Shown here: positions 1-64,000 of the stretch, piece after piece
Layout: each line of letters begins with the position of its first letter
Position numbering within the stretch: the first letter of the stretch is position 1
Assembly (NCBI RefSeq): GCF_002954325.1
Contig: NZ_MQVX01000001.1
Location: 2,648,768-2,712,767 of the forward strand
Length of the DNA: 64,000 bases
Source of the DNA: Aureicoccus marinus
Lineage (GTDB): Bacteria > Bacteroidota > Bacteroidia > Flavobacteriales > Flavobacteriaceae
Reading direction: 5' to 3'
Notes under the pieces: model-generated
Told to the model about the DNA's origin: nothing
The model's input: the letters and a program-made list of their open reading frames with translations, nothing else
Databases searched by the model: none
Translations under genes and position numbers: made by a program

Positions 1-2
1 TG

Positions 3-152
3 GCAGAAAGATATCGGGTGGAGGGTTTTGACATTCGAGCGATCAGACCTCCTACGGTGCCTCAAGGAGGAGAACGCCTGCGAATATGCCTGCACGCCTT
101 CAATACGGAAGAGCAAATCGATCAAATCCTCAGTATACTTGTAGAAGCATAG
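3..152 (+). CDS. bioF: 8-amino-7-oxononanoate synthase BioF, C-terminal fragment
   Basis: Only the last 49 residues are inside the window; the gene starts upstream. The fragment has the RPPTVP segment followed by GGERLRICLHAFNT, the usual end of the PLP-dependent alpha-oxoamine synthase fold that joins pimeloyl-ACP/CoA and alanine to make KAPA. The catalytic lysine lies outside. The assignment rests on this short tail and on the biotin genes that follow (bioD, bioA, bioB). The next gene starts 4 bases after the stop, so the two are probably co-transcribed. Confidence 0.8.
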   Translation, partial: AERYRVEGFDIRAIRPPTVPQGGERLRICLHAFNTEEQIDQILSILVEA

Positions 153-156
153 CGCC

Positions 157-564
157 ATGAGTAAGAACAGAAAAGTAGTTCAGTCCTTTGATTTTGGGAG
201 TGAAGCCCAAGTCTTAAAATCCCGATTGGAGTCCGAAGGCATCGAGGTCTTTTTGAGGGATGAAGCTATTTTGGCAAATGATCCTTTTATTAGCGAGGCG
301 ATCGGTGGAGTCAAGCTCGAGGTCTATGAAGCGGATTACGAAAGGGCCAAGAGCATCTGGGATGAACTGAGAATCTACGCCACCGATGAAGAGGGTCGTC
401 CGCTACAATGCCCCAACTGCGGGGCTTGCAAGTACGAGGCCGTCTACCTCGAAAAATCTTGGTTTTACAGACTTTTTCCTTTTTTCCAAGACCCCGTTTA
501 CGAATGCCAACAATGTGGAACCAGAAGCCGCAATCCCCAACCCAAAGCCGACGATGATGAATAA
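157..564 (+). CDS. DUF2007 and zinc-ribbon protein inside the biotin operon
   Basis: A 135-residue protein. Residues about 7-72 look like the DUF2007 fold (small alpha/beta domain, putative signal-transducing), with the QSFDFGSEAQVLKSRLESEG start and a GGVKLEVYEADYERAKSIW end. A C-terminal zinc ribbon follows with C85, C88, C91 and the pair C117 and C120. It sits 4 bases after bioF, and its end overlaps the bioD start by 11 bases, so it belongs to the same transcript. No enzymatic role is evident. A metal-dependent or protein-binding accessory role is only inference. Proteins of this type are common in Flavobacteriia, often of unknown function. Confidence 0.75.
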   Translation: MSKNRKVVQSFDFGSEAQVLKSRLESEGIEVFLRDEAILANDPFISEAIGGVKLEVYEADYERAKSIWDELRIYATDEEGRPLQCPNCGACKYEAVYLEKSWFYRLFPFFQDPVYECQQCGTRSRNPQPKADDDE

Positions 565-1186
565 GACTGTTTTTGTAACCGGGATTTCGACCGAGGTGGG
601 TAAGACTGTGATCTCGGCAATTGTGACCGAAAGCCTGCAGGCTGATTATTGGAAGCCAGTGCAAGCCGGAGACCTCGAGTACGGGGATAAGGACAAGGTT
701 CAGGATATGGTCAGCAATACACAATCCCGTTTTTTTGACAATACCTATACCCTGAACACGCCCATGAGTCCGCACGCGGCTGCTGATATTGATGGTATTC
801 GGATTGAATTGGAACAGTTAGACCGACCAGCCACAGAGAACACCTTGGTCATCGAAGGTGCGGGTGGACTTTTGGTGCCCCTTAACGAGCAGGATACTAT
901 TGCCGACTTGATTCTGCCAGAGGACAAGGTACTTCTTGTATCGCGGCACTATTTGGGCAGTATCAACCACACCTTATTGAGTTGCGAATACTTACTTCAG
1001 AAAGGCATTCAGCCCGGGCTTCTTTTTAGCGGAGACCAGCACCCAACAACGGAATCCATTATCCTTCAAAAAACCGGACTTCCCATTTTGGGCCGTGTGG
1101 AGGAAGAAAAGACTTTTTCTAAAGAGGTGGTTGCCCATTATGCGGAAACGTTTAGACCCGCCCTGACGGATTGGCTGAACAGCTAA
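554..1186 (+). CDS. bioD: dethiobiotin synthetase BioD
   Basis: ATP-dependent carboxylation and ring closure of DAPA to dethiobiotin, the step before BioB. The 210-residue protein opens with the family P-loop GISTEVGKT (residues 10-18), followed by KPVQAGD near residue 36 and EGAGGLLVPL near residue 97, all BioD hallmarks. The reading frame is open further upstream, but that part lies inside the DUF2007 gene. The tandem ATG at 554/557 puts the P-loop at the normal distance from the N-terminus. The gene overlaps the upstream gene by 11 bases, and its stop overlaps the end of the convergent minus-strand glycosyltransferase by 4 bases. Confidence 0.93.
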   Translation: MMNKTVFVTGISTEVGKTVISAIVTESLQADYWKPVQAGDLEYGDKDKVQDMVSNTQSRFFDNTYTLNTPMSPHAAADIDGIRIELEQLDRPATENTLVIEGAGGLLVPLNEQDTIADLILPEDKVLLVSRHYLGSINHTLLSCEYLLQKGIQPGLLFSGDQHPTTESIILQKTGLPILGRVEEEKTFSKEVVAHYAETFRPALTDWLNS

Positions 1187-2655
1187 TCTTTTCTTTTGTA
1201 CACCAAAGCCCTATCCAAAAGGACTTCTTTTTGGTAATCCTGGTCTAAGTACGCCTGTACCTGTGCATTCAGTTCCGGAAATTTCTTGAAGAAGATCTTG
1301 TTTTTTTTTACCACCACATAATCAGGCTTTTGCGAACTAAAGATGAAATCTATTTCCTCTTCAGAGGTGGTTCTGGGGTTACGCATATACGGGAAAAGCT
1401 CGTCGCGGGTGAGGTTGCTGGGGTGGGTGCCCGCTCTGGAAACAGGAGGAGTCCCCATCAAAAAGGAAGTGGTGTGGAAGTGAAGGTAAAAGACCCGGGC
1501 CTCTTCCTCTTTTTTTTCTTCCAGGTAGGACTGCAATAAGAAGCTTTCGCCCCGGTACCAACTGCCCGTTTCGACTTTGTTTTGAAACCATAAATAGTAC
1601 TCCCGGTAAGTTTCTATGGGCAGTAGTAATAAGAGAATCAGCGCCCACTGTTTTAGACGCTTCCTTGGCGCAGAACGTCCCACTGCAAAAAACGAAACCA
1701 ATAAAAGGACAAGAAAAGGATAAGCCTGAAGCAGATAATGCCCATTGATCCTGCCTGCCTGAATAAAAGAAAACAAAATGCCGAGGAGTCCAAAAACCAG
1801 CAGGCGTGCGCTGCGGTATTCACCGAATCCGGTAGATCGAAGGAGTCCTAAGATTATTAGAGCAGCCATGGGGAGGCATATGAGTGCTGCTTCCCAAGAA
1901 TGACTCTGTACATCTCCATAGGCTAGGGGTGCTTCGATGACGGATTGACACCAAATATCTCCTAGTCCTTCCAGGGCATAGGGCATGTAGGTCGAAATGA
2001 TCAAGACTACAACCCCTGAGCCCCAAGCGATCAGAGGGGCCCATTCTTTGATTTGTTTCCAGTTCGGAAGGCGTTCAAAGACTAAAAACAAGCCCATGGC
2101 CAACAGAGGATAGGCCAGGTTGAGTTTGGCCATAACGGCCAAACCCATCAATAGCCCAGACAGAAAAGCGTGTTTGAACGAAGACCTTGGGGAGCGCAGC
2201 AAGAGCCAAAGACCCCACAACAGGAAGAAGGTGGAGATGTGTTCCGACATGACGCCTTGCATGGTGCCAAACAAGCTCCATAAAAGCACCACTAGAACGG
2301 CGGTGAGGCGTTTGAAGTCTTCTGGCAATTGCGGTCTGAGGAGGTCAGCGATGCGGTATGTAAACCAAGCCGAACCGGCGACCAAGAGAACGCCCATTAA
2401 GCGAATCAGGACCAGGTTTTTCCCAAAAACCAACAGTTGAAGTGCGAAGTACAAAAAGGTAATGGGCGGCTTGAGATCCCAGAGTTCGGTATAGGGTAAA
2501 TTGCCTTTAACCCAGGATTGGGCCACCAGTAAAAAGGTGGATTCATCCCAATCGATATAATCCCTGAAAAAGAAGGGAGCCCGAATCAGGAAGGCCAGCC
2601 CAAAAATTTGGACGAAAAACCGGGAAATACGTATGTTCGGTAAGGCTCGTATCAG
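1183..2655 (-). CDS. GT39-type membrane glycosyltransferase (ArnT/PMT-like)
   Basis: A multi-pass membrane protein of the ArnT/PMT glycosyltransferase superfamily, which moves sugars from polyprenyl-phosphate donors on the outer face of the cytoplasmic membrane. The catalytic acidic motif near the N-terminus reads YIDWDESTF, followed by the characteristic GNLPYTELWDLKPP and repeated hydrophobic helices. The first normal start codon, GTG at 2526, would cut off that motif. Family-like sequence continues upstream in frame to a stop at 2662-2664, with only CTG at 2655 as a possible start. An in-frame ATG at 2679 is separated from it by that stop. The start is therefore unsettled (CTG start, or an N-terminal lesion). 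The gene runs against the biotin genes and sits between bioD and bioA. The sugar and acceptor are unknown. Confidence 0.75.
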   Translation of the reverse strand: MIRALPNIRISRFFVQIFGLAFLIRAPFFFRDYIDWDESTFLLVAQSWVKGNLPYTELWDLKPPITFLYFALQLLVFGKNLVLIRLMGVLLVAGSAWFTYRIADLLRPQLPEDFKRLTAVLVVLLWSLFGTMQGVMSEHISTFFLLWGLWLLLRSPRSSFKHAFLSGLLMGLAVMAKLNLAYPLLAMGLFLVFERLPNWKQIKEWAPLIAWGSGVVVLIISTYMPYALEGLGDIWCQSVIEAPLAYGDVQSHSWEAALICLPMAALIILGLLRSTGFGEYRSARLLVFGLLGILFSFIQAGRINGHYLLQAYPFLVLLLVSFFAVGRSAPRKRLKQWALILLLLLPIETYREYYLWFQNKVETGSWYRGESFLLQSYLEEKKEEEARVFYLHFHTTSFLMGTPPVSRAGTHPSNLTRDELFPYMRNPRTTSEEEIDFIFSSQKPDYVVVKKNKIFFKKFPELNAQVQAYLDQDYQKEVLLDRALVYKRKD

Positions 2656-2719
2656 GGTGGGTTAGCAATTAATTCTCATCTTTGCAAGATAGATTATTTG
2701 GCCTTTATCTAGAGGGAAT

Positions 2720-3995
2720 ATGGAGCAGAAAAGCCTAAGACAAAAAGACCGGGATTACGTTTGGCATCCGTTGACGCAACACAAAACGTCAGGAGAAATG
2801 ATGCCTATTGCCCGGGCGCAGGGAGCCCTGCTCTTCGATCCCGAAGAGCGTTCCTATATCGATGGGATTTCTTCCTGGTACACGGCGGTGTATGGCCATT
2901 GTCATCCCGAACTAATCGGTGCCGTCCGGTCCCAGATGGAAACCCTGGATCAAGTTGTTTTTAGCGGATTTACCCACCGCCCCGCTGTTCAACTTGCAGA
3001 GCAACTGCTCGCTGTGCTTCCCGGAGACATGAGTAAGGTCTTTTATTCCGACAACGGTTCTACAGCAACTGAGATCGGCATCAAAATGGCCTTGCAGTAT
3101 CACTTTAACCGAGGCGAAAAACGCAGTGTGCTCCTCGCGTTTGAAGAAGGCTTTCACGGCGATACCTTTGGAGCCATGTCGGTATCGGGCCTTTCGGTGT
3201 ACAACGGGCCTTTCGAAGACTTTTTCCTTAAAGTCAAACGAATTCCAGTACCTACTGCAGAGAACAAACAGGAAGTTCTGAAGATGGCAGAACAGCTTCT
3301 CCAAGAACATGCTGTGGCAGGATTCATCTATGAGCCATTGGTTCAGGGGGCTGCCGGAATGAAGATTTACGATGCCTCAGCATTAGACCAACTCTTGGGG
3401 ATGATGCAGGCAGAAGAGGTAATTTGTATTGCGGATGAGGTCATGACAGGTTTTGGAAAAACCGGAAGTCTATTTGCCTCCTCTCAACTCCAGCATACTC
3501 CCGAAATCATCTGCCTCTCCAAGGCTCTTTCCGCCGGATGGTGCCTATGGCGGCGACGGCCTGCAGCGAAAAAATATACCAGGCCTTTTACGCGGACGAA
3601 ATCGCCAAAGGGTTTTTCCACGGGCATACTTATACCGCGAACCCCTTGGCCTGTACGGCGGCTCGCAAAGCTTGGAACTCTTGCAAAGCAATGAAATCCA
3701 ACAGGGGATTCGCCGCATCCGAACGGCCAATGAACTTTTTGCAGCGGAGATGAAGAACAACCCCAAAGTCACCAATGTGCGGACCCTAGGGGTGATTTTT
3801 GCTTTGGATTTAAACCTTCAAATGGACCGCTACGGCAACCTTAGAGATAAGATGTACCGGGCCTTTATGGAAAGAGGGGTCTTCTTGAGGCCCTTAGGGC
3901 AAACCATCTACACCCTTCCTCCTTACGTCACCAGTATCGATCAATTGGAACGCATTTTCCAGAGTATTCGCGAAGTAGTGGATTTGATTGACTGA
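2720..3995 (+). pseudogene. bioA: bioA, DAPA aminotransferase, with two apparent frameshifts
   Basis: PLP-dependent adenosylmethionine-8-amino-7-oxononanoate aminotransferase. The first frame gives a normal N-terminal two-thirds ([63 protein letters not shown]) up to the PLP lysine K268 in CLSKALSAG. Coding then moves to another frame at about 3537 ([18 protein letters not shown] through [14 protein letters not shown]) and to the third frame at about 3667 ([11 protein letters not shown] to the stop). Each shift is repaired by adding one base (GGG for GG, TTT for TT). Protein similarity is uninterrupted across all three frames, so the lesions are either recent or sequencing errors. The ketoacyl synthase starts 2 bases after the stop. 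A weak -7-like CATCTTTG lies at 2677-2684. Confidence 0.88.
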
Positions 3996-3997
3996 TC

Positions 3998-5173
3998 ATG
4001 CTCAAACAGCCGATTGACATAACCGGAATTGCCACTGTATCGGCCTTGGGGAGCTCCCCACAGGAGGTGCGAGATTCCTTTTATTCTGTAGATCATCTTT
4101 TGACTTTTCAAGACGGGTATTGGGCTGGGCGCTTACCCGATCTGCTCAAACAGCAACTCAAAGCCATTCAAAAAGAAAAGAAAATCTACCGTAAACTCGA
4201 CCCTACTGTTTTGTACGGATTGCTTGCCGGGCGATTATTTCAGGACCAATACCCCTTAGATAAAAGCCGAAGAACCGGGATCAATATGGGGTCTTCGCGG
4301 GGCGCGACCACTTTGTGGGAAGAGCATTATGAGGCGCACCTTCAGGGGAAAGCCCTGACCCCTGCCGTTTCGCCAAGCACCACCTTGGGGAATCTGTCGA
4401 CTTGGCTAGCCGATGATTTGGGGGTTGAAGGGCCCGTTTTGAGCCATTCCATTACCTGTTCTACCGCCTTGCACGCCGTTTTGAACGGGGTGGCCTGGTT
4501 GCAGTCCGATATGGCTGAGGTATTCTTAGTTGGGGGAAGCGAAGCCCCTTTAACTTCTTTCACTCAGGCCCAGATGAAGGCACTTAAACTGACCTCTCCC
4601 TTAGGTGAAGAAGGTGCACAAGCGTACCCCTGCCGATCGTTGGATTTAGAAAAAACGAAGAATCATCTGGTGTTGGGTGAAGGGGCCGGATTACTGCGAC
4701 TTGAAAAAACCTCCGGCAAAGCCCCTTTGGCCCGAATTGTCGGAGTGGGGTACTCCACAGAACGTCTGGAGAGTGCAGCCGGTCTGACCCCGGAAGCCGA
4801 GTGTTTTCAGCGTTCCATGAAGGCTGCTTTGGGCGCCTTACCTCCCGAAGAGGTGGATGCAGTGGTCATGCACGCTCCTGGAACAGTGAAGGGCGATTGG
4901 GCCGAGACCCGGGCGATCCAAGCGGTCTTTTGTAACACATTGCCTTTTTTAACTACACACAAATGGAAGATAGGACATACCTTTGGTGCTTCGGGTATTT
5001 TCAGTCTGCTTCAGGCCCTCCTGATGTTGGAGGACAATGCTCCACTTCCCCTGCCTTTCCCCCTATCTAAGGAAGCTCCTTTTGCAAACACCACACCTGA
5101 GCAAATGGATTACGTACTGGTCAATGCCGTAGGCTTCGGCGGAAACGCAGTCTCGATCTTATTATCAAAGTAA
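3998..5173 (+). CDS. beta-ketoacyl synthase-like protein of the biotin locus
   Basis: A 391-residue thiolase-fold condensing enzyme of the KAS I/II type. The nucleophile is C154 in SITCSTALHA. The catalytic histidines are H292 in MHAPGTVKGD (NAHGTGT-like) and H327 in KWKIGHTFGASG, with K324 near the second. All three catalytic positions are therefore present, although the flanking motifs differ from housekeeping FabF. It starts 2 bases after bioA and sits before bioB, suggesting a dedicated role in making the pimeloyl chain on ACP. That role is inferred from position only. It could instead serve an unrelated acyl chain. Confidence 0.82.
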   Translation: MLKQPIDITGIATVSALGSSPQEVRDSFYSVDHLLTFQDGYWAGRLPDLLKQQLKAIQKEKKIYRKLDPTVLYGLLAGRLFQDQYPLDKSRRTGINMGSSRGATTLWEEHYEAHLQGKALTPAVSPSTTLGNLSTWLADDLGVEGPVLSHSITCSTALHAVLNGVAWLQSDMAEVFLVGGSEAPLTSFTQAQMKALKLTSPLGEEGAQAYPCRSLDLEKTKNHLVLGEGAGLLRLEKTSGKAPLARIVGVGYSTERLESAAGLTPEAECFQRSMKAALGALPPEEVDAVVMHAPGTVKGDWAETRAIQAVFCNTLPFLTTHKWKIGHTFGASGIFSLLQALLMLEDNAPLPLPFPLSKEAPFANTTPEQMDYVLVNAVGFGGNAVSILLSK

Positions 5174-5349
5174 AGGGTGGTTTACAGCTGCCAATTGGCA
5201 CCCCGCGAAAGATTTATTCAATAGGGCCGGGATGGAATTACCAGAGTATCTTAAAGGGAAGAACCTGCTTCAAAAGAGGAATCAATTGAAGACGGCACTG
5301 TTGTCGAAGAAGGAGAGCAGCAGTAGAGGCGTTAAAAGGGAAGGGTCGA

Positions 5350-5380
5350 TTGGCCTTTCTCAAGATTTCGCCTATTTTTG
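5350..5380 (+). promoter_or_regulatory. probable promoter of bioB
   Basis: A Bacteroidota-type promoter: -33-like TTGG at 5350-5353, a 19-base spacer, and a perfect TAnnTTTG match (TATTTTTG) at 5373-5380. Transcription would begin about 7 bases downstream and give bioB a leader of roughly 60 bases that contains the hairpin at 5398-5428. Confidence 0.55.
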
Positions 5381-5397
5381 AAACTTAGATTAGAACT

Positions 5398-5428
5398 AAA
5401 GCACTGCCCGGTTCTCGGGCTGTGCTTT
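5398..5428 (+). promoter_or_regulatory. stem-loop in the bioB leader
   Basis: An interrupted inverted repeat: AAAGCAC (5398-5404) pairs with GTGCTTT (5422-5428), and CCCG (5407-5410) with CGGG (5416-5419), leaving a five-base loop and a small internal bulge. No U-run follows, so it does not look like a classical terminator. It lies between the predicted promoter and the bioB start. A role in RNA stability or regulation is possible but unproven. Confidence 0.45.
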
Positions 5429-5446
5429 CATCTTTCCAGAACGCCT

Positions 5447-6550
5447 ATGAGTTCAAACATTCCAACCAAACACGACTGGACCCGAGAAGAGATCATGGAG
5501 ATCTACAACACCCCGCTGATGGATTTACTCTATCGTGCGGCAAGCGTCCACCGACAAGTGCATGACCCCAATCAAGTTCAGGTATCAACCTTGCTTTCGA
5601 TTAAGACGGGGGGGTGCCCAGAAGATTGCGGCTATTGCCCACAAGCAGCCCGTTACCATACGGATGTCGAAGGCAATGACCTGATGTCGGTACAGCAAGT
5701 GAAGGCCCAGGCTTTAAGAGCTAAGTCAGCCGGTAGCTCGCGAGTGTGTATGGGAGCGGCATGGAGAAACGTGCGCGATGGAGAGGAATTCGACCAGGTA
5801 CTTGAGATGGTTCGCACCATCAACGGCTTGGATATGGAAGTCTGCTGTACTTTGGGAATGATTACCGAAAACCAGGCCAAGCGTCTTGCGGAGGCCGGAT
5901 TATACGCCTACAACCATAACTTAGATACCTCCGAGGAGTACTACAAGGAGGTGATCTCTACCCGAGGGTACGAAGATCGTTTGCAGACCATTGAGAACGT
6001 CCGTAAAACCAACGTGACGGTTTGCAGTGGAGGGATTATCGGAATGGGTGAAAGCTTGGAAGACCGCGCTGGAATGCTGGTCAGCTTGTCCACCTTGAAT
6101 CCACAACCGGAATCGGTGCCCATCAACTCTTTGGTGGCTGTGGAAGGTACCCCTATGGAAGAGCAGAAACCCGTCGATATTTGGGAAATGATCCGGATGG
6201 TAGCCACCACGAGAATTGTCATGCCCAAAACCCAGGTGCGTCTTTCTGCCGGAAGAACAGAGATGAGTGCTGAGGGACAAGCCATGTGCTTTTTCGCTGG
6301 AGCCAACTCCATCTTTGCCGGAGATAAGTTATTGACGACTCCGAATCCGGATGTGAACGAAGACAAAGCGCTCTTTAAAGCCTTAGGTATTGACATGCAG
6401 GCGCCTTTCGAAAAGCATCCTCAACCGGAATCCAAGCCGGCGGAAGAAAGCACTCCAGCTTTGGGAGAAAAACCAAAGTGGAGCCGACCCGGTCACAGCA
6501 TCGCCCGTAACGAAGAGGCGAGGATCACCAAAAAGACAATCGAAAGCTAA
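5447..6550 (+). CDS. bioB: biotin synthase BioB
   Basis: Radical-SAM enzyme that inserts sulfur into dethiobiotin, the last biotin step. The CxxxCxxC motif binding the radical-SAM [4Fe-4S] cluster is C57-C61-C64 ([12 protein letters not shown]). [16 protein letters not shown] and [11 protein letters not shown], which hold ligands and substrate-binding residues of BioB, are all present, as is the RLSAGR motif carrying the arginine ligand of the second cluster. The ATG at 5447 is chosen because it follows the promoter and gives the usual N-terminus; upstream in-frame codons lie in the promoter and hairpin. After about residue 320 there is a hydrophilic proline/lysine-rich tail of about 45 residues. 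The total is 367 residues, on the long side for BioB. Confidence 0.95.
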
Positions 6551-6561
6551 ACCACCTCGTT

Positions 6562-7422
6562 ATGGAGTTGCGTTTACAAAATATTCCCAAAGTTGAAGGC
6601 CTGACCAAAGAGGCTTTTTTGAAAGAGTATTACCGCCCTCAGAAACCGGTTGTTATTGCCGGTGGGATCAAAGAGTGGCCTGCTTTTGAAAAATGGAACC
6701 TCGACTACTTCAAAGAAATTGCTGGAGACAAGTTGGTCCCTCTTTACGACGATCGGCCGGTCAAACACGATGAGGGCTTCAATCAGCCGCATGCCGAGAT
6801 GAAGATGTCGGACTATATCGATCTTCTGAAGAAAGAGCCTACGCGCTACCGTATTTTTCTGTGGAATATTCTGAAAGAGGTCCCCCAATTGCAGCAGGAT
6901 TACAAAATGCCGGATTTCGGATTGCGCATCATGAAGGGCTTACCCATGATGTTTTTTGGAGGGGAAGACAGCTACACCTTCATGCACTACGATATTGATC
7001 TGGCGAATATTTTTCACTTTCACTTTGATGGCAAAAAGGAGTGTATACTTTTTGGTCAAACGGAAAACAAGTACCTCTACAAGGTGCCTCATTCCCTGAT
7101 CACAAGGGAGGACATTGACTTTAAACAGCCCGATTTTGAAAAATGGCCAGCACTTAAAAAGGCCAATGGACACATCGCTCATTTAGAACACGGGGATGTA
7201 CTTTATATTCCCGAAGGCTACTGGCACTATATGCGTTATATCACGCCCGGTTTTTCTATGAGCCTACGCTCTATGGCCAAGAAGCCTAAAAACCTTGGGA
7301 AAGCGCTCTATAACATCTTCATCATGCGACACTTCGATAACCTGATGCGCAGACTCAAGGGGCAGGATTGGATCGATTGGAAAAACGAGCAGGCGATTGA
7401 GCGCACAAAGCGATACGCTTAA
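6562..7422 (+). CDS. cupin-like (JmjC-type) Fe(II)/2-oxoglutarate oxygenase-like protein
   Basis: A 286-residue protein of the Cupin_8/JmjC-like family. It opens with YYRPQKPVVIAGGIKEWPA, typical for these proteins, and has a possible metal triad H142-x-D144 (FMHYDID) and H222 (EGYWHYM), with K-containing KKECILF between them as a possible 2-oxoglutarate contact. Such enzymes hydroxylate amino-acid side chains of proteins or small molecules. The substrate here is unknown. It begins 11 bases after bioB and is probably read through from it. Its end overlaps the convergent recX by 4 bases. Confidence 0.8.
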   Translation: MELRLQNIPKVEGLTKEAFLKEYYRPQKPVVIAGGIKEWPAFEKWNLDYFKEIAGDKLVPLYDDRPVKHDEGFNQPHAEMKMSDYIDLLKKEPTRYRIFLWNILKEVPQLQQDYKMPDFGLRIMKGLPMMFFGGEDSYTFMHYDIDLANIFHFHFDGKKECILFGQTENKYLYKVPHSLITREDIDFKQPDFEKWPALKKANGHIAHLEHGDVLYIPEGYWHYMRYITPGFSMSLRSMAKKPKNLGKALYNIFIMRHFDNLMRRLKGQDWIDWKNEQAIERTKRYA

Positions 7423-7910
7423 GACTTCATTTTATCACCCAAAGCCTCATAAATCCATTCGGGTTCCCAGCCGCGATAGCGGAGGCCGTCTTTGAGTTTT
7501 TGCAAGCGGTTGGCCTGGGGTTTTCCGGTGCTTTGCCTCCAGAGTTTCTCGACCCATTGATGAAAAGTAGCCTGGTATTCTTCCAGATCGATTTCGCGCA
7601 GAGCGCGGTCAATGGCCAGGCCAGAAATATCCCGTTGCTTGAGTTCCTGACGCAGGCGGTTCTTCCCCCATCCTTTGTGGCGAAACTTCCCCAATACGAA
7701 TTGTTCTGTAAAACGACCCTCGTTCAAATAGCCCTCGGCGATCAAATGCCCAAGAATGTGATCGATCGCCTCTGGGATCATTCTCATCTCTATCAATTTT
7801 TGACGTACTTCCTGGTGGCAACGCTCTTGATAGGCACAGTAGTTTTCGGCCTTTTTCAGGGCTTCTTCCAGGGTGTATGTCGGGCGATTAAAGGTCATTT
7901 GCGACTGCAA
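7419..7910 (-). CDS. recX: regulatory protein RecX
   Basis: A 163-residue, mostly helical protein with three RecX-type three-helix repeats. The conserved segments are YCAYQERCHQEVRQKL, LIAEGYLNEGRFTEQFV, GKFRHKGWGKNRLRQEL and LKQRDISG. RecX binds RecA filaments and limits recombinase and coprotease activity. Two starts are possible, ATG at 7910 or at 7898; the second removes four residues and leaves the fold intact. It is separated from the upstream RNase G gene by a strong terminator, so it is probably transcribed on its own. recA is not in the window. Confidence 0.9.
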   Translation of the reverse strand: MQSQMTFNRPTYTLEEALKKAENYCAYQERCHQEVRQKLIEMRMIPEAIDHILGHLIAEGYLNEGRFTEQFVLGKFRHKGWGKNRLRQELKQRDISGLAIDRALREIDLEEYQATFHQWVEKLWRQSTGKPQANRLQKLKDGLRYRGWEPEWIYEALGDKMKS

Positions 7911-7928
7911 ATTAGTTCGCTTTGGGGT

Positions 7929-7958
7929 AAAAAAAAGCGGCCCAGATGGGCCGCTTTT
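7929..7958 (-). terminator. rho-independent terminator of the RNase G gene
   Basis: An 11-bp perfect stem (7933-7943 with 7948-7958) built on AAAAGCGGCCC and a four-base loop. On the minus strand it is followed by an eight-base U tract (7936-7929). It lies 25 bases beyond the RNase G stop and before recX. Because it is A/T-flanked on both sides it may work in both directions. Confidence 0.9.
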
Positions 7959-7982
7959 ACACTGTCATTTTGAAGCATTCGT

Positions 7983-9533
7983 TTAAGCCCGAAGGGTTTT
8001 TCCTTCTCCATCTTTAAAACGATACTCCAAATACGTATAGGCATCACGGGGTTGAATTTTGACCCATTTTTTGTGATCCATAAACCACTTCTGTCGAATG
8101 GACGGAAATCCTTGGGTTAGGTAGGCGGCAATGAAAGGATGAATGTTGAGGGTGATTTTTTTCCCTTTGTTCTTTCCTTTCAGAATCCGTTCCAATTCGT
8201 GGTTAATGCGATCAATCAAAACAATAGGGGCTTCGATTTCTTGCCCGGGAGCGTTTGGGTTTTCTTCACTGGTTTTGATATTCATTTCAGGACGTACCCG
8301 TTGACGGGTGATCTGAATCAAGCCGAATTTACTTGGAGGTAAAATCTTGTGCTTGGCACGATCCTCTTTCATGACCTCTCGGAGGTGATCGTACAGGCGA
8401 CGCCTGTGTTCACCTTTGGTCATATCGATGAAGTCGATCACAATGATTCCCCCCATATCCCTGAGGCGGAGTTGGCGAGCAACCTCTGTTGCGGCCAATA
8501 AATTTACTTCAAGGGCTGTATCTTCCTGATTTTTTGCTTTGTTGGATCGGTTGCCCGAGTTCACGTCGATGACGTGCAAAGCTTCTGTGTGTTCGATAAC
8601 CAGATAGGCCCCGCGACTCATGGAAGCGGTGCGTCCAAATGACGTTTTGATCTGCCTTTCTATACCGAATTTTTCATAAATAGGGGCGGCTCCTTTGTAA
8701 TTCTTGACAATTTCGGCCTTTTCAGGGGCAATCTCCAGCAGGTAATCGCGGATATTGTCGCCCAGGACTTCATCGTCTACGTGGATTCCAGTAAAGTTAT
8801 CGTTGAAGACGTCGCGCAGAATACTACTGGCGCGGTTTAGTTCAACCAACACTTTAGAAGGATGACGAGCTTTCTGTAGCTGACTGCACATATGCTCCCA
8901 TTTCTCGTATAGATTTTGCAGGTCTTTGTCGAGTTCTGCAACTTTTTTGCCTTCTGCTACGGTACGGATGATCACACCAAAGCCCTTCGGCTTTATACTG
9001 GTGACAAGTCGTTTTAATCGGTCTTTCTCTTCTTTACTTCCAATCTTCTGGGAAACGGAGACACGGTCAGAAAAAGGAACCATAACCAGGTAACGGCCCG
9101 CAATGGACAGCTCGGAGCTGATGCGGGGACCTTTGGTAGAAATCGGTTCTTTCACAATCTGAACCAAGAGTGATTGACTCGACTTGATGACCTCGTTGAT
9201 ACTTCCGTTTTTGTTAATATCTTTCTCGGACGGGAAATTTTTTAGCGAAAAATCCTTGAGCTTTCCGCCTCGAACAAGTTTGATAAACTTGAGAAGCGAT
9301 GCGAGTTGTGGACCCAAATCGTGGTAGTGCAGGAAGGCGTCTTTTTCGTATCCTACATCCACAAAGGCGGCATTTAAGCCAGTTACTGGCTTACGTATTT
9401 TCGCTAGGAAGATGTCACCAACAGAAAAGCTGTTGTTGTCTTCCTCCTTGTGAAGTTCTATGAGTTTCCCATCTTTTAGCAGGGCAAAATCGACAGCGTC
9501 TGAACTAGATCTAACAATTAATTCATAACTCAC
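7983..9533 (-). CDS. rng: ribonuclease G/E family protein
   Basis: A 516-residue endoribonuclease of the RNase E/G family, acting in rRNA 5-prime processing and mRNA turnover. The N-terminal S1-like domain covers residues about 35-115 (SVGDIFLAKIRKPV, AAFVDVGYEKDAFLH). The catalytic region has HVIDVNSG and GGIIVIDFID, with the metal-binding aspartates, and the ITRQRVRPEMN segment. The CPxC zinc-link cysteines that follow this segment in E. coli RNase E/G are not present; the region reads SEENPNAPGQEIE. The protein ends soon after HPFIAAYLTQGFPS and PRDAYTYLEYRF, so there is no degradosome scaffold. A terminator follows the gene. Confidence 0.93.
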   Translation of the reverse strand: MSYELIVRSSSDAVDFALLKDGKLIELHKEEDNNSFSVGDIFLAKIRKPVTGLNAAFVDVGYEKDAFLHYHDLGPQLASLLKFIKLVRGGKLKDFSLKNFPSEKDINKNGSINEVIKSSQSLLVQIVKEPISTKGPRISSELSIAGRYLVMVPFSDRVSVSQKIGSKEEKDRLKRLVTSIKPKGFGVIIRTVAEGKKVAELDKDLQNLYEKWEHMCSQLQKARHPSKVLVELNRASSILRDVFNDNFTGIHVDDEVLGDNIRDYLLEIAPEKAEIVKNYKGAAPIYEKFGIERQIKTSFGRTASMSRGAYLVIEHTEALHVIDVNSGNRSNKAKNQEDTALEVNLLAATEVARQLRLRDMGGIIVIDFIDMTKGEHRRRLYDHLREVMKEDRAKHKILPPSKFGLIQITRQRVRPEMNIKTSEENPNAPGQEIEAPIVLIDRINHELERILKGKNKGKKITLNIHPFIAAYLTQGFPSIRQKWFMDHKKWVKIQPRDAYTYLEYRFKDGEGKTLRA

Positions 9534-9593
9534 TTATATCGATTTTTATCATGCATTCCGGGTAATTCCGGTTACAATTCAGTTAAACAAATG

Positions 9594-9619
9594 ACACATC
9601 AAATCGCGTTTTGATGTGT
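9594..9619 (-). promoter_or_regulatory. 10-bp perfect inverted repeat upstream of RNase G
   Basis: ACACATCAAA (9594-9603) and TTTGATGTGT (9610-9619) form a perfect 10-bp stem around a six-base loop (TCGCGT). It lies 61 bases before the RNase G start on the minus strand and has no U tract. It could be an operator, or a leader hairpin acted on by RNase G itself. Both ideas are inference. Confidence 0.5.
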
Positions 9620-9652
9620 ATCGGACCAGAATGTCAAAGAACGTCTAAAAGC

Positions 9653-9678
9653 AAAAAGTAGTTATGAAACTACTTTTT
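9653..9678 (-). terminator. terminator overlapping the end of the small basic protein gene
   Basis: A perfect 11-bp stem (9653-9663 with 9668-9678) around a four-base loop, ending in five U on the minus strand. Its 5-prime arm includes the last codons and stop of the 29-residue gene at 9670-9759, so coding end and terminator share sequence. Confidence 0.75.
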
Positions 9679-9759
9679 CTTGTGTCGGTTAGCGCGTCTG
9701 CGTTTTTTTCTTTTGTGCGTCGCTACCTTATGTCTTTTTCTTTTTTTACCACTAGGCAT
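9670..9759 (-). CDS. 29-residue lysine/arginine-rich protein (AURKAIP1/COX24-like, ribosome-associated)
   Basis: A very short gene. It starts MPSGKKRKRHKVATHKRKKR and ends RRANRHKKK, so about two-thirds of its residues are Lys, Arg or His. I recognise this as the tiny basic protein conserved across Bacteroidota and annotated as an AURKAIP1/COX24-domain protein. The mitochondrial relative mS38 and the mycobacterial relative bS22 are ribosomal small-subunit components, so ribosome binding is the likely role. The gene lies between HU (25 bases upstream) and RNase G, with its own overlapping terminator. Confidence is high that it is a real gene and moderate for the ribosomal role. Confidence 0.82.
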   Translation of the reverse strand: MPSGKKRKRHKVATHKRKKRRRANRHKKK

Positions 9760-9784
9760 ACTACTTATACTTTATATTTAACGA

Positions 9785-10075
9785 TTACTTCACCTGAACA
9801 TTGCTCTTCACACCCTCAACAAAAACTTTTGCTGGCTTGAAAGCGGGAATATTATGTGCGGGAATCTTGATTGTAGTGTTCTTAGAAATGTTGCGGCCAG
9901 TTTTCTCGGCTCTTGTTTTAATGATAAAACTTCCAAAACCTCTTAAGTAAACGTTGTCTCCGTTTTCAAGAGAAGTTTTAACCTCCTCCATGAAGGATTC
10001 TACCGTGGCTTGCACATCACCCTTCTCTATCCCTAGTTTCTCTGAGATTCTAGATACGATATCCGCTTTCGTCAT
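9785..10075 (-). CDS. HU/IHF family DNA-binding protein
   Basis: A 96-residue histone-like protein covering the full fold: MTKADIVSRISEKLG, the VYLRGFGSF turn, the TGRNISKNTTIKIPA beta arm (the usual RNPxT is replaced by NISKNTT), and IPAFKPAKVF at the end. It bends and packages DNA as a dimer. The gene runs divergently from mutY with a 92-base shared control region. It is followed by the 29-residue basic protein, probably on the same transcript. Confidence 0.95.
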   Translation of the reverse strand: MTKADIVSRISEKLGIEKGDVQATVESFMEEVKTSLENGDNVYLRGFGSFIIKTRAEKTGRNISKNTTIKIPAHNIPAFKPAKVFVEGVKSNVQVK

Positions 10076-10109
10076 TGTAATTATTTATTTTCTGTTTTTT
10101 TTGGCAGGC

Positions 10110-10117
10110 AAATATAT
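10110..10117 (-). promoter_or_regulatory. probable -7 element of the HU gene
   Basis: Read on the minus strand, TATATTTG matches the Bacteroidota TAnnTTTG -7 element exactly. It is 35 bases before the HU start. No clear TTTG -33 box is visible at the usual spacing. Confidence 0.5.
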
Positions 10118-10167
10118 AAATTTAAAGTCAGCTTTAGCCTAATCCCCCTGATTTTAAGGAATTAAAG

Positions 10168-11265
10168 ATGGAGGTTTTTCATTTGGCTGAGTTAAAGAAA
10201 ACCCCTACACCCAAATTCATGAAGTTTGCTGCTTGTATTTTGCACTGGTATGACCAGAATAAGAGGGACTTACCCTGGCGTCAGGACCCTATTCCCTACC
10301 ACATTTGGCTTTCAGAAATTCTCATGCAGCAAACCCGAATTGAGCAGGGGACTCCCTATTACTTGCGTTTTGTGGAAGCCTTTCCTACAGTTCACGACCT
10401 GGCAGCCGCTCCGGAAGAAAAAGTGATGAAGCTGTGGCAGGGTTTGGGCTATTACAACCGGGCTCGAAATCTTCATGCAACCGCTCGGTACATCAGTCGG
10501 GAATGCGGGGGGGTGTTTCCGGATAGCTACAAGGATCTGTTGTCTTTAAAAGGAGTGGGCTCTTATACTGCCAGTGCCATTGCCTCTATTTGTTTTGGAG
10601 AGGCGCGAGCGGTAGTTGATGGGAATGTCTACCGGGTTCTTTCTCGCTACTATGGAATCGACAGCCCGATTGATCGTCCTCCTGGTCAAAGGGAATTTCA
10701 GGCCTTGGCGAACTCTTTGCTGCCTAAAACAAGAAGGGGAGATTACAACCAAGGCATCATGGAGTTTGGCGCGATGCAGTGTCGCCCTAAAAATCCAAGG
10801 TGTTCGACTTGTCCCTTGCAGGAAGGTTGTCAGGCTCATCGGCAGGGGCGTATAGTGGAACTGCCAGTAAAGGCTGGAAAAACCAAGGTTAAAAAGGAGT
10901 ATTTGCATTTTGCCCTAGCACTGGACCCTAAGGGGGAGTTTCGCGTCCAACAGCGGCCTGTCAAAGGGTACTGGCCACGATTATATGAATTCCCGGGCTT
11001 GAAGCTTGATCGGGAAGAAAGTTCAGAGCGCATTCAGGAAAGCCTGCGAAAAGAGTTGAATATGGAGCCGGCAACAGAACTCCGTCAACTACACGAACAA
11101 CCCATTAAGCATCAACTATCGCACAGGGTCTTGCAACTCTTTTTTTGGTCTACGGAGGAGGTCTATGAAATGGGGGTTGAACAAAGGCAAGAGGCGCTTT
11201 CAAAAATCGAGGGCTTTGCTTGGCCAGTTCCCTTAGCTGAGTTCCTACAGCGGATGAAATTTTAG
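10168..11265 (+). CDS. mutY: A/G-specific adenine glycosylase MutY
   Basis: Base-excision repair enzyme that removes adenine paired with 8-oxoguanine. The HhH-GPD core has SEILMQQTR (catalytic Glu), LKGVGSYTASAIASI (helix-hairpin-helix) and the catalytic D151 in AVVDGNVYRVL. The [4Fe-4S] loop is complete: C205, C212, C215, C221 (C-x6-C-x2-C-x5-C). The C-terminal third is the NUDIX-like domain that recognises 8-oxoG. An ATG at 10219 (MKFAACILHWYDQNKRDLPW) would fit typical family N-termini better and give 348 residues. It heads the mutY-ssb-gldE-gldD run, a conserved order in gliding Flavobacteriia. Confidence 0.94.
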   Translation: MEVFHLAELKKTPTPKFMKFAACILHWYDQNKRDLPWRQDPIPYHIWLSEILMQQTRIEQGTPYYLRFVEAFPTVHDLAAAPEEKVMKLWQGLGYYNRARNLHATARYISRECGGVFPDSYKDLLSLKGVGSYTASAIASICFGEARAVVDGNVYRVLSRYYGIDSPIDRPPGQREFQALANSLLPKTRRGDYNQGIMEFGAMQCRPKNPRCSTCPLQEGCQAHRQGRIVELPVKAGKTKVKKEYLHFALALDPKGEFRVQQRPVKGYWPRLYEFPGLKLDREESSERIQESLRKELNMEPATELRQLHEQPIKHQLSHRVLQLFFWSTEEVYEMGVEQRQEALSKIEGFAWPVPLAEFLQRMKF

Positions 11266-11288
11266 TACTTTTACCAGAAGCGAGAATT

Positions 11289-11750
11289 ATGAGTGGAACA
11301 CTGAATAAGGTCATGTTAATTGGCCACTTGGGAGACGAGGTTAAAATGCACTATTTCGAAGGAGGTAACTGTGTTGGACGTTTCCCTATTGCAACGAATG
11401 AAACCTATACCAACCGCCAGACAGGAGAGAAGGTTAACAATACGGAATGGCACAATATTGTTGTGCGCAACAAGGCCGCTGAGATCTGTGAAAAATACCT
11501 AAAAAAAGGAGACAAAATCTATGTAGAAGGCCGCATCAAAACACGTCAATGGCAGGGTGAAGACGGGCAAACCCGTTACAGTACCGAAATCCAGGTGACC
11601 GATTTTACCTTTTTGACTCCGAAAGAGGGTCAGTTTAATGCAGGTCCTTCAGCACCTGCTGCACAAGCACAGAGTTCTTCAGCACCCGCAGCTGCGCCTT
11701 CTAATCCGGCGCCACAACTCCCTGCGGAAGATGATGATCTCCCTTTTTGA
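11289..11750 (+). CDS. ssb: single-stranded DNA-binding protein Ssb
   Basis: A 153-residue SSB. The OB-fold spans residues 1-110 (LNKVMLIGHLGDEVKMH, NTEWHNIVVRNKAAEICEKY, GDKIYVEGRIKTR). A low-complexity Ala/Pro/Ser/Gln linker follows, ending in the acidic tip DDDLPF that docks partner proteins such as RecQ, RecO and PriA. It lies 23 bases after mutY. The same kind of tip is found on the DUF3127 protein at 32907-33287. Confidence 0.96.
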   Translation: MSGTLNKVMLIGHLGDEVKMHYFEGGNCVGRFPIATNETYTNRQTGEKVNNTEWHNIVVRNKAAEICEKYLKKGDKIYVEGRIKTRQWQGEDGQTRYSTEIQVTDFTFLTPKEGQFNAGPSAPAAQAQSSSAPAAAPSNPAPQLPAEDDDLPF

Positions 11751-11767
11751 TTTTAAAGCAGTAGTAG

Positions 11768-13096
11768 TTGGAAGCAGAACCCTTTCATTTGGCCGTATCG
11801 AACATTGCAGAGACCGGGCTTTTTTGGGTCAACATTGTCGTTTTCTTGGTACTCCTGGTATGTTCGGCCCTGGTCTCAGGCGCTGAGGTCGCCCTTTTCG
11901 GACTTCACACAGCTGACATTCAGTCTTTACAGGAAAGTAAAGACAAAAGGCCTCAACTGGTTTTGCGCTTATTGGAAAAGCCCAAAAAGCTATTGGCAAC
12001 TATTCTCATTGCCAACAATGCCATCAATATTGCCATAGTTCTATTATTCACCGCCATCGGGGATGTCTTATTTGATCAGATAGAAGGGCGATTTTTTGAT
12101 TTGGTAGCCAAGAGAACGGTCTTGGATATTGCCTTAGCAACGATACTCATTTTACTTTTCGGGGAGATCCTTCCCAAGATTTATGCGAGCCGAAACCGGG
12201 TGGCCTTCAGTCTCTTTATGGCCTTGCCCATCTCTTTCTTAGAAAAGCTGTTTACCCCGCTCAGTCAACCGATGAAGTCGTTCAGTCAATCCCTGGAGAA
12301 CCGCTTGGGGCGTAAAAAGTCCAACATCAGCGTAGACCATTTATCCCAGGCGCTTGAATTGACCTCCGAGGGGGATACTACGACAGAAGAGAAAAAGATT
12401 CTGGAAGGGATTGTCAACTTCGGAAACACCGATACCAAACAAGTCATGCGTCCCCGAACCGATGTCTTTGCTCTTCCGATAGAAAAGAGCTTCGCTGAAG
12501 TGATGCAAATGATCGTTAAAGCGGGCTATTCGAGGGTTCCGGTCTATGAAGAGCAACTTGATCGTATCATTGGGGTGTTGTATGTCAAGGATTTATTACC
12601 CTATATCGAAAGTGAAACCCTTGATTGGGTATCTTTAGTACGTCCGCCTTACTTTGTTCCAGAAAACAAAAAACTGGACGATCTTCTCCTGGAGTTTCAG
12701 GACCAAAAAAATCACCTGGCCATTGTGGTCGATGAGTATGGCGGAACCTCCGGAATAGTGACCCTGGAAGACGTAATTGAAGAGATCGTAGGAGATATCA
12801 GTGACGAGTTTGACGACGAGGATTTGATCTACTCCAAATTAGATGAGTTCAATTATGTATTCGACGGAAAAACCACCTTACGGGATTTCTACCGGGTCGT
12901 CAAGCTCAAAGAAGAAGAACTCTTTGAAGAGCACAAAGGAGAGTCCGAAACCATTGCCGGTTTTGTGCTGGAGGTGGCCAAAGGATTCCCGAGAAGAGGA
13001 GAAAAAGTAAGTTTTAACCAGTACCAGTTTGTTGTTGAGAGTATTGACAAAAAGCGCCTAAAGCAAATTAAAGTTACCCTGCCCCATGAAACTTAA
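11768..13096 (+). CDS. gldE: gliding motility protein GldE (CNNM/CBS/CorC family)
   Basis: A 442-residue membrane protein with a DUF21/CNNM transmembrane domain (about residues 15-190, including LVSGAEVALFGL), two CBS domains (about 205-335, VMRPRTDVFALP to EYGGTSGIVTLEDVIEEIVGD) and a CorC_HlyC C-terminal domain. GldE is linked genetically to GldD and gliding in Flavobacterium. No ATG or GTG is available: a stop sits directly before TTG at 11768, and the N-terminal residues after it fit GldE, so TTG is the start. The gene is 17 bases from ssb and overlaps gldD by 11 bases. Confidence 0.93.
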   Translation: MEAEPFHLAVSNIAETGLFWVNIVVFLVLLVCSALVSGAEVALFGLHTADIQSLQESKDKRPQLVLRLLEKPKKLLATILIANNAINIAIVLLFTAIGDVLFDQIEGRFFDLVAKRTVLDIALATILILLFGEILPKIYASRNRVAFSLFMALPISFLEKLFTPLSQPMKSFSQSLENRLGRKKSNISVDHLSQALELTSEGDTTTEEKKILEGIVNFGNTDTKQVMRPRTDVFALPIEKSFAEVMQMIVKAGYSRVPVYEEQLDRIIGVLYVKDLLPYIESETLDWVSLVRPPYFVPENKKLDDLLLEFQDQKNHLAIVVDEYGGTSGIVTLEDVIEEIVGDISDEFDDEDLIYSKLDEFNYVFDGKTTLRDFYRVVKLKEEELFEEHKGESETIAGFVLEVAKGFPRRGEKVSFNQYQFVVESIDKKRLKQIKVTLPHET

Positions 13097-13646
13097 CTGG
13101 TTACTGTTTGTCTTGATTTTTATCCTCTTTTTTGAATGTGAGGATTCCCTTGTTCCCAAACCCAAGGCTCAACTTCGCCTTGATTTTCCTGAAGCAAAAT
13201 ACGTGAGTAGCGAGAACACCGCTTGCGATTACACCATGGATGTCAATTTGATGAGTATCATCAAACAAGGAGAAGACTGTTCCATTGTCGTGGAGTACCC
13301 ACAACTAAAAGGGTCCATTTACCTGACCTATAAGAAGGTAGAAGACAACCTGGAAACGCTGTTGATCGACGCTCAAAAACTCTCTTATGAGCACGTCGTT
13401 AAAGCAGATCAAATCAGTGAGCAGCCGTTTATCAACGACAAAGACAAGGTCTACGGAATGTTTTATGAGGTCAGTGGAAATGCTGCTTCACAATCCCAGT
13501 TTTACGTGACCGATAGTACGGATCATTTTCTTGCTGGGTCTTTGTATTTCTATGCCAAGCCGAACTACGATTCCATCATGCCGGCTGCGGTATACCTGCA
13601 AAAAGACATCCGTCATTTGATGGAGTCCTTAAAGTGGAAGAAGTAG
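13086..13646 (+). CDS. gldD: gliding motility lipoprotein GldD
   Basis: A 186-residue exported protein. A hydrophobic N-terminus (LLFVLIFILFF) ends in ECEDSLVPKPKAQLRLDFPE, where the cysteine and the PKPK-LRLDFPE segment match GldD. The residue before the cysteine is Glu, unusual for a lipobox, so lipidation is likely from family knowledge rather than from the motif. GldD is needed for gliding and T9SS function in F. johnsoniae. It overlaps gldE by 11 bases and ends 2 bases from the convergent lipoprotein gene. Confidence 0.92.
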   Translation: MKLNWLLFVLIFILFFECEDSLVPKPKAQLRLDFPEAKYVSSENTACDYTMDVNLMSIIKQGEDCSIVVEYPQLKGSIYLTYKKVEDNLETLLIDAQKLSYEHVVKADQISEQPFINDKDKVYGMFYEVSGNAASQSQFYVTDSTDHFLAGSLYFYAKPNYDSIMPAAVYLQKDIRHLMESLKWKK

Positions 13647-13648
13647 TT

Positions 13649-14110
13649 CTAAGAGTCTAAAAAGCTTTTCGCCTTCTCCAGGCTTCCATTGATCTTATCG
13701 CGAACGATTCTGACCTTTTCTTCTTCTTGGTTTAGCAGTTGCTTTTTCTCTTCATTGAGTTCAGAACCATCCATGATCTCTTCTGTCGTGAAACCCTGGC
13801 TAAAATCCTTCATCCAGGTCATCATACTCTTGTAAGCATCTTGAAGTTCAAGGACAATAGCTGCTGCTTCCTGACCACGCACTGTTGTACTGTCAACCTC
13901 CGCCTCTAATTTCACAATCATGGCGTTGAGTTCACTCATTTTGGGCATGACTTCGTCGTGGATGGCCATAACCTCTTTCATTTGGGCAGAACTATCATCG
14001 ACTTGTTCTTGTTGACTGCCTTCTTTTTGTTTGTTGTCATCCTTGCAGAAAACAAAGGCGAGTGTAAGGACTAAAAAGCAGAAAGTGAGGAATTTAGGAG
14101 AGCTGTGCAT
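13649..14110 (-). CDS. putative helical lipoprotein
   Basis: A 153-residue protein with a signal sequence ending VLTLAFVFCKDDNKQ (probable lipidated Cys), then a charged, largely helical body with heptad-like spacing (MKEVMAIHDEVMPKMSELNAMI, LNEEKKQLLNQEEEKVRIVRDK). The end is SLEKAKSFL. Similar flavobacterial proteins are sometimes named viral A-type inclusion protein, which says nothing about function. It is monocistronic and convergent with gldD. Confidence 0.75.
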   Translation of the reverse strand: MHSSPKFLTFCFLVLTLAFVFCKDDNKQKEGSQQEQVDDSSAQMKEVMAIHDEVMPKMSELNAMIVKLEAEVDSTTVRGQEAAAIVLELQDAYKSMMTWMKDFSQGFTTEEIMDGSELNEEKKQLLNQEEEKVRIVRDKINGSLEKAKSFLDS

Positions 14111-14178
14111 GAAATTGGCGTTAAACTTTTCGCAAAAATAACAAAGAAAGAGAGCGGCCCGGATATTAATCAGGACTT

Positions 14179-15135
14179 TTGTGGCTTATTCTCGAGGGCT
14201 TGAAAACAGATCAGAAAAAATGGGTATACCTCCTTGTTCTCTCCATCATTTGGGGAACCTCGTATATCCTCATTAAAAAGGGACTCCAGGGTTTTACTCC
14301 AATTCAATTGGGTGCTGTTCGAGTCTTATTGGCTGCCTTATTTTTAGGGGTCATCGGTTTTAGAAGCCTCACAAAACTCACGCCTTATCAGTGGAAATGG
14401 ATTGCCGTCTCTGGCTTTTTGGGGAGCTTTTTTCCGGTCTTTCTTTTTGCCTACGCCCAAACCGAAATCGACAGTGGTGTAACGGCAGTTCTCAATTCCA
14501 TGGTCCCATTATTTACCCTATTTATCGGACGGTTCTTGTTCGGTACGGCCATTCGGCCCTTGCAACTCATCGGGGTGCTCTTTGGTTTTATTGGGGCCGT
14601 CGGATTAATTCTTGTCGGAGCACAGATTCACGCCGATCAGAACTACAGCTACGCCCTTTTGATTCTATTAGCGGCTTTAGGATACGCCTGCAATGCCAAT
14701 ATCATTAAGGCCAAATTACAAGGTGCTTCCCCTTTAGCGATTGCGACGGGCAATTTTGCCGTCATTACTTTGCCGGCACTTATCATTCTGCCTCTGTCGG
14801 GTTTCTTTGACACCGCGGTTATCGAAGGCCCTTACTTCTGGAGTTCTTTGGGTTACCTCACCTTGCTCTGTGTGATGAGCACTTGTATTGCCAAGATTAT
14901 GTTCAATCGCTTGATTCAGATGGCCGACCCGGTCTTTTCGGTCTCCGTGACCTATTTGATTCCGATCGTCGGATTGATGTGGGGGGTGGCCGACGGTGAA
15001 TCTTTTGTATTACAGCAATTGTTAGCAGCTCTCTTCATCCTTCTCGGTGTTTACCTGGTTACTCAGAAAAAGGAACGCCTTTTCTTTTTTTCGACAAAGA
15101 CCAAAAAAAGGCGCTCCCTTAGGAACGCCTCTTGA
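14179..15135 (+). CDS. EamA/DMT-family permease
   Basis: A 318-residue transporter of the drug/metabolite superfamily with about ten membrane helices in two EamA repeats (first WVYLLVLSIIWGTSYILIKKGL, second YALLILLAALGYACNANIIKAKL). The substrate cannot be predicted. No ATG is available near the start; TTG at 14179 or TTG at 14200 must be used. The last 25 residues are a basic tail (KKERLFFF to RRSLRNAS) encoded by two opposite terminator-like hairpins, so the tail is probably not under protein-level constraint. Confidence 0.88.
   Translation: MWLILEGLKTDQKKWVYLLVLSIIWGTSYILIKKGLQGFTPIQLGAVRVLLAALFLGVIGFRSLTKLTPYQWKWIAVSGFLGSFFPVFLFAYAQTEIDSGVTAVLNSMVPLFTLFIGRFLFGTAIRPLQLIGVLFGFIGAVGLILVGAQIHADQNYSYALLILLAALGYACNANIIKAKLQGASPLAIATGNFAVITLPALIILPLSGFFDTAVIEGPYFWSSLGYLTLLCVMSTCIAKIMFNRLIQMADPVFSVSVTYLIPIVGLMWGVADGESFVLQQLLAALFILLGVYLVTQKKERLFFFSTKTKKRRSLRNAS
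15068..15090 (+). terminator. terminator-like hairpin within the 3-prime end of the DMT gene
   Basis: AAAAGG (15068-15073) pairs with CCTTTT (15078-15083) around AACG, followed by C and a seven-U tract. It lies before the stop codon of the permease, so if it acts it would end transcription inside the gene. The stem is short, so confidence is limited. Confidence 0.4.
15103..15130 (-). terminator. terminator of the M16 peptidase operon
   Basis: On the minus strand an AGGCG/CGCCT stem with an inner TCC/GGA pairing (15109-15130) is followed by seven U (15109-15103). It lies 23 bases beyond the stop of the second M16 gene and inside the 3-prime coding end of the convergent DMT permease. Confidence 0.75.
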
Positions 15136-15152
15136 TCTGGTTAAAGAAATGC

Positions 15153-17225
15153 TTATTTGAAGTCAGCCTCAGAGACGCCTTCATTCACTTTGATTTCTTT
15201 TACTTTAAACTCGAAAGTTTGCGGTCCTACAGTCTGTACCAACATAAAAGGGAACTGGATTCCAGAAACCTCTTTGTAGTCTCCGAGCATTGTTTTTTGC
15301 TCGAACTGCTGACCTTGAGCTTCGATGATGTTTACTTCCAACACTTTTAGTCCGCTCTCTACGTCGTAGAAGACGTTTTTGTTGTCGGTTACTTTGATTT
15401 TGTAAGCTGCCTTACCATCAATCTTTTCGATGGCTTCCAGACTTACATTACCAAGAGTCAGCCAGTTGAGTTCTGGGAAAGTAGAGGACTCTTCTTTGGC
15501 CTTTTCGATTTCCTCAGGCGTCAACTCTCGTTTTTGACCTTGAGCAACGGCATACCCCTTGTCTCCGTCAATAACCTGCTTTTGGACCGAGTTCCCCATC
15601 ATCTTGATGTCTTGCATGAATCGTCCTTTTGGCGCCTTTTTCATTTCGAGCTCCAAAACCATACCCTGCATTTCTGCTTCGGCAGTCATCAAGTAAGACT
15701 CAACTGCTTCCAATTTATCTTTTCCTCCTGCGGCAGCAACGTAGGCCTCTAATACCGTAGTAGCATTTACACCCTCAGGGATTGGAATTTCAAAAACAGG
15801 CTTTTCTGTTTTCTGAGCCGTCTTGTCGTAGAAAAGAACAGGTACATTCTTTCCTTTGAACTCGATTTTTTCGAGGTTGTCAATCACATCGGCACCTTTT
15901 CCAACAACCACAACACGTGCGTTGTCAGAGCTCAAGTACTTCTGAGCAGCCTTTTGAACATCGTCAATGCTAACAGCATCTAGGCGCTCAAGGTAGGTCT
16001 CGTAATAGTCCGAAGGAAGGCCTTCAGTCGCGATGTTGTAGGCAAAGTTGGCCAGGGTTTGTGGGCTCTCTAGGGAACGAACAAAGCTCCCTGCGTAACC
16101 CGCCTTAGCATTCGCCAATTCTTCAGCACTTACAGGAGTTGTGGTGATTTTATCGATTTCTTCCAAAATCTGAACAACAGAACTATCGGTTACCGCATTA
16201 CGAACCGATGCAAAGGCGCGGAAGCGAACTTTACTGTTTTTGTCATTTCCGATACTGGAGTAAGAACCGTAAGTGTACCCCTTGTCTTCACGCAAGTTGA
16301 GGAAGAGACGTCCTTCAGCTCCACCCCCTAGAATTCGGTTAGCCAACAGAGCGTCTAGGTAGTCGTCGTTCTTCATTTTAAGATCGACTAAGTTTTGAAC
16401 GGTGACCTCTGATTGAACTGCATTCGGCATATCCACAAAGTTGATTTGCGTGTACTGAGCGTCTTTAGGCTCGCTAAAGCTCAAGGACAAAGGAGTCGCT
16501 TTGGTCCAATCGTTGAAGTACTTTTTAACGAGTTTCTTCACCTCTTTAAATTCGACATCACCAATAACGATCATGTACGCATTGGCTGGAACAAAATAGT
16601 CTCTGTAGAACTTCTTGGTATCGGCCAAAGTAACGTTGTTTACAGTTTCTTCGGTAGTGAATTCACCATACGGATGAGAAGTTCCATAGGCCAAAGCACT
16701 CTGAACACGTCCGGCGATGGCAGAAACGTCTTTCTCTTGCGTTTTTAGACCTGTCAAAAGGATTTCTTTTTCCTTGTCAAATTCTTCCTGAGTGAAGTTT
16801 GGATTCAATGCGGCATCCGCAAACATTTCCATAACACGAGGGAAGTACTTAGACAAACAACTGGCAAAACCACTTTGAGATCCAAAACTGATGTTGGCTC
16901 CCATAAAGTCCACTTCGTCGTTGAAGTCGTCCTTAGAAATATTGGTAGATCCTTTTCCGAGTAAGCTGCTCACCATGGATGACATACCGGCCTTGTCGCC
17001 TTCAGCGATAGGTGGGTTGTCCATGCTCAATTGAATAGAAACTCTTGGGAGTTTATGGTTTTCGACCACCATGACGGTCAGGCCGTTGTTCAGGTCAAAG
17101 GTCTCTGGAGTTCCCAAATTGATTTTAGGAGCAGGACCTGGCTCAGGTTGTTTGCTTCGATCGATCTGGGCGTTTACCAGTACAAAAGCAAAAAGTGCGA
17201 GTAGTGTAAATAAATTCTTCTTCAT
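15153..17225 (-). CDS. M16-family peptidase-like subunit without the zinc motif, with C-terminal extension
   Basis: A 690-residue protein with a signal peptide (LFTLLALFAFVLVNAQ) and two M16 half-domains up to about residue 460. The HxxEH zinc motif is absent; the matching region reads MSSMVSSLLGKGSTNIS. It is therefore probably the non-catalytic partner of the upstream M16 protein, like the alpha subunit of mitochondrial processing peptidase. After residue about 470 there is an extra domain of about 220 residues (MTAEAEMQGMVLELEMKKA, EVSGIQFPFMLVQTV) resembling periplasmic outer-membrane-associated beta domains. It follows the catalytic gene with one base between. It is likely periplasmic. 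Confidence 0.88.
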   Translation of the reverse strand: MKKNLFTLLALFAFVLVNAQIDRSKQPEPGPAPKINLGTPETFDLNNGLTVMVVENHKLPRVSIQLSMDNPPIAEGDKAGMSSMVSSLLGKGSTNISKDDFNDEVDFMGANISFGSQSGFASCLSKYFPRVMEMFADAALNPNFTQEEFDKEKEILLTGLKTQEKDVSAIAGRVQSALAYGTSHPYGEFTTEETVNNVTLADTKKFYRDYFVPANAYMIVIGDVEFKEVKKLVKKYFNDWTKATPLSLSFSEPKDAQYTQINFVDMPNAVQSEVTVQNLVDLKMKNDDYLDALLANRILGGGAEGRLFLNLREDKGYTYGSYSSIGNDKNSKVRFRAFASVRNAVTDSSVVQILEEIDKITTTPVSAEELANAKAGYAGSFVRSLESPQTLANFAYNIATEGLPSDYYETYLERLDAVSIDDVQKAAQKYLSSDNARVVVVGKGADVIDNLEKIEFKGKNVPVLFYDKTAQKTEKPVFEIPIPEGVNATTVLEAYVAAAGGKDKLEAVESYLMTAEAEMQGMVLELEMKKAPKGRFMQDIKMMGNSVQKQVIDGDKGYAVAQGQKRELTPEEIEKAKEESSTFPELNWLTLGNVSLEAIEKIDGKAAYKIKVTDNKNVFYDVESGLKVLEVNIIEAQGQQFEQKTMLGDYKEVSGIQFPFMLVQTVGPQTFEFKVKEIKVNEGVSEADFK

Positions 17226-17226
17226 C

Positions 17227-18549
17227 TTACTTAGATTCTTTTTGTTCTGGCAAGTATTCCAATTCCAGACGTTGATTTGGGTTCAAGTATTTGCGGGCTA
17301 CATCGCGAATTTCTTCACGGGTGATGCTTCTGTAGATATCGATCTGGGTGTTGATCAGGTTGGTATCATCATAGAGCATGTAGTAGCGAGCCAAAGAGTT
17401 GGCGATTCCAGAAACACTGCTGTTGGAATTCACAAAGTTATTCTCGAACTGGTTCTGAAGTTTTTGGTAATCTCTTTCAGAAATCAAATCCTTTTGGATC
17501 TTGATAATTTCTTCGTCTATTTCTTTTTGCAGATCTGGAAGGGTATTATCACCTACAGGAAGTGCACCAACGATGTAAGAACCGTAATCCTCACGAGAGT
17601 TGTTGAAGGCAAATACCTGAAGAGCCATTTTCTTTTCATCTACGATTTTCTTGTACATCTTGGAGCTCTGTCCACTGCTGAGGTAAGAAGAAATCATGTC
17701 CAAAACATAGGCATCTCTTTCGGTTTGAGCAGGCGTACGGTAAGCCATCATCAAAAGAGGAATCTGAATGTTTGGATCGTAGAACTTGGTCTTTATGGTT
17801 TCAGTGATCGGCTCTTCCTTGTAGGTTTTACGAGGAACGTCTTTCCCGCGTGGAATAGGGCCGAAGTAGTCCTGAATCATTTTCTTGGTTTTGGCGATAT
17901 CAATATCACCGGCAACAACCAATACCGCGTTGTTGGGTACGTAATAGATTTCGTTAAAACGTTTGAAGTCATCCAGGGTTGCGCTGGCCAAGTGCTCAAG
18001 AGAACCAATCGTTTGCCAACGGTAAGGGTGATTTTTGAAGAGGTTTTCGGCAACGACGATACTCCACTGTCCGTAAGGAGAGTTGTCGTAACGCAATCTC
18101 TTCTCTTCCTGAACAACTTCTTTCTGGGTGTCTACCCCAATTTGGTTGATGATCGGGTGGAGAAGACGCTCTGATTCCATCCAAAGTCCCAATTCCAAAT
18201 TGTTGGAAGGGAAGTTTTCGTAGTAATAGGTGCGGTCCTGAGTGGTGTTCGCGTTGTTACTTCCTCCATTAGAAGTAACCAACTTGAACCACTCACCGCG
18301 TTCGATGTTTTCGGTTCCTTCAAACAGCAAGTGTTCAAAGAAGTGAGCAAATCCTGTCTTGTCACTCTCTTCATCTTTTGCACCGACGTGGTACATAACT
18401 GAAGTAGTCACCACCGGGGCAGAATTGTCTTGATGCAGAATAACATGCATGCCATTGTCTAGGTCATACTCTTCATAACTCACTTGCTGGGCATGGAGTA
18501 AGGGCATGAAAAGTAACAATGCACCTGCAAGAGTGATTGTGTGTTTCAT
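17227..18549 (-). CDS. M16-family zinc peptidase, catalytic subunit
   Basis: A 440-residue exported pitrilysin-type metallopeptidase. The signal peptide ends near LLHAQQ. The inverted zinc motif is H69-F-F-E72-H73 (AHFFEHLLFEGTEN), with the distal glutamate probably in QKEVVQEEKRLRYDN. A second M16 half (about residues 190-400) carries the inactive fold. Together with the next gene it should form a heterodimeric clamshell protease for peptides in the periplasm. It is first in a two-gene operon ended by the terminator at 15103-15130. Confidence 0.92.
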   Translation of the reverse strand: MKHTITLAGALLLFMPLLHAQQVSYEEYDLDNGMHVILHQDNSAPVVTTSVMYHVGAKDEESDKTGFAHFFEHLLFEGTENIERGEWFKLVTSNGGSNNANTTQDRTYYYENFPSNNLELGLWMESERLLHPIINQIGVDTQKEVVQEEKRLRYDNSPYGQWSIVVAENLFKNHPYRWQTIGSLEHLASATLDDFKRFNEIYYVPNNAVLVVAGDIDIAKTKKMIQDYFGPIPRGKDVPRKTYKEEPITETIKTKFYDPNIQIPLLMMAYRTPAQTERDAYVLDMISSYLSSGQSSKMYKKIVDEKKMALQVFAFNNSREDYGSYIVGALPVGDNTLPDLQKEIDEEIIKIQKDLISERDYQKLQNQFENNFVNSNSSVSGIANSLARYYMLYDDTNLINTQIDIYRSITREEIRDVARKYLNPNQRLELEYLPEQKESK

Positions 18550-18750
18550 TTGTATCTTATTAAGTTAATTTCCGAACATTAGTGTTCACATTTCTAAAAG
18601 TGTTACAAATTATCGAGATTATTTCGCTTTACCGCAGGAATACCCTAGGCTTTAACAAGAATTTAAAGGATAGAGATGGGAGGCAGAAAAGCACGACGAG
18701 AGGTTCGAAAGAAGGATTTTGATTTCCCTTTCAATTTTAGGCTCGAACTC

Positions 18751-18781
18751 CTTGATATTTCCTGAATTAGAAGTATATTTG
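18751..18781 (+). promoter_or_regulatory. promoter of rplU-rpmA
   Basis: A perfect TAnnTTTG element (TATATTTG, 18774-18781) with CTTG 19 bases upstream (18751-18754) as a near-match to the -33 TTTG box. It is placed 41 bases before the rplU start. Confidence 0.6.
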
Positions 18782-18822
18782 CAGCCGCTAATTTAACAGC
18801 AATACAAAAAACCTCAGGCAAT

Positions 18823-19362
18823 ATGTATGCAATTGTAGAAATGGCAGGGCAGCAATTTAAGGTTGCGAAAGACCAAAAAGTCTACGTACATCGCTTGGAC
18901 GCAGCAGAAGGAGATCAGGTCGTATTCGACAAGGTTCTTTTGTTGGACAACGATGGAAAAGTGACTGTTGGCGCCCCCGTCATAGAAGGTGCGGCTGTAG
19001 AAGCCAAAATTGTAAAGCACCTGAAAGGAGACAAAGTAATTGTCTTCAAGAAAAAGAGAAGAAAAGGCTACCGCAAGAAAAACGGGCACCGTCAATCCCT
19101 GACAGAAATCGTCGTTGAAGGAATTGTGGCCAGTGGAGCTAAGAAATCAGCAGCCAAACCTAAAGCGGCTCCTAAGAAAGCAGAAGCTCCTAAAGCGGAG
19201 GCACCTGCCAAAGCTGCTCCAGCCAAGAAGGAAGCCAAAGCAGCTCCAGTAGGAGATTTGAGCTCTAAAACGGTTGCTGAATTGAAAGAAATGGCCAAAG
19301 CGGCCGGTATCTCAGGATATTCATCTATGAAGAAAGCTGACTTAATCGCAGCTTTGTCTTAA
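18823..19362 (+). CDS. rplU: 50S ribosomal protein L21 (bL21) with C-terminal extension
   Basis: Residues 1-103 are canonical L21 ([39 protein letters not shown]). A 40-residue Ala/Lys/Pro linker follows, then a compact C-terminal segment (residues about 146-179, [19 protein letters not shown]) resembling the SAP/Rho-N helix-extended-loop-helix fold. L21 elsewhere is about 103 residues. The extension is known from Bacteroidota and may bind RNA or DNA. rpmA follows after 18 bases. Confidence 0.96.
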
Positions 19363-19380
19363 TCTTAATACGGAAGAGAA

Positions 19381-19638
19381 ATGGCACACAAAAAAGGAGT
19401 TGGTAGCTCTAAAAACGGAAGAGAATCCGAATCGAAACGATTAGGGGTTAAGATCTTTGGTGGCCAGCATGCTATTGCAGGAAACATTATCGTTCGTCAA
19501 CGTGGAACTCAACACAATCCTGGCGAAAACGTGTATGCTAGCAAAGACCACACACTGCACGCCCGTGTTGACGGAATTGTAAAGTTTGAAAAGAAAGCAG
19601 GAGGAAAAAGCTTCGTATCTATTGTACCTGAAGCTTAA
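19381..19638 (+). CDS. rpmA: 50S ribosomal protein L27 (bL27)
   Basis: An 85-residue L27, complete, with the basic N-terminus ([20 protein letters not shown]), [22 protein letters not shown] and the [10 protein letters not shown] segment. The N-terminus starts directly with the mature form; the cleavable extension seen in Firmicutes is absent. It forms a two-gene operon with rplU and is followed by a strong terminator. Confidence 0.97.
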
Positions 19639-19654
19639 GACTCTGTCTTAGAAT

Positions 19655-19685
19655 AAAAAAGCCCTGGTTTTGCCAGGGCTTTTTT
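19655..19685 (+). terminator. bidirectional terminator after rpmA
   Basis: A 13-bp perfect stem (19655-19667 with 19673-19685), GC core GCCCTGG, five-base loop, U tract on both strands. It serves rplU-rpmA on the plus strand and the DUF1569 gene (ending at 19698) on the minus strand. Confidence 0.93.
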
Positions 19686-19697
19686 GTGTCCTTTGGT

Positions 19698-20243
19698 TTA
19701 GCTTCCCGATTTAAGGATATCCCGAACAATTTTGAGGTGATGCCGGGTGTGTACCTTCATTAGTCTCTGAGTCTGACCACGGTCGATCATACCAAATACG
19801 GGATGTTTGGTGTAGGCCTTTTCGTCAAGATCCTTCAGTTTGGCGATGCGTTCTTTCGCTTTGCTCAATTGAGCTTCGATATCAGATTTTTCGATGACTT
19901 CAGGTGGTCGAACTTCATCCGTAGCTTGTGCGCGTCCTCTTGGAATGATGCCCGTTGTAAAAACAACCAAGCGACTGGCGTTTAATTCAGATTCAAAGTC
20001 TTCAGGATTGGAGTTTTCCAAGGCGTCATAAAGGCGGTTAACAACCAGCAGCATATGGTCCAGGTGCCAGGCGACATCTGCTTCCGACACTGCGGTATTG
20101 CGCACTTTACGTTTTTCGATAAGGCTTTCGATTTCGGCCAACTCCTCATCGAGAAAGTCATTGGAAGTTTCGCGGTTATTGATCACGGCGAAAATCGCTA
20201 AAACAGCGATTAGGGCGACCAAAAAGAACAGTACTTTTTTCAT
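19698..20243 (-). CDS. DUF1569 / DinB-like protein with N-terminal membrane anchor
   Basis: A 181-residue protein with one N-terminal hydrophobic segment (LFFLVALIAVLAIFAVI). The rest resembles the DUF1569 branch of the DinB four-helix superfamily, with WHLDHMLLVVNRLYDAL and HPVFGMIDRGQTQRLMKVHTRHHLKI; the spaced histidines could bind a metal. The activity is unknown. DinB-like proteins include thiol-dependent transferases. It stands alone, between the bidirectional terminator and the reductase gene. Confidence 0.7.
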   Translation of the reverse strand: MKKVLFFLVALIAVLAIFAVINNRETSNDFLDEELAEIESLIEKRKVRNTAVSEADVAWHLDHMLLVVNRLYDALENSNPEDFESELNASRLVVFTTGIIPRGRAQATDEVRPPEVIEKSDIEAQLSKAKERIAKLKDLDEKAYTKHPVFGMIDRGQTQRLMKVHTRHHLKIVRDILKSGS

Positions 20244-20300
20244 GTTAATGGTATTGTATTCAGCAGTGAAAATACTGAAAAGGAAAGGATTACGCCTTTT

Positions 20301-21410
20301 TTACCAACTCTGGTTCCGAAAGTTATGGGCTAATGCATAGCGAACAGAAGATTGTAGGTACTCCTGGGTGTTGTATTGCGGCATGGGCAAAATACTCTCT
20401 AATAAGGCGGTATCCCATTCAGAAGGAGCAGCGGTCAGGTAGGGAGTCAGGTGGACGCCGATGGTCTCGTAATAGAGTTTTTCGAGTGCAGATTCGAAGC
20501 CACTAGTGGCATTGATCAATTCTCTTGTCAGACGATATCCCTGAAAGCCGACAGCCTTCAGTATTTGGCTAATCCCCCCTTCAATAGGCGTTCCTTGCGC
20601 GTGAACGATATTCAGCTGATCAATAGGTTGATCCATCACCTTACAAATAACCTTGGCGGCGTAATCCGCGGGGATGATGTTGAGGTTGCTCTGTTCTCCG
20701 GCGGCAATGCGAATACCCCGTTCGTTGTGCTGTGCCATATGGGCAAAGAACTTGGCGAAGAGGTAGAAAACCATGTATTTCGAAATGAAATAGGGGGAGC
20801 TGCCGTAAATATTGCCCCCCAAAACACTGGGTCTTAAGATTTGCAGTTCCAGTTGGTCTTGGGCACATTTTTCGGCTAAAAATCGCTCGGAGGCGTGCTT
20901 GGATGCCTCATAAAAATTACGGTAGTCCAGGTTTTCGGCCGAGAGGTAGTCGTTGCCAATCAGACCCGTACGACGTCCAATGGCGAAGGCTGTACTGATG
21001 TACACCCATTTCGAAAGAAAGGGCCGCAAGAGGCCATAGAGCTTTTGGGTAAAGCCCAGATTTTCTTGGTAGATTTCTTCTTTGTGTTTGGGATGCTGCG
21101 AAAGATTCACAAAGCCCGCTAGATGCACAAAAATATAAGACTGGAGTCCTTGGAGGACCTCGGAGGTACGTTCCAATTGCTCGGGGCTAATAACCCGAAG
21201 ACGCTGATCTTCCCAAGGCTTTTTGCTCCGGATTAGAGCCGGAGCAAAAGGGCTTGAGAGCAATTTTTCAATGCGTTTTTCAGGAGAAACACCCTTCTTG
21301 GGACGCACCACAAGCACCAGTTCTTCAAGCATATCTAAACGGCTTTCCAGCAGTTCAAAAAGCACTTGAGACCCCAGGGCTCCGGTTGCTCCAGTCAGGA
21401 TGATTTTCAT
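20301..21410 (-). CDS. NAD(P)-dependent reductase, NAD_binding_4 / extended SDR type
   Basis: A 369-residue Rossmann protein. The dinucleotide motif GATGALGSQV is at residues 7-16 and the SDR active site is in YEASKHASERF (Tyr-x3-Lys). The layout fits the thioester-reductase/male-sterility branch (NAD_binding_4), whose members reduce acyl thioesters, but sterol dehydrogenase-like epimerases look similar. The gene directly follows ahcY (start ATG adjacent to the ahcY stop) and is probably co-transcribed. A functional link to the methyl cycle is not obvious. Confidence 0.75.
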   Translation of the reverse strand: MKIILTGATGALGSQVLFELLESRLDMLEELVLVVRPKKGVSPEKRIEKLLSSPFAPALIRSKKPWEDQRLRVISPEQLERTSEVLQGLQSYIFVHLAGFVNLSQHPKHKEEIYQENLGFTQKLYGLLRPFLSKWVYISTAFAIGRRTGLIGNDYLSAENLDYRNFYEASKHASERFLAEKCAQDQLELQILRPSVLGGNIYGSSPYFISKYMVFYLFAKFFAHMAQHNERGIRIAAGEQSNLNIIPADYAAKVICKVMDQPIDQLNIVHAQGTPIEGGISQILKAVGFQGYRLTRELINATSGFESALEKLYYETIGVHLTPYLTAAPSEWDTALLESILPMPQYNTQEYLQSSVRYALAHNFRNQSW

Positions 21411-22727
21411 TTAGTATCGGTAATAGTCAGGTTTGAATGGACCTTCAACAGTTACACCAATATAAGAAGCCTGATCTTCTTTCAGTTCAGTCAGTTCTGC
21501 ACCGAGGCGTGCCAAGTGCAATTGAGCGACCTTTTCGTCCAGGTGTTTAGGCAACATATAGACCTTGTTTTCGTACTTCTCGTTTGAGTTCCACAACTCA
21601 ATCTGAGCCAGGGTCTGGTTGGTGAAGGAATTACTCATCACGAAACTCGGGTGGCCTGTGGCACAACCCAGATTCACCAAACGACCTTCGGCCAATACGA
21701 TCAAATCCTTATCGCCGATGGTGTACTGATCTACTTGTGGTTTGATCTCCACTTTGGAATCTCCGAAAGCACCATTTAACCAAGCCATATCGATTTCGTT
21801 ATCGAAGTGACCGATATTACAAACGATGGCTTTGTCCTTAAGGGCTCGGAAGTGTTCCTCGCGGATAATGTCTTTATTTCCGGTAGCGGTAATCACGACA
21901 TCAGCTTGATCAATCACCGTCTCGAGTCGCTTGACCTCGTAACCGTCCATAGCGGCTTGAAGGGCACAAATTGGATCGATTTCCGTTACCGTAACAATGG
22001 CTCCAGCTCCTCGGAAGGAAGCGGCAGTTCCTTTACCTACATCTCCGTATCCGGCAACGACAACTCGTTTCCCAGCCAACATGGTATCGGTGGCTCGACG
22101 GATAGCGTCTACTGCGCTCTCACGGCAACCGTATTTGTTGTCAAACTTGGATTTAGTCACCGAGTCATTGACATTGATAGCGGGCATGGGAAGGGTTCCG
22201 TTTTTAACTCGCTCGTAAAGGCGGTGTACCCCGGTGGTTGTTTCTTCAGAAAGACCTTTAATGGCAGCGGCCAATTCCGGGTATCGGTCCAAAACCATAT
22301 TGGTCAAGTCCCCTCCATCGTCCAAAATCATATTTAGAGGATCTCTGCTTTCCCCGAAGAAAAGCGTCTGTTCGATACACCAATCGAACTCTTCTTCGGT
22401 CATGCCTTTCCAGGCGTAAACAGGAATCCCGGCTGCAGCAATAGCGGCAGCGGCATGGTCTTGTGTCGAAAAGATATTACAGGAACTCCAGGTGACCTCT
22501 GCTCCCAGGGCAACAAGGGTTTCGATGAGAACCGCAGTTTGAATCGTCATGTGCAGGCATCCTGCAATTTTTGCTCCTTTTAAGGGTTGTTCCTTCCCGT
22601 ATTCTTCTCTTAAAGCCATCAATCCGGGCATTTCGGCCTCGGCGAGACGAATCTCTTTTCGGCCCCAGTCGGCCAGGCTGATATCTTTTACTTTAAAAGG
22701 TACGTAAGGGATTGTTTTTGTGCTCAT
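21411..22727 (-). CDS. ahcY: adenosylhomocysteinase
   Basis: Hydrolyses S-adenosylhomocysteine to adenosine and homocysteine, keeping methyltransferases free of product inhibition. The 438 residues include [40 protein letters not shown], the NAD motif [11 protein letters not shown] and the C-terminal PDYYRY that reaches into the partner subunit. An earlier in-frame start at 22784 is possible but gives an atypical Lys/Arg-rich extension. The ATG at 22727 ([16 protein letters not shown]) is preferred. Confidence 0.96.
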
Positions 22728-22802
22728 AGGTGCTTTGCGTTTTCTTTTTGTAGCTTCGCTTTCTGCCTTTCGGCAAAGGTACAAATTCAGTAAGTCATAG
22801 TC

Positions 22803-23435
22803 GTGCCATTATTCAAAAGCCTTACAATCAATTCTGGGACTCAACTGCTTCTGTGGAAGGTGACCGAGAGCGAAAGCGAACTGGCCGCTGAGGTAGAATT
22901 GACACCGTATTGTCAAGCCCGTATGCAGGGCATGAAATCCGAGATACACCGCCGGGCTTTTTTAAGCATCCGCCATCTTCTGGCCGAGCGGGGGTACCAG
23001 GACCGAGATTTGTACTACAATGAACAGGGGAAGCCGTTTTTAAAAGACAAGACCCGAATTTCCATTACCCATTCCGGCCCCTTTACGGGCATCATTCTAA
23101 GCACTTCAGAGGAGGTGGGAATAGATATCGAGCAACAGCGTTCTAAAATTATTCGCATCGCTCACAAGTTCACCCCTCTACAAGAATACCGAACCCTGGC
23201 CAATACCGAGGCACTGATTCGCAAACTCACGGTGGTTTGGGGGGTAAAGGAATCGCTTTACAAAATATACGGAACCCCGGGGCTGAGCTTCTTGAACAAC
23301 ATTGTGGTTCAGGATTTTGATTTGGGAGATGAGGAATTGCAGGCCACTGTACACTACAAAGGCCAAAAAAGCGCTTTTCGATGCACTTACGAAGAATTTG
23401 AAGGCTACACTTGTGTGTACGCCCGCCAACTATAA
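22803..23435 (+). CDS. 4-phosphopantetheinyl transferase superfamily protein
   Basis: A 210-residue Sfp/AcpT-type enzyme that loads the phosphopantetheine arm from CoA on carrier proteins. The magnesium and catalytic motifs are present: G106-I-D108-I-E110 and W146GVKE150SLYK154, with the ISITHSG segment before them. The start is GTG at 22803. It ends 8 bases before the thiamine-binding protein gene. It is probably the holo-ACP synthase of this lineage or a second PPTase. A link to the neighbouring thiamine genes is not expected. Confidence 0.9.
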
Positions 23436-23443
23436 ATCAAAGC

Positions 23444-23704
23444 ATGGAAATATCCGTCGAACTTACTTTGAGCCCTTTACAAGACAATTTTGAACCCCCC
23501 ATCATCGCCTTTATTCAGGCCCTGAGGTCTTCAGGACTAAGGGTTCTCGAAAATCCCTTGAGCACACAGGTTTACGGGCCATATGATCAGGTCATGGAGG
23601 TCCTAAACAAAGAGATTAAAACAGCCATGGAAGCCCTGGATCAGGGAGTCCTACTATTAAAAATGGTCAAGTCTGACCGAAGCGATTATGAACCCCATTT
23701 TTGA
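23444..23704 (+). CDS. thiamine-binding protein (YkoF/MTH1187 family)
   Basis: An 86-residue ferredoxin-like protein of the DUF77/YkoF family (MEISVELTLSPLQDNF to IAFIQALRSSGLRV). Members bind thiamine or HMP. The ATG at 23444 gives the family N-terminus. Its 3-prime end overlaps the PnuC-type permease gene by 17 bases. The pairing with a Pnu transporter and, downstream, a TPP-riboswitch-controlled receptor supports a thiamine salvage role, probably as a cytoplasmic buffer or carrier. Confidence 0.82.
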   Translation: MEISVELTLSPLQDNFEPPIIAFIQALRSSGLRVLENPLSTQVYGPYDQVMEVLNKEIKTAMEALDQGVLLLKMVKSDRSDYEPHF

Positions 23705-24329
23705 TTTTTTCTTCGAGATCTATTCGGGTCGCCCGACGCACCTGATCATCCTTGAAGCGATCGCTTTTGTCACCGGGATCGCCAGTGTCATCCTGGCCAA
23801 AAAGGAACATATTGGGGTGTATCCAACCGGATTGATCGCCACCACGATTACGGTCTACCTCTTCTGGGTCGATCAGCTTTTGGGGGACATGATGATGAAT
23901 TTTTACTATTCCATCATGAGCATTTACGGTTGGTATAACTGGGCTCGTAAAAAGGAGGGAGATCCGGTGGTTCACATTTCTAAAACGACCTCTAAAGAAC
24001 GTTGGATTGGGGCCGTTCTTTGCCTCTTTACGATGGGGGTAACCTATGGAGTTTACCGGGGTTTTGATGTGGATCTCGGCCCATTGAACTACATTGATAT
24101 CCTGACTTCAGGTATCTTCTTTACCGCCATGTGGTACATGGCCAACAAGAAGATTGCCAATTGGAGTCTCTGGATTTTGGGAGACTGCATCACGGTGCCT
24201 TTGTACGGATACCGGGGATGGGGTATGTTTGCCCTCCAGTTTTTGGTGTTTACGATTTTGGCAATTCAAGGTTATCGAGCGTGGAAAAGATCATACCAAA
24301 GCAACTTGAAAGAAGCGAACCTCCCCTAG
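23688..24329 (+). CDS. pnuC: PnuC/PnuT-family vitamin permease (probably thiamine)
   Basis: A 213-residue membrane protein with the Pnu family signature QLLGDMMMNFYYSIMSIYGW and the matching second half (WSLWILGDCITVPLYGYRGW). Pnu transporters move vitamins by facilitated diffusion and depend on intracellular phosphorylation for trapping. Position between a thiamine-binding protein and a NadR-like P-loop protein suggests the thiamine type (PnuT) rather than nicotinamide riboside. Both neighbours overlap it, by 17 and 49 bases. Confidence 0.88.
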   Translation: MNPIFDFFFEIYSGRPTHLIILEAIAFVTGIASVILAKKEHIGVYPTGLIATTITVYLFWVDQLLGDMMMNFYYSIMSIYGWYNWARKKEGDPVVHISKTTSKERWIGAVLCLFTMGVTYGVYRGFDVDLGPLNYIDILTSGIFFTAMWYMANKKIANWSLWILGDCITVPLYGYRGWGMFALQFLVFTILAIQGYRAWKRSYQSNLKEANLP

Positions 24330-24871
24330 TTCGGGTGGTACTCTTTGGGCCGGAATCTACCGGAAAAACAACCTTGTCCAGGCAGCTATCAGAGCACTAT
24401 CGGGCGCCCTGGGTGGCTGAATTCGCAAGGGACTTTTTACAGCGAAAATGGGACGCCCAGAAGGAAGTGTGTTCAGAGGCGGACTTAATTGATATCGCTA
24501 TCGGGCAAGTGGAGTCCGAAAATCAAGCAGCCGAACAGGCAGACCCCCTTCTGATTTGCGATACGGATGTTCTGGAAACCCTGGCCTATTCTTATTGGTA
24601 TTTTGGTTCGAAGGCGGATGAAAGGCTGGAAGAATCTGCACAGCAAGCTGAATACGACTTGTACTTACTGACTTATATCGATACCCCATGGACTCCGGAT
24701 GATCTTCGAGATCAGCCCGATGCGCGCCCGGAATTGTTTGCTCATTTTAAGAATTGCCTTGAGCGATTTGACCGAAATTTCGTTATTTTGAAAGGAGATC
24801 CTTATACCCGTTTTACCCGGGCTACTGAACTCATCGATAAACTTATTCATGCAGCTCAAAACAAGCGATAA
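24281..24871 (+). CDS. NadR-like P-loop ATPase/kinase of the thiamine locus
   Basis: A 196-residue AAA_28/NadR-C-like protein. The Walker A motif G23-PESTGK-T30 lies near the N-terminus, followed by WVAEFARDFLQRKW (typical of the ribosylnicotinamide kinase domain) and LLICDTDVLETLAY (Walker B-like). In NadR this domain phosphorylates nicotinamide riboside. Here the nicotinamide nucleotide adenylyltransferase domain is missing and the partners are thiamine genes, so a vitamin-trapping kinase for thiamine is plausible but unproven. The start is GTG at 24281, inside the end of pnuC (49-base overlap). Confidence 0.82.
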   Translation: MEKIIPKQLERSEPPLVRVVLFGPESTGKTTLSRQLSEHYRAPWVAEFARDFLQRKWDAQKEVCSEADLIDIAIGQVESENQAAEQADPLLICDTDVLETLAYSYWYFGSKADERLEESAQQAEYDLYLLTYIDTPWTPDDLRDQPDARPELFAHFKNCLERFDRNFVILKGDPYTRFTRATELIDKLIHAAQNKR

Positions 24872-24875
24872 GTAC

Positions 24876-26411
24876 ATGAACTTATTCAACGAAAAAGACC
24901 TGGAACAACTCCGGGTCAAAGGAATTACCAAAGAACAAGTCGAAGCGCAGATCAGAATTTTTGAACAGGGAATTCCCTTTGTTCAATTGCAGGAAGCCGC
25001 GGTTGTTGGCAAGGGAGTCAGACGTTTTACCGCCGAGGAAGAAAAGGAATTACAAGATTTTTTTGATGAGAAAAGCAAAGGACTCGCCCTCTTGAAATTT
25101 GTTCCTGCCTCGGGAGCAGCATCGCGTATGTTCAAGGCCTTATTTGCTTTTTTGGATGCGTATAATCCCCATAAGGAAGCCTTAGCGGACTACTGGAATC
25201 GCACCGGTGACGACGCCATGAAAACCTTTGTAGAAGGGATGGAACGCTTCCCTTTTTACCAGCAAATCCAAGAGCGTATTTCGGATCGTGTAACCTCTGC
25301 AGATCACGGGGTGTATTTGTTTGTCCAGGAATTACTCACCGAGGACGGCTTGAATTTTGGGTTTTATCCCAAAGGGTTATTGCCTTTTCACGCCTACCAA
25401 AAGGCCGCGACTCCTTTTGTTGAGCATTTAAAGGAAGCCGCCTTTTATGCAAAATCAGGAGGAAATGCAGCCCTTCATTTTACGATATCACCTCAGCACG
25501 AAGTGCTTTTTAAGGCGGAGGAAGAAAAGTCGGCCTCCGAGGTTGCCCTGGAGACCGATAGCCAGTTCTCCATTGGGTACTCCTTCCAAAAATCTTCCAC
25601 CGATACCCTGGCCGTCGATAAAGAGAACCAGCCTTTTCGAAATACGGACGGGAGTATCCTTTTTAGACCGGGGGGGCACGGGGCCCTGATCCAGAACCTC
25701 AATGAGGTGGATGCCGATGTTGTCTTTATTAAAAATATAGATAATGTGGTAACAGAGGAGAAGCTCGAGGTGGTGGGCAACAGCAAAAAGATGCTGGCTG
25801 GCCTCTTACTGCAACTGCAAGAGAAGTCTTTCCACTACGCGGCTCAACTGGAAGCAGGATCTGTTTCGGAAGATCAAATGAAGGAGATGTCCACCTTTTT
25901 GGAAAATCAGCTCAACTCTCCTTGCTCAAGCGATTATGCGGAATTCACAACAGAAGAAAAGCACCGCTGGTTAGCCGGTCAACTGAATCGTCCGATTCGC
26001 ATTTGTGGCATGGTGAAGAACGAAGGAGAACCTGGAGGAGGTCCTTTTTGGATCAAAGATGCTGCGGGCCAAGTGTCTCTTCAAATTATTGAATCTGCTC
26101 AAATCGATCGGGATAACCCACAGCAGGATGCCATCTTGCAGAATTCAACCCACTTCAATCCGGTGGACCTCATTTGTGGGTTAAAGAACCACAAGGGAGA
26201 AAAATACAACCTCCTTGATTTCGTCGATCATGAACAAGGATTCATCACGGCTAAATCAAAAGATGGAAAAGAACTAAAAGCTCTAGAACTTCCCGGTTTA
26301 TGGAATGGAGCTATGGCCTTTTGGAATACCATCTTTGTTGAGGTGCCCTTGGTCACTTTTAATCCGGTAAAAACCGTTAATGACCTGCTTAAACCCAGTC
26401 ATCAGGCATAA
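24876..26411 (+). CDS. DUF4301 protein, possibly UDPGP-like nucleotidyltransferase
   Basis: A 511-residue cytoplasmic protein of family DUF4301. Three segments recall the UDPGP nucleotidyltransferase fold: LKFVPASGAASRMF (residues 73-86) like the NTP-binding glycine-rich loop, PGGHGAL (265-271) like the GHGD motif, and VFIKNIDNV (283-291) like the sugar-nucleotide NxDN motif. This is motif reading, not an alignment. The gene starts 4 bases after the NadR-like gene and ends before a strong terminator. An ATG at 24849 is possible but overlaps the upstream gene. The substrate is unknown. Confidence 0.8.
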   Translation: MNLFNEKDLEQLRVKGITKEQVEAQIRIFEQGIPFVQLQEAAVVGKGVRRFTAEEEKELQDFFDEKSKGLALLKFVPASGAASRMFKALFAFLDAYNPHKEALADYWNRTGDDAMKTFVEGMERFPFYQQIQERISDRVTSADHGVYLFVQELLTEDGLNFGFYPKGLLPFHAYQKAATPFVEHLKEAAFYAKSGGNAALHFTISPQHEVLFKAEEEKSASEVALETDSQFSIGYSFQKSSTDTLAVDKENQPFRNTDGSILFRPGGHGALIQNLNEVDADVVFIKNIDNVVTEEKLEVVGNSKKMLAGLLLQLQEKSFHYAAQLEAGSVSEDQMKEMSTFLENQLNSPCSSDYAEFTTEEKHRWLAGQLNRPIRICGMVKNEGEPGGGPFWIKDAAGQVSLQIIESAQIDRDNPQQDAILQNSTHFNPVDLICGLKNHKGEKYNLLDFVDHEQGFITAKSKDGKELKALELPGLWNGAMAFWNTIFVEVPLVTFNPVKTVNDLLKPSHQA

Positions 26412-26440
26412 AATTACAAGAATAAAACACTGAAAAACAG

Positions 26441-26468
26441 CCGTCTAAATAGTTTAGGCGGTTTTTTT
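26441..26468 (+). terminator. terminator of the thiamine-binding/pnuC/kinase/DUF4301 operon
   Basis: A nine-bp stem, CCGTCTAAA with TTTAGGCGG (one U-G pair), with a three-base loop and a seven-U tract. It lies 30 bases after the DUF4301 stop. It closes the first thiamine operon before the riboswitch region. Confidence 0.88.
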
Positions 26469-26751
26469 GCGTCTAAATGTGACCTCCAGAATTATTTGGT
26501 GTCTGAATAGATGAAGACCCACAAGAGGGGATCCGATAAAGAGACATAATCCGGTTATTTGATTGATTACCGGTTTTTTGGTTGGTTGGTTTGATTGAAA
26601 GGGCTGCAGAGGCTCTGGCTGATGTGGCCCCTTTCTAAAATCACGACCTCATACAGGACGCGGAGAATGCTAGATTGAACACTAACCTCAGCATTTCCAG
26701 TTCCCCCCGAAATCGGGAACACAAGGCTGCTTCGGCAGCCTTTTTTCTTTT
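26469..26751. other. non-coding stretch with tandem hairpins, no gene recognised
   Basis: About 280 bases with no convincing protein gene. From left to right: a weak CCGGT/ACCGG hairpin (26552-26574) followed by six T, a GTTCCC/GGGAAC hairpin (26699-26719), and a strong terminator-like hairpin with a UUCG loop (26723-26746). The region separates the first thiamine operon from the promoter of the TPP riboswitch. It could encode a small RNA or be spacer with insulation. Confidence 0.5.
26723..26746 (+). terminator. UUCG-loop terminator-like hairpin upstream of the TPP riboswitch
   Basis: AAGGCTGC (26723-26730) pairs with GCAGCCTT (26735-26742) around a stabilising TTCG loop, followed by more T. 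It lies just before the -7 element at 26752-26759 and may insulate the receptor from upstream transcription. Confidence 0.65.
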
Positions 26752-26759
26752 TATCTTTG
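26752..26759 (+). promoter_or_regulatory. -7 element of the TPP riboswitch transcript
   Basis: TATCTTTG is an exact match to TAnnTTTG. Transcription would start about 7 bases downstream, directly at the 5-prime side of the riboswitch. No TTTG -33 box is found at the usual spacing because the terminator hairpin occupies that position. Confidence 0.55.
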
Positions 26760-26765
26760 CGCCGT

Positions 26766-26845
26766 CTCAACAAGGGGTGCTCTGAGAATGGGCTGAGATT
26801 ATACCCGATGAACCTGGGCGGGTAATGCTGCCAAGGGATTCCAAC
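26766..26845 (+). promoter_or_regulatory. TPP (THI-box) riboswitch
   Basis: All core segments are visible: AAGGGGTGC, two CTGAGA motifs (26782-26787 and 26793-26798), the ATACCC strand, GAACCTG, and GGTAATGC followed by CAAGGGAT. These form the pyrimidine- and pyrophosphate-sensor arms of the TPP aptamer. A short GCTG/CAGC hairpin (26847-26863) follows and may be part of the expression platform. It controls the TonB-dependent receptor that begins 75 bases later, presumably lowering its expression when TPP is plentiful. Confidence 0.95.
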
Positions 26846-26920
26846 AAGCTGTCTGCAAGGCAGCCTCTTTAAATCATTAACCAGAATAATGACCCCTTTT
26901 ATTCGTAAACATGCTTACGG

Positions 26921-29104
26921 ATGAAAACTTTATTCGCATCATTGGCCCTATTCGGCCTAGTGGGCTTCGTGCAAGCCCAAAACACCGAGCCCGACTCGGT
27001 GAAACAAAAAGAAGTTAAACTCAAGGAGGTGGTTGTGTCTTCTTCACGAGCTTCCTCGATTACACCGGTAACCTTTGTCAATTTTGAAAAGGCCGACATA
27101 GCCAAGGTCAATTTAGGACAGGATTTACCTGTACTTCTCAACTATTTACCTGCTGTTGTTTCTACCACTTTTGACGGTACGGGAGTAGGGTACACAGACT
27201 ACCGTATTCGTGGTGCAGACAACTCCCGAATCAACGTGACCATCAATGGTATTCCTTATAACGATGCCGACAGCCAAACGACCTTCTTTGTCAACTTGCA
27301 GGATTTTGCCAGTTCGATCGAGAACATTCAAATTCAACGAGGAGTGGGGACTTCCACCAACGGAGCGGGTGCCTTCGGGGCCAGTATCAATATTTTGACA
27401 GACCGTGCCTCCGATGAAGCTTTTGCTTCAGTCAGTACAGGGATTGGAAGCTTTGGCACCAACCGCCAGAGCATCAAATTTGGAACTGGGGCCCTAGGGG
27501 ATGGCTTCTCTTTTTCTGGACGCCTTTCTCGTATTGCTTCAGACGGCTATGTCGATCGAGCGACTTCTGAACTCAAGTCCTACTTTTTGCAAGGGGACTA
27601 TGTAAAAGGAGAAACCCGCCTACAGGCCATCACTTTTGGGGGAACCGAAAGAACGGGATTGTCCTTCTTTGGACTCGATCAAGCCGGTCTCGATATGGAT
27701 CGCCGAATGAATTTTGACGGGTTCTATTTTGACCGTGACGGCAATCAGCAGATTTATCAAAACCAGACGGACAACTATGCCCAAAACCATTTCCACTTGC
27801 ATTGGAATCAGGGGTGGAATAGCAATTGGCGCTCTCAGTTTTCGCTTCATTACACCCAAAGTGCAGGCTTCTTCGAACAAATGAATGACGATGCCTCTTT
27901 GAGTGCTTACCGCTTGGATGATTTTACCTTCAACGGAGAAGCGCAAACCACGGCAGACTTGGCTACTCAAGCCCACTTGAACAGTGATTTTTATGGAGGA
28001 GTTTTTAGTTTGACGTATCAGAAAGATCAATTGGAGTGGATTACCGGAGGTAGCTTTAATTACTACGACGGGATACAGTTCGGAGAAATAGTCAGCGCGG
28101 ATTTAGCTCTACTTCCTGGAAGACCTTTCCGTTTTTACGAAAACACCACAGTCAAAACCGATTTGAGTGTTTACTCAAAAGCGAATTTTGAATTGGCGCC
28201 GAACCTCAACGGTTTCGCGGACCTGCAGTTTAGAAGAGTGGATTACGAAGCGTCAGGAACCCTTTTGGAATTGGGAGCACAACTAGATGTGGACGAGACC
28301 TACAACTTCTTTAACCCCAAAGCGGGATTGTCTTATCAACTCCAGCCGGGAAGTCGTTTGTACCTTTCTTGGGCAAGATCTCACCGCGAGCCAGCCCGTG
28401 TTGATTTCGAAAACGGTTCGCCTGAAGCGGAGCGTTTGGATGACTTTGAGTTGGGTTGGAGAACCCAAAACCGCACTTTTCAATTGGGAGCCAATGTGTA
28501 CTACATGCTCTTCAATAACCAATTGGTCTTGACGGGAGCCTTGGATGAGGTTGGATTTCCGATTCGCCAAAACAGTGGAAAGAGCTATCGTTTAGGGATT
28601 GAATTGGACGCACAATGGCAACCCCATCCCAAGTGGACCATTGCCCCCAATGTAGCGCTAAGCGAGAACAAGAACCAGGACTTTATTACACCATTGGATG
28701 GGACTCTTCAAAATCTGGGAGATACGGATATTTCTTTTTCTCCCTCAGTGGTTGCGGGCAACCGGATTGAATTTCGCCCGGATGACAGCTGGAGTTTTAC
28801 CCTTTTCTCTAAGTATGTTGGCGAGCAGTTTATGTCAAATACCGAAGCAGCGAATTCCCGTTTGGAATCTTACTTTGTACAAGATCTAAACTTGCAGTAC
28901 CAAACCGGTTCTTTCGGATTTGTAAAAAAGTTGGTGTTGCAGGGACAGATCAACAACCTGTTGGACCTGGAGTATGAGAATAACGGATACTACTTCACCT
29001 TTGATGTACCGGATGGTTCAGGGGGAGTAAGTACCTTGGATGGGAATGGGTTTTATCCTCAGGCAGGAATCAACTTCCTCTTAGGAGCAACACTTCATTT
29101 CTAG
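26921..29104 (+). CDS. TonB-dependent outer membrane receptor, probably for thiamine
   Basis: A 727-residue TonB-dependent receptor. Signal peptide ending FVQAQ, a TonB-box/plug region (residues about 35-170: LKEVVVSSSRASSI, GYTDYRIRGADNSRINVTING, IQIQRGVGTSTNGAGAFGAS) and a beta-barrel with LYLSWARSHREPARVD and the C-terminal FLLGATLHF. No SusC-type N-terminal carboxypeptidase-regulatory domain is seen, so it is the siderophore/vitamin type. The TPP riboswitch in its leader makes thiamine or a thiamine derivative the likely ligand. Confidence 0.9.
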   Translation: MKTLFASLALFGLVGFVQAQNTEPDSVKQKEVKLKEVVVSSSRASSITPVTFVNFEKADIAKVNLGQDLPVLLNYLPAVVSTTFDGTGVGYTDYRIRGADNSRINVTINGIPYNDADSQTTFFVNLQDFASSIENIQIQRGVGTSTNGAGAFGASINILTDRASDEAFASVSTGIGSFGTNRQSIKFGTGALGDGFSFSGRLSRIASDGYVDRATSELKSYFLQGDYVKGETRLQAITFGGTERTGLSFFGLDQAGLDMDRRMNFDGFYFDRDGNQQIYQNQTDNYAQNHFHLHWNQGWNSNWRSQFSLHYTQSAGFFEQMNDDASLSAYRLDDFTFNGEAQTTADLATQAHLNSDFYGGVFSLTYQKDQLEWITGGSFNYYDGIQFGEIVSADLALLPGRPFRFYENTTVKTDLSVYSKANFELAPNLNGFADLQFRRVDYEASGTLLELGAQLDVDETYNFFNPKAGLSYQLQPGSRLYLSWARSHREPARVDFENGSPEAERLDDFELGWRTQNRTFQLGANVYYMLFNNQLVLTGALDEVGFPIRQNSGKSYRLGIELDAQWQPHPKWTIAPNVALSENKNQDFITPLDGTLQNLGDTDISFSPSVVAGNRIEFRPDDSWSFTLFSKYVGEQFMSNTEAANSRLESYFVQDLNLQYQTGSFGFVKKLVLQGQINNLLDLEYENNGYYFTFDVPDGSGGVSTLDGNGFYPQAGINFLLGATLHF

Positions 29105-29162
29105 AAAGAGCCTCCGCTACCGTTTTTTTCAGATCTTTAATTGGGAGAAAACAAGGCGGTAT

Positions 29163-30164
29163 ATGACAGCACAAAATCCACCGCAACCCAAGCCTCTAAG
29201 CTGGGGGATTATAGGTTGCGGTGCAGTTACAGAAGTCAAAAGCGGACCAGCCCTCTACAAAACAGAGGGCTTTTCTGTTCGTATGGTGATGAGGCGAGAT
29301 TTGGCCAAAGCCCAGGATTATGCCCAAAGGCATGGGATTCAGGAGGCGACGGACCAGGCCGATTACTTGATTGACCATCCCGAAATCGATGCGGTCTATA
29401 TTGCTACACCACCTGACACCCACCTTTCTTATGCTTTGCGGGTAGCCGAAGCCGGAAAACCCTGTTGTGTCGAAAAGCCCATGACGCCCTCTTACGCCGA
29501 GAGCCTTGAGTTGTATGAGGCTTTTAAACGTAAAAAACTGCCCCTTTTTGTTTCGTATTACCGCCGTTCCCTGCCCCGTTTTTTAGAATTGAAAAATTGG
29601 ATTGACCAAGGGCGCATCGGCGAGATTCGCCACCTTCATTGGCACAAAACCAAGCCCGCCAGTCGGTGGGATATTGAGGGAGTAGACCAATGGAGAACCG
29701 ATGCCCGCATTGCACCAGGGGGGTATTTTGATGATCTGGCAAGCCACGGATTGGATTTGTTTGCCTTCTTGTTGGGTCCCTTTAAAGAGGTAAAGGGCAT
29801 CAGCGGGAATCAGCAAGGGTACTACACGGCCAAAGACGCCCTAAGTGCGAGTTGGAGGCATGAGTCCGGAGTGACCGGTTCTGCTTTTTGGAATTTTGGA
29901 ACCGGCCTGCGAACCGATGAGGTCATTCTGGAAGGTTCCCAGGGTCAAATACGGTTCTCAGTCTTGGATGAACATCCCTTACGACTTCTGACTGCAGAAT
30001 CGTCAACACCGGAGATCGTTTTGGAGATTACTCATCCCGAACACATTCAGATCCCCCATGCGCTGAATATGAAGAAAGCCCTTTTGCATGGTGTACCTCA
30101 TCCCAGTACAGGCGAAACGGCCCTGCACTGCAGCTGGGTCATGGATCAGATTCTAAAAGGATAG
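29163..30164 (+). CDS. Gfo/Idh/MocA-family oxidoreductase
   Basis: A 333-residue NAD(P)-dependent dehydrogenase with the Rossmann motif WGIIGCGAVTE (residues about 14-24), the VEKPMTPSY motif (the family EKP) and the conserved DLASHGLDLFAFLLG in the C-terminal domain. Members oxidise sugars or cyclitols. The substrate is unknown. It lies 58 bases after the receptor and may be co-transcribed under the TPP riboswitch, although no thiamine link is known for the family. Confidence 0.88.
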   Translation: MTAQNPPQPKPLSWGIIGCGAVTEVKSGPALYKTEGFSVRMVMRRDLAKAQDYAQRHGIQEATDQADYLIDHPEIDAVYIATPPDTHLSYALRVAEAGKPCCVEKPMTPSYAESLELYEAFKRKKLPLFVSYYRRSLPRFLELKNWIDQGRIGEIRHLHWHKTKPASRWDIEGVDQWRTDARIAPGGYFDDLASHGLDLFAFLLGPFKEVKGISGNQQGYYTAKDALSASWRHESGVTGSAFWNFGTGLRTDEVILEGSQGQIRFSVLDEHPLRLLTAESSTPEIVLEITHPEHIQIPHALNMKKALLHGVPHPSTGETALHCSWVMDQILKG

Positions 30165-30167
30165 GGA

Positions 30168-30620
30168 TTAGTTGCTGATGATAACCAAGTTACCACTGGC
30201 ATTGGCGCGGTATTCCAACATGTCGTAGTAGCGGTTCCCATCATCGGGGCGGTTTAACTGCTGGCCGGTAAATAGGCTGTATTCAAAATTGTCGCAGTCG
30301 CATTTAGCCACCGTTCCCTCCATGCGCATAGTTGAGCAATTACTGGGAACCTGGTTGGGGCAACTGGCCTCAAAAGCCCGAAAAACACCAAAGCCAGTAT
30401 TAATTACATAAACCCCGCGTATGCCGACTCCATTGTTGCCGATGTACACCGGATTTCCAGGGTTGTTTAGATCCGTATAAAGGGGCAAATTCAGGTTGAT
30501 GTCAAAACGAAAACCCACTTCTGGCAGGAAGGGATTTCGGTTGGTTGAATTGACCGAGCAAGCCATTAGAATTAAAAGAAAGACGCTAAAAATCAAATAG
30601 TTACTGGGTTTTCTCGGCAT
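30168..30620 (-). CDS. Rieske-like lipoprotein with degenerate cluster motif
   Basis: A 150-residue predicted lipoprotein (LILMACSVNS) common in Flavobacteriia and usually annotated as Rieske-like. The two cluster boxes read SCPNQVPSNC and AKCDCDNFEYSLFTGQ. The histidine ligands of a true Rieske site (CxH and CxxH) are absent, leaving four cysteines. A bound 2Fe-2S cluster with Rieske chemistry is therefore doubtful. The ATG at 30620 is preferred over 30653 because it leads directly into the signal sequence. It is convergent with the oxidoreductase, 3 bases apart. Confidence 0.72.
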   Translation of the reverse strand: MPRKPSNYLIFSVFLLILMACSVNSTNRNPFLPEVGFRFDINLNLPLYTDLNNPGNPVYIGNNGVGIRGVYVINTGFGVFRAFEASCPNQVPSNCSTMRMEGTVAKCDCDNFEYSLFTGQQLNRPDDGNRYYDMLEYRANASGNLVIISN

Positions 30621-30673
30621 GATTCGAATTCTTGAGGAATTAAAATTGACCAAAAAAATCGTATATTAGCGTT

Positions 30674-30721
30674 AAATCCTCGCAAAAACTCCATTTGGGA
30701 AGTGGCAGCGGAGGATTTTTT
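30674..30721 (+). promoter_or_regulatory. large hairpin with U tract in the greA upstream region
   Basis: AAATCCTCGC (30674-30683) pairs with GCgGAGGATTT (30708-30718, one bulged G). Inside it CCATTT (30691-30696) pairs with AAGTGG (30700-30705). A six-U tract overlaps the 3-prime arm. It begins 5 bases after a TATATTAG sequence (30662-30669) resembling a -7 element. It could be a leader terminator/attenuator of greA or a very short RNA. Confidence 0.5.
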
Positions 30722-30791
30722 GTATTTTGATGGATTAGGCTCCAGACCATTTAAACCAGAAAAAAGAGGGAGCGCCTAAAGGAAAGTGATT

Positions 30792-31268
30792 ATGAGTAAG
30801 GTATCTTATTATACCAAGGAAGGTCTACAAAAACTTCGTGACGAACTGAATCAGTTGAAGGACGTGGAACGTCCAAAAGCCTCTGCGGCCATCGCAGAAG
30901 CTCGAGATAAAGGCGATTTGTCTGAAAATGCCGAATACGATGCGGCCAAGGAAGCTCAAGGCCTGCTCGAGATGAAGATTTCGAAGATGGAAGAGGTATT
31001 GGCCAATGCTCGGGTCATTGACGAATCCCAATTAGATACTTCGAAGGCCTTGGTCCTTTCCAAAGTAAAAATCAAGAACCAGGTCAATGGCATGGAAATG
31101 CAGTACACCCTGGTTGCCGAGTCGGAAGCGGATTTGAAATCAGGAAAGATTTCGGTCAATTCCCCCATCGGGAAAGGACTCTTAGGTAAATCCGTTGGAG
31201 ACGTTGCCGAGATTCAGGTACCCAACGGCACCATGAAGTTCGATATTCTAGAAATTACAAGAGACTAA
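30792..31268 (+). CDS. greA: transcription elongation factor GreA
   Basis: A 158-residue protein, the standard GreA length. The N-terminal coiled coil holds YYTKEGLQKLRDELNQL and the tip acidic residues in ARDKGDLSENAEYDAAKE, which coordinate magnesium in the RNA polymerase secondary channel. The C-terminal FKBP-like half includes SPIGKGLLGKSVGD. It restarts back-tracked polymerase by transcript cleavage. The ATG at 30792 is used; a GTG two codons upstream adds nothing. A HIT gene follows 3 bases after the stop. Confidence 0.96.
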   Translation: MSKVSYYTKEGLQKLRDELNQLKDVERPKASAAIAEARDKGDLSENAEYDAAKEAQGLLEMKISKMEEVLANARVIDESQLDTSKALVLSKVKIKNQVNGMEMQYTLVAESEADLKSGKISVNSPIGKGLLGKSVGDVAEIQVPNGTMKFDILEITRD

Positions 31269-31271
31269 GTC

Positions 31272-31670
31272 GTGGCGAGCATTTTCAGTCGGATCATCGC
31301 ACGAGAAATCCCCGGTCATATCGTTGCCGAAACAGAAGAGCACATTGCTCTTCTCGATATCAATCCCAACGCCCCAGGGCACACCCTCTGTATTCCTAAG
31401 AAAGAGACGGATAAGATTTTTGACTTATCAGAAGAGGAGTATATGGCCTTGATGCAATTTTCTCGTCAAGTAGCTTTGGCCCTCGAAAAGGTGGTTCCTT
31501 GTAAACGCATTGGGATGAGCGTGATCGGTTTGGAAGTGCCTCATGTGCACGTTCACCTTATTCCGCTGCAAGAAATGGCCCAAGCGACCTTCGGTCAAAA
31601 AGCCAGTTTGAGTAAGGAAGAGTTCGAAGATTTGCGCCAGCGCATAGCCGCCGCCTATCAGGGACTTTAG
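31272..31670 (+). CDS. HIT-family nucleotide phosphohydrolase
   Basis: A 132-residue histidine-triad protein of the Hint/Fhit superfamily. The catalytic motif is HVHVHLIPL in the last third, with FSRIIAREIPGHIV and LLDINPNAPGHTL earlier. Hint-type enzymes hydrolyse adenosine phosphoramidates. The start is GTG at 31272, 3 bases after greA, forming a greA-hit pair common in Bacteroidota. The end overlaps the convergent histidine kinase gene by 4 bases. Confidence 0.9.
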   Translation: MASIFSRIIAREIPGHIVAETEEHIALLDINPNAPGHTLCIPKKETDKIFDLSEEEYMALMQFSRQVALALEKVVPCKRIGMSVIGLEVPHVHVHLIPLQEMAQATFGQKASLSKEEFEDLRQRIAAAYQGL

Positions 31671-32830
31671 GCGCTGAGATTTTCTTGACTTTTTCGCAGG
31701 ACGATCTGCATGATGGTGCCTTCTTTGCTGGAGGACATCACCCGAATCTTTCCTTGGTGGTATTCTTCAATAATGCGCTTAACCAAAGAAAGTCCTAAGC
31801 CCCAGCCCCGTTTTTTACTGCTTACCCCTGGCTGAAAGATCTCTTGAAATTGTCCCTTTTGAATTCCGTGCCCGGTATCACTGACCAGGACGTGAACCTG
31901 CTGACCGTGTTGTTCGATGTTCAGGGCAATATGCCCTTTCCCCTTCATGGCGTCGATTCCGTTTTTGACCAGGTTTTCGATACTCCAACTAAACAGGGCG
32001 GGATTGAGATCGACCAGGACCTTATCGGTATCGGTATGAAAGCTAAATTGGATGAGCTTGGAGCTTCGTCTCTTCAAATAATTCAGGGTCTTTTCTGCTT
32101 CCTCGACCAGGTTGCGGGTTTCGAGATCTGGAACAGAGCCGATCTTGGAAAAGCGTTCGGTTATGGTCTGCAGGCGGTAAATGTCCTTTTCGATTTCTCT
32201 CGTAATCTGTGGGTTGAGCTCTTCACTCTTGAGTAGTTCATTCCAACCGAGTAAGGAGGTCAAGGGGGTTCCGATCTGATGGGCCGTCTCTTTCGCCATA
32301 CCCGCCCAAAGGCGGTTTTGTTCCGCAATTTTATTGGTTCTAAAGAAAAAGTAAATCACCGTTGCAAAAAGGAAAATGATGAGCAGGAGTGCAACAGGGT
32401 AGTATTTTAATTGGTTCAGTACTTCGGAGTTTCCGTAATAAATGACGGCGTCTTCTTCCTGGTTGGAGCTCAGGATAATCGGCTGGTTCTGCTTGCCAAA
32501 TTTCTTGATGAGTTGCTGAATTTTAAGGCTGTCTTTAGCCTCTTCTTCCGGCAGGTTATGGGTGCGAATGGCCCCAACCGAATTCACCAGGATCATGGGG
32601 GTAGACTTGTTGTTGCCCTGCACCATCAAAATGAGTTCGCCGGGATCTTCCTCCAGACTCAGGCCATTGAGTTCCGAAAGGGAGCTGGCCCATATTTGCA
32701 TCTTTAAGCGTTCCTCTTCCTTGAATTTCTTGAAAAAGTGATTGGTATTCCAGAGGATCAGGCTCACAATGCCAAAGGCGACCACGACCAAAATGATCTG
32801 AGTAGCGCGTCGACGTGGGTGGATAACCAT
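31667..32830 (-). CDS. sensor histidine kinase
   Basis: A 387-residue membrane kinase. Two transmembrane helices (about residues 11-28 and 145-163) enclose a periplasmic sensor region of about 115 residues without a recognisable domain. The H-box MAKETAHQIGTPLTSLLGW contains the phospho-acceptor H184. The N-box is ENLVKNGIDAM and the G-boxes DTGHGI and GWGLGLSLVKRI. No response regulator is next to it, so it is an orphan kinase. It is divergent from the DUF3127 gene. Confidence 0.92.
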   Translation of the reverse strand: MVIHPRRRATQIILVVVAFGIVSLILWNTNHFFKKFKEEERLKMQIWASSLSELNGLSLEEDPGELILMVQGNNKSTPMILVNSVGAIRTHNLPEEEAKDSLKIQQLIKKFGKQNQPIILSSNQEEDAVIYYGNSEVLNQLKYYPVALLLIIFLFATVIYFFFRTNKIAEQNRLWAGMAKETAHQIGTPLTSLLGWNELLKSEELNPQITREIEKDIYRLQTITERFSKIGSVPDLETRNLVEEAEKTLNYLKRRSSKLIQFSFHTDTDKVLVDLNPALFSWSIENLVKNGIDAMKGKGHIALNIEQHGQQVHVLVSDTGHGIQKGQFQEIFQPGVSSKKRGWGLGLSLVKRIIEEYHQGKIRVMSSSKEGTIMQIVLRKSQENLSA

Positions 32831-32856
32831 ATAGGGATTCTCTGCTTAAAGATAGG

Positions 32857-32885
32857 TTTAAAAAAGTCCAATTTAATTACTTTTG
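32857..32885 (+). promoter_or_regulatory. probable promoter of the DUF3127 gene
   Basis: TACTTTTG (32878-32885) is an exact TAnnTTTG match, with TTTA (32857-32860) 17 bases upstream as a possible -33 element. It lies 21 bases before the ATG at 32907. Confidence 0.5.
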
Positions 32886-32906
32886 GGGGATCAAAGAAAG
32901 GGCATT

Positions 32907-33287
32907 ATGGAAGTACAAGGAAGCATAAAACTCATTGAGGCAACAAAGACTTACGGGAACAATGGTTTTCGCAAGCGCGAAGTCGTATTGACGACAGAGG
33001 AGCAATATCCTCAACACCTCTTGATTGAGTTTATTCAAGATAAATGTGATTTATTGGATTCTTACTCCGCGGGCCAGCAAGTGAAGATTAGTATCAACTT
33101 GCGCGGTCGGGAATGGGTCAACCCCCAAGGAGAAACCAAGTACTTCAACTCCATTCAGGGTTGGAGAATCGAATCTTTGGCGCAGAATGCAGCCGGAGGA
33201 GTTCCTGAGGCGCCTCTGCCTCCAATGGATCAATTTGAGCCGGCAAAAGAAAACGGCGAAGAAGACTTCGACGATCTGCCCTTCTAA
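32907..33287 (+). CDS. DUF3127 protein with SSB-like acidic C-terminus
   Basis: A 126-residue protein, DUF3127 over residues 1-90 (MEVQGSIKLIEATKTYGNNG, KREVVLTTEEQYPQHLLIEF, SINLRGREW), resembling a small OB-fold. A proline-rich linker leads to EEDFDDLPF. That end matches the tip of this organism's own SSB (DDDLPF), which recruits replication and repair proteins. A role in single-stranded nucleic acid metabolism is therefore possible; the family has no established function known to me. The ATG at 32907 follows the promoter. The AtoE-type permease starts 2 bases after the stop. Confidence 0.85.
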   Translation: MEVQGSIKLIEATKTYGNNGFRKREVVLTTEEQYPQHLLIEFIQDKCDLLDSYSAGQQVKISINLRGREWVNPQGETKYFNSIQGWRIESLAQNAAGGVPEAPLPPMDQFEPAKENGEEDFDDLPF

Positions 33288-33289
33288 GC

Positions 33290-34654
33290 ATGTGGCTTAG
33301 CCGCTTTACGACAAAATTATTCGGGCAGTACCTGCCTTCCCCTTTCGCTATAGCCGTCATCCTGACCGGGATTTCGCTTATTCTAGCTTTGCTTTTTGGG
33401 GAATTTAAACCAGGCAGTTCGCCTTTGGTACAGGTCTTTAGCCTCTGGGAAACCGGCTTGTGGAATCAGGGCTTGCTTGTCTTCGCCTACCAGATGATGC
33501 TCATCCTGGTGCTGGGGCATGTATTGGTCCTCAGTGAGCCGGCGGATCGGTTTATGGAGGCCTTAACCCGGCAGGTAAAAGACCCAACAACGGCGGTATT
33601 GTGGGTATTGGTTCCCACCCTGCTTCTCTCTTTTTTCAATTGGGGATTGGGTCTCATTTTTGGAGCCTTAGTAGCTCGGAAAGTAGGAGAATTCGCCCGT
33701 CGCAATCGAATTCCGGTAAATTACCCCTTGCTGGGTGCCTGCGGTTATGCAGGGATGATGATTTGGCATGGTGGAATCAGTGGCTCAGCGCCTATCAAGG
33801 CTTCTGAACCGGGTCACCTACAGGATTTGATGCGGGGAAGTGAAACAGCCATTGTCTGGCCAGATTCGATTAGTACGGCGGCTACGGTGTTTAGCTGGCC
33901 CAATTTATTGATCACTTTTACCGTCATTCTAGTCCTTGTTGGAGTCGCCTACCGCATAGCTCAAAAGGCCAGCCCCAAGAGTCAGGCCTGGCCAGATTCC
34001 ATCAGTGAATTTCACGAAGAAGAACCAGAATCCGGTGAGCAGATGGACAACTCCGTTTGGGGAGGTCGAATCCTTGGGGGGCTTATCCTGATCGTGGTTG
34101 TTATCCAGTACGGTGCTGCACTGGGGAAACTCCAAATAACTCCCAATCTGTTAAACCTCTTTATGTTAGGCTTGGGACTGGCCTTACACGGTAGTTTTAA
34201 GCGCTTCTTGTGGGCGGTAGGTCAAGCCATTTCAGGTGCCTCTGGCATTTTAATTCAGTTTCCACTTTATTTTGGAATCATGGGCCTTATGGTGGGCAGT
34301 GGTCTGATTGAGCAGCTCTCTGAAGCCATCGTCCAAACGGCATCGGCATTCAGTTTGCCTATTTGGACCTTTTTCAGCGCGGGCTTGGTCAATGTATTCG
34401 TTCCCAGTGGCGGAGGACAATGGGCGGTACAAGGGCCCCTGGTACTCCAGGCGGCCAATGAACTCCAGGTGCCTTATGCCAAAGTCATCCTGGCCCTCTC
34501 TTATGGGGATCAACTTACCAATATGCTTCAACCCTTTTGGGCCTTACCTCTGCTGGGTATAACCGGCTTGAGGGGTAAAGATATCTTGCCTTATTCTTTG
34601 ACTTTTATGTTCTGCGGTGGAATCATTTACCTTTTAGGGCTCATGTTGTTCTAA
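33290..34654 (+). CDS. short-chain fatty acid transporter, AtoE family
   Basis: A 454-residue multi-pass membrane protein of the AtoE/short-chain fatty acid transporter family. Family segments include FGQYLPSPFAIAVILT, FAYQMMLILVLGHVL, FNWGLGLIFGALVARKVG, YAGMMIWHGGISGSAP and NVFVPSGGGQWAVQGP. It probably imports butyrate or related acids. It starts 2 bases after DUF3127, which suggests shared transcription even though the predicted functions are unrelated. Confidence 0.88.
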   Translation: MWLSRFTTKLFGQYLPSPFAIAVILTGISLILALLFGEFKPGSSPLVQVFSLWETGLWNQGLLVFAYQMMLILVLGHVLVLSEPADRFMEALTRQVKDPTTAVLWVLVPTLLLSFFNWGLGLIFGALVARKVGEFARRNRIPVNYPLLGACGYAGMMIWHGGISGSAPIKASEPGHLQDLMRGSETAIVWPDSISTAATVFSWPNLLITFTVILVLVGVAYRIAQKASPKSQAWPDSISEFHEEEPESGEQMDNSVWGGRILGGLILIVVVIQYGAALGKLQITPNLLNLFMLGLGLALHGSFKRFLWAVGQAISGASGILIQFPLYFGIMGLMVGSGLIEQLSEAIVQTASAFSLPIWTFFSAGLVNVFVPSGGGQWAVQGPLVLQAANELQVPYAKVILALSYGDQLTNMLQPFWALPLLGITGLRGKDILPYSLTFMFCGGIIYLLGLMLF

Positions 34655-34690
34655 TGATTACCTTTAAAGAAGATCCAAGTCTTTTGTGTT

Positions 34691-35371
34691 TTGGAACAGT
34701 CAAACAATCAATTTCCGCTTTATTTCTTGAACGACCACCTGGTTTTTCCTCCGGTGGAATCAGCCAATGAAGAAGGGCTTTTGGCGGTAGGGGGTGATCT
34801 GTCTTTTGAACGCCTGCTATTGAGCTACCGAAGCGGGATTTTTCCATGGTTTAACGATGACGCTTTAATTCTCTGGTGGAGTCCCGATCCCCGGATGGTT
34901 TTGTTTCCGAATGAAGTCAAGCAATCCAAGAGCATGAGAAAGGTCATGCACTCAGGACAATTCAGTCTGACCAAAAATCAATGCTTTAGTGAAATTGTAG
35001 ACCGTTGTGCTCGACAGGAAAGAAAGCAGCAGGAGGGCAGCTGGATTACCCGAAACATGAAGCAAGCCTATGGAAACCTATTCGAAAAAGGCTTTGCCCG
35101 TTCGTACGAAGTATGGGAAGGACAGGAATTGGTCGGCGGCCTTTACGGTGTAGATTTAGGCCATGTTTTCTGTGGAGAAAGCATGTTCAGTAAAGCTTCG
35201 AATGCCTCGAAATTCGCCCTGATACACCTTTGTCAAGATCTGTTATCCGAAGGATACGAGCTGATCGACTGTCAGGTCCATACGGATCATCTAGAAAGTA
35301 TGGGTGCACGAGAAATTCCCAGAGCAGATTTTATGAAGTACCTGAAACCGCTGTATGGCGGGGACAGCTGA
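34691..35371 (+). CDS. aat: leucyl/phenylalanyl-tRNA-protein transferase Aat
   Basis: A 226-residue enzyme that adds Leu or Phe from tRNA to N-terminal Arg/Lys, creating destabilising N-degrons for ClpS/ClpAP. Conserved segments: LAVGGDLSFERLLLSYRSGIFPWF, LWWSPDPRMVL, SWITRNMKQAY, GGLYGVDLGHVFCGESMF and DCQVHTDHLESMGA. The only workable start is TTG at 34691. The 3-prime end overlaps the convergent tag gene by 41 bases, so both C-termini are coded by the same DNA. Confidence 0.93.
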   Translation: MEQSNNQFPLYFLNDHLVFPPVESANEEGLLAVGGDLSFERLLLSYRSGIFPWFNDDALILWWSPDPRMVLFPNEVKQSKSMRKVMHSGQFSLTKNQCFSEIVDRCARQERKQQEGSWITRNMKQAYGNLFEKGFARSYEVWEGQELVGGLYGVDLGHVFCGESMFSKASNASKFALIHLCQDLLSEGYELIDCQVHTDHLESMGAREIPRADFMKYLKPLYGGDS

Positions 35372-35909
35372 CCAAGTGGTCATTCACCATACCGGTGGCT
35401 TGCATAAAGGCATAGACCACGGTGGGCCCTACGAAGCGAAAGCCTCTTTTCTTCAAGTCTTTACTTAGGCTTTTGGCCAATTCGGTATGGGCAGGGACAT
35501 CAGCCAATTTTTCCCAGTGATTTTGGATGGGTTTGTGATCTGTGAATCCCCAGTAGTAATCGGAAAAACTGCCAAACTCTTTTTGGAGCTCCAATAAAGC
35601 ACGGGCATTGCTGCGTGCGGCTTCAATTTTTAAGCGATTGCGGATAATCCCAGGATCAGAAAGCAAGTCTTCTAGTTTTTGGTCACTGTAAGCGGCCACA
35701 ATTTCAGGGACAAAATTGTCAAAAGCCAGCCGAAAGGATTCCCTCTTCCGCAACACGGTAATCCAAGACAGCCCGGCTTGAAAGGTTTCTAAAAGTAAAA
35801 ACTCGTAAAGACTGCGGTCGTCGTTCTTTAAAGGAACTCCCCATTCTACGTCGTGATAGGCCTCGTAGAGGGTATCTCCAAGGCACCAGCCGCAGCGCTC
35901 ATCAGACAT
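35331..35909 (-). CDS. tag: DNA-3-methyladenine glycosylase I (Tag)
   Basis: A 192-residue base-excision glycosylase removing 3-methyladenine. The N-terminal RCGWCLGDTLYEAYHDVEWG carries two zinc-snap ligands (Cys, His), and the C-terminal NDHLVSCPRH carries the other His and Cys. LLLETFQAGLSWITVL is the helix with the catalytic-site residues. The fold is complete. It overlaps aat by 41 bases at the 3-prime ends. Confidence 0.94.
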   Translation of the reverse strand: MSDERCGWCLGDTLYEAYHDVEWGVPLKNDDRSLYEFLLLETFQAGLSWITVLRKRESFRLAFDNFVPEIVAAYSDQKLEDLLSDPGIIRNRLKIEAARSNARALLELQKEFGSFSDYYWGFTDHKPIQNHWEKLADVPAHTELAKSLSKDLKKRGFRFVGPTVVYAFMQATGMVNDHLVSCPRHTAVSGTS

Positions 35910-35919
35910 CTTTGTTTAT

Positions 35920-36177
35920 TTACATGGATTGTGCAATGTAAAGATACAAAGGTATCCCCAGGGTAATATAGAACGGAAAGGTGATGGCCAGCGCCATGTA
36001 GAATCGGGAGATCTGAATCCAAAAGAAAATAGAACTGACCTCCAATGAAGCGGTAAAGCAGTCCGTTTTGGCGGGATTGGGTTTTTCGGCCATGCCCCTG
36101 ATTTCCTGTAAAAACAAGAGTTTTTCGCCTGTGGCAGAGGTCTTTTTAAAGTATTCGGAAGAAGAAAAAAAGGACAT
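35920..36177 (-). CDS. hypothetical small membrane protein
   Basis: An 85-residue protein that I cannot place in a family. The N-terminal half is soluble and charged (MSFFSSSEYFKKTSATGEKL). The C-terminal third is one long hydrophobic region (FYMALAITFPFYITLGIPLY), so probably one or two membrane helices. It lies 10 bases upstream of tag on the same strand and may share its transcript. The ATG at 36177 is used; a TTG three codons upstream is also possible. Amino-acid makeup and position support a real gene only moderately. Confidence 0.5.
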   Translation of the reverse strand: MSFFSSSEYFKKTSATGEKLLFLQEIRGMAEKPNPAKTDCFTASLEVSSIFFWIQISRFYMALAITFPFYITLGIPLYLYIAQSM

Positions 36178-36248
36178 TCTTGCCAATTATTTCTCTTGGT
36201 ACGAGGAAGTGAGTTGATCACAAATAAAAGTTAAACCAACACAAAATG

Positions 36249-36261
36249 ATAGTAATACTAT
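36249..36261 (+). promoter_or_regulatory. putative TetR operator
   Basis: ATAGTA-A-TACTAT is a perfect palindrome (6-bp arms, one-base centre) ending exactly at the -7 element of the tetR gene. Autorepression by the TetR protein encoded 28 bases downstream is the simplest reading. Confidence 0.5.
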
Positions 36262-36269
36262 TATATTTG
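36262..36269 (+). promoter_or_regulatory. -7 element of the tetR-ABC-hlyD-tolC operon
   Basis: TATATTTG, exact TAnnTTTG match, 19 bases before the ATG of the TetR gene. No convincing -33 TTTG box is visible at the expected distance; activity may be weak or repressor-dominated. Confidence 0.5.
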
Positions 36270-36288
36270 CGAGACCAAAATTTGGGGT

Positions 36289-36960
36289 ATGCACCGATTA
36301 TTTCCATCCTTGCGAATAGATGTCAATTCTGGACTTTATGTGAAGGATCCCGAGTCTTCTGATCTCGGTAAGCGCATCGTCAGTGAAGGTATTTTGCTGA
36401 TTCACGAATTGGGCTTTGAGAGTTTCACCTTCAAAAAACTCGGCTTGAAAATTGGTTCGAACGAAAGTTCGCTCTACCGATATTTCGAAAACAAGCACAA
36501 ATTTCTTCTGTATTTAACCTCCTGGTATTGGGGTTGGATGGAATACAAATTGGTATTCACTACCCACAGTCTTCCCGATCCCATGGAAAAACTTAGTACC
36601 GCCATTCAGATCCTCACAGCTACTACAGAAGAGGATGGTGCTTTTACGCACGTAAATGAGGTGGTCCTGAACAAAATCGTGATCAATGAGTTTTCTAAGT
36701 CTTACCTGACTAAAGAGGTGGATGAAGAAAACCGCAACGGGTATTTTGTGATTTACAAAAGACTGGTAAGTCGCATCAGTGAGATGATTCAGCAGGTAAA
36801 TCCGGATTACCAATACCCCGGAGCCTTAGCCAGCACGCTACTGGAAGGGGCATTACACCAACATTATTTAAAAGAACACTTCCCCCAACTTACGGAGTGT
36901 GGATCATCGACTTCACCTGCTGAATATTTCCTTGATTTAATTCAACGCTCCTTATCCTAA
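36289..36960 (+). CDS. TetR/AcrR-family transcriptional regulator
   Basis: A 223-residue regulator. The helix-turn-helix region is within residues about 24-70 (IVSEGILLIHELGFESFTFKKLG, SSLYRYFENKHKFLLYL), the usual TetR N-terminal DNA-binding domain. The rest is a helical ligand/dimer domain. An unusual N-terminal stretch of about 22 residues precedes the HTH. It is the first gene of an export operon; the ABC protein starts 5 bases after its stop. It probably represses its own operon through the palindrome at 36249-36261. Confidence 0.9.
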   Translation: MHRLFPSLRIDVNSGLYVKDPESSDLGKRIVSEGILLIHELGFESFTFKKLGLKIGSNESSLYRYFENKHKFLLYLTSWYWGWMEYKLVFTTHSLPDPMEKLSTAIQILTATTEEDGAFTHVNEVVLNKIVINEFSKSYLTKEVDEENRNGYFVIYKRLVSRISEMIQQVNPDYQYPGALASTLLEGALHQHYLKEHFPQLTECGSSTSPAEYFLDLIQRSLS

Positions 36961-36965
36961 ACCCC

Positions 36966-38648
36966 ATGGCTAAAACAATTTTAACCGCCTGGCAACGCTT
37001 ACTGGGATTGCTCAGACTGGACCGAAAGGACATTTCGCAGGTCCTGTATTATGCGGTCTTTGCTGGAATTGTGAACCTGACACTTCCTTTGGGTATTCAG
37101 GCCATTATCAACCTGATTCAGGGTGCCCAAGTGAGTACCTCTTGGATTGTTTTAGTGATATTGGTCACCCTCGGTGTCGGTTTTGCCGGCGCCCTTCAAT
37201 TGATGCAGCTCCGCATTATCGAAAATGTGCAACAGAAGATCTTCACCCGTTCCTCCTTTGAGTTTGCGTACCGTTTTCCGAAAATTAAGATGAGCGCACT
37301 ACGGAATCAGTATCCGCCCGAATTGGCCAACCGTTTCTTTGATACCCTGACGGTTCAGAAGAGTTTATCGAAGATTCTGATCGATTTTCCTGCGGCACTA
37401 CTGCAGATTATACTTGGCCTTTTACTGCTCTCATTTTATCACCCCTTCTTTATCGTTTACGGGGTGCTGTTGATCCTTTTGATCTACGTTGTATTCAAGT
37501 ACACGGCTCAACGGGGTTATGACACCAGCTTGTCGGAGTCCAAGTACAAGTACAAGGTGGCTCACTGGTTGCAAGAGGTTGCACGTTCCATTGTCAGTTT
37601 TAAGCTTTCAGGCCATACTACCCATGCTCTGGACAAGAATGATTCTTTGGTTGTGGAGTACCTCGACGCCCGAGAAGGGCACTTCCGTGTCTTGGTATTG
37701 CAGTTTATTCAGATGATCGGCTTTAAAGTGCTTGTAACAGCTGGGCTCTTGCTGATCGGAGGACTCTTGGTCTTGAATCAAGAGATGAATATCGGGCAGT
37801 TCGTCGCTGCCGAAATCATCATCCTTTTGGTTATCAGTTCGGTTGAAAAATTGATTTTGGGACTGGAAACGTTCTACGACCTACTGACTTCTTTAGAGAA
37901 ATTGGGCCAGGTGGTCGATAAGGAACTGGAGCCTCAGGATGGTCAAAAACCCTTTAACGAAAACGAAGGCTTTTCGGTACAGTTGGATGAGGTTTCTTAT
38001 CGCGTTCCAGATCGAGCCAAGTTTATTCTTAAGGACATCGCCTTTTCCATCAGCCCGGTATGCAGTATTCTGGTACAAGGGCCATCAGGCTCCGGCAAGA
38101 CCACCCTGCTGCGGCTTATTGCCGGTATATTGGAGCCGGATGAGGGGAACATCTTTATCAATGATGTGGCCCTGAAGGGAATGAACCTGAATTTTTATCG
38201 CTCGCATCTAGGGCAGTCCCTAACCGAGGAGTCTCCTTTTGAAGGGAGCATCCTGAACAACATCACTTTTGGGGATCCAAGTATAACCGAAGAGCAGGTG
38301 TATTGGGCTCTCGAGAAAACTAAGTTAACGGAGTTTGTCAAGGAACAGCCTCAGGGTTTGAGAACGATTCTCTATCCGGAAGGACGTCAAATTCCTTATA
38401 CCGTTTCTAAAAAGATTGTTTTGGCACGTAGTATCGTACGTCAACCCAAAATGCTGATCCTGAAAGATCCGTTGGATCAGTTCTCGGAAGGAGAGGCCAA
38501 CGAAATCATGGACTTCTTGGTCAATCCAGAGAACGGATGGTCTTTGGTTGTGGTCAGTGAAAACCAGCGATGGGCCAGAAGCTGCAGCCGCACCATTACC
38601 CTGGAGAACGGAAAAATCACTAACGAAACACGGAACAACAATGCTTAA
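36966..38648 (+). CDS. ABC exporter-like protein with degenerate nucleotide-binding domain
   Basis: A 560-residue fusion of a type I exporter transmembrane domain (about residues 20-320) and an ABC domain. Walker A is intact (G372PSGSGKT379), but other motifs are not: the Q-loop Gln position reads Thr (GQSLTEESPF), the LSGGQ signature is replaced by I476PYTV480, the Walker B Asp is Lys500 and the catalytic Glu is Asp501 (LILKDPLDQ), and the H-loop His is Glu532 (VVVSENQRW). It may bind ATP but should hydrolyse it poorly. No peptidase domain is present. It is followed by HlyD and TolC genes with 8- and 4-base overlaps, so it should form a tripartite envelope system. Confidence 0.88.
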   Translation: MAKTILTAWQRLLGLLRLDRKDISQVLYYAVFAGIVNLTLPLGIQAIINLIQGAQVSTSWIVLVILVTLGVGFAGALQLMQLRIIENVQQKIFTRSSFEFAYRFPKIKMSALRNQYPPELANRFFDTLTVQKSLSKILIDFPAALLQIILGLLLLSFYHPFFIVYGVLLILLIYVVFKYTAQRGYDTSLSESKYKYKVAHWLQEVARSIVSFKLSGHTTHALDKNDSLVVEYLDAREGHFRVLVLQFIQMIGFKVLVTAGLLLIGGLLVLNQEMNIGQFVAAEIIILLVISSVEKLILGLETFYDLLTSLEKLGQVVDKELEPQDGQKPFNENEGFSVQLDEVSYRVPDRAKFILKDIAFSISPVCSILVQGPSGSGKTTLLRLIAGILEPDEGNIFINDVALKGMNLNFYRSHLGQSLTEESPFEGSILNNITFGDPSITEEQVYWALEKTKLTEFVKEQPQGLRTILYPEGRQIPYTVSKKIVLARSIVRQPKMLILKDPLDQFSEGEANEIMDFLVNPENGWSLVVVSENQRWARSCSRTITLENGKITNETRNNNA

Positions 38649-40005
38649 TATCACTAAAAACAGTTTGCACCAAAAGGTGGATCTTACAGGGTATAAAGCC
38701 GGAACGATTGTATTCCACCGAAGACATTTCAAGCAGTTCAACCGCTTCTTGGCAGCCTTTGCCCTCATCTTGTTGATTGTATTATTCTTGCCCTGGACCC
38801 AGAACATAGCAGGTAAGGGGTATCTGACTACGCTCAAGCCGGATCAGCGTCCACAGACCATTCAATCCCCTATCCCAGGTCGGATTGAAAAGTGGTTTGT
38901 CAGAGAAGGGGAACACGTTCAAAGTGGAGATACCATCCTCTTTATTTCGGAAATTAAAAACGAATACCAGGACCCTGATCTGGTGGCCCGTACAGGTCAG
39001 CAAATCCGGGCCAAGTCTCAGTCTGTATTCAGCTATGAAGAGAAGGTGAAGCAGTTGGAGCAGCAGATCGGAGCTCAGCAACTTGAACGGAACCTCAAAC
39101 TAAAGCAGGCCCGAAACAAGCTGTATCAGGCCAACCTCAAAGTAAAGTCAGATAGTATAGATTTGGAGGCAGCCAGGACCAATCTGAGCATCGCCCAGCG
39201 CCAGTTTGATCGAAGTACCCAGCTCAATGAAGAGGGTCTGAAGCCCATGACTGATGTGGAAGCAAAGAAATTGAAGCTGCAGGAGACCCAGGCCAAATTG
39301 ATTTCGCAAGAAAACAAACTCTTCGCTAGCCGCAATGAGGTCATTAATGCCCAGGTTGAAATCAACCGGGTACAGGCCGAGTACACCGATAAGATTGCCA
39401 AATCCAGATCTGATCGAGCCACTGCCCTGAGCAACCAATACGATTCAGAAGCCCAGGTGACTAAACTCGAGAACGCCTATACCAACTATCAGATTCGCCA
39501 GGGAATGTATTACATCACTGCGCCCCAGAATGGCTTTATCAACCGGGCCCTGCAGTCAGGGATTGGGGAAACTTTTAAGGAGGGAGATAAACTGGTTAGT
39601 ATAATGCCTTCCGATATTGAAATGGCGGTCGAGACCTATGTAGATCCCATTGATATTCCTCTGGTGAAGATTGGTGAGAAAGTTCGTATCCAATTTGACG
39701 GATGGCCGGCGATCATCTTCAGTGGATGGCCCAATGCCTCTTATGGAACCTACGGTGGAGAAGTTGTTGCCATCGAAACCTTTATCAGTGATAACGGAAA
39801 ATACCGCCTACTTCTGGCCCCGGATCCCCAAGACCACCCTTGGCCGGAAGAGCTTCGAATAGGATCCGGTGCAAATACCATGGCCCTTTTGGAAGATGTG
39901 CCGATTTGGTTTGAGTTGTGGAGACAGCTCAACGGTTTCCCACCGAATTACTACGAGCCTGATGGCAAAGAAGAGGAAGTCAAGCGTATAAAAGTCAAAA
40001 TATGA
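38641..40005 (+). CDS. HlyD-family periplasmic adaptor
   Basis: A 454-residue membrane fusion protein. One N-terminal membrane helix (about residues 34-52, FLAAFALILLIVLFLPW), a lipoyl-type half-motif (IQSPIPGRIEKWFVREGEHVQSGD), a long coiled coil (about residues 120-285, rich in Gln/Lys/Glu) and the second half-motif ITAPQNGFINRAL followed by beta-barrel segments. It links the inner-membrane ABC partner to TolC. The ATG at 38641 overlaps the ABC stop by 8 bases, indicating coupled translation. Confidence 0.92.
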   Translation: MLNITKNSLHQKVDLTGYKAGTIVFHRRHFKQFNRFLAAFALILLIVLFLPWTQNIAGKGYLTTLKPDQRPQTIQSPIPGRIEKWFVREGEHVQSGDTILFISEIKNEYQDPDLVARTGQQIRAKSQSVFSYEEKVKQLEQQIGAQQLERNLKLKQARNKLYQANLKVKSDSIDLEAARTNLSIAQRQFDRSTQLNEEGLKPMTDVEAKKLKLQETQAKLISQENKLFASRNEVINAQVEINRVQAEYTDKIAKSRSDRATALSNQYDSEAQVTKLENAYTNYQIRQGMYYITAPQNGFINRALQSGIGETFKEGDKLVSIMPSDIEMAVETYVDPIDIPLVKIGEKVRIQFDGWPAIIFSGWPNASYGTYGGEVVAIETFISDNGKYRLLLAPDPQDHPWPEELRIGSGANTMALLEDVPIWFELWRQLNGFPPNYYEPDGKEEEVKRIKVKI

Positions 40006-41416
40006 GGTCGCACACCTACATGACGGTTATGCTGATAGAGTTACTGCTCTTTCCGCTACAACCTCTTACTGCCCAAGAGACGCCAACGGCCGAGTTGGAG
40101 TTTGTGGAGTATATGGGCTATGTGCGGAAGTACCACCCCATTGTTCGGCAGGCGGAACTGCGCTTGGCCCAAGGTGCCGCCAGCCTGATGAAGGCCCGCG
40201 GAGGATTTGATCCTAAAATTGAAGTCGACTACGATCGCAAAAAGTTCAAGGGAACGGAATACTGGGATCGCCTGAATACGACCTTCAAAATTCCAACCTG
40301 GTACGGACTGGAATTCAAGGCGAATTTTGAGCAGAACCAAGGAGCTTTTATCAATCCTGACGAGACCTTACCCGAGCAGGGTTTATTTGGAGCGGGGGTT
40401 AAACTTTCCCTGGCTCAGGGCTTGTGGATCAACAAGCGTATGGCCAGCTTAAAAAAGGCCCGCTTTTTTCGGGAGCAAACCCGAGCCGAGCAGCAGATAT
40501 TGGTGAACGAAGTGCTCAGCGAAGCGGCAACCGCCTATTTCGATTGGATTCGCGCCTACCAGGACTACCAGATTTTTAACAGCTTTCTCCTGAATGCCCA
40601 ACAGCGGTTTAAAGGGGTAAAACAACGCGCAATTCGCGGTGATATGGCCATGATTGATACGGTAGAAGCCAAGATTGCTGTCCAGAACCGGGATTTGAGT
40701 AAGGAGCAGGCTTGGCTGAATCTTCAAAAGGCTGCCCTCAATCTTTCGAACTACCTCTGGATAGAGGATGTGCCTGTGGAGTTGCAGGGAGTTGTTCGAC
40801 CAGCCCCTCTTTCTGAGTCCAGTGTCGACGGTTCTTTGGGCCTGGTCGGTCTGAATTTTGAGGATTTTAATGTGGCAGAGCACCCCAAGTTGATTGCTTT
40901 GCAACAAAAGGTACAGGGCTTGGAAGTCGAGAAGAACCTCAAGGTCAATCAGCTCCTTCCCAAGATCGATTTGGAGTATAATTTTTTAACTCCGGACCCC
41001 AACCTGATCGGCACCTTTGATACCCAGCAATACAAAGGGGGCTTGAGCTTTCGCTTCCCACTCTTTTTGAGAAAGGAAAGAGGAGAACTCAAATTGGCCC
41101 GCATTAAGTTGAATGACGCGAGCTACGAAAGGGATTTTGCCCAAGTCAGTATTACCAACAAGGTGGGAGCCTCTATGCCCAGTTGGAGTCCTTTGGACGA
41201 CAGCAAAGTATGATTGGTGATATGATTATGAATTACCGCACCCTGCTTCAGGGAGAAGAAAGAAAGTTCAATTTTGGAGAAAGCTCCTTGTTTCTTATCA
41301 ATTCGCGAGAGAGTAAACTCATCGATGCGGAACTCAAAGGCAATTCTCTTCAGAACAAGTACTATGTTTCTAAAATCAAACTCTTTAAGGGCTTGGCCCT
41401 GGACGCTGACTTTTAG
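40002..41416 (+). pseudogene. TolC-family outer membrane efflux protein, frameshifted
   Basis: An outer-membrane channel protein of the TolC family. The first 390 or so residues are in one frame, with a signal peptide ending PLTAQE and the helical repeats (AATAYFDWIRAYQDYQIFN, LKVNQLLPKIDLEYNF, GLSFRFPLFLRKERGELKLA). At about 41168-41173 the frame changes and the family C-terminus (LYAQLESFGRQQSMIGD to IKLFKGLALDADF) continues to 41416. One added C (CCC for CC, GGAGCCCTC) restores one frame of 471 codons plus stop. As given, the protein ends early with an unrelated nine-residue tail. It overlaps the HlyD stop by 4 bases. It is probably a functional gene with a sequencing error, or a very recent lesion. 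Confidence 0.88.
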
Positions 41417-41464
41417 GAAGATTCCCTGATGTAAGGAAAGGGGTTCAGAACGAACCAATCCACT

Positions 41465-42112
41465 GTGAAGTTTAATGATATGAAACCTACGGAAGCCTTA
41501 ACAGAAAACCAAAACGGATTGGACCTACAGCAGTACTGGGAAAAGGCGATGCCTTATGCCGAATACCGAGCCCTCTTCCAAGAACAGGCCGAAAATGGTC
41601 GGACTTCTGGCCCGCAACAAACGGAAGCCTTAATCAACTATACCCAGCTGAATGATCGCCGTTCGCGCCGCTGGGAAAAACGCTTTAAGGTCGATGGAGA
41701 ACTTCAGTCTCAACTCGAACAACTAAACAAACCTCAAAGGTGGTTGGTTCTCAACGAAAGCTGGTGTGGTGATGCGGCCCATACGGTACCCATCATGCAA
41801 AAATTGGCGGAGCTCACCGACAAGATTGAGGTCCGGGTTTTGTGGCGGGATGAGAATTTAGAACTCATGGATGCTTATCTGAGTCAGGGTACCCGAGGAA
41901 TTCCAAAGCTGTTGATTCTCAACGAAAGGAACGAAGTTGCCGGGGAATGGGGATCGCGTCCTGAGCCTTTGCATCAACTGGTTCAAGAGGCCAAAGACGA
42001 AAACGGAAAACTTCCTGCTGACTTCAAAGAAGAAATTCAAAAGTGGTATAACCAAGACAAAGGACAAACTACCGTCCGGGAATTGGAGGCCTTAGTACTT
42101 TCCTTGGAATAA
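41465..42112 (+). CDS. thioredoxin-like protein with WCGDA motif
   Basis: A 215-residue protein with a thioredoxin-like domain in the second half (WLVLNESWCGDAAHTVPIMQKLA, RGIPKLLILN). The active site has one cysteine (WCGDA instead of WCxxC), so disulfide exchange is unlikely unless it works by a single-Cys mechanism. Such proteins are known as the thioredoxin_9-type in Bacteroidota. The start may be GTG at 41465 or ATG at 41480. It lies 48 bases after tolC and overlaps the convergent TonB-like gene by 21 bases. Confidence 0.82.
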   Translation: MKFNDMKPTEALTENQNGLDLQQYWEKAMPYAEYRALFQEQAENGRTSGPQQTEALINYTQLNDRRSRRWEKRFKVDGELQSQLEQLNKPQRWLVLNESWCGDAAHTVPIMQKLAELTDKIEVRVLWRDENLELMDAYLSQGTRGIPKLLILNERNEVAGEWGSRPEPLHQLVQEAKDENGKLPADFKEEIQKWYNQDKGQTTVRELEALVLSLE

Positions 42113-42817
42113 ATAGGTGATACTCCCAATTTGCTTCGGCTTAGAAGATTTCTCAAAACTCGAGCGCAGAGCATAGGTAATGGCCTCGTCGACCAGGCAT
42201 CCGTTGTCGGATGTTGAGCTGTTTGAGTTGAAACGGGCTTCCAGAACCTTTCCTTGGGAGTCAACAACGATATTGATGACAACCTTTCCTCCTTCGATAC
42301 ATTTGTAAACAGGTGGATCCAGGTAAACATGATTACGATCTACTAGGGAGTAGGAGATGGTGGTACGTTTGTCTTTGAGGAAGGAGGTGCGTTCTTTCTT
42401 TTTCGCTTCCCTTTCTCCCAACTGATCCTGGAGTTCTTTGCGTCGTTCCGCCAGTTTTTTGAGGTACTCTTGGTAGGCTTCGTCCTGTTGAGTTACATCA
42501 GCTGATTCTCCTTCCTCGGATTGGAGTTCGGCTAATTCCTGTTCCAGTTCTTCCAGGGTTTTAAAAGGTTCAGGGTCTCCGGCATTTGGATCTGCTGTTT
42601 CATTAAACGCTCTGTGGGAAGTGGGGTTTAACTGCGACTGCAGCTCTTCAATGCGCTCCTTCTCTTCCTCGATCAACTCTTCCAAGTTCTCATCCAGGTT
42701 CATCTCGATCACGTACTCGTCTTCCTGTTGTCCGCCCAATTGAATAGTGTAGAGTAGTGAAACCACAAGAGCCATCGAAAGTCCGGTTATCAATAACGAA
42801 AGTTGTTTTGCACTCAT
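42092..42817 (-). CDS. TonB-like energy transducer protein
   Basis: A 241-residue protein with one N-terminal membrane helix (LLITGLSMALVVSLLYTI), a long charged linker rich in Glu/Gln/Lys (LEELIEEEKERIEELQSQL) instead of the usual Pro-rich spacer, and a TonB_C-like end (VINIVVDSQGKVLEARFNS, YALRSSFEKSSKPKQIGSITY). It could couple the proton gradient to outer-membrane receptors, or act in envelope integrity. It is last in the ftsX-DUF3098-uppP-truB run. Confidence 0.78.
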   Translation of the reverse strand: MSAKQLSLLITGLSMALVVSLLYTIQLGGQQEDEYVIEMNLDENLEELIEEEKERIEELQSQLNPTSHRAFNETADPNAGDPEPFKTLEELEQELAELQSEEGESADVTQQDEAYQEYLKKLAERRKELQDQLGEREAKKKERTSFLKDKRTTISYSLVDRNHVYLDPPVYKCIEGGKVVINIVVDSQGKVLEARFNSNSSTSDNGCLVDEAITYALRSSFEKSSKPKQIGSITYLFQGKY

Positions 42818-42839
42818 TTTACTTCTTAACGAATATAGC

Positions 42840-43550
42840 TTATTCGACCCCCAATTGTTTTTTGAATTCGAGAGGCTCTATAGCCTTATCTACGTGAAAA
42901 TCTCCGATTTGGATTCTTCTCAAGGCAGAAAGATAGCCTCCGGTCTGCAGTTTTTGCCCCATATCGTGAGCCAGAGATCGAATATAGGTTCCCTTGCTGC
43001 AGCGCACTAAAAAGTCCATGCTGTTATCTTCTTTCAAGGGTTCCAACTGAAATTCATGAATTTCAATTTCCCGGAAGGGAATATCGGTTGTTTCTCCTTT
43101 TCGAGCCAATTCATAAAGGCGTTTTCCGTCTTTCTTTAGGGCGGAGAACAAAGGGGGTTGCTGCTGAATCATTCCAACAAACGAAACTCTTGAAGCTTCA
43201 ATGGCCTCTGCTGTGGGAGGCTGATAGCCCTCAACTACTTGGGGTTCGGTCTCCAAATCATAGGAGTCGGTAGTTGCTCCCAATTGGATACTCCCGGTAT
43301 AGCCTTTGGTTTGCCCTTGGTAGTTTTGGATTTGCTTGGTCATCTTCCCTGCACAAATGATGAGTAATCCTGTTGCTAAAGGGTCGAGGGTTCCCGCGTG
43401 TCCTATCTTGATCTTCTTGAGGTTGTGTTTCTTACGGATAGCCCATTTGACGGCATTCACCGCCTGAAAGGAGCTCCAGTGCAAAGGTTTATCAATCAAA
43501 ATAAGTTGCCCTTCCAAGAAGTCTTCGGCAGTAAGTGAACCGTAATCCAT
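42840..43550 (-). CDS. truB: tRNA pseudouridine(55) synthase TruB
   Basis: A 236-residue enzyme making pseudouridine 55 in the T-loop of tRNAs. The catalytic D56 is in HAGTLDPLATG, with LILIDKPLHWSSF before it and CSKGTYIRSLAHDMG after it. The ATG at 43550 begins 2 bases after the uppP stop; an upstream in-frame ATG at 43574 would overlap uppP and adds eight residues. It lies in a minus-strand operon with uppP. Confidence 0.95.
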   Translation of the reverse strand: MDYGSLTAEDFLEGQLILIDKPLHWSSFQAVNAVKWAIRKKHNLKKIKIGHAGTLDPLATGLLIICAGKMTKQIQNYQGQTKGYTGSIQLGATTDSYDLETEPQVVEGYQPPTAEAIEASRVSFVGMIQQQPPLFSALKKDGKRLYELARKGETTDIPFREIEIHEFQLEPLKEDNSMDFLVRCSKGTYIRSLAHDMGQKLQTGGYLSALRRIQIGDFHVDKAIEPLEFKKQLGVE

Positions 43551-43551
43551 T

Positions 43552-44346
43552 TTATCCCCAAAAGCTCCAGCCAATGGCGATTAAACCAACGACCAGACAG
43601 TAAATTGAAAAGTAAGAAAGCTTGCTGTTGCGGACCAATTTAATCATCCAGGTACAAGCCAACATGCCCGAAACAAAGGCAGCGATAAAGCCAACGCCCA
43701 TTAAGCCCAATTGACCCGATTCCAAGTTGAGGTCTCCTGAAAGGATGTCCTTGGCTATTTTTCCAAAAATCAGTGGCACCACCATCAAGAAGGAGAAGCG
43801 GGCGGAACGGGTTTTGTCAATCCCCAAAAGTACCGAGGTTGAAATCGTAGCACCACTTCTCGAAATGCCTGGGAGCATTGCAATGGCCTGAGCGATACCG
43901 ATGATCAGAGCATTCGGGAAAGAAACTTTTTTCGAGGTGTCTTTCGCTTTATCTGCTAAGTACAACAGGATGGCGGTAACGATCAGCATAAAGCCAACAA
44001 ATTGGATGTTGCCTCCAAAAAAGGCTTCCAGTTGTTCTTCAAACAAAAAGCCGATCAGGGCAGCCGGAATCATGGAAACGATGATTTTCATAGAAAACTC
44101 CATCTGTTCGTTCCATTTAAACTGAAACAGACCACGAAGAATTTCCATAACTTCTTTTCGAAAAACCACCAAAGTACTCAAAGCGGTAGCAAAGTGCAGG
44201 ACCACAGTGAATAAAAGGCTTTCTTCGGGAAGGGAATTATCGCCCAGGATGACTTTTCCGAGTTCTAAATGCCCGCTGGAGGAGACGGGTAAAAATTCTG
44301 TAAGACCTTGTATAATCCCAAGGAGAATAGCGTCAATATAACTCAC
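43552..44346 (-). CDS. uppP: undecaprenyl-diphosphate phosphatase UppP (BacA)
   Basis: A 264-residue membrane enzyme that removes a phosphate from undecaprenyl diphosphate, recycling the lipid carrier for peptidoglycan. The two signature motifs are present: GLTEFLPVSSSGHL near the N-terminus and LPGISRSGATIST in the middle, containing the catalytic Glu, Ser and Arg residues. It follows the DUF3098 gene by 2 bases and precedes truB by 1 base. Confidence 0.96.
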   Translation of the reverse strand: MSYIDAILLGIIQGLTEFLPVSSSGHLELGKVILGDNSLPEESLLFTVVLHFATALSTLVVFRKEVMEILRGLFQFKWNEQMEFSMKIIVSMIPAALIGFLFEEQLEAFFGGNIQFVGFMLIVTAILLYLADKAKDTSKKVSFPNALIIGIAQAIAMLPGISRSGATISTSVLLGIDKTRSARFSFLMVVPLIFGKIAKDILSGDLNLESGQLGLMGVGFIAAFVSGMLACTWMIKLVRNSKLSYFSIYCLVVGLIAIGWSFWG

Positions 44347-44348
44347 GA

Positions 44349-44609
44349 TCAGTCTTTTTTACTGGGGTTGTGCAGGATGGCAAACACCTGAATACCCAGC
44401 CCGATCAGCACCAGAGTCGGTGCAAGACGGATTCTACGGAAGTTGTAAATCGCTTCGTTGAACACTTTGGGGTCATCACTTCCTCCTCCGCTCATCAAGA
44501 TGAACCCTAAAACGAGAAAAGCCAAGCCCACAAAAAGAATTTGGTAGTTGCGGCGCTCCATTACAAAGAGCGAGTTGTTTTTGGTTGGCTGTTTCTGATT
44601 TTTACTCAT
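44349..44609 (-). CDS. DUF3098 membrane protein
   Basis: An 86-residue protein with two membrane helices (YQILFVGLAFLVLGFILMSG and LAPTLVLIGLGIQVFAIL), matching DUF3098 by its RRNYQILFVGL and GSDDPKVFNEAIYNFRRI segments. The family is found in Bacteroidota between ftsX and uppP. The function is unknown; an association with cell division or lipid recycling is inference from gene order. Confidence 0.88.
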   Translation of the reverse strand: MSKNQKQPTKNNSLFVMERRNYQILFVGLAFLVLGFILMSGGGSDDPKVFNEAIYNFRRIRLAPTLVLIGLGIQVFAILHNPSKKD

Positions 44610-44628
44610 CTAAATGGACTTTGTCTAA

Positions 44629-45504
44629 TTAATACAGGCGGTCTGTTCTTAGGTTTAAGAACCGCTGAGTCGCGTAATGCGTACTGATATACGAGATCGC
44701 AATACCCAACCCAAAAATTGCAGCAAATAAGACCAAAAGAGGAATGGCGTCATCGAACAACTGCAATTCTGGAAAGCTCTGATCGAGGTAAAACAAGGTC
44801 ACAGAAAGGGCGATGAGCGCAAGTAAAGCGCCCAGCATCCCCAACTTGACATTGGTGACGATAAATGGCTTACGTATGAATTTTTTAGTTGCTCCAACCA
44901 TTTGCATGGTTTTGATGATAAAACGTTTTGAGTAAATCGACAGGCGGATGGAGCTATTGATCAGCAGGACTGAAATCAGCGTAAAAATTGCGCTAGCAAC
45001 TAATATCCAAAGACTTAAGCGGCTAACATTGCTGTTCAAAAGTTCGATCAGGGGCTTGTCGTAACTCACTTCATCAACGTAGGTTTTGGTACTTATGGTA
45101 TTTGCAATCTCTTCTATTTGAACCGGAGAGACGAAATCGGCCTGTAAATTCAGGTCAATGGCGTTCTTCAGCGGATTGAATCCGAGAAACTCCACGAAGT
45201 TCTCGCCGATGTCTTCACTGTATTCTTCTGCGGCTTCTTCTTTCGGGATGTAACGCGCCGATTTGACGTAGTCAGCCAAAGCAAAACTCTTCTGAAGTTG
45301 GTTGACTTCGATCTCTTTGGCGTCGTCTTTTAGGAAAATGGTGAGGGTGATTTGTTCTTTAAAGTGGTCAGCCAACTTCTTGGCATTGAATACCAATAAG
45401 CCGAGAATGCCCATTAAGAAGAGCACTAAAGAAATACTGAGCACTACGGAAAAGTAAGAGGTTATCAGTCTCCTTCTTTGATACCGCTCGATGTATTGAG
45501 CCAT
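44629..45504 (-). CDS. ftsX: cell division permease FtsX
   Basis: A 291-residue membrane protein with one N-terminal helix, a periplasmic domain (residues about 50-165, FKEQITLTIFLKDDAKEI) and three C-terminal helices (LSLWILVASAIFTLISVLLI and onwards), the FtsX layout. With FtsE it controls peptidoglycan amidases at the division site. ftsE is not adjacent. DUF3098 follows after 19 bases. Confidence 0.92.
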   Translation of the reverse strand: MAQYIERYQRRRLITSYFSVVLSISLVLFLMGILGLLVFNAKKLADHFKEQITLTIFLKDDAKEIEVNQLQKSFALADYVKSARYIPKEEAAEEYSEDIGENFVEFLGFNPLKNAIDLNLQADFVSPVQIEEIANTISTKTYVDEVSYDKPLIELLNSNVSRLSLWILVASAIFTLISVLLINSSIRLSIYSKRFIIKTMQMVGATKKFIRKPFIVTNVKLGMLGALLALIALSVTLFYLDQSFPELQLFDDAIPLLVLFAAIFGLGIAISYISTHYATQRFLNLRTDRLY

Positions 45505-45559
45505 ATTACGCCACTTTCTAGGGTAAAAATAGCAAAGTAATTCATTTAGCGTGTCTCCT

Positions 45560-47425
45560 TTAACGCTTCAATGTGAAATGACCGCGCAAGACCTGATCAT
45601 CGGCCTGTAGGACGTACCAGTAGTCCGAGGAGGGCAAGGGACGTCCCTCTCTCAATCCGGACCAACGAATACCGGGGTCGCCGGTCTCAAAGACAAGTTG
45701 CCCCATTCGGTCATAAATACGGAGCCTGAACTGGCTTAGACCTGCAGCTCCTTCTATGGTGAATTCCTGGTTTTGGGTATCGCCATTCGGAGTAAAGAAA
45801 CGCGGAATGACCAAATGGTTGTAATTCAGACGGGAATCTCCACAACCGTTCTTTTCTCGGACGACAAGAAGATAAGGGCCTCCTACCTGATCCGGAAAGT
45901 TGGGAGAATTCTGGAAGTTGAAACCGTCTATACTGTATTCAAAATCTCCCGCTTCAGCCACTTCGATTTGAATCTCTCGGTGATCGCTTCTCACCAGACT
46001 GATTCGAGGAATTATAATTTCTTCCAAGACGATGGTCTTTGTTTCTGCGCAACCCGCTCGATTGGTCACCAGAACGGTATAAGTTCCCGGTTCACGTACC
46101 AAAATTTCAGGGCTCATCTCCCCGGTAGACCACTGGTAGGTGCCTCCGACATAACCAGCTGATAAAAAGGCGGAGGTGCCTTGACAAAAGTCTAAGGTCT
46201 CATCTTCGACGTCAGGCGGAGGAACAAAACGCAGCTCTAAGGCAGTACGGGTTGTCGACAGACAACCACTGCGCACATCGACGGTTTCGGCGTAATAAAT
46301 TCCTGCAGCGGGTGGACTGAATTCCCTATTGTCTGAAAGTAAAGGGTTTCCCCCACTGGCCTGTCCATACCAATCGATGCGTTCTCCCGCACTGACTACC
46401 GCTTGAAGAACGCCAATTTCTCCTTCACAGATTTCCGTTAAGGGATTTCCGCTAGGAGGCAAAGGCGCGGGAACCACTTCTATTTGATAAATGTCCGAAA
46501 CGGTGGCGCAATTGTCGTTCGCCAGATTCACTGCGTCTTCTGCCACTTTTACCCGGTAGAATTGATCGCTGAGTAAGGGCGGACTCTGGTAGGTAGCTTG
46601 GTTGGCGCCAGCGATATCGGCCCAATTTATTCCGTCCAGACTTTCTTGCCATTGGTACGCGTGGGTATTGAAAACCGAAAAATCCGGAGTGGCTTCCAGT
46701 TGCACGGTGGTCGCACCGTCTTCCTGACAAACGATACGGGAAGTCTCGTTGGCTTCGTCTTCCAGCAGAAGGCGATCCCCGCAGGATCGAAAGCTAATGT
46801 CATCGATAGCCAGATCATTTCCACAACCGCCTTGTCCGTTGTTGATCAATTTCAAAATCACTTCATTTTGACCGGGAAGTGTCTGGAAAACCAGGCCGTA
46901 GTTTTCCCAAAGAGGAGCCGTCATGGCCCCAATCGGGCCCGTTTCTCCACTGCGAAGAAGTTGGGTATCGGTGATGTCCCAAATTTCAAAACGAACATTG
47001 ATCGGGATTCCCCCGTTCGGACAGCTATTGGGTGAGGGCAGGAGGTTTAACACCCAGGCGGCAAACTGGTAGGTGGTGTTTTCGCACAACCCACTGACTT
47101 CCCGTCGGTAGAATTCCCCGGCGGTAAAGCTTGCATTGACGATTAAAGAGCGCCCATCGGTATCGCCGACGGTGTGATCGGCTGTATTGTGCCAATCATA
47201 ATATTGGGTAAAGCTCGAGATGGTGTAGCTTCCGTCTGATGGAGCGCCATTGACGTAGGAATAAGTGGTGGTTCCCGGGGCCAGCGCAGGGCCATTGGTC
47301 AGGCCTGTTCCAAAGTTTTCTGTAAAGATGGGATCGCCGGTATTCCCTGTGCAGAATTCGATCTGCCCGTGCAGGGAACCAAGAGAAAAAAGACTGAATA
47401 TTAAAACGAGAACGAAACCCTTCAT
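45560..47425 (-). CDS. T9SS type B secreted protein with Ig-like domains
   Basis: A 621-residue secreted protein. A signal peptide (LVLIFSLFSLGSLHGQ) leads a jelly-roll-like region (residues about 22-215: FTENFGTG, FAAWVLNL, NDLAIDDISF), then several Ig-like/PKD-like repeats. The C-terminal about 85 residues form the gliding-motility-associated C-terminal domain used as a type B sorting signal: RFFTPNGDTQNQEF, FRLRIYDRMGQLVF and SSDYWYVLQADDQVLRGHFTLKR read in parts. It is probably anchored or released at the surface by the type IX system. It could be an adhesin; no enzymatic motif is seen. Confidence 0.9.
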   Translation of the reverse strand: MKGFVLVLIFSLFSLGSLHGQIEFCTGNTGDPIFTENFGTGLTNGPALAPGTTTYSYVNGAPSDGSYTISSFTQYYDWHNTADHTVGDTDGRSLIVNASFTAGEFYRREVSGLCENTTYQFAAWVLNLLPSPNSCPNGGIPINVRFEIWDITDTQLLRSGETGPIGAMTAPLWENYGLVFQTLPGQNEVILKLINNGQGGCGNDLAIDDISFRSCGDRLLLEDEANETSRIVCQEDGATTVQLEATPDFSVFNTHAYQWQESLDGINWADIAGANQATYQSPPLLSDQFYRVKVAEDAVNLANDNCATVSDIYQIEVVPAPLPPSGNPLTEICEGEIGVLQAVVSAGERIDWYGQASGGNPLLSDNREFSPPAAGIYYAETVDVRSGCLSTTRTALELRFVPPPDVEDETLDFCQGTSAFLSAGYVGGTYQWSTGEMSPEILVREPGTYTVLVTNRAGCAETKTIVLEEIIIPRISLVRSDHREIQIEVAEAGDFEYSIDGFNFQNSPNFPDQVGGPYLLVVREKNGCGDSRLNYNHLVIPRFFTPNGDTQNQEFTIEGAAGLSQFRLRIYDRMGQLVFETGDPGIRWSGLREGRPLPSSDYWYVLQADDQVLRGHFTLKR

Positions 47426-47486
47426 ATTCCTTTTCGGCTTTGGGGGAATCCCCGTAATTTAGCCGCTGATCGCGACAAATTAAGAA

Positions 47487-50285
47487 ATGCAGTACAATTT
47501 TCTCGAAATCGAGGCTAAGTGGCAAAAGTATTGGGCAGAACAACAGACCTTCAAGGCAGAAACACATTCGGCTAAGCCCAAGTTCTACGTTCTGGATATG
47601 TTTCCTTACCCTTCCGGGGCAGGCTTGCACGTAGGTCATCCGCTGGGGTATATCGCCAGTGATATCTACGCTCGTTTTAAACGGCATCAAGGGTACGAAG
47701 TACTGCATCCCATGGGCTACGATTCCTTTGGTTTGCCTGCAGAACAGTACGCGATCCAAACCGGACAACATCCGGCAGTGACTACCGAAACCAACATCAA
47801 CCGATACCGGGAGCAACTGGATCGACTTGGCTTCTCTTTTGACTGGAGCCGCGAGTTTAGAACCTCTTCACCGTCTTACTACAAATGGACGCAATGGGTC
47901 TTTATACAGCTTTTTGAGTCCTGGTACAATACCAGTTCCGACAAGGCGGAACCCATATCGGATTTGATAAGCGAATTCGAGGCGAACGGAAACACCCAAA
48001 TAAAAGCGGTAGCCGACGAAGATGTAAAGCAGTTTAAGGCTGCTGAATGGAAGGCTATGAAGGAGGAAGAACAGCAGGCTATTCTCTTGCAATACCGCTT
48101 GGCTTATCTGGCCGATACAGAGGTCAACTGGTGCCCGGCGCTGGGGACCGTACTGGCTAATGACGAAATTGTCAATGGGGTCTCTGAAAGGGGAGGCCAT
48201 CCGGTGATCCGAAAGAAAATGACCCAATGGAGCATGCGTATTACAGCCTACGCCCAACGACTGCTCGACGGTTTACAAAATATAGATTGGCCGCAACCGC
48301 TGAAAGATTCTCAGACCAATTGGATTGGCCGATCCGAGGGGGCAGAGGTGGAATTTGAAGTCGAGGGTCACCCCGAAAAAATCAAGGTCTTTACCACCCG
48401 ACCTGATACCCTTTATGGAGTCAGTTTTATGACGCTTGCACCCGAGCATCCCTGGGTGGAGCGCTTTACGACAGCGGAGCAAAAGGCCGAAATCGATGCC
48501 TATGTCGAGGCGACCTCTAAGCGGTCTGAACGCGACCGAATGTCTGACGTTAAAACCATTAGTGGTGCCTTTACAGGAGCCTATGCCCTGCACCCCTTCA
48601 CCGGAGATCGCATTCCGATATGGATCGGAGATTATGTGCTGGCCAGCTACGGAACCGGTGCTGTTATGGCGGTCCCTTGCGGGGATCAGCGCGACTATGA
48701 TTTTGCAAAGCACTTTAATTTACCCATCCCCAATATTTTTGACGGAGTTGACATCAGCGAGGAAGCCTTTGCCGACAAAGCCAATACCCGAATTGCACAG
48801 TCCGACTTTCTCGATGGGATGGATTACTACCAAGCCACCAAGGCGGTCATAGAACGGCTGGAAGCGGAAGGCCGAGGTACCGGAAAGATTAACTACCGCC
48901 TCAGAGATGCAGTCTTCAGTCGTCAGCGCTACTGGGGAGAACCTTTCCCGGTCTACTACGTAGACGGAATGCCTCAGATGATTCCAACCGAATGTCTACC
49001 CTTGCCATTGCCGCAGGTCGATAAGTATTTGCCTACGGAAGAAGGAGATCCACCTTTGGGGAATGCTGAGGTCTGGGCCTGGGATGTGAAGAAGCAAGAA
49101 GTGGTGGCGAACGATTTGATTGACGGAGAAAACGTGTTTCCGCTCGAGTTGAATACCATGCCTGGATGGGCGGGAAGTTCGCAGTACTTTAACCGCTATA
49201 TGGACCCCCATAATGAGGAGGCGATTTTTAGCCCTGAAGCCATTGGCTACTGGAAAGGTGTTGATCTTTATATCGGAGGTAGCGAGCATGCCACTGGGCA
49301 CTTGCTGTATTCCCGATTCTGGCAGCAATTCCTTTATGATCGCGGAGTAGTTCCTCAGGCGGAGTATGCCCAAAAATTGATCAACCAAGGAATGATTACA
49401 GGGACCTCGGCTTTGGTGTACCGCGTGAGTGGTACCGATCAGTACGTCTCTTATGGCTTGAGAAAGGACTACCAGGTAGAACCCCTGCGTGTCGATGTTA
49501 ATCTGGTCAATGCCTCCGATGAATTGGATGTAGATGCCTTGCGTCAATGGCAGCCTCAATTCGAAAAGGCCGAGTTCAGACTGGAAGATGGAAAGTACAT
49601 CGTCGGACGGGAAGTAGAAAAAATGTCAAAACGCTGGTTTAATGTCGTGAACCCTGACGCCATTTGTGAGCAATACGGAGCCGATTCCCTTCGCTTGTAC
49701 GAAATGTTCCTCGGGCCCTTGGAACAGTCCAAGCCCTGGAATACAGCCGGTATAACCGGAGTGCACGGTTTCCTGAAAAAACTTTGGAAACTCTATCTCA
49801 ACCTCAATGAGGAGGAGCCCAGTGCGGAGGCCTTGAAGAGTTTACACAAAACGATCAAGAAGGTAGGAGAAGATATTGAGCAATTTTCTTTCAACACCTC
49901 GGTTTCGACCTTTATGATTTGTGTTAATGAACTGACCGCGCAGAAGTGCAGTTCCAAAAGCATTCTGGAGCCCTTGGCCATTTTGGTGTCGCCCTATGCG
50001 CCGCACATTGCGGAAGAGCTCTGGGAGATGCTCGGTCACCAGGGATCTATTTCACAGGCTCCCTTCCCGGAGTTTAAACCGGAATACCTGGTGGAGGCCG
50101 AAAAAGAGTACCCTATTTCTTTTAACGGTAAGATGCGCTTTAAACTGAAGTTTCCAGCGGACATGGGGAAAGAAGAAATTGAAAAACAGGTTCTTGCACA
50201 CGAAAAAACCCAAGAACAAATGCAGGGCCGTAGCCCGAAAAAGGTTATTGTTGTACCAGGAAAAATCGTCAACATAGTCGGATAA
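47487..50285 (+). CDS. leuS: leucyl-tRNA synthetase
   Basis: A 932-residue class I synthetase. The HIGH motif is H48-V-G-H51 (SGAGLHVGHPLGY) and the second signature is K712MSKR716. The editing (CP1) domain contains TTRPDTLYG and GTGAVMAVPCGDQRDYDFA, the latter with the Asp that blocks mischarging. A bacteroidotal insertion precedes the KMSKS region (LVYRVSGTDQYVSYGL). The next gene, ald, starts 10 bases after the stop, so leucine charging and alanine metabolism genes share a transcript here. Confidence 0.97.
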   Translation: MQYNFLEIEAKWQKYWAEQQTFKAETHSAKPKFYVLDMFPYPSGAGLHVGHPLGYIASDIYARFKRHQGYEVLHPMGYDSFGLPAEQYAIQTGQHPAVTTETNINRYREQLDRLGFSFDWSREFRTSSPSYYKWTQWVFIQLFESWYNTSSDKAEPISDLISEFEANGNTQIKAVADEDVKQFKAAEWKAMKEEEQQAILLQYRLAYLADTEVNWCPALGTVLANDEIVNGVSERGGHPVIRKKMTQWSMRITAYAQRLLDGLQNIDWPQPLKDSQTNWIGRSEGAEVEFEVEGHPEKIKVFTTRPDTLYGVSFMTLAPEHPWVERFTTAEQKAEIDAYVEATSKRSERDRMSDVKTISGAFTGAYALHPFTGDRIPIWIGDYVLASYGTGAVMAVPCGDQRDYDFAKHFNLPIPNIFDGVDISEEAFADKANTRIAQSDFLDGMDYYQATKAVIERLEAEGRGTGKINYRLRDAVFSRQRYWGEPFPVYYVDGMPQMIPTECLPLPLPQVDKYLPTEEGDPPLGNAEVWAWDVKKQEVVANDLIDGENVFPLELNTMPGWAGSSQYFNRYMDPHNEEAIFSPEAIGYWKGVDLYIGGSEHATGHLLYSRFWQQFLYDRGVVPQAEYAQKLINQGMITGTSALVYRVSGTDQYVSYGLRKDYQVEPLRVDVNLVNASDELDVDALRQWQPQFEKAEFRLEDGKYIVGREVEKMSKRWFNVVNPDAICEQYGADSLRLYEMFLGPLEQSKPWNTAGITGVHGFLKKLWKLYLNLNEEEPSAEALKSLHKTIKKVGEDIEQFSFNTSVSTFMICVNELTAQKCSSKSILEPLAILVSPYAPHIAEELWEMLGHQGSISQAPFPEFKPEYLVEAEKEYPISFNGKMRFKLKFPADMGKEEIEKQVLAHEKTQEQMQGRSPKKVIVVPGKIVNIVG

Positions 50286-50295
50286 AATTGAGCTC

Positions 50296-51396
50296 ATGAA
50301 AATCGGTGTACCCAAAGAAATCAAGAACAACGAAAGCCGGGTGGCGATGACGCCTGCCGGAGTTAACGAACTGGTAAAGCGAGGCCATGAGGTTCTTGTG
50401 CAAACTGAGGCAGGAATCGGCAGTGGGTTTTCAGATGCAGACTACCAGGCGGTAGGGGCATCAATTGAATCGACCATAGAAGACGTATATGCCAAGGCCG
50501 AAATGATTGTCAAGGTCAAGGAGCCCATTGCTCAGGAATACGGGTTGGTCCGAAAGGGCCAGGTGGTGTTTACTTATTTTCACTTTGCGTCGAGTCAACC
50601 CCTGACCGAAGCCATGATCCAAAGCAAAGCCATTTGTATCGCCTACGAAACCGTTGAGGACCGCAATGGAGCACTACCTCTTTTGACGCCGATGTCTGAA
50701 GTGGCGGGACGTATGGCTATACAACAGGGAGCTAAATTTCTTGAAAAGCCCGTTAAAGGCCGAGGAGTTCTCTTGGGAGGTGTTCCGGGAGTCGCTCCAG
50801 GTAAAGTATTGGTCATTGGTGCAGGTACCGTTGGAATTCAGGCAGCGAAGATGGCGGCAGGTCTTGGCGCTCATGTGACTATTTTGGATGTGAATATGGA
50901 CCGTTTGCGCTATGTGAACGACGTAATGCCGCCTCATGTGGTAACCGAATATTCCAACGAATACAACATCAGAAACCACATCAAAACGCACGATTTAATT
51001 ATTGGAGGCGTGCTGCTCAAGGGAGCAAAAGCTCCTCGTTTGATTACCAAGGACATGCTCAAAACCATGCGTCCGGGAACGGTAATCGTCGATGTCGCTG
51101 TGGATCAGGGCGGCTGTGTTGAAACAACACGCCCCACGACCCACGAAGATCCTATCTTCATTATTGACGATGTGGTGCATTATTGTGTAGCGAATATGCC
51201 GGGAGCTGTTCCGCATACCTCTACGGTGGCTTTGACCAATGTGACTCTTCCCTATATTTTGAGATTAGCGGATAAGGGTTACGAGGAAGCCCTGAATCAA
51301 GACCCTGGCTTGGCCAAAGGATTGAATATTCAGGCCGGTAAGGTGGTGTACGAACCGATCAAAGAGGCATTCGCAGACCAAATGCAAATGAACTAA
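50296..51396 (+). CDS. ald: alanine dehydrogenase
   Basis: A 366-residue NAD-dependent enzyme interconverting L-alanine and pyruvate plus ammonia. MKIGVPKEIKNNESRVAMTP, IVKVKEPI (pyruvate-binding Lys), FTYFHFASS (catalytic His), the NAD motif VIGAGTVGIQAAKMA and CVANMPGAVPHTST are all present. It lies 10 bases after leuS. A palindrome of possible regulatory value follows the stop at 51408-51424. Confidence 0.96.
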   Translation: MKIGVPKEIKNNESRVAMTPAGVNELVKRGHEVLVQTEAGIGSGFSDADYQAVGASIESTIEDVYAKAEMIVKVKEPIAQEYGLVRKGQVVFTYFHFASSQPLTEAMIQSKAICIAYETVEDRNGALPLLTPMSEVAGRMAIQQGAKFLEKPVKGRGVLLGGVPGVAPGKVLVIGAGTVGIQAAKMAAGLGAHVTILDVNMDRLRYVNDVMPPHVVTEYSNEYNIRNHIKTHDLIIGGVLLKGAKAPRLITKDMLKTMRPGTVIVDVAVDQGGCVETTRPTTHEDPIFIIDDVVHYCVANMPGAVPHTSTVALTNVTLPYILRLADKGYEEALNQDPGLAKGLNIQAGKVVYEPIKEAFADQMQMN

Positions 51397-51407
51397 AACC
51401 CGTATTT

Positions 51408-51424
51408 TGTCAGGATTCCTGACA
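51408..51424. promoter_or_regulatory. 17-bp perfect palindrome between ald and the YugP-like gene
   Basis: TGTCAGGA-T-TCCTGACA has 8-bp arms and a single central base. It lies 11 bases after the ald stop and 83 bases before the next gene. It has no U tract, so an operator is more likely than a terminator. The bound protein is unknown; the Lrp-type regulator at 53117-53587 is one candidate only by proximity. Confidence 0.45.
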
Positions 51425-51507
51425 CCAATTACTTAAAAAGGGCTGATTTCACAATTGGTCTGGTTCTTGTTTCCTTTTTGTAAATTGAAATCAAAAGCGA
51501 TACAAAT

Positions 51508-52203
51508 ATGATGACGTACTATATTCTTATTGGCGCAGTCGCACTTTTTAGCTGGTTGGTAAGCAATCAACTGAAGTCTAAATTTAGAAAATACTCCAAG
51601 GTTCATTTGCAGAACGGTATGAGCGGGGCAGAAATCGCTCAGAAAATGCTGGATGATCACGGTATTCGCGATGTGAAGGTTATCTCGACCGCCGGGATGC
51701 TCACAGACCACTACAATCCAAAAAATAAAACCGTCAACCTTTCAGAAGGGGTGTACAACCAGCGCAATGCGGCGGCCGCAGCTGTTGCGGCTCACGAAGT
51801 CGGACACGCCGTACAACATGCCCAGGCCTATGAATGGTTAACTATGCGTTCGCAACTGGTCCCTATCGTTAGTGTAACGTCTGGTATGTCGACCTGGGTT
51901 GTCTTTGGAGGCTTGATGCTAGGAGCAGCAGCAGGTGTAGGACTTGGTTTCTACATCGCCATTGCCGGATTGGTTATGATGGGCTTTGCTACCCTATTTA
52001 GTTTTGTTACCCTACCCGTGGAGTACGATGCCAGTAAGCGTGCCTTGGTCTGGTTGAAGCAAAAACACATGTTGACTCAGCAGGAACAAGCCGGAGCAGA
52101 AGATGCGCTGAAGTGGGCAGCCAGAACCTATTTGGTGGCTGCACTGGGAGCCTTGGCTTCTTTGCTCTACTGGGCGTTTCAGGTATTTGGAGGCCGAGAT
52201 TAA
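51508..52203 (+). CDS. YugP-family zinc metallopeptidase
   Basis: A 231-residue membrane protein of the YugP/DUF232 family. The zinc motif H96-E97-V-G-H100 (AAHEVGHAVQHA) lies in a cytoplasmic loop after the first membrane helix, and LPVEYDASKRALVWL near the end is a family mark with a possible third ligand. Three or more hydrophobic helices surround it. The substrate is unknown. It converges with the LpxR-like gene, 2 bases apart. Confidence 0.88.
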   Translation: MMTYYILIGAVALFSWLVSNQLKSKFRKYSKVHLQNGMSGAEIAQKMLDDHGIRDVKVISTAGMLTDHYNPKNKTVNLSEGVYNQRNAAAAAVAAHEVGHAVQHAQAYEWLTMRSQLVPIVSVTSGMSTWVVFGGLMLGAAAGVGLGFYIAIAGLVMMGFATLFSFVTLPVEYDASKRALVWLKQKHMLTQQEQAGAEDALKWAARTYLVAALGALASLLYWAFQVFGGRD

Positions 52204-52205
52204 AA

Positions 52206-53117
52206 TTAAAAGGCCAATCCATACGCCAGACCAATGTACTGATGAAATCGGTTTTGGTCTGGCGTTTCTCTTCCTATCATGCGGTAAATCACCTTGTAAT
52301 CGTGGCGTCCGTAGCGGTGGTTAAAATCAAAACCAAAGCGCCATACACCACTCAAGGCTAGAGTCGTAAAAGACGATGCTGTGCTGCCCTTATTTCCTTC
52401 GATAAGACTGTTATGACCTACACAGCGGTAACTCGCTCTCAGGGCCATAAAGATTTCTCTTTCTGAACTTCCGAGTCGTCCATGAGCAATACTGTTGTGA
52501 AGGGCTCCTCGTCGTCCCAAATAAAGGGCGATTTCGGGTTGTACGTATTGTTCAAGCGTACCCCAAGACATTTCTCCCAGTACGGCAAGACGGACACCAA
52601 ATGGAACCGGAGCCAGTTCCCATTCCCGGAGGTATTTCAAGTAAAAATTGGCTTGCCAGGCATCGGCAATTTCGGCTTCCCAGGCCGGCACGAGGTAGAG
52701 CACCACATTTCTGTGGTACCAGCGCTGAAAGCTTCCTGCACGGGAAGAAGGACCTGTACGCCCCAAGAGAACACGGCCTTCCCAGAGCGTGTTTTCATCG
52801 GCTTTGGTCCACCGGGTCCACAGCCCGGATAGACCTGCATAAGGTCGATCAAAATCTTCGGTATTTCTGGAACTCACATCAGAGGGGGTGTAGACTTCCT
52901 GCCCCAGCCTTAAACTGAATTGTTCTCCTTCTTCGCTCAAGAGTCCACGCTCCGGAATTCTTCGGTAGGTGAGAAAGAGACCGGAAGAGTAGTAGCGATC
53001 TGTGGTCAGTAAAAAGTCGTTGTCATGCGAAATTTCCAATTGTTGACGCCGCATCTCCTGGGCTCCCGCGCTGAAGTTCAGTGTAAGGGCTAGACCAAGT
53101 AAAAGGAACTGCTTCAT
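52206..53117 (-). CDS. LpxR-family lipid A deacylase-like outer membrane protein
   Basis: A 303-residue outer-membrane beta-barrel (DUF2219/LpxR). The signal peptide ends NFSAGAQE. Family residues include ISHDNDFLLTTDRYYSSGL, with the Asn/Asp calcium-site residues, and DRPYAGLSG. LpxR removes the 3-prime acyloxyacyl chain of lipid A. The ATG overlaps the Lrp-gene stop by 1 base (TGATG), indicating translational coupling. Confidence 0.85.
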   Translation of the reverse strand: MKQFLLLGLALTLNFSAGAQEMRRQQLEISHDNDFLLTTDRYYSSGLFLTYRRIPERGLLSEEGEQFSLRLGQEVYTPSDVSSRNTEDFDRPYAGLSGLWTRWTKADENTLWEGRVLLGRTGPSSRAGSFQRWYHRNVVLYLVPAWEAEIADAWQANFYLKYLREWELAPVPFGVRLAVLGEMSWGTLEQYVQPEIALYLGRRGALHNSIAHGRLGSSEREIFMALRASYRCVGHNSLIEGNKGSTASSFTTLALSGVWRFGFDFNHRYGRHDYKVIYRMIGRETPDQNRFHQYIGLAYGLAF

Positions 53118-53587
53118 CAGAGGCTGATTTGCCGGTCGATTTGCTGGTCTAACGAAATGAAGGTTTCGGTTCGCGAGACTCCTTCAATAGCCTGAATTTT
53201 TTTGTTGAGCAGCTGCATGAGGTGTTCATTGTCTCGGCAGAGCACCTTGATCAGAATAGACCAATTACCCGTGGTGTAGTGGCATTCTAAAACTTCCGGC
53301 ACTTTTTCCAAGGCTTTTACCGCCTGGGGATTGCTCATGGCGCGGTCGAGATAAATGCCGATGTAAGCCAGGGTTGAGTACCCCAATACACGGGGATTGA
53401 TGACGAATTTGGAGCCGCTGAGAAGTCCTGAACTTTCCAGTTTGCGCAGGCGTTGGTGAATAGCCGCTCCCGATATACCGATGCTGCGGGCGATTTCGAG
53501 GATAGGTGTCCGGGCATCCTTCATTAAGTGCCTTAGGATTTTTTTGTCTATCCCGTCAATTTTAACCGAATTGGAACCTTTTTTCAT
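53117..53587 (-). CDS. Lrp/AsnC-family transcriptional regulator
   Basis: A 156-residue regulator with an N-terminal winged helix (IDGIDKKILRHLMKDARTPI, ISGAAIHQRLRKLESSGLL) and a C-terminal RAM ligand domain (YSTLAYIGIYLD, VLECHYTTGNWSILIKVLC). Such proteins sense amino acids. It lies 38 bases after the saccharopine-dehydrogenase-like gene and probably regulates it or itself. The ATG at 53587 is used; upstream ATGs at 53602 are possible. Confidence 0.93.
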   Translation of the reverse strand: MKKGSNSVKIDGIDKKILRHLMKDARTPILEIARSIGISGAAIHQRLRKLESSGLLSGSKFVINPRVLGYSTLAYIGIYLDRAMSNPQAVKALEKVPEVLECHYTTGNWSILIKVLCRDNEHLMQLLNKKIQAIEGVSRTETFISLDQQIDRQISL

Positions 53588-53625
53588 GATTAGCTTATAC
53601 AAAGATGTATTTCGCTAATGTATAC

Positions 53626-54999
53626 TTAAATACCGACACCTTCAAGGTTGTAACCCAAATAGGGGACTTCTTTTTCGGTAAAAACAATACCGTGGTCGGC
53701 GAGTTCGGTTAAAACCGGGTCGTATACTTCTTGAGCCAAAGGAATTTGAACCCCAGGGGTTTTGATGCGACCTTCCAGGATATGCATGGCTACCATTGCC
53801 GCAGGGAGGCCCACTGTTTTGGCCATTGCCGTGTAGCGCTGGTCTTTCCCAAGCACCACCATATGCGCATCGATTTGTCTTTTTTCTCCATTGAGCTCAA
53901 AGCCAAATTTGTGGTACATGGCAATCATGTCTTTTTCGTCCGGTTCCAAAGTCCAGGACCGTTCTAAAATCTCCTGTAGAGCTTGAGCCGGGGTGCAGTT
54001 AGCCCGACGGACGGTCTTTTGGATGCTGAAGAGGTCGAGCTCCAAAAGTTTATCCCAGAGAATGTCGTCCTGATCAATCTTGAGGTAGTGCCGTAACTTG
54101 AGTTCCACAGAATCAGTGGGTGAGTAGGGCAGAAACAAATTCACGTAGTCTCTGTAGGTCATCCCTTCTGAGTTTTCGATCTGGTAGCTGTCGTCGGTCA
54201 TTCCGAGTTGAATGAAAATATTCCAGGCTTTAGAAAAGCCAACCCGGCGCATGGTACCGCGGAAAAGGGTCAGTACATCCCGGAGACCATAGGCTTCCTG
54301 ATACGACAAAGAGTCCCGATTGGCATAGACTTCAAAACGACCATAGCCGTCAATTTCAAGAAATTCCGTACGCCGAAAAAGCTTGTGGTAAGGGATGTAT
54401 TTATAGGTACCCTCCTGAAGGAATTTAGCAGCTCCACCTTGACCAGCCACAACGACATTGCGGGGATTCCAGCTGAACTTATAATGCCACAGATTGTTGT
54501 CATTAATCGGCGCTACGAGACCTCCTGTAAAGGACTCGAAGAGCAGCATTTTTCCTCCTTGAGAACGAATGCGGTCGATGACCTGCATAGCACTCATATG
54601 ATCAATGCCCGGGTCTAGTCCCACCTCGTTCATAAAAACAAGGCCTTTCTTTTTTACCTCTTGGTCGAGTTCGCGCAATTCTTTGGATACATAGGAAGCG
54701 GTAACCAAGTGCTTCCCATAGTGGAGGCAGTCCTGAGCCACGAGGATGTGCATACGAGCAGGCAACATCGAAACAACTACTGTTGCCTTTTGAATGAGTT
54801 TTTGTCGGTCTTCTGTTTGAAAAATATCCAAATCAACACAGTCGCAATAGGCCCGCTGGTCTGAAGTGATCGGGAGTTGACTGGCAGTTTGATCCGCCAC
54901 GATTAGACGAATTTCTCCTGCCGCACCTCGCTTGAGCAGGTATTGAAGTAGATAGGCGGTTGATTTACCGGCACCGACCAAAAGAATTGTTTGCGGCAT
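53626..54999 (-). CDS. saccharopine dehydrogenase-like reductase
   Basis: A 457-residue protein of the saccharopine dehydrogenase/LYS9-like family. The Rossmann motif ILLVGAGKSTAYL is at the N-terminus, followed by VVVSMLPARMHILVAQDC, FMNEVGLDPGIDHMSA (family motif) and YKFSWNPRNVV. These enzymes take part in lysine breakdown through saccharopine, or in related reactions. The Lrp-type neighbour fits amino-acid catabolism. The start ATG at 54999 places the Rossmann fold at the very N-terminus. Confidence 0.87.
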   Translation of the reverse strand: MPQTILLVGAGKSTAYLLQYLLKRGAAGEIRLIVADQTASQLPITSDQRAYCDCVDLDIFQTEDRQKLIQKATVVVSMLPARMHILVAQDCLHYGKHLVTASYVSKELRELDQEVKKKGLVFMNEVGLDPGIDHMSAMQVIDRIRSQGGKMLLFESFTGGLVAPINDNNLWHYKFSWNPRNVVVAGQGGAAKFLQEGTYKYIPYHKLFRRTEFLEIDGYGRFEVYANRDSLSYQEAYGLRDVLTLFRGTMRRVGFSKAWNIFIQLGMTDDSYQIENSEGMTYRDYVNLFLPYSPTDSVELKLRHYLKIDQDDILWDKLLELDLFSIQKTVRRANCTPAQALQEILERSWTLEPDEKDMIAMYHKFGFELNGEKRQIDAHMVVLGKDQRYTAMAKTVGLPAAMVAMHILEGRIKTPGVQIPLAQEVYDPVLTELADHGIVFTEKEVPYLGYNLEGVGI

Positions 55000-55074
55000 G
55001 GGCCTGTTGTACTTTTGCGTTCGGCTACGAATGTATCAATTTGTTGAACAAAGGCCGAAAAGAAATCGACGAGA

Positions 55075-55467
55075 ATGAAAAAAACAGCATTGGGCGTGAT
55101 TGCCCTTTTGGGCGCAGCGGCAGTGGTTTTAGGGGCTTTTGCCAGCCATGGTTTAAAAGAGAGTTTAGAACCAGAGCAGTTGAACAGCTTTCAGACCGGC
55201 ATACGCTACCAGTTCTATCACGTTTTCTTTTTGTTTGTGGTTTACTTGCTTCCTGGACTCAGTGAAAAGACCAAATCTCTGATCTATCACTTAGTACTGG
55301 TTGGCCTCCTGCTTTTTTCGGGTTCCATTTATTTATTGTCGACCAAAGCAGTAACTGGAATTGACATTTCTGCTGTTGGATGGATAACGCCCATCGGTGG
55401 TTTACTCCTCATTATCGCCTGGTTTGTGTTAGCTTTTCGTTATTTCGCATCAAAGTCACACTCTTAG
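55075..55467 (+). CDS. DUF423 membrane protein
   Basis: A 130-residue protein with four membrane helices, DUF423 by ALLGAAAVVLGAFASHGLKE and the GIRYQFYHVFFLF segment. Related proteins include YwdK of Bacillus; the function is not known. It is divergent from the saccharopine dehydrogenase-like gene and 63 bases upstream of pckA. Confidence 0.85.
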   Translation: MKKTALGVIALLGAAAVVLGAFASHGLKESLEPEQLNSFQTGIRYQFYHVFFLFVVYLLPGLSEKTKSLIYHLVLVGLLLFSGSIYLLSTKAVTGIDISAVGWITPIGGLLLIIAWFVLAFRYFASKSHS

Positions 55468-55501
55468 GCAATATAAATAAGGCTCCCGGGTTATATTTTT
55501 T

Positions 55502-55509
55502 TAGTTTTG
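55502..55509 (+). promoter_or_regulatory. -7 element of pckA
   Basis: TAGTTTTG, exact TAnnTTTG match, 22 bases before the ATG at 55531. It includes the alternative TTG at 55507, ruling that codon out as the start. Confidence 0.6.
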
Positions 55510-55530
55510 CACCAAATTAAAAGTCAAGTT

Positions 55531-57147
55531 ATGAGTCATTACGACCCAGTTACGAAAACGATTTCGCTGGCCGAGTACGGCATCAAACATCAAAACATCA
55601 ATTATCAGTGGGAACCGGAGCGTTTGCACCAAACTGCCGTTGATCTTGAGATGGGGCGAACCTCCGATATGGGGGCTTTGGCGGTAAACACTGGAGAATT
55701 TACCGGCCGTTCGCCAAAAGACCGGTTCATCGTTCGCGATGAAATCACCCAGGACAAGGTGTGGTGGGGAGACATCAACATACCTTTCGAGCCTGCCAAA
55801 TTTGATGCCCTTATGGAAAGGGTCATTGACTACTTGAACAAAAAAGAACTCTACGTAAGAGACTGCTTTGCCTGTGCAGACGATAATTACCGACTTCCTG
55901 TTCGTGCCATTAACGAATACCCCTGGTCAAACCAGTTTGTCTACAATATGTTTATACGCCCTACGGAGGCGGAGCTAGACAGCTTTAATGCAGAATGGAC
56001 GGTGATCAATGCGCCTGGTTTTATGGCGGACCCTGAACGGGACGGAACACGCCAGCACAACTTTGCTATTTTAAATTTTAGCCGAAAGATCGCCTTGGTA
56101 GGCGGAACGGGTTACACCGGTGAAATTAAGAAAGGAATTTTCTCGGCCCTGAACTTTTTGTTGCCTGTTGAACGCGAAGTTCTGCCCATGCACTGCTCTG
56201 CCAATATGGGTGAAGAAGGAGATACGGCCTTGTTCTTCGGTTTGTCGGGAACAGGAAAGACTACACTCTCAACAGATCCAGAGCGCAAGCTCATTGGAGA
56301 TGACGAGCACGGCTGGACTCCAGACAACACCGTCTTCAATTTTGAAGGGGGATGTTACGCGAAGGTGATCAACCTTTCGGCTGAAAAAGAACCGGATATT
56401 TATGGCGCTATCAAGCCTGGAGCCATCCTCGAGAACATTGCCATGGATGCCAATGGCAAAGTGGACTTTACGGACTCCAGCATTACCCAGAATACACGGG
56501 TGAGTTATCCTATCCACCACATTCAAAATATTCAAACACCTTCTGTAGGGAAAAATGTCAAGAATATTTTCTTTTTGACGGCCGACGCTTTTGGTGTACT
56601 GCCTCCAATTTCTAAGTTGACCCCTTCTCAAGCTGCTTACCACTTTATTTCGGGTTATACCGCTAAGGTGGCCGGAACAGAAGCAGGTGTAGTAGAGCCT
56701 GTACCTTCTTTTTCCGCTTGTTTTGGAGCCCCCTTTATGCCTCTACACCCGACGGAGTACGCCGAGATGTTGAGTAATAAAATGACGGAATCAGGAGTTG
56801 ATGTCTGGTTGGTGAATACCGGTTGGACCGGAGGACCTTACGGCGTAGGAAGCCGCATGAAATTGGAGTATACCCGTGCGATGATTCGCGCAGCTCTTTC
56901 AGGAGAGCTGGGCTTGTACTCCTACGATACCTATCACATTCACTCGGTATTTGGCGTAGCCCAACCTAGAGAGTGTCCTGGTGTTCCAACGGAATTGTTA
57001 AGTCCAAGGGCGACTTGGAACGATGACGAAGCGTATTACAATATGGCTTTTAAATTGTCCAATGCCTTTAGAGAGAACTTCAAGAAATTCGAAAGCTATG
57101 CGAACGAAGAGATCCGCCGTGGTGGACCTCAGCGTTATGCATTCTGA
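55531..57147 (+). CDS. pckA: phosphoenolpyruvate carboxykinase (ATP)
   Basis: A 538-residue ATP-dependent PEPCK converting oxaloacetate to PEP for gluconeogenesis. FTGRSPKDRFIVRDE, LPMHCSANMGEEGDTALFFG, the kinase-1a P-loop GLSGTGKTTLS, IGDDEHGWTPDNTVFNFEGG and GGPYGVGSRMKLEYTRAMI are all present. The ATG at 55531 (MSHYDPVTKTISL) follows the promoter. A terminator follows the gene, shared with hemD on the other strand. Confidence 0.97.
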   Translation: MSHYDPVTKTISLAEYGIKHQNINYQWEPERLHQTAVDLEMGRTSDMGALAVNTGEFTGRSPKDRFIVRDEITQDKVWWGDINIPFEPAKFDALMERVIDYLNKKELYVRDCFACADDNYRLPVRAINEYPWSNQFVYNMFIRPTEAELDSFNAEWTVINAPGFMADPERDGTRQHNFAILNFSRKIALVGGTGYTGEIKKGIFSALNFLLPVEREVLPMHCSANMGEEGDTALFFGLSGTGKTTLSTDPERKLIGDDEHGWTPDNTVFNFEGGCYAKVINLSAEKEPDIYGAIKPGAILENIAMDANGKVDFTDSSITQNTRVSYPIHHIQNIQTPSVGKNVKNIFFLTADAFGVLPPISKLTPSQAAYHFISGYTAKVAGTEAGVVEPVPSFSACFGAPFMPLHPTEYAEMLSNKMTESGVDVWLVNTGWTGGPYGVGSRMKLEYTRAMIRAALSGELGLYSYDTYHIHSVFGVAQPRECPGVPTELLSPRATWNDDEAYYNMAFKLSNAFRENFKKFESYANEEIRRGGPQRYAF

Positions 57148-57164
57148 GTGTAACTAACTCAAAC

Positions 57165-57197
57165 AAAAAGGCCGGAACATCTGTTCCGGCCTTTTTT
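57165..57197 (+). terminator. bidirectional terminator between pckA and hemD
   Basis: GGCCGGAAC pairs with GTTCCGGCC around a four-base loop, flanked by five A and six T, for a stem of 14 bp with the A/T flanks. It ends pckA on the plus strand and hemD on the minus strand. Confidence 0.93.
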
Positions 57198-57215
57198 AAT
57201 GCTTTGAGAAGTCCA

Positions 57216-57959
57216 TTATTTATTGGCTTCTGTAATGTATTTCTGAAGGGCCATGGTCATCGAGGGTGTCTCTGGCGTCGGCGCTTTGATATCGATACGC
57301 AGCCCAGCTCCGGTAGCAGCCTGAATGGTACTGTTACCAAATACCGCAATACGGGTATCGTTTTGCTCAAAATCCGGAAAGTTCTTCAACAGAGACTCGA
57401 TTCCCGAGGGGCTGAAGAAAACCAATACATCGTAGTAAACATCTCTGAGGTCAGAAAGGTCAGAGATGACTGTTTTGTAGAAAATACCGCGAGTCCAGTC
57501 GACTTTCAGTCCGTCCAAAACACGTGGGATTTCGTCCTTAAGGCTGTCAGAAGAAGGCAAGAGAAAGGTCTCGTCTTTGTACTTCTTGAACATAGGACTC
57601 AAGTCGGCAAAGTTACGCTTACCAACATAAATCTTCCGCTTGCGGTAAACCACGTACTTCTGCAGATAATAGGCAACCGCTTCCGATTGGCAGAAATATT
57701 TCATGGTGTCCGGAACCTTGAAGCGCATCTCCTCCGCGATACGGAAAAAATGATCTACAGCGTTGCGGCTCGTTAAGATAATGGCTGTGAATTGGTTAAG
57801 GTCAATTTTTTGTTGACGTACCAATTTGGCGTCCACTCCTTCTACGTGAATAAAAGGGCGAAAATCTACCTTCACTTTCTCCTTTTCGATCAATTTCGAA
57901 TAAGGAGAGTTTTCCATTTTGGGTTCCGGTTGAGAAACCAAAATTGTTTTTACTTTCAT
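57216..57959 (-). CDS. hemD: uroporphyrinogen-III synthase HemD
   Basis: A 247-residue protein of the HemD family, which cyclises hydroxymethylbilane to uroporphyrinogen III. The sequence is diverse in this family; matching parts are KTILVSQPEPKMENSPYSKL, the FTAIILTSRNAVDHFF segment, and VYYDVLVFFSPSGIESLLKN near the end. It is clustered with DUF4271 (5 bases upstream), as in other Flavobacteriia. No other heme gene is in the window. Confidence 0.9.
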   Translation of the reverse strand: MKVKTILVSQPEPKMENSPYSKLIEKEKVKVDFRPFIHVEGVDAKLVRQQKIDLNQFTAIILTSRNAVDHFFRIAEEMRFKVPDTMKYFCQSEAVAYYLQKYVVYRKRKIYVGKRNFADLSPMFKKYKDETFLLPSSDSLKDEIPRVLDGLKVDWTRGIFYKTVISDLSDLRDVYYDVLVFFSPSGIESLLKNFPDFEQNDTRIAVFGNSTIQAATGAGLRIDIKAPTPETPSMTMALQKYITEANK

Positions 57960-57964
57960 GAGCG

Positions 57965-58621
57965 TCAGACTTTTAAGTAGCTTCCAAAGAGCACTAAAGG
58001 CGCTATTTCAAGGGTGCAAAGGTACAAAATAAAATAGATTAGGTTAGCCTGAATCAAATTTTGATGTTGCTTAATTACCGAAAGAAGGCCTACTGAATTG
58101 ATCACCAGAATAAGACCAAGGGCGATGTACAGAAGAAGTGTGGATTGCGGCCAGATATAGACCAGGCTAATATTGACCAGAAAGACCACCAAGCTGGAAT
58201 AATTGAAGTAGGAACTTTTGTAAAAAATAAGATCCCCCACCAGAGACTCCAATTGAAAAATATAGCCTTGACCAAGCTGCAGTGCTGTCTTGGCCACTAA
58301 GAAGAGAAGCAGCCCTCCCAAAACCGGATAAAAACCATATTGACTCACGACCCCACTTTGGTCCCAGAGCATTTCTTTGGTCAGGTAAATGAACAAGGCG
58401 TAGTTCACAACTTGAAATACCGTGATGGAAAGGTGAAAGCCGTTAAAGAATAAGGTGCCTCTTTCGTAAAGGGAGACGTATTTGTCGTTCAGCGGGAGGC
58501 TGATAAAATTCATGAAACGGGACGGGTGGTAGTACTTACCCGAAGCCAAAACCATCAGACTGAAAAGAATCAAAAAAGTAATCCAATCAAGGCTTTCTAT
58601 TGGTCGGTATTCCAGTTCCAT
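57965..58621 (-). CDS. DUF4271 membrane protein
   Basis: A 218-residue protein with about six membrane helices (ITFLILFSLMVLASG, VYIWPQSTLLLYIALGLILV), DUF4271 by layout and by its position beside hemD. The function is not known. It overlaps neither neighbour: hemD starts 5 bases after its stop, and the GT39-type gene ends 7 bases upstream. Confidence 0.85.
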   Translation of the reverse strand: MELEYRPIESLDWITFLILFSLMVLASGKYYHPSRFMNFISLPLNDKYVSLYERGTLFFNGFHLSITVFQVVNYALFIYLTKEMLWDQSGVVSQYGFYPVLGGLLLFLVAKTALQLGQGYIFQLESLVGDLIFYKSSYFNYSSLVVFLVNISLVYIWPQSTLLLYIALGLILVINSVGLLSVIKQHQNLIQANLIYFILYLCTLEIAPLVLFGSYLKV

Positions 58622-58628
58622 ACAGTCT

Positions 58629-60329
58629 CTATTCTTTTTCTTCCAGTTTTAATCGGATGATACGGCTGTTCAAGCCCGGGAGCTGTCCGTATTCTGATAA
58701 AGCAATTTGCAAATAGCGAGCTTCCTCAGGAGCATCCAAAGGCAAAGTTATTCGGAATTCTGTAGTATCCGTACTTTTTAAGTAAACCTGGTCCATAGGA
58801 CCTTCCAAATCGTGCTCGTCTGTTTTAACCAAAAAGGGTGCAGGGTAACTTTCTAAAATGCCTCGGTTAGCGTCCCGAAAGGCAACACGCACCTTGAGTT
58901 GGCCTATCGGAATGGAATCTTGGTAAGGGTTGTAAACCCGTAGTTTGCGGGTGCTGATCGTCCGGGATTCAATTTTATCGGAATCGAGCCAGGCCTCTAA
59001 GTTACGATAGGAATAAAAGGGAAATTGGACTGGAAGGGCTGGTAACAGACTGTCGATCGAAGATAAATGTTCGGCTTGTGGATCTTGCTCACTGAGGTAA
59101 GCCACCTTCTGAAAGCGCAATTTATTTTCGGTTAACGTGTCCAGATTGTACTGGTTTTTTCGAAAACTAAAGGTGTTGAACGAATAGGTTGGACGACCGG
59201 TGTAAAAAGAAAACAGCGCTGCCTTTTGGGGGTTGTTTTCAAAAACAACAGGCAAGGAATCACTTCTCTGTTCCAATTGGGTCGTCCATTCCGGGATGTC
59301 GTGGGCGGGATGAGGATAAAGTGCCATTCCCGGAAAAATCAATGAAAGTCGAAAGTAAAAAAGGATGGCCACTTGAACACCAGCGAGAGGCCACAGCCAC
59401 TTTTGCCAGTTTTCGCGCTCGTAAAGAAAAGAAAGGCTCAATAAAAAGGCTGGTAAACTGAACAAGGCCAAGAGCTGCAAACTGACCGGGCGTTGGAAAC
59501 TGGATAAAAAGTAGAAGACTAATAGACTACAGGCCAGTAAAAAGGATACCCGATCTACCAAATTCTCTTTTTTCCAATTTAAAAGACCCTTATAGACAAA
59601 GGGGGTCATAACACCCAGGACCAAGGTGAGTTTTAGCAGGGTGCCGGAGGTAAAGGCAAGAGGTTCTCTTTCGGGCAAGGGCCGTTCAAAAAAGGTGTAG
59701 CGCAAACTCACCCAGTCGTTTAGCCCCAGCCAGATCAGGTGTGGACTGTAGAGTAAAAGACAAAGTCCAAGCGCTTGCAGATACAGGCGATTTTTAATCA
59801 GGCCGCGTTGAGCAAAACTCATCACCAGCAAAACGAATATTCCCAGGTATTCGCTGTAAAGTAAACCGGCTAAGGACACCCCTAAAAACAGGGATCTGCG
59901 GCGAGAGGGCGCGTTGACAAATACCCGAAAGGCCCATAAACTGAGCGCCGTAAAAAAGAGTAATACCGAATTGGGTAAGCTGATAAAGCTGTAGAGATGC
60001 AAAAGAGGAAAAGCGCAAAAGACCAAAGCAAACAAGCGTGCATCCTTGCGTGGATTATCCTGACAAAGCCAAAGAAACAGAGCAGTTCCAGCTCCTAAAA
60101 GGATGGGGAGTAGTCGTACCCCGGACTCTCCACCATGAAATTGTAGGCCGATCCCAATCAACCAAGAAATCATCGGCGGGTATTCAAAATACCCCAGGGC
60201 GGGTTGTTGGGCGTAATACCAAAAATAGGCCTCGTCATACAGCAAAGGCGTGTTTGCGCTTTGCAGTAAATTCAATCCGAGAAAAACGAGCAAAAAGACC
60301 CGCATAGAGGAGGGAATACGTACGGCCAT
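58629..60329 (-). CDS. GT39-type membrane glycosyltransferase (second copy)
   Basis: A 566-residue membrane protein of the ArnT/PMT-like superfamily. The acidic motif near the N-terminus is Y31-D32-E33-A-Y-F-W, followed by GYFEYPPMISWLIGIG, the usual continuation, and about ten helices, with a soluble C-terminal domain after residue about 400. It probably takes a sugar from a polyprenyl-phosphate donor such as that made by the divergent GT2 protein. The acceptor is unknown. Confidence 0.85.
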   Translation of the reverse strand: MAVRIPSSMRVFLLVFLGLNLLQSANTPLLYDEAYFWYYAQQPALGYFEYPPMISWLIGIGLQFHGGESGVRLLPILLGAGTALFLWLCQDNPRKDARLFALVFCAFPLLHLYSFISLPNSVLLFFTALSLWAFRVFVNAPSRRRSLFLGVSLAGLLYSEYLGIFVLLVMSFAQRGLIKNRLYLQALGLCLLLYSPHLIWLGLNDWVSLRYTFFERPLPEREPLAFTSGTLLKLTLVLGVMTPFVYKGLLNWKKENLVDRVSFLLACSLLVFYFLSSFQRPVSLQLLALFSLPAFLLSLSFLYERENWQKWLWPLAGVQVAILFYFRLSLIFPGMALYPHPAHDIPEWTTQLEQRSDSLPVVFENNPQKAALFSFYTGRPTYSFNTFSFRKNQYNLDTLTENKLRFQKVAYLSEQDPQAEHLSSIDSLLPALPVQFPFYSYRNLEAWLDSDKIESRTISTRKLRVYNPYQDSIPIGQLKVRVAFRDANRGILESYPAPFLVKTDEHDLEGPMDQVYLKSTDTTEFRITLPLDAPEEARYLQIALSEYGQLPGLNSRIIRLKLEEKE

Positions 60330-60383
60330 GCAAGGAAATTACAGGTTTCAAATTTAGTAACTGTACAGGCCACCATAAAATTG

Positions 60384-60391
60384 TAATTTTG
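60384..60391 (+). promoter_or_regulatory. -7 element of the GT2/pyrC operon
   Basis: TAATTTTG, exact TAnnTTTG match, 19 bases before the TTG start of the GT2 gene. Confidence 0.55.
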
Positions 60392-60410
60392 ACGCTAAAA
60401 GCTTCTTACC

Positions 60411-61178
60411 TTGAGTAATTGCCTTGTTATCATTCCCACCTACAATGAGATCGAAAATATCGAGGCGATCATCCGTACGGTATTCGATTTAAAGAAGCCC
60501 TTTCACATTCTTATTGTCGATGACAATTCCCCGGATGGTACCGCCGAAAATGTGCGTGAGCTGCAGGAGGAATTTGCGGATCAACTCTTTTTGGAAGTCC
60601 GTCAAGGCAAGGCAGGCTTGGGAACCGCCTACATTCATGGGTTTAAATGGGCACTTCAAAAAGAGTACGAGCATATCTTTGAGATGGATGCAGACTTTTC
60701 TCATAAGCCCAGTGATCTCTTGCGCTTGCACCGGGCATGTTTGAACGGAGCAGATCTGGCCATTGGATCCCGTTATAAAAAAGGTGTCAATGTGGTGAAC
60801 TGGCCCCTTTCGCGCATTATTCTTTCTTACGGTGCCTCTTTTTATGTGCGCTTTTTGACTGGTATGCCGATCAACGACCCGACCTCAGGCTTTGTGTGTT
60901 ACCAACGCCAAGTCTTGGAAGGCATTAATCTCGATGCCGTCCGCTTTATCGGTTATGCTTTTCAAATCGAAATGAAATACCGGGCGTACCTGAGTAAATT
61001 CGAACTAAAAGAAATCTCGATCATTTTCACAGACCGCATCAACGGAAAGTCCAAAATGAACAGAGCGATTATTATTGAGGGCATCACAGGAGTAATTAAA
61101 ATGAGACTGAAAAGCCTCTTTAACCGCAAAAAATTTCAGAATGGCCCAAACCCTACTAAAAAACTGTCGACTCGTTAA
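60411..61178 (+). CDS. polyprenol monophosphomannose synthase-like GT2
   Basis: A 255-residue GT2 enzyme of the dolichol/polyprenol-phosphate mannose synthase type. LVIIPTYNEIENIEAII, VDDNSPDGTAENV, the DxD metal site D93-A-D95 (FEMDADFSHKP) and YAFQIEMKYRAY are present. It has no C-terminal membrane domain. It would transfer a hexose from a nucleotide sugar to a polyprenyl phosphate, feeding membrane glycosyltransferases like the one at 58629-60329. The only available start is TTG at 60411, since a stop lies four codons upstream. It overlaps pyrC by 38 bases. Confidence 0.9.
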   Translation: MSNCLVIIPTYNEIENIEAIIRTVFDLKKPFHILIVDDNSPDGTAENVRELQEEFADQLFLEVRQGKAGLGTAYIHGFKWALQKEYEHIFEMDADFSHKPSDLLRLHRACLNGADLAIGSRYKKGVNVVNWPLSRIILSYGASFYVRFLTGMPINDPTSGFVCYQRQVLEGINLDAVRFIGYAFQIEMKYRAYLSKFELKEISIIFTDRINGKSKMNRAIIIEGITGVIKMRLKSLFNRKKFQNGPNPTKKLSTR

Positions 61179-62466
61179 TGAGGGAGTAGAAAAAGAGGCA
61201 GATGTCTTGCTCTCTCCCCCTTTTATTGAGTGTATAGATTCCAATATTTCTCACCCAGAAGCCCAAGTCCACGATCTCCAAGGGAACTACCTCTTGCCGG
61301 GATTGATTGATGATCAGGTGCATTTTCGCGAGCCGGGTCTCACCCATAAAGGAACCATAGCCAGTGGGAGTAAAGCCGCTCTGGCTGGAGGGATAACCAC
61401 CTTCATGGAGCAGCCCAATACCAATCCTCAGACTGTTACCCTGGAGGCTTTAGAAGACAAATATGCACGGGCAAAAGAGACCTCCTATACGAATTACTCC
61501 TTCTTCTTAGGGGGAACCAACGATAACCTGGAAGTCATTAAGTCCGTCGATCCAAACCAGTGTGCAGGGATCAAACTCTTCCTGGGATCCTCTACGGGGA
61601 ACATGCTCGTCGACAACGAAGAGGTCATCGAGCGAATTTTTTCGAATACCCCATTGGTCATCGCGGTCCACTGCGAGGACGAAAGGACCATCCGACACAA
61701 CCTGGCCCTGGCCAAAGAAAAGTACGGAGATGATATTCCGATGGAGATGCACCCTATTATCAGAAGTGAGGAAGCCTGCTACCTCTCGTCTTCTCGGGCG
61801 GTTGAATTGGCTCGTAAAACCGGTGCACGCTTGCATGTTTTTCATTTGTCTACAGGCAGGGAAGTCCCCCTTTTTGATGCGGGCCCTCTGGAGAACAAAC
61901 AGATTACTGCTGAGGTGTGTATTCACCACTTGTGGTTTAGCGATGAAGATTATGCTTCCAAAGGCAGTCTGATCAAATGGAATCCAGCGGTAAAGCAGGC
62001 CTCGGATCGCATGAGTCTACGACAGGCCGTCATGGAGGATCGCATCGATATTATTGCCACTGATCACGCGCCCCATACCTGGGAAGAAAAGCAGAACCCT
62101 TATACTTCCGCACCTTCTGGTGGGCCTTTGGTTCAGCACGCATTACCCGCTCTTTGGGAAATGAAGAACGATATTCCGATTGCGAAATGGGTCGAAAAAA
62201 TGGCCCACAATCCGGCCATCCGTTTCGAAATCGACCGCCGAGGCTATATCCGCGAGGGCTACTACGGCGACCTGGTGGAGGTCGATCCCACCACGTCTTG
62301 GACGGTAGAAAAAGAAAATGTCTTGTACCAGTGCGGTTGGTCCCCATTTGAAGGCACCACCTTTGGGTCTAAGGTCAAAAGAACCTGGCTCAATGGCGTA
62401 TGCGCCTATGATCAAGGAGAATTCATCGCTCCGGGAACGGGAATGCGGGTTACCTACAACCGATAG
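61141..62466 (+). CDS. pyrC: dihydroorotase, type I-like
   Basis: A 441-residue amidohydrolase for pyrimidine synthesis. The metal-site region reads D58-QV-H61-F-R (PGLIDDQVHFREPGLTHK), so the first His of the usual HxH is Gln60 minus one position (QxH). The carboxylated lysine lies in GIKLFLGSSTGNM, the other metal histidines in VAVHCEDE and HVFHLST, and the catalytic Asp in IATDHAPH. Bacteroidota dihydroorotases I know of share this DDQVHFREPG motif. It overlaps the GT2 gene by 38 bases; the DUF4296 lipoprotein gene follows after 18 bases. Confidence 0.93.
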   Translation: MAQTLLKNCRLVNEGVEKEADVLLSPPFIECIDSNISHPEAQVHDLQGNYLLPGLIDDQVHFREPGLTHKGTIASGSKAALAGGITTFMEQPNTNPQTVTLEALEDKYARAKETSYTNYSFFLGGTNDNLEVIKSVDPNQCAGIKLFLGSSTGNMLVDNEEVIERIFSNTPLVIAVHCEDERTIRHNLALAKEKYGDDIPMEMHPIIRSEEACYLSSSRAVELARKTGARLHVFHLSTGREVPLFDAGPLENKQITAEVCIHHLWFSDEDYASKGSLIKWNPAVKQASDRMSLRQAVMEDRIDIIATDHAPHTWEEKQNPYTSAPSGGPLVQHALPALWEMKNDIPIAKWVEKMAHNPAIRFEIDRRGYIREGYYGDLVEVDPTTSWTVEKENVLYQCGWSPFEGTTFGSKVKRTWLNGVCAYDQGEFIAPGTGMRVTYNR

Positions 62467-62484
62467 GAATAGTACCTTTACACC

Positions 62485-62943
62485 ATGATGCAGAGCAAGC
62501 GCATTGGATTTTACTTTTTGGGGCTGAGTTGTTGCCTCTTGATCGCTTGTGCCGAAAAGGTACTCGAAGAACCAGAGAACCTCATTGAGCCGAATACCAT
62601 GATTGACATCATGTACGATTTGTCGGTTCTCAATGCGGTGCAAACCACCAGTCCCGGCACCCTGGCTCAATGGGACAAGGAGATCATGCAAATCATCTAT
62701 GCTCGCTACGAGATCGACAGCACCCGTCTGGCAGACAGTGATGCCTACTACGCTTCCCTTCCAATTCAATACAAAGGCATGTACGACAGTGTGCAAAAGC
62801 GCATAACTCTAGAGTCGGAAAAGCTGGAGGAAATCCGCCGTTTGCGAAACGAAAAAACCATGGAGGAACAAAAGAAGAAACCCCGCTTGGATTCCATTAT
62901 GAAGGCCAATGGTGTCCCTCAGTCTGTTCGCCAAAAATCCTAG
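62485..62943 (+). CDS. DUF4296 lipoprotein
   Basis: A 152-residue predicted lipoprotein. The signal sequence ends CCLLIACAEKV with a lipobox-like LIAC. The mature part has EEPENLIEPNTMIDIMYDLSVL, the DUF4296 signature, followed by a charged helical tail. The family is found after pyrC in Flavobacteriia; its function is unknown. The end overlaps the convergent epimerase gene by 4 bases. Confidence 0.87.
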   Translation: MMQSKRIGFYFLGLSCCLLIACAEKVLEEPENLIEPNTMIDIMYDLSVLNAVQTTSPGTLAQWDKEIMQIIYARYEIDSTRLADSDAYYASLPIQYKGMYDSVQKRITLESEKLEEIRRLRNEKTMEEQKKKPRLDSIMKANGVPQSVRQKS

Positions 62944-63953
62944 GGTCTTTTCTTGTACTGCCGGTAAAGCCCTGTGTTTTTCATAATCTCCTCTTCGAGC
63001 GGAATGAATTCCACGTCCACCACTTCTTTAAGGGCCTCATTGCTGTAGGTCGTTGGTACCTGCAAACTTTTAAGAACTTCTGGAGGTAGCTGCCTCGTGC
63101 TCTTAAAAAAGAAAGCTTTCAGTCGGTCTAAGAAGGACAAAATCCCCAGGCTCCAGAGTGGTATTTGTACAAAGGACGGGTTTTTGTTAAGGCCTTTAGC
63201 GATATGCCGAAAGAGCTGTTTAAAATTCCACTGTTCCTGAAAGAGGATGAACCGGCGCGATTGGACTTTGGACTGCATCAGGGCCATCATAGCAGCAACC
63301 GTATTGTCGACACTGATAAAAGTCGCTTGTCCGGGAGGGTATATTTTGAGGCCTTTGTAAATACGAGAAATCAATAAATCACTGCCTTGGCCCCAGAAAC
63401 CGGTGCCCAGAATGACCCCTGGATTGACCACGACGGTTTCTAGTCCTTCTTGCTGCCCACGCCAGACCTCCAATTCGGCTTCCCATTTGCTTTGTCCATA
63501 GGCATAACTCTCGGTGGGATTCCATGGACTTTCTTCATTGACGGTGCCGCCATCTGCTTCTTTACCGGTAGCGGCAATGGAACTGACAAAAAGCAATCGC
63601 TTGACCCCCTTCATTAGGCAGACGTCAATCAGGCGGGAGGTGCTGCGCACATTGTTGCGGTAAAGGGCCTTTCGATCGGCGGGATCAAAAGAAACCATGC
63701 CTGCACAGTGGTAAACCTGTTCAATACTGGCTAGGGCTTCTTCCAGAGCAGGAATATCCAGCAGGTCGGACTGTACCCATTCGATTTTACTGAACTGATC
63801 CCCCTCAGAATCACCCAATAAGCGAAAGAGTTCCTTTGTTTTTTGGAGGCGCTCCGGGCGGCGAAAAAGGGCCCTTAGCGGTGTTGTTTGCTGGCTCAAA
63901 TAGAAGAGAAGATGAGAGCCCAATAAACCTGTTCCTCCGGTAACCAAAACCAT
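62940..63953 (-). CDS. NAD-dependent epimerase/dehydratase-like protein
   Basis: A 337-residue extended SDR. The Rossmann motif VTGGTGLLGSHLL is at residues about 4-16, and the active site is SYAYGQSKWEAE (Tyr-x3-Lys). The layout resembles dihydroflavonol 4-reductase-like and 3-beta-HSD-like proteins; the substrate is unknown. The ATG at 63953 puts the NAD motif at the N-terminus; an earlier in-frame ATG at 63983 would run into the promoter region of the next gene. Confidence 0.85.
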   Translation of the reverse strand: MVLVTGGTGLLGSHLLFYLSQQTTPLRALFRRPERLQKTKELFRLLGDSEGDQFSKIEWVQSDLLDIPALEEALASIEQVYHCAGMVSFDPADRKALYRNNVRSTSRLIDVCLMKGVKRLLFVSSIAATGKEADGGTVNEESPWNPTESYAYGQSKWEAELEVWRGQQEGLETVVVNPGVILGTGFWGQGSDLLISRIYKGLKIYPPGQATFISVDNTVAAMMALMQSKVQSRRFILFQEQWNFKQLFRHIAKGLNKNPSFVQIPLWSLGILSFLDRLKAFFFKSTRQLPPEVLKSLQVPTTYSNEALKEVVDVEFIPLEEEIMKNTGLYRQYKKRP

Positions 63954-63967
63954 ACGCAAATGTAATT

Positions 63968-63975
63968 TATATTTG
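63968..63975 (+). promoter_or_regulatory. -7 element for a gene starting at the window end
   Basis: TATATTTG, exact TAnnTTTG match on the plus strand, 20 bases before an ATG at 63996. It faces away from the epimerase gene. Confidence 0.45.
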
Positions 63976-63995
63976 CGATCCAAAAGGCTGGAAAA

Positions 63996-64000
63996 ATGAA
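63996..64000 (+). CDS. first codon of a gene cut by the window end
   Basis: An ATG followed by AA at the very end of the window, placed at a normal distance from a -7 element. Nothing more can be said; only the promoter placement suggests a coding start. Confidence 0.3.

Follow-up and report, generated by a model that had tools for sequence, protein, structure and literature searches.

Genetic organisation of the DUF4301 locus

The window (the whole stretch of DNA analysed, 64,000 nucleotides in length) was placed in the Flavobacteriaceae by its named relatives. Translation of 24876–26411 gave a protein of 511 amino acids with no internal stops, and residues 6–510 of this protein matched PF14134 (DUF4301) with 710 bits against a gathering score of 27, which makes it a full-length member of the family. 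An in-frame ATG was also present upstream, at 24849; the starts of the homologues resemble the ATG at 24876. The gene had previously been described as lying inside a thiamine locus, which is correct as a statement of position: its immediate upstream neighbours are the genes for a thiamine-binding protein (Thiamine_BP), a transporter of the PnuC/PnuT type and a NadR-like kinase (Table 1). The transporter gene overlaps its neighbours at both ends, and the stop codon of the kinase gene is separated from the start of DUF4301 by 4 bases.

Table 1. Positions in the window of the genes, protein segments and RNA elements of the DUF4301 locus
Feature	Position	Strand	Basis or remark
Phosphopantetheinyl transferase gene	22803	+	upstream of Thiamine_BP
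Thiamine-binding protein (MTH1187/YkoF type), in the operon of DUF4301	23411..23704	+	PF01910, E 1.9e-5
PnuC-family transporter, probably PnuT (thiamine)	23688..24329	+	PF04973, E 2.1e-48
NadR ribosylnicotinamide-kinase-like P-loop kinase, start codon uncertain	~24281..24871	+	PF13521, E 3.4e-38
DUF4301 protein, 511 aa, UDPGP-like fold (predicted)	24876..26411	+	PF14134, E 2.1e-213; AlphaFold; Foldseek and VIA-align
Residues 74–87, KFVPASGAASRMFK; putative nucleotide-binding loop counterpart, shortened	25095..25136	+	register assigned by motif
Residues 98–190, mostly helical DUF4301-specific insertion	25167..25445	+	spacing, model helices, conservation
Q238, putative counterpart of uridine-contacting Gln162 of Arabidopsis UGPase	25587..25589	+	71/71 and spacing
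Residues 265–271, PGGHGAL, putative phosphate/uridine loop	25668..25688	+	P, G, H, G 71/71; collinear with yeast PPGHG
Residues 286–291, KNIDNV	25731..25748	+	invariant 71/71 except I288, V291
Residues 381–390, KNEGEPGGGP, Gly-rich	26016..26045	+	N382, G384, G387–P390 invariant 71/71
Residues 402–431, with E406 and N428	26079..26168	+	both 71/71; aligned to yeast LLEVAQV...FNTNNL
Residues 495–500, FNPVKT	26358..26375	+	K499 71/71; aligned with yeast FLPVKTCSDLL
Terminator-like hairpin after DUF4301	26439..26463	+	11-pair stem and T run
TPP riboswitch, before TonB receptor gene	26763..26855	+	RF00059, 41.0 bits, E 1.7e-5
TonB-dependent outer-membrane receptor	26921..29104	+	PF00593 and PF07715; riboswitch upstream

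No TPP riboswitch was found upstream of DUF4301; the sole TPP match was downstream, beyond the terminator-like hairpin, and its score was lower than the Rfam gathering score of 54.3. As this match lies past the hairpin and before the TonB receptor gene, it is predicted from its position to serve the receptor gene and not DUF4301. The number of terminator-like sites in the region was that expected by chance, which makes the hairpin at 26439–26463 weak evidence. The substrate of the receptor is probably thiamine. An arrangement in which a riboswitch precedes DUF4301 on one transcript was not seen in the sequence layout, and control of DUF4301 by TPP was rejected because no riboswitch lies 5′ of the operon genes.

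Conservation of the DUF4301 protein

DUF4301 is a Bacteroidota family that has so far been annotated only as being of unknown function. It was present in 66 of 395 sampled Bacteroidota genomes (approximately one sixth), with one copy in each and split matches in two genomes, and was strongly conserved, with a mean column identity of ~59% across the phylum. Three motifs of the window protein, LKFVPASGAASRMF (residues 73–86), PGGHGAL (residues 265–271) and VFIKNIDNV (residues 283–291), lie exactly where the preliminary description of the locus had put them. P77–A82, R84–F86, R264, P265, G267–G269, K286, N287, D289 and N290 were identical in 71 of 71 homologues, and chance matches are excluded for the three motifs.

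Predicted fold and relationship to UDPGP proteins

An AlphaFold model of DUF4301 built from the 71 homologues had a pLDDT of 93.1 and a pTM of 0.91. When this model was compared with the PDB using Foldseek, all 50 of the matches listed were UGPase, UAP or USP structures (best E value 7.7e-11). Alignment with VIA-align gave a Z score of 21.4 over 331 residues (rmsd 3.3) for human UGPase and of 17–21 for UAP1/AGX1 (UDP-GlcNAc pyrophosphorylase) and USP, so that over its whole chain the predicted model has a UGPase/UAP-type fold. A structure-based search had been suggested previously, with a different fold as the outcome that would speak against a UDPGP nucleotidyltransferase; UGPase, UAP and USP were matched first and no different fold was seen. 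The fold similarity is accompanied by low sequence identity, 12–20% between DUF4301 and eukaryotic UGPases (PF01704; human UGP2 and plant UGPase) and 10–16% for UAP1/AGX1 and USP. The bacterial GlmU uridylyltransferase domain shares the core nucleotidyltransferase fold, but its structural score was lower (Z ~16 over 227 residues). GlmU is not known to have the C-terminal motifs of the UGPase type.

Sequence searches pointed in the same direction as the model. Of the 71 DUF4301 members, 39 matched PF01704 (UDPGP) at E<0.1, the lowest E value being 9.6e-6, and any other family was matched by 3 of them at most; the window protein itself scored 15 bits, under the 22-bit Pfam gathering cut-off. Searching the genomes for PF01704 recovered one DUF4301 gene (E 5.5e-4). 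A profile search of the PDB with 27 sequences picked yeast UGPase weakly (E 0.57), in an alignment where the GHG, DN, E-x-AQ and FN stretches and the C-terminal PVKT-DLL were collinear between the two proteins; when the search was repeated with 71 sequences (the larger alignment A2), UGPase was not among the matches listed. A Bacteroidota search for UDPGP proteins that could serve as a comparison profile returned partial matches only. The best explanation of the model and the sequence matches is that DUF4301 forms a divergent branch in Bacteroidota, of the eukaryotic UGPase/UAP type, within the UDPGP nucleotidyltransferase superfamily. It is not placed in PF01704 itself, because the score of the window protein is under the cut-off and the canonical G-loop is altered.

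Putative active-site residues

In Arabidopsis UGPase, uridine is contacted by Gln162, Gly191 and Gly87, glucose by Asn220, Gly258, Glu271, Asn293 and Leu85, and the phosphates by His192, Lys256 and Lys99 (PMC5832301). Mutation of N251, D253, K127 or K396 of human UGP reduced activity to ≤0.15%; the N251L and D253L mutants had almost no activity and K396A retained 0.04% (PMC5381698). Counterparts of these residues in DUF4301 were assigned from the yeast UGPase alignment for H268, N287, D289, E406, N428 and K499, and by motif and spacing for Q238 and the G-loop. G267 and H268 correspond to Gly191 and His192 of plant UGPase, N287 and D289 to N251 and D253 of human UGP, E406 and N428 to Glu271 and Asn293, which contact the sugar in plant UGPase, and K499 to the catalytic K396 of human UGP. 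Q238, G267, H268, N287, D289, E406, N428 and K499 were invariant in 71 of 71 homologues, and the GHG loop, the N-x-D motif, the Glu and Asn that contact sugar and the C-terminal Lys occur in the same order as in yeast UGPase. The spacing of Gln, Gly and His (29/30) and that of Glu and Asn (22) are the same in DUF4301 and plant UGPase. Most of the uridine-, phosphate- and sugar-contact residues of UGPases thus appear to be kept in DUF4301; the earlier prediction of a UDPGP nucleotidyltransferase is supported at the level of fold, sequence and individual residues.

The nucleotide-binding loop is one place where DUF4301 and the eukaryotic UGPases differ. The UGPase form of this loop is LNGGxGTxMG..PK and the GlmU-type form is LAAGxGTRM. 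DUF4301 has PASGAASRMFK in place of L-x-G-G-x-G-T-x-M-G with its end Lys, and this sequence is closer to the GlmU pattern (x-A-x-G-x-x-T/S-R-M). Residues 74–87 were invariant in 71 of 71 homologues save V76, S83 and K87, the last of which was kept in 70 of 71. Of the UGPase loop, the second Gly and the Met are the sole residues retained, and the Lys is at M+2 and not M+6; in-register conservation of the alpha-phosphate Lys (K127 in human, K99 in Arabidopsis) and of the Gly-Gly pair is absent. K87 may stand in for the G-loop Lys in another register. From its position, KNEGEPGGGP is likely to be the counterpart of the sugar-binding loop, whose beta-phosphate Lys showed no obvious conservation in DUF4301. 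A further difference is the distance from the G-loop to the uridine-contacting Gln, 159 residues in DUF4301 compared to 75 in plant UGPase (PMC5832301), which amounts to an insertion of ~85 residues. P165, K166, F171, H172 and E187 were invariant within the segment 98–190.

Distribution and gene neighbourhood in Bacteroidota

The kinase gene was adjacent to DUF4301 in 32 of the 36 Flavobacteriaceae genomes that have DUF4301, and in 21 of these 32 one open frame of >700 amino acids ran through both; the fusion was also found in two further genera. At L018, L022–L026 and L028–L030, which represent several genera, kinase and DUF4301 shared a single open frame of ~720–800 codons. Among 70 loci with enough upstream DNA, PnuT was upstream in 61 and the kinase in 56. 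The operon Thiamine_BP–PnuT–NadR-like kinase–DUF4301 is genuine and occurs widely across the Flavobacteriaceae, and the fusions and the adjacency suggest some functional link within this family.

Outside the Flavobacteriaceae, kinase and DUF4301 were adjacent in 0 of 8 same-class genomes that have both genes, and DUF4301 never adjoined PnuT–kinase genes at the loci examined. In two Bacteroidales regions with annotation, one from Bacteroides finegoldii and one from Parabacteroides distasonis, it adjoins relA/spoT, and its neighbours at further loci were radical SAM, TPR, redox or response-regulator genes; no functional theme emerged from these neighbours. The thiamine neighbourhood is a trait of the Flavobacteriaceae, DUF4301 having unrelated neighbours in the other Bacteroidota examined, and for the most part a thiamine function of DUF4301 is not supported.

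DUF4301 and the kinase were also found apart within the Flavobacteriaceae, in both directions, and a thiamine-specific role was rejected as the main reading on this ground. Nine Flavobacterium-type genomes kept DUF4301 with no kinase found, and thiamine pyrophosphokinase (TPK) was encoded elsewhere in 9 of 9; one of them (L027, genome G335) carried a degenerate kinase remnant, its P-loop lost, fused to DUF4301. Three Aquimarina genomes (G439–G441) retained DUF4301 behind a phosphopantetheinyl transferase gene, with PnuT, kinase and TonB matches absent from the 17.5 kb around it and neither the kinase nor TPK found genome-wide. Conversely, five Flavobacteriaceae genomes (L149–L153) had the kinase operon and no DUF4301. 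In a 42-genus sample, 3 of 3 kinase-lacking genomes were also without DUF4301 (Fisher p 0.0017, uncorrected for kinship). Taken over these genomes, DUF4301 is not kept and lost with the thiamine salvage genes.

The NadR-like kinase

Curated models label the window kinase a ribosylnicotinamide kinase and place it nearest to NadR, and the transporter nearest to PnuC. TPK was present in 2 of 42 kinase-positive genomes compared to 11 of 15 kinase-negative genomes (Fisher p 5e-7, uncorrected for kinship, 12 of the 15 having been selected because the kinase was missing beside DUF4301). Since the kinase trades places with TPK across genomes, its substrate would be thiamine, and it is probably a thiamine kinase working with ThiL, which was present in 42 of 42 Flavobacteriaceae genomes. 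If so, 'ribosylnicotinamide kinase' annotations would need correction. The Bacteroides TPP-regulated OMthi-pnuT-tnr3 thiamine locus offers a comparison, its kinase being a thiamine pyrophosphokinase (tnr3) (PMC5613172). A PnuT transporter, a TonB receptor and a TPP riboswitch are found at the window locus too, with a NadR-like kinase and not tnr3.

Proposed function of DUF4301 and alternatives

The fold and the retained residues make it probable that DUF4301 is a UDPGP-superfamily enzyme resembling UTP:sugar-1-phosphate uridylyltransferases. Such an enzyme would transfer a nucleotidyl group to a sugar-1-phosphate with release of pyrophosphate, the donor most likely being UTP and the group UMP. 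Uridine is favoured as the base on account of Q238, which would read it, and a sugar-1-phosphate as the acceptor because the sugar-contact positions are retained. The nucleotide would be held by the G-loop and the GGH loop, the alpha-phosphate neutralised by K499 and the sugar held by N287, E406 and N428, and the family-specific helical insertion may close over the acceptor. In the Flavobacteriaceae, DUF4301 has the orientation of the genes for thiamine uptake and in some cases forms a fusion with them, but its retention is independent of them; the simplest view would be that these genes are expressed together and that some genera have the kinase domain tethered, with no step in thiamine salvage. 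A pseudoenzyme, in which a catalytically dead UDPGP fold serves in nucleotide sensing or as a scaffold, would account for the altered G-loop and its missing in-register Lys; we consider this unlikely, as the invariance of most catalytic and many surrounding residues throughout the phylum would be unusual for a pseudoenzyme.

The activation or modification of a thiamine compound, one of two roles offered in the preliminary description, was not borne out. Here the kinase would produce thiamine monophosphate and DUF4301 would nucleotidylate it. The frequent position of PnuT and the kinase upstream of DUF4301 in the sampled Flavobacteriaceae, the fusions and the three kinase-lacking genomes without DUF4301 all favour this role, which we nevertheless regard as quite unlikely: kinase and ThiL already yield TPP, so that thiamine salvage has no gap for a nucleotidyltransferase, DUF4301 persists without the kinase in the Flavobacterium-type and Aquimarina genomes (the latter having no kinase of either type) and stands alone in other families, the riboswitch is predicted to serve the next transcription unit, and the sugar-contact residues are kept. 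That the kinase–DUF4301 pair or fusion specifically makes NDP-thiamine by UDPGP chemistry is very unlikely; if true, it would be a new Flavobacteriaceae thiamine metabolite pathway recruited from a sugar-activating ancestor. Nicotinamide riboside salvage, with import by PnuC, conversion to NMN by the kinase and DUF4301 replacing the NadR adenylyltransferase domain in making NAD, is suggested by the curated models and by the resemblance of the fusion to NadR, itself a fused kinase and nucleotidyltransferase. We consider it extremely improbable, given that the Thiamine_BP gene overlaps that of the transporter, that a TPP riboswitch and a TonB gene lie downstream, that the exchange with TPK indicates a thiamine substrate and that DUF4301 occurs without either transporter or kinase; an NMN adenylyltransferase was accordingly set aside as unlikely in view of the thiamine neighbours and the TPK exchange. 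The conserved sugar-contact residues are in better agreement with the other role offered, that with a sugar nucleotide, than with the thiamine option. The Flavobacteriaceae neighbourhood is therefore no ground for annotating DUF4301 as a thiamine enzyme, and its placement with UDP-sugar-type pyrophosphorylases, in a family present in gut Bacteroides and Parabacteroides, gives it a directly testable activity.

Other features of the loci

At the Aquimarina loci without thiamine genes, a 1145 amino acid protein follows DUF4301 (L057; L064, 9654–13096); the L057 copy, which was searched, had no Pfam match. In the window, the non-coding stretch 26464–26742 between the terminator-like hairpins at 26439–26463 and 26723–26742 could hold a small transcript; the match to the PhrS sRNA at 26507–26750 was weak (19 bits, E 0.21). 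TPP elements recognised by their core motif before TonB genes at L032, L037, L044 and L067 were, like that of the window, under the Rfam cut-off, so standard annotation would miss them. The TPP core motif was present in 39 of the 58 loci having a TonB gene.
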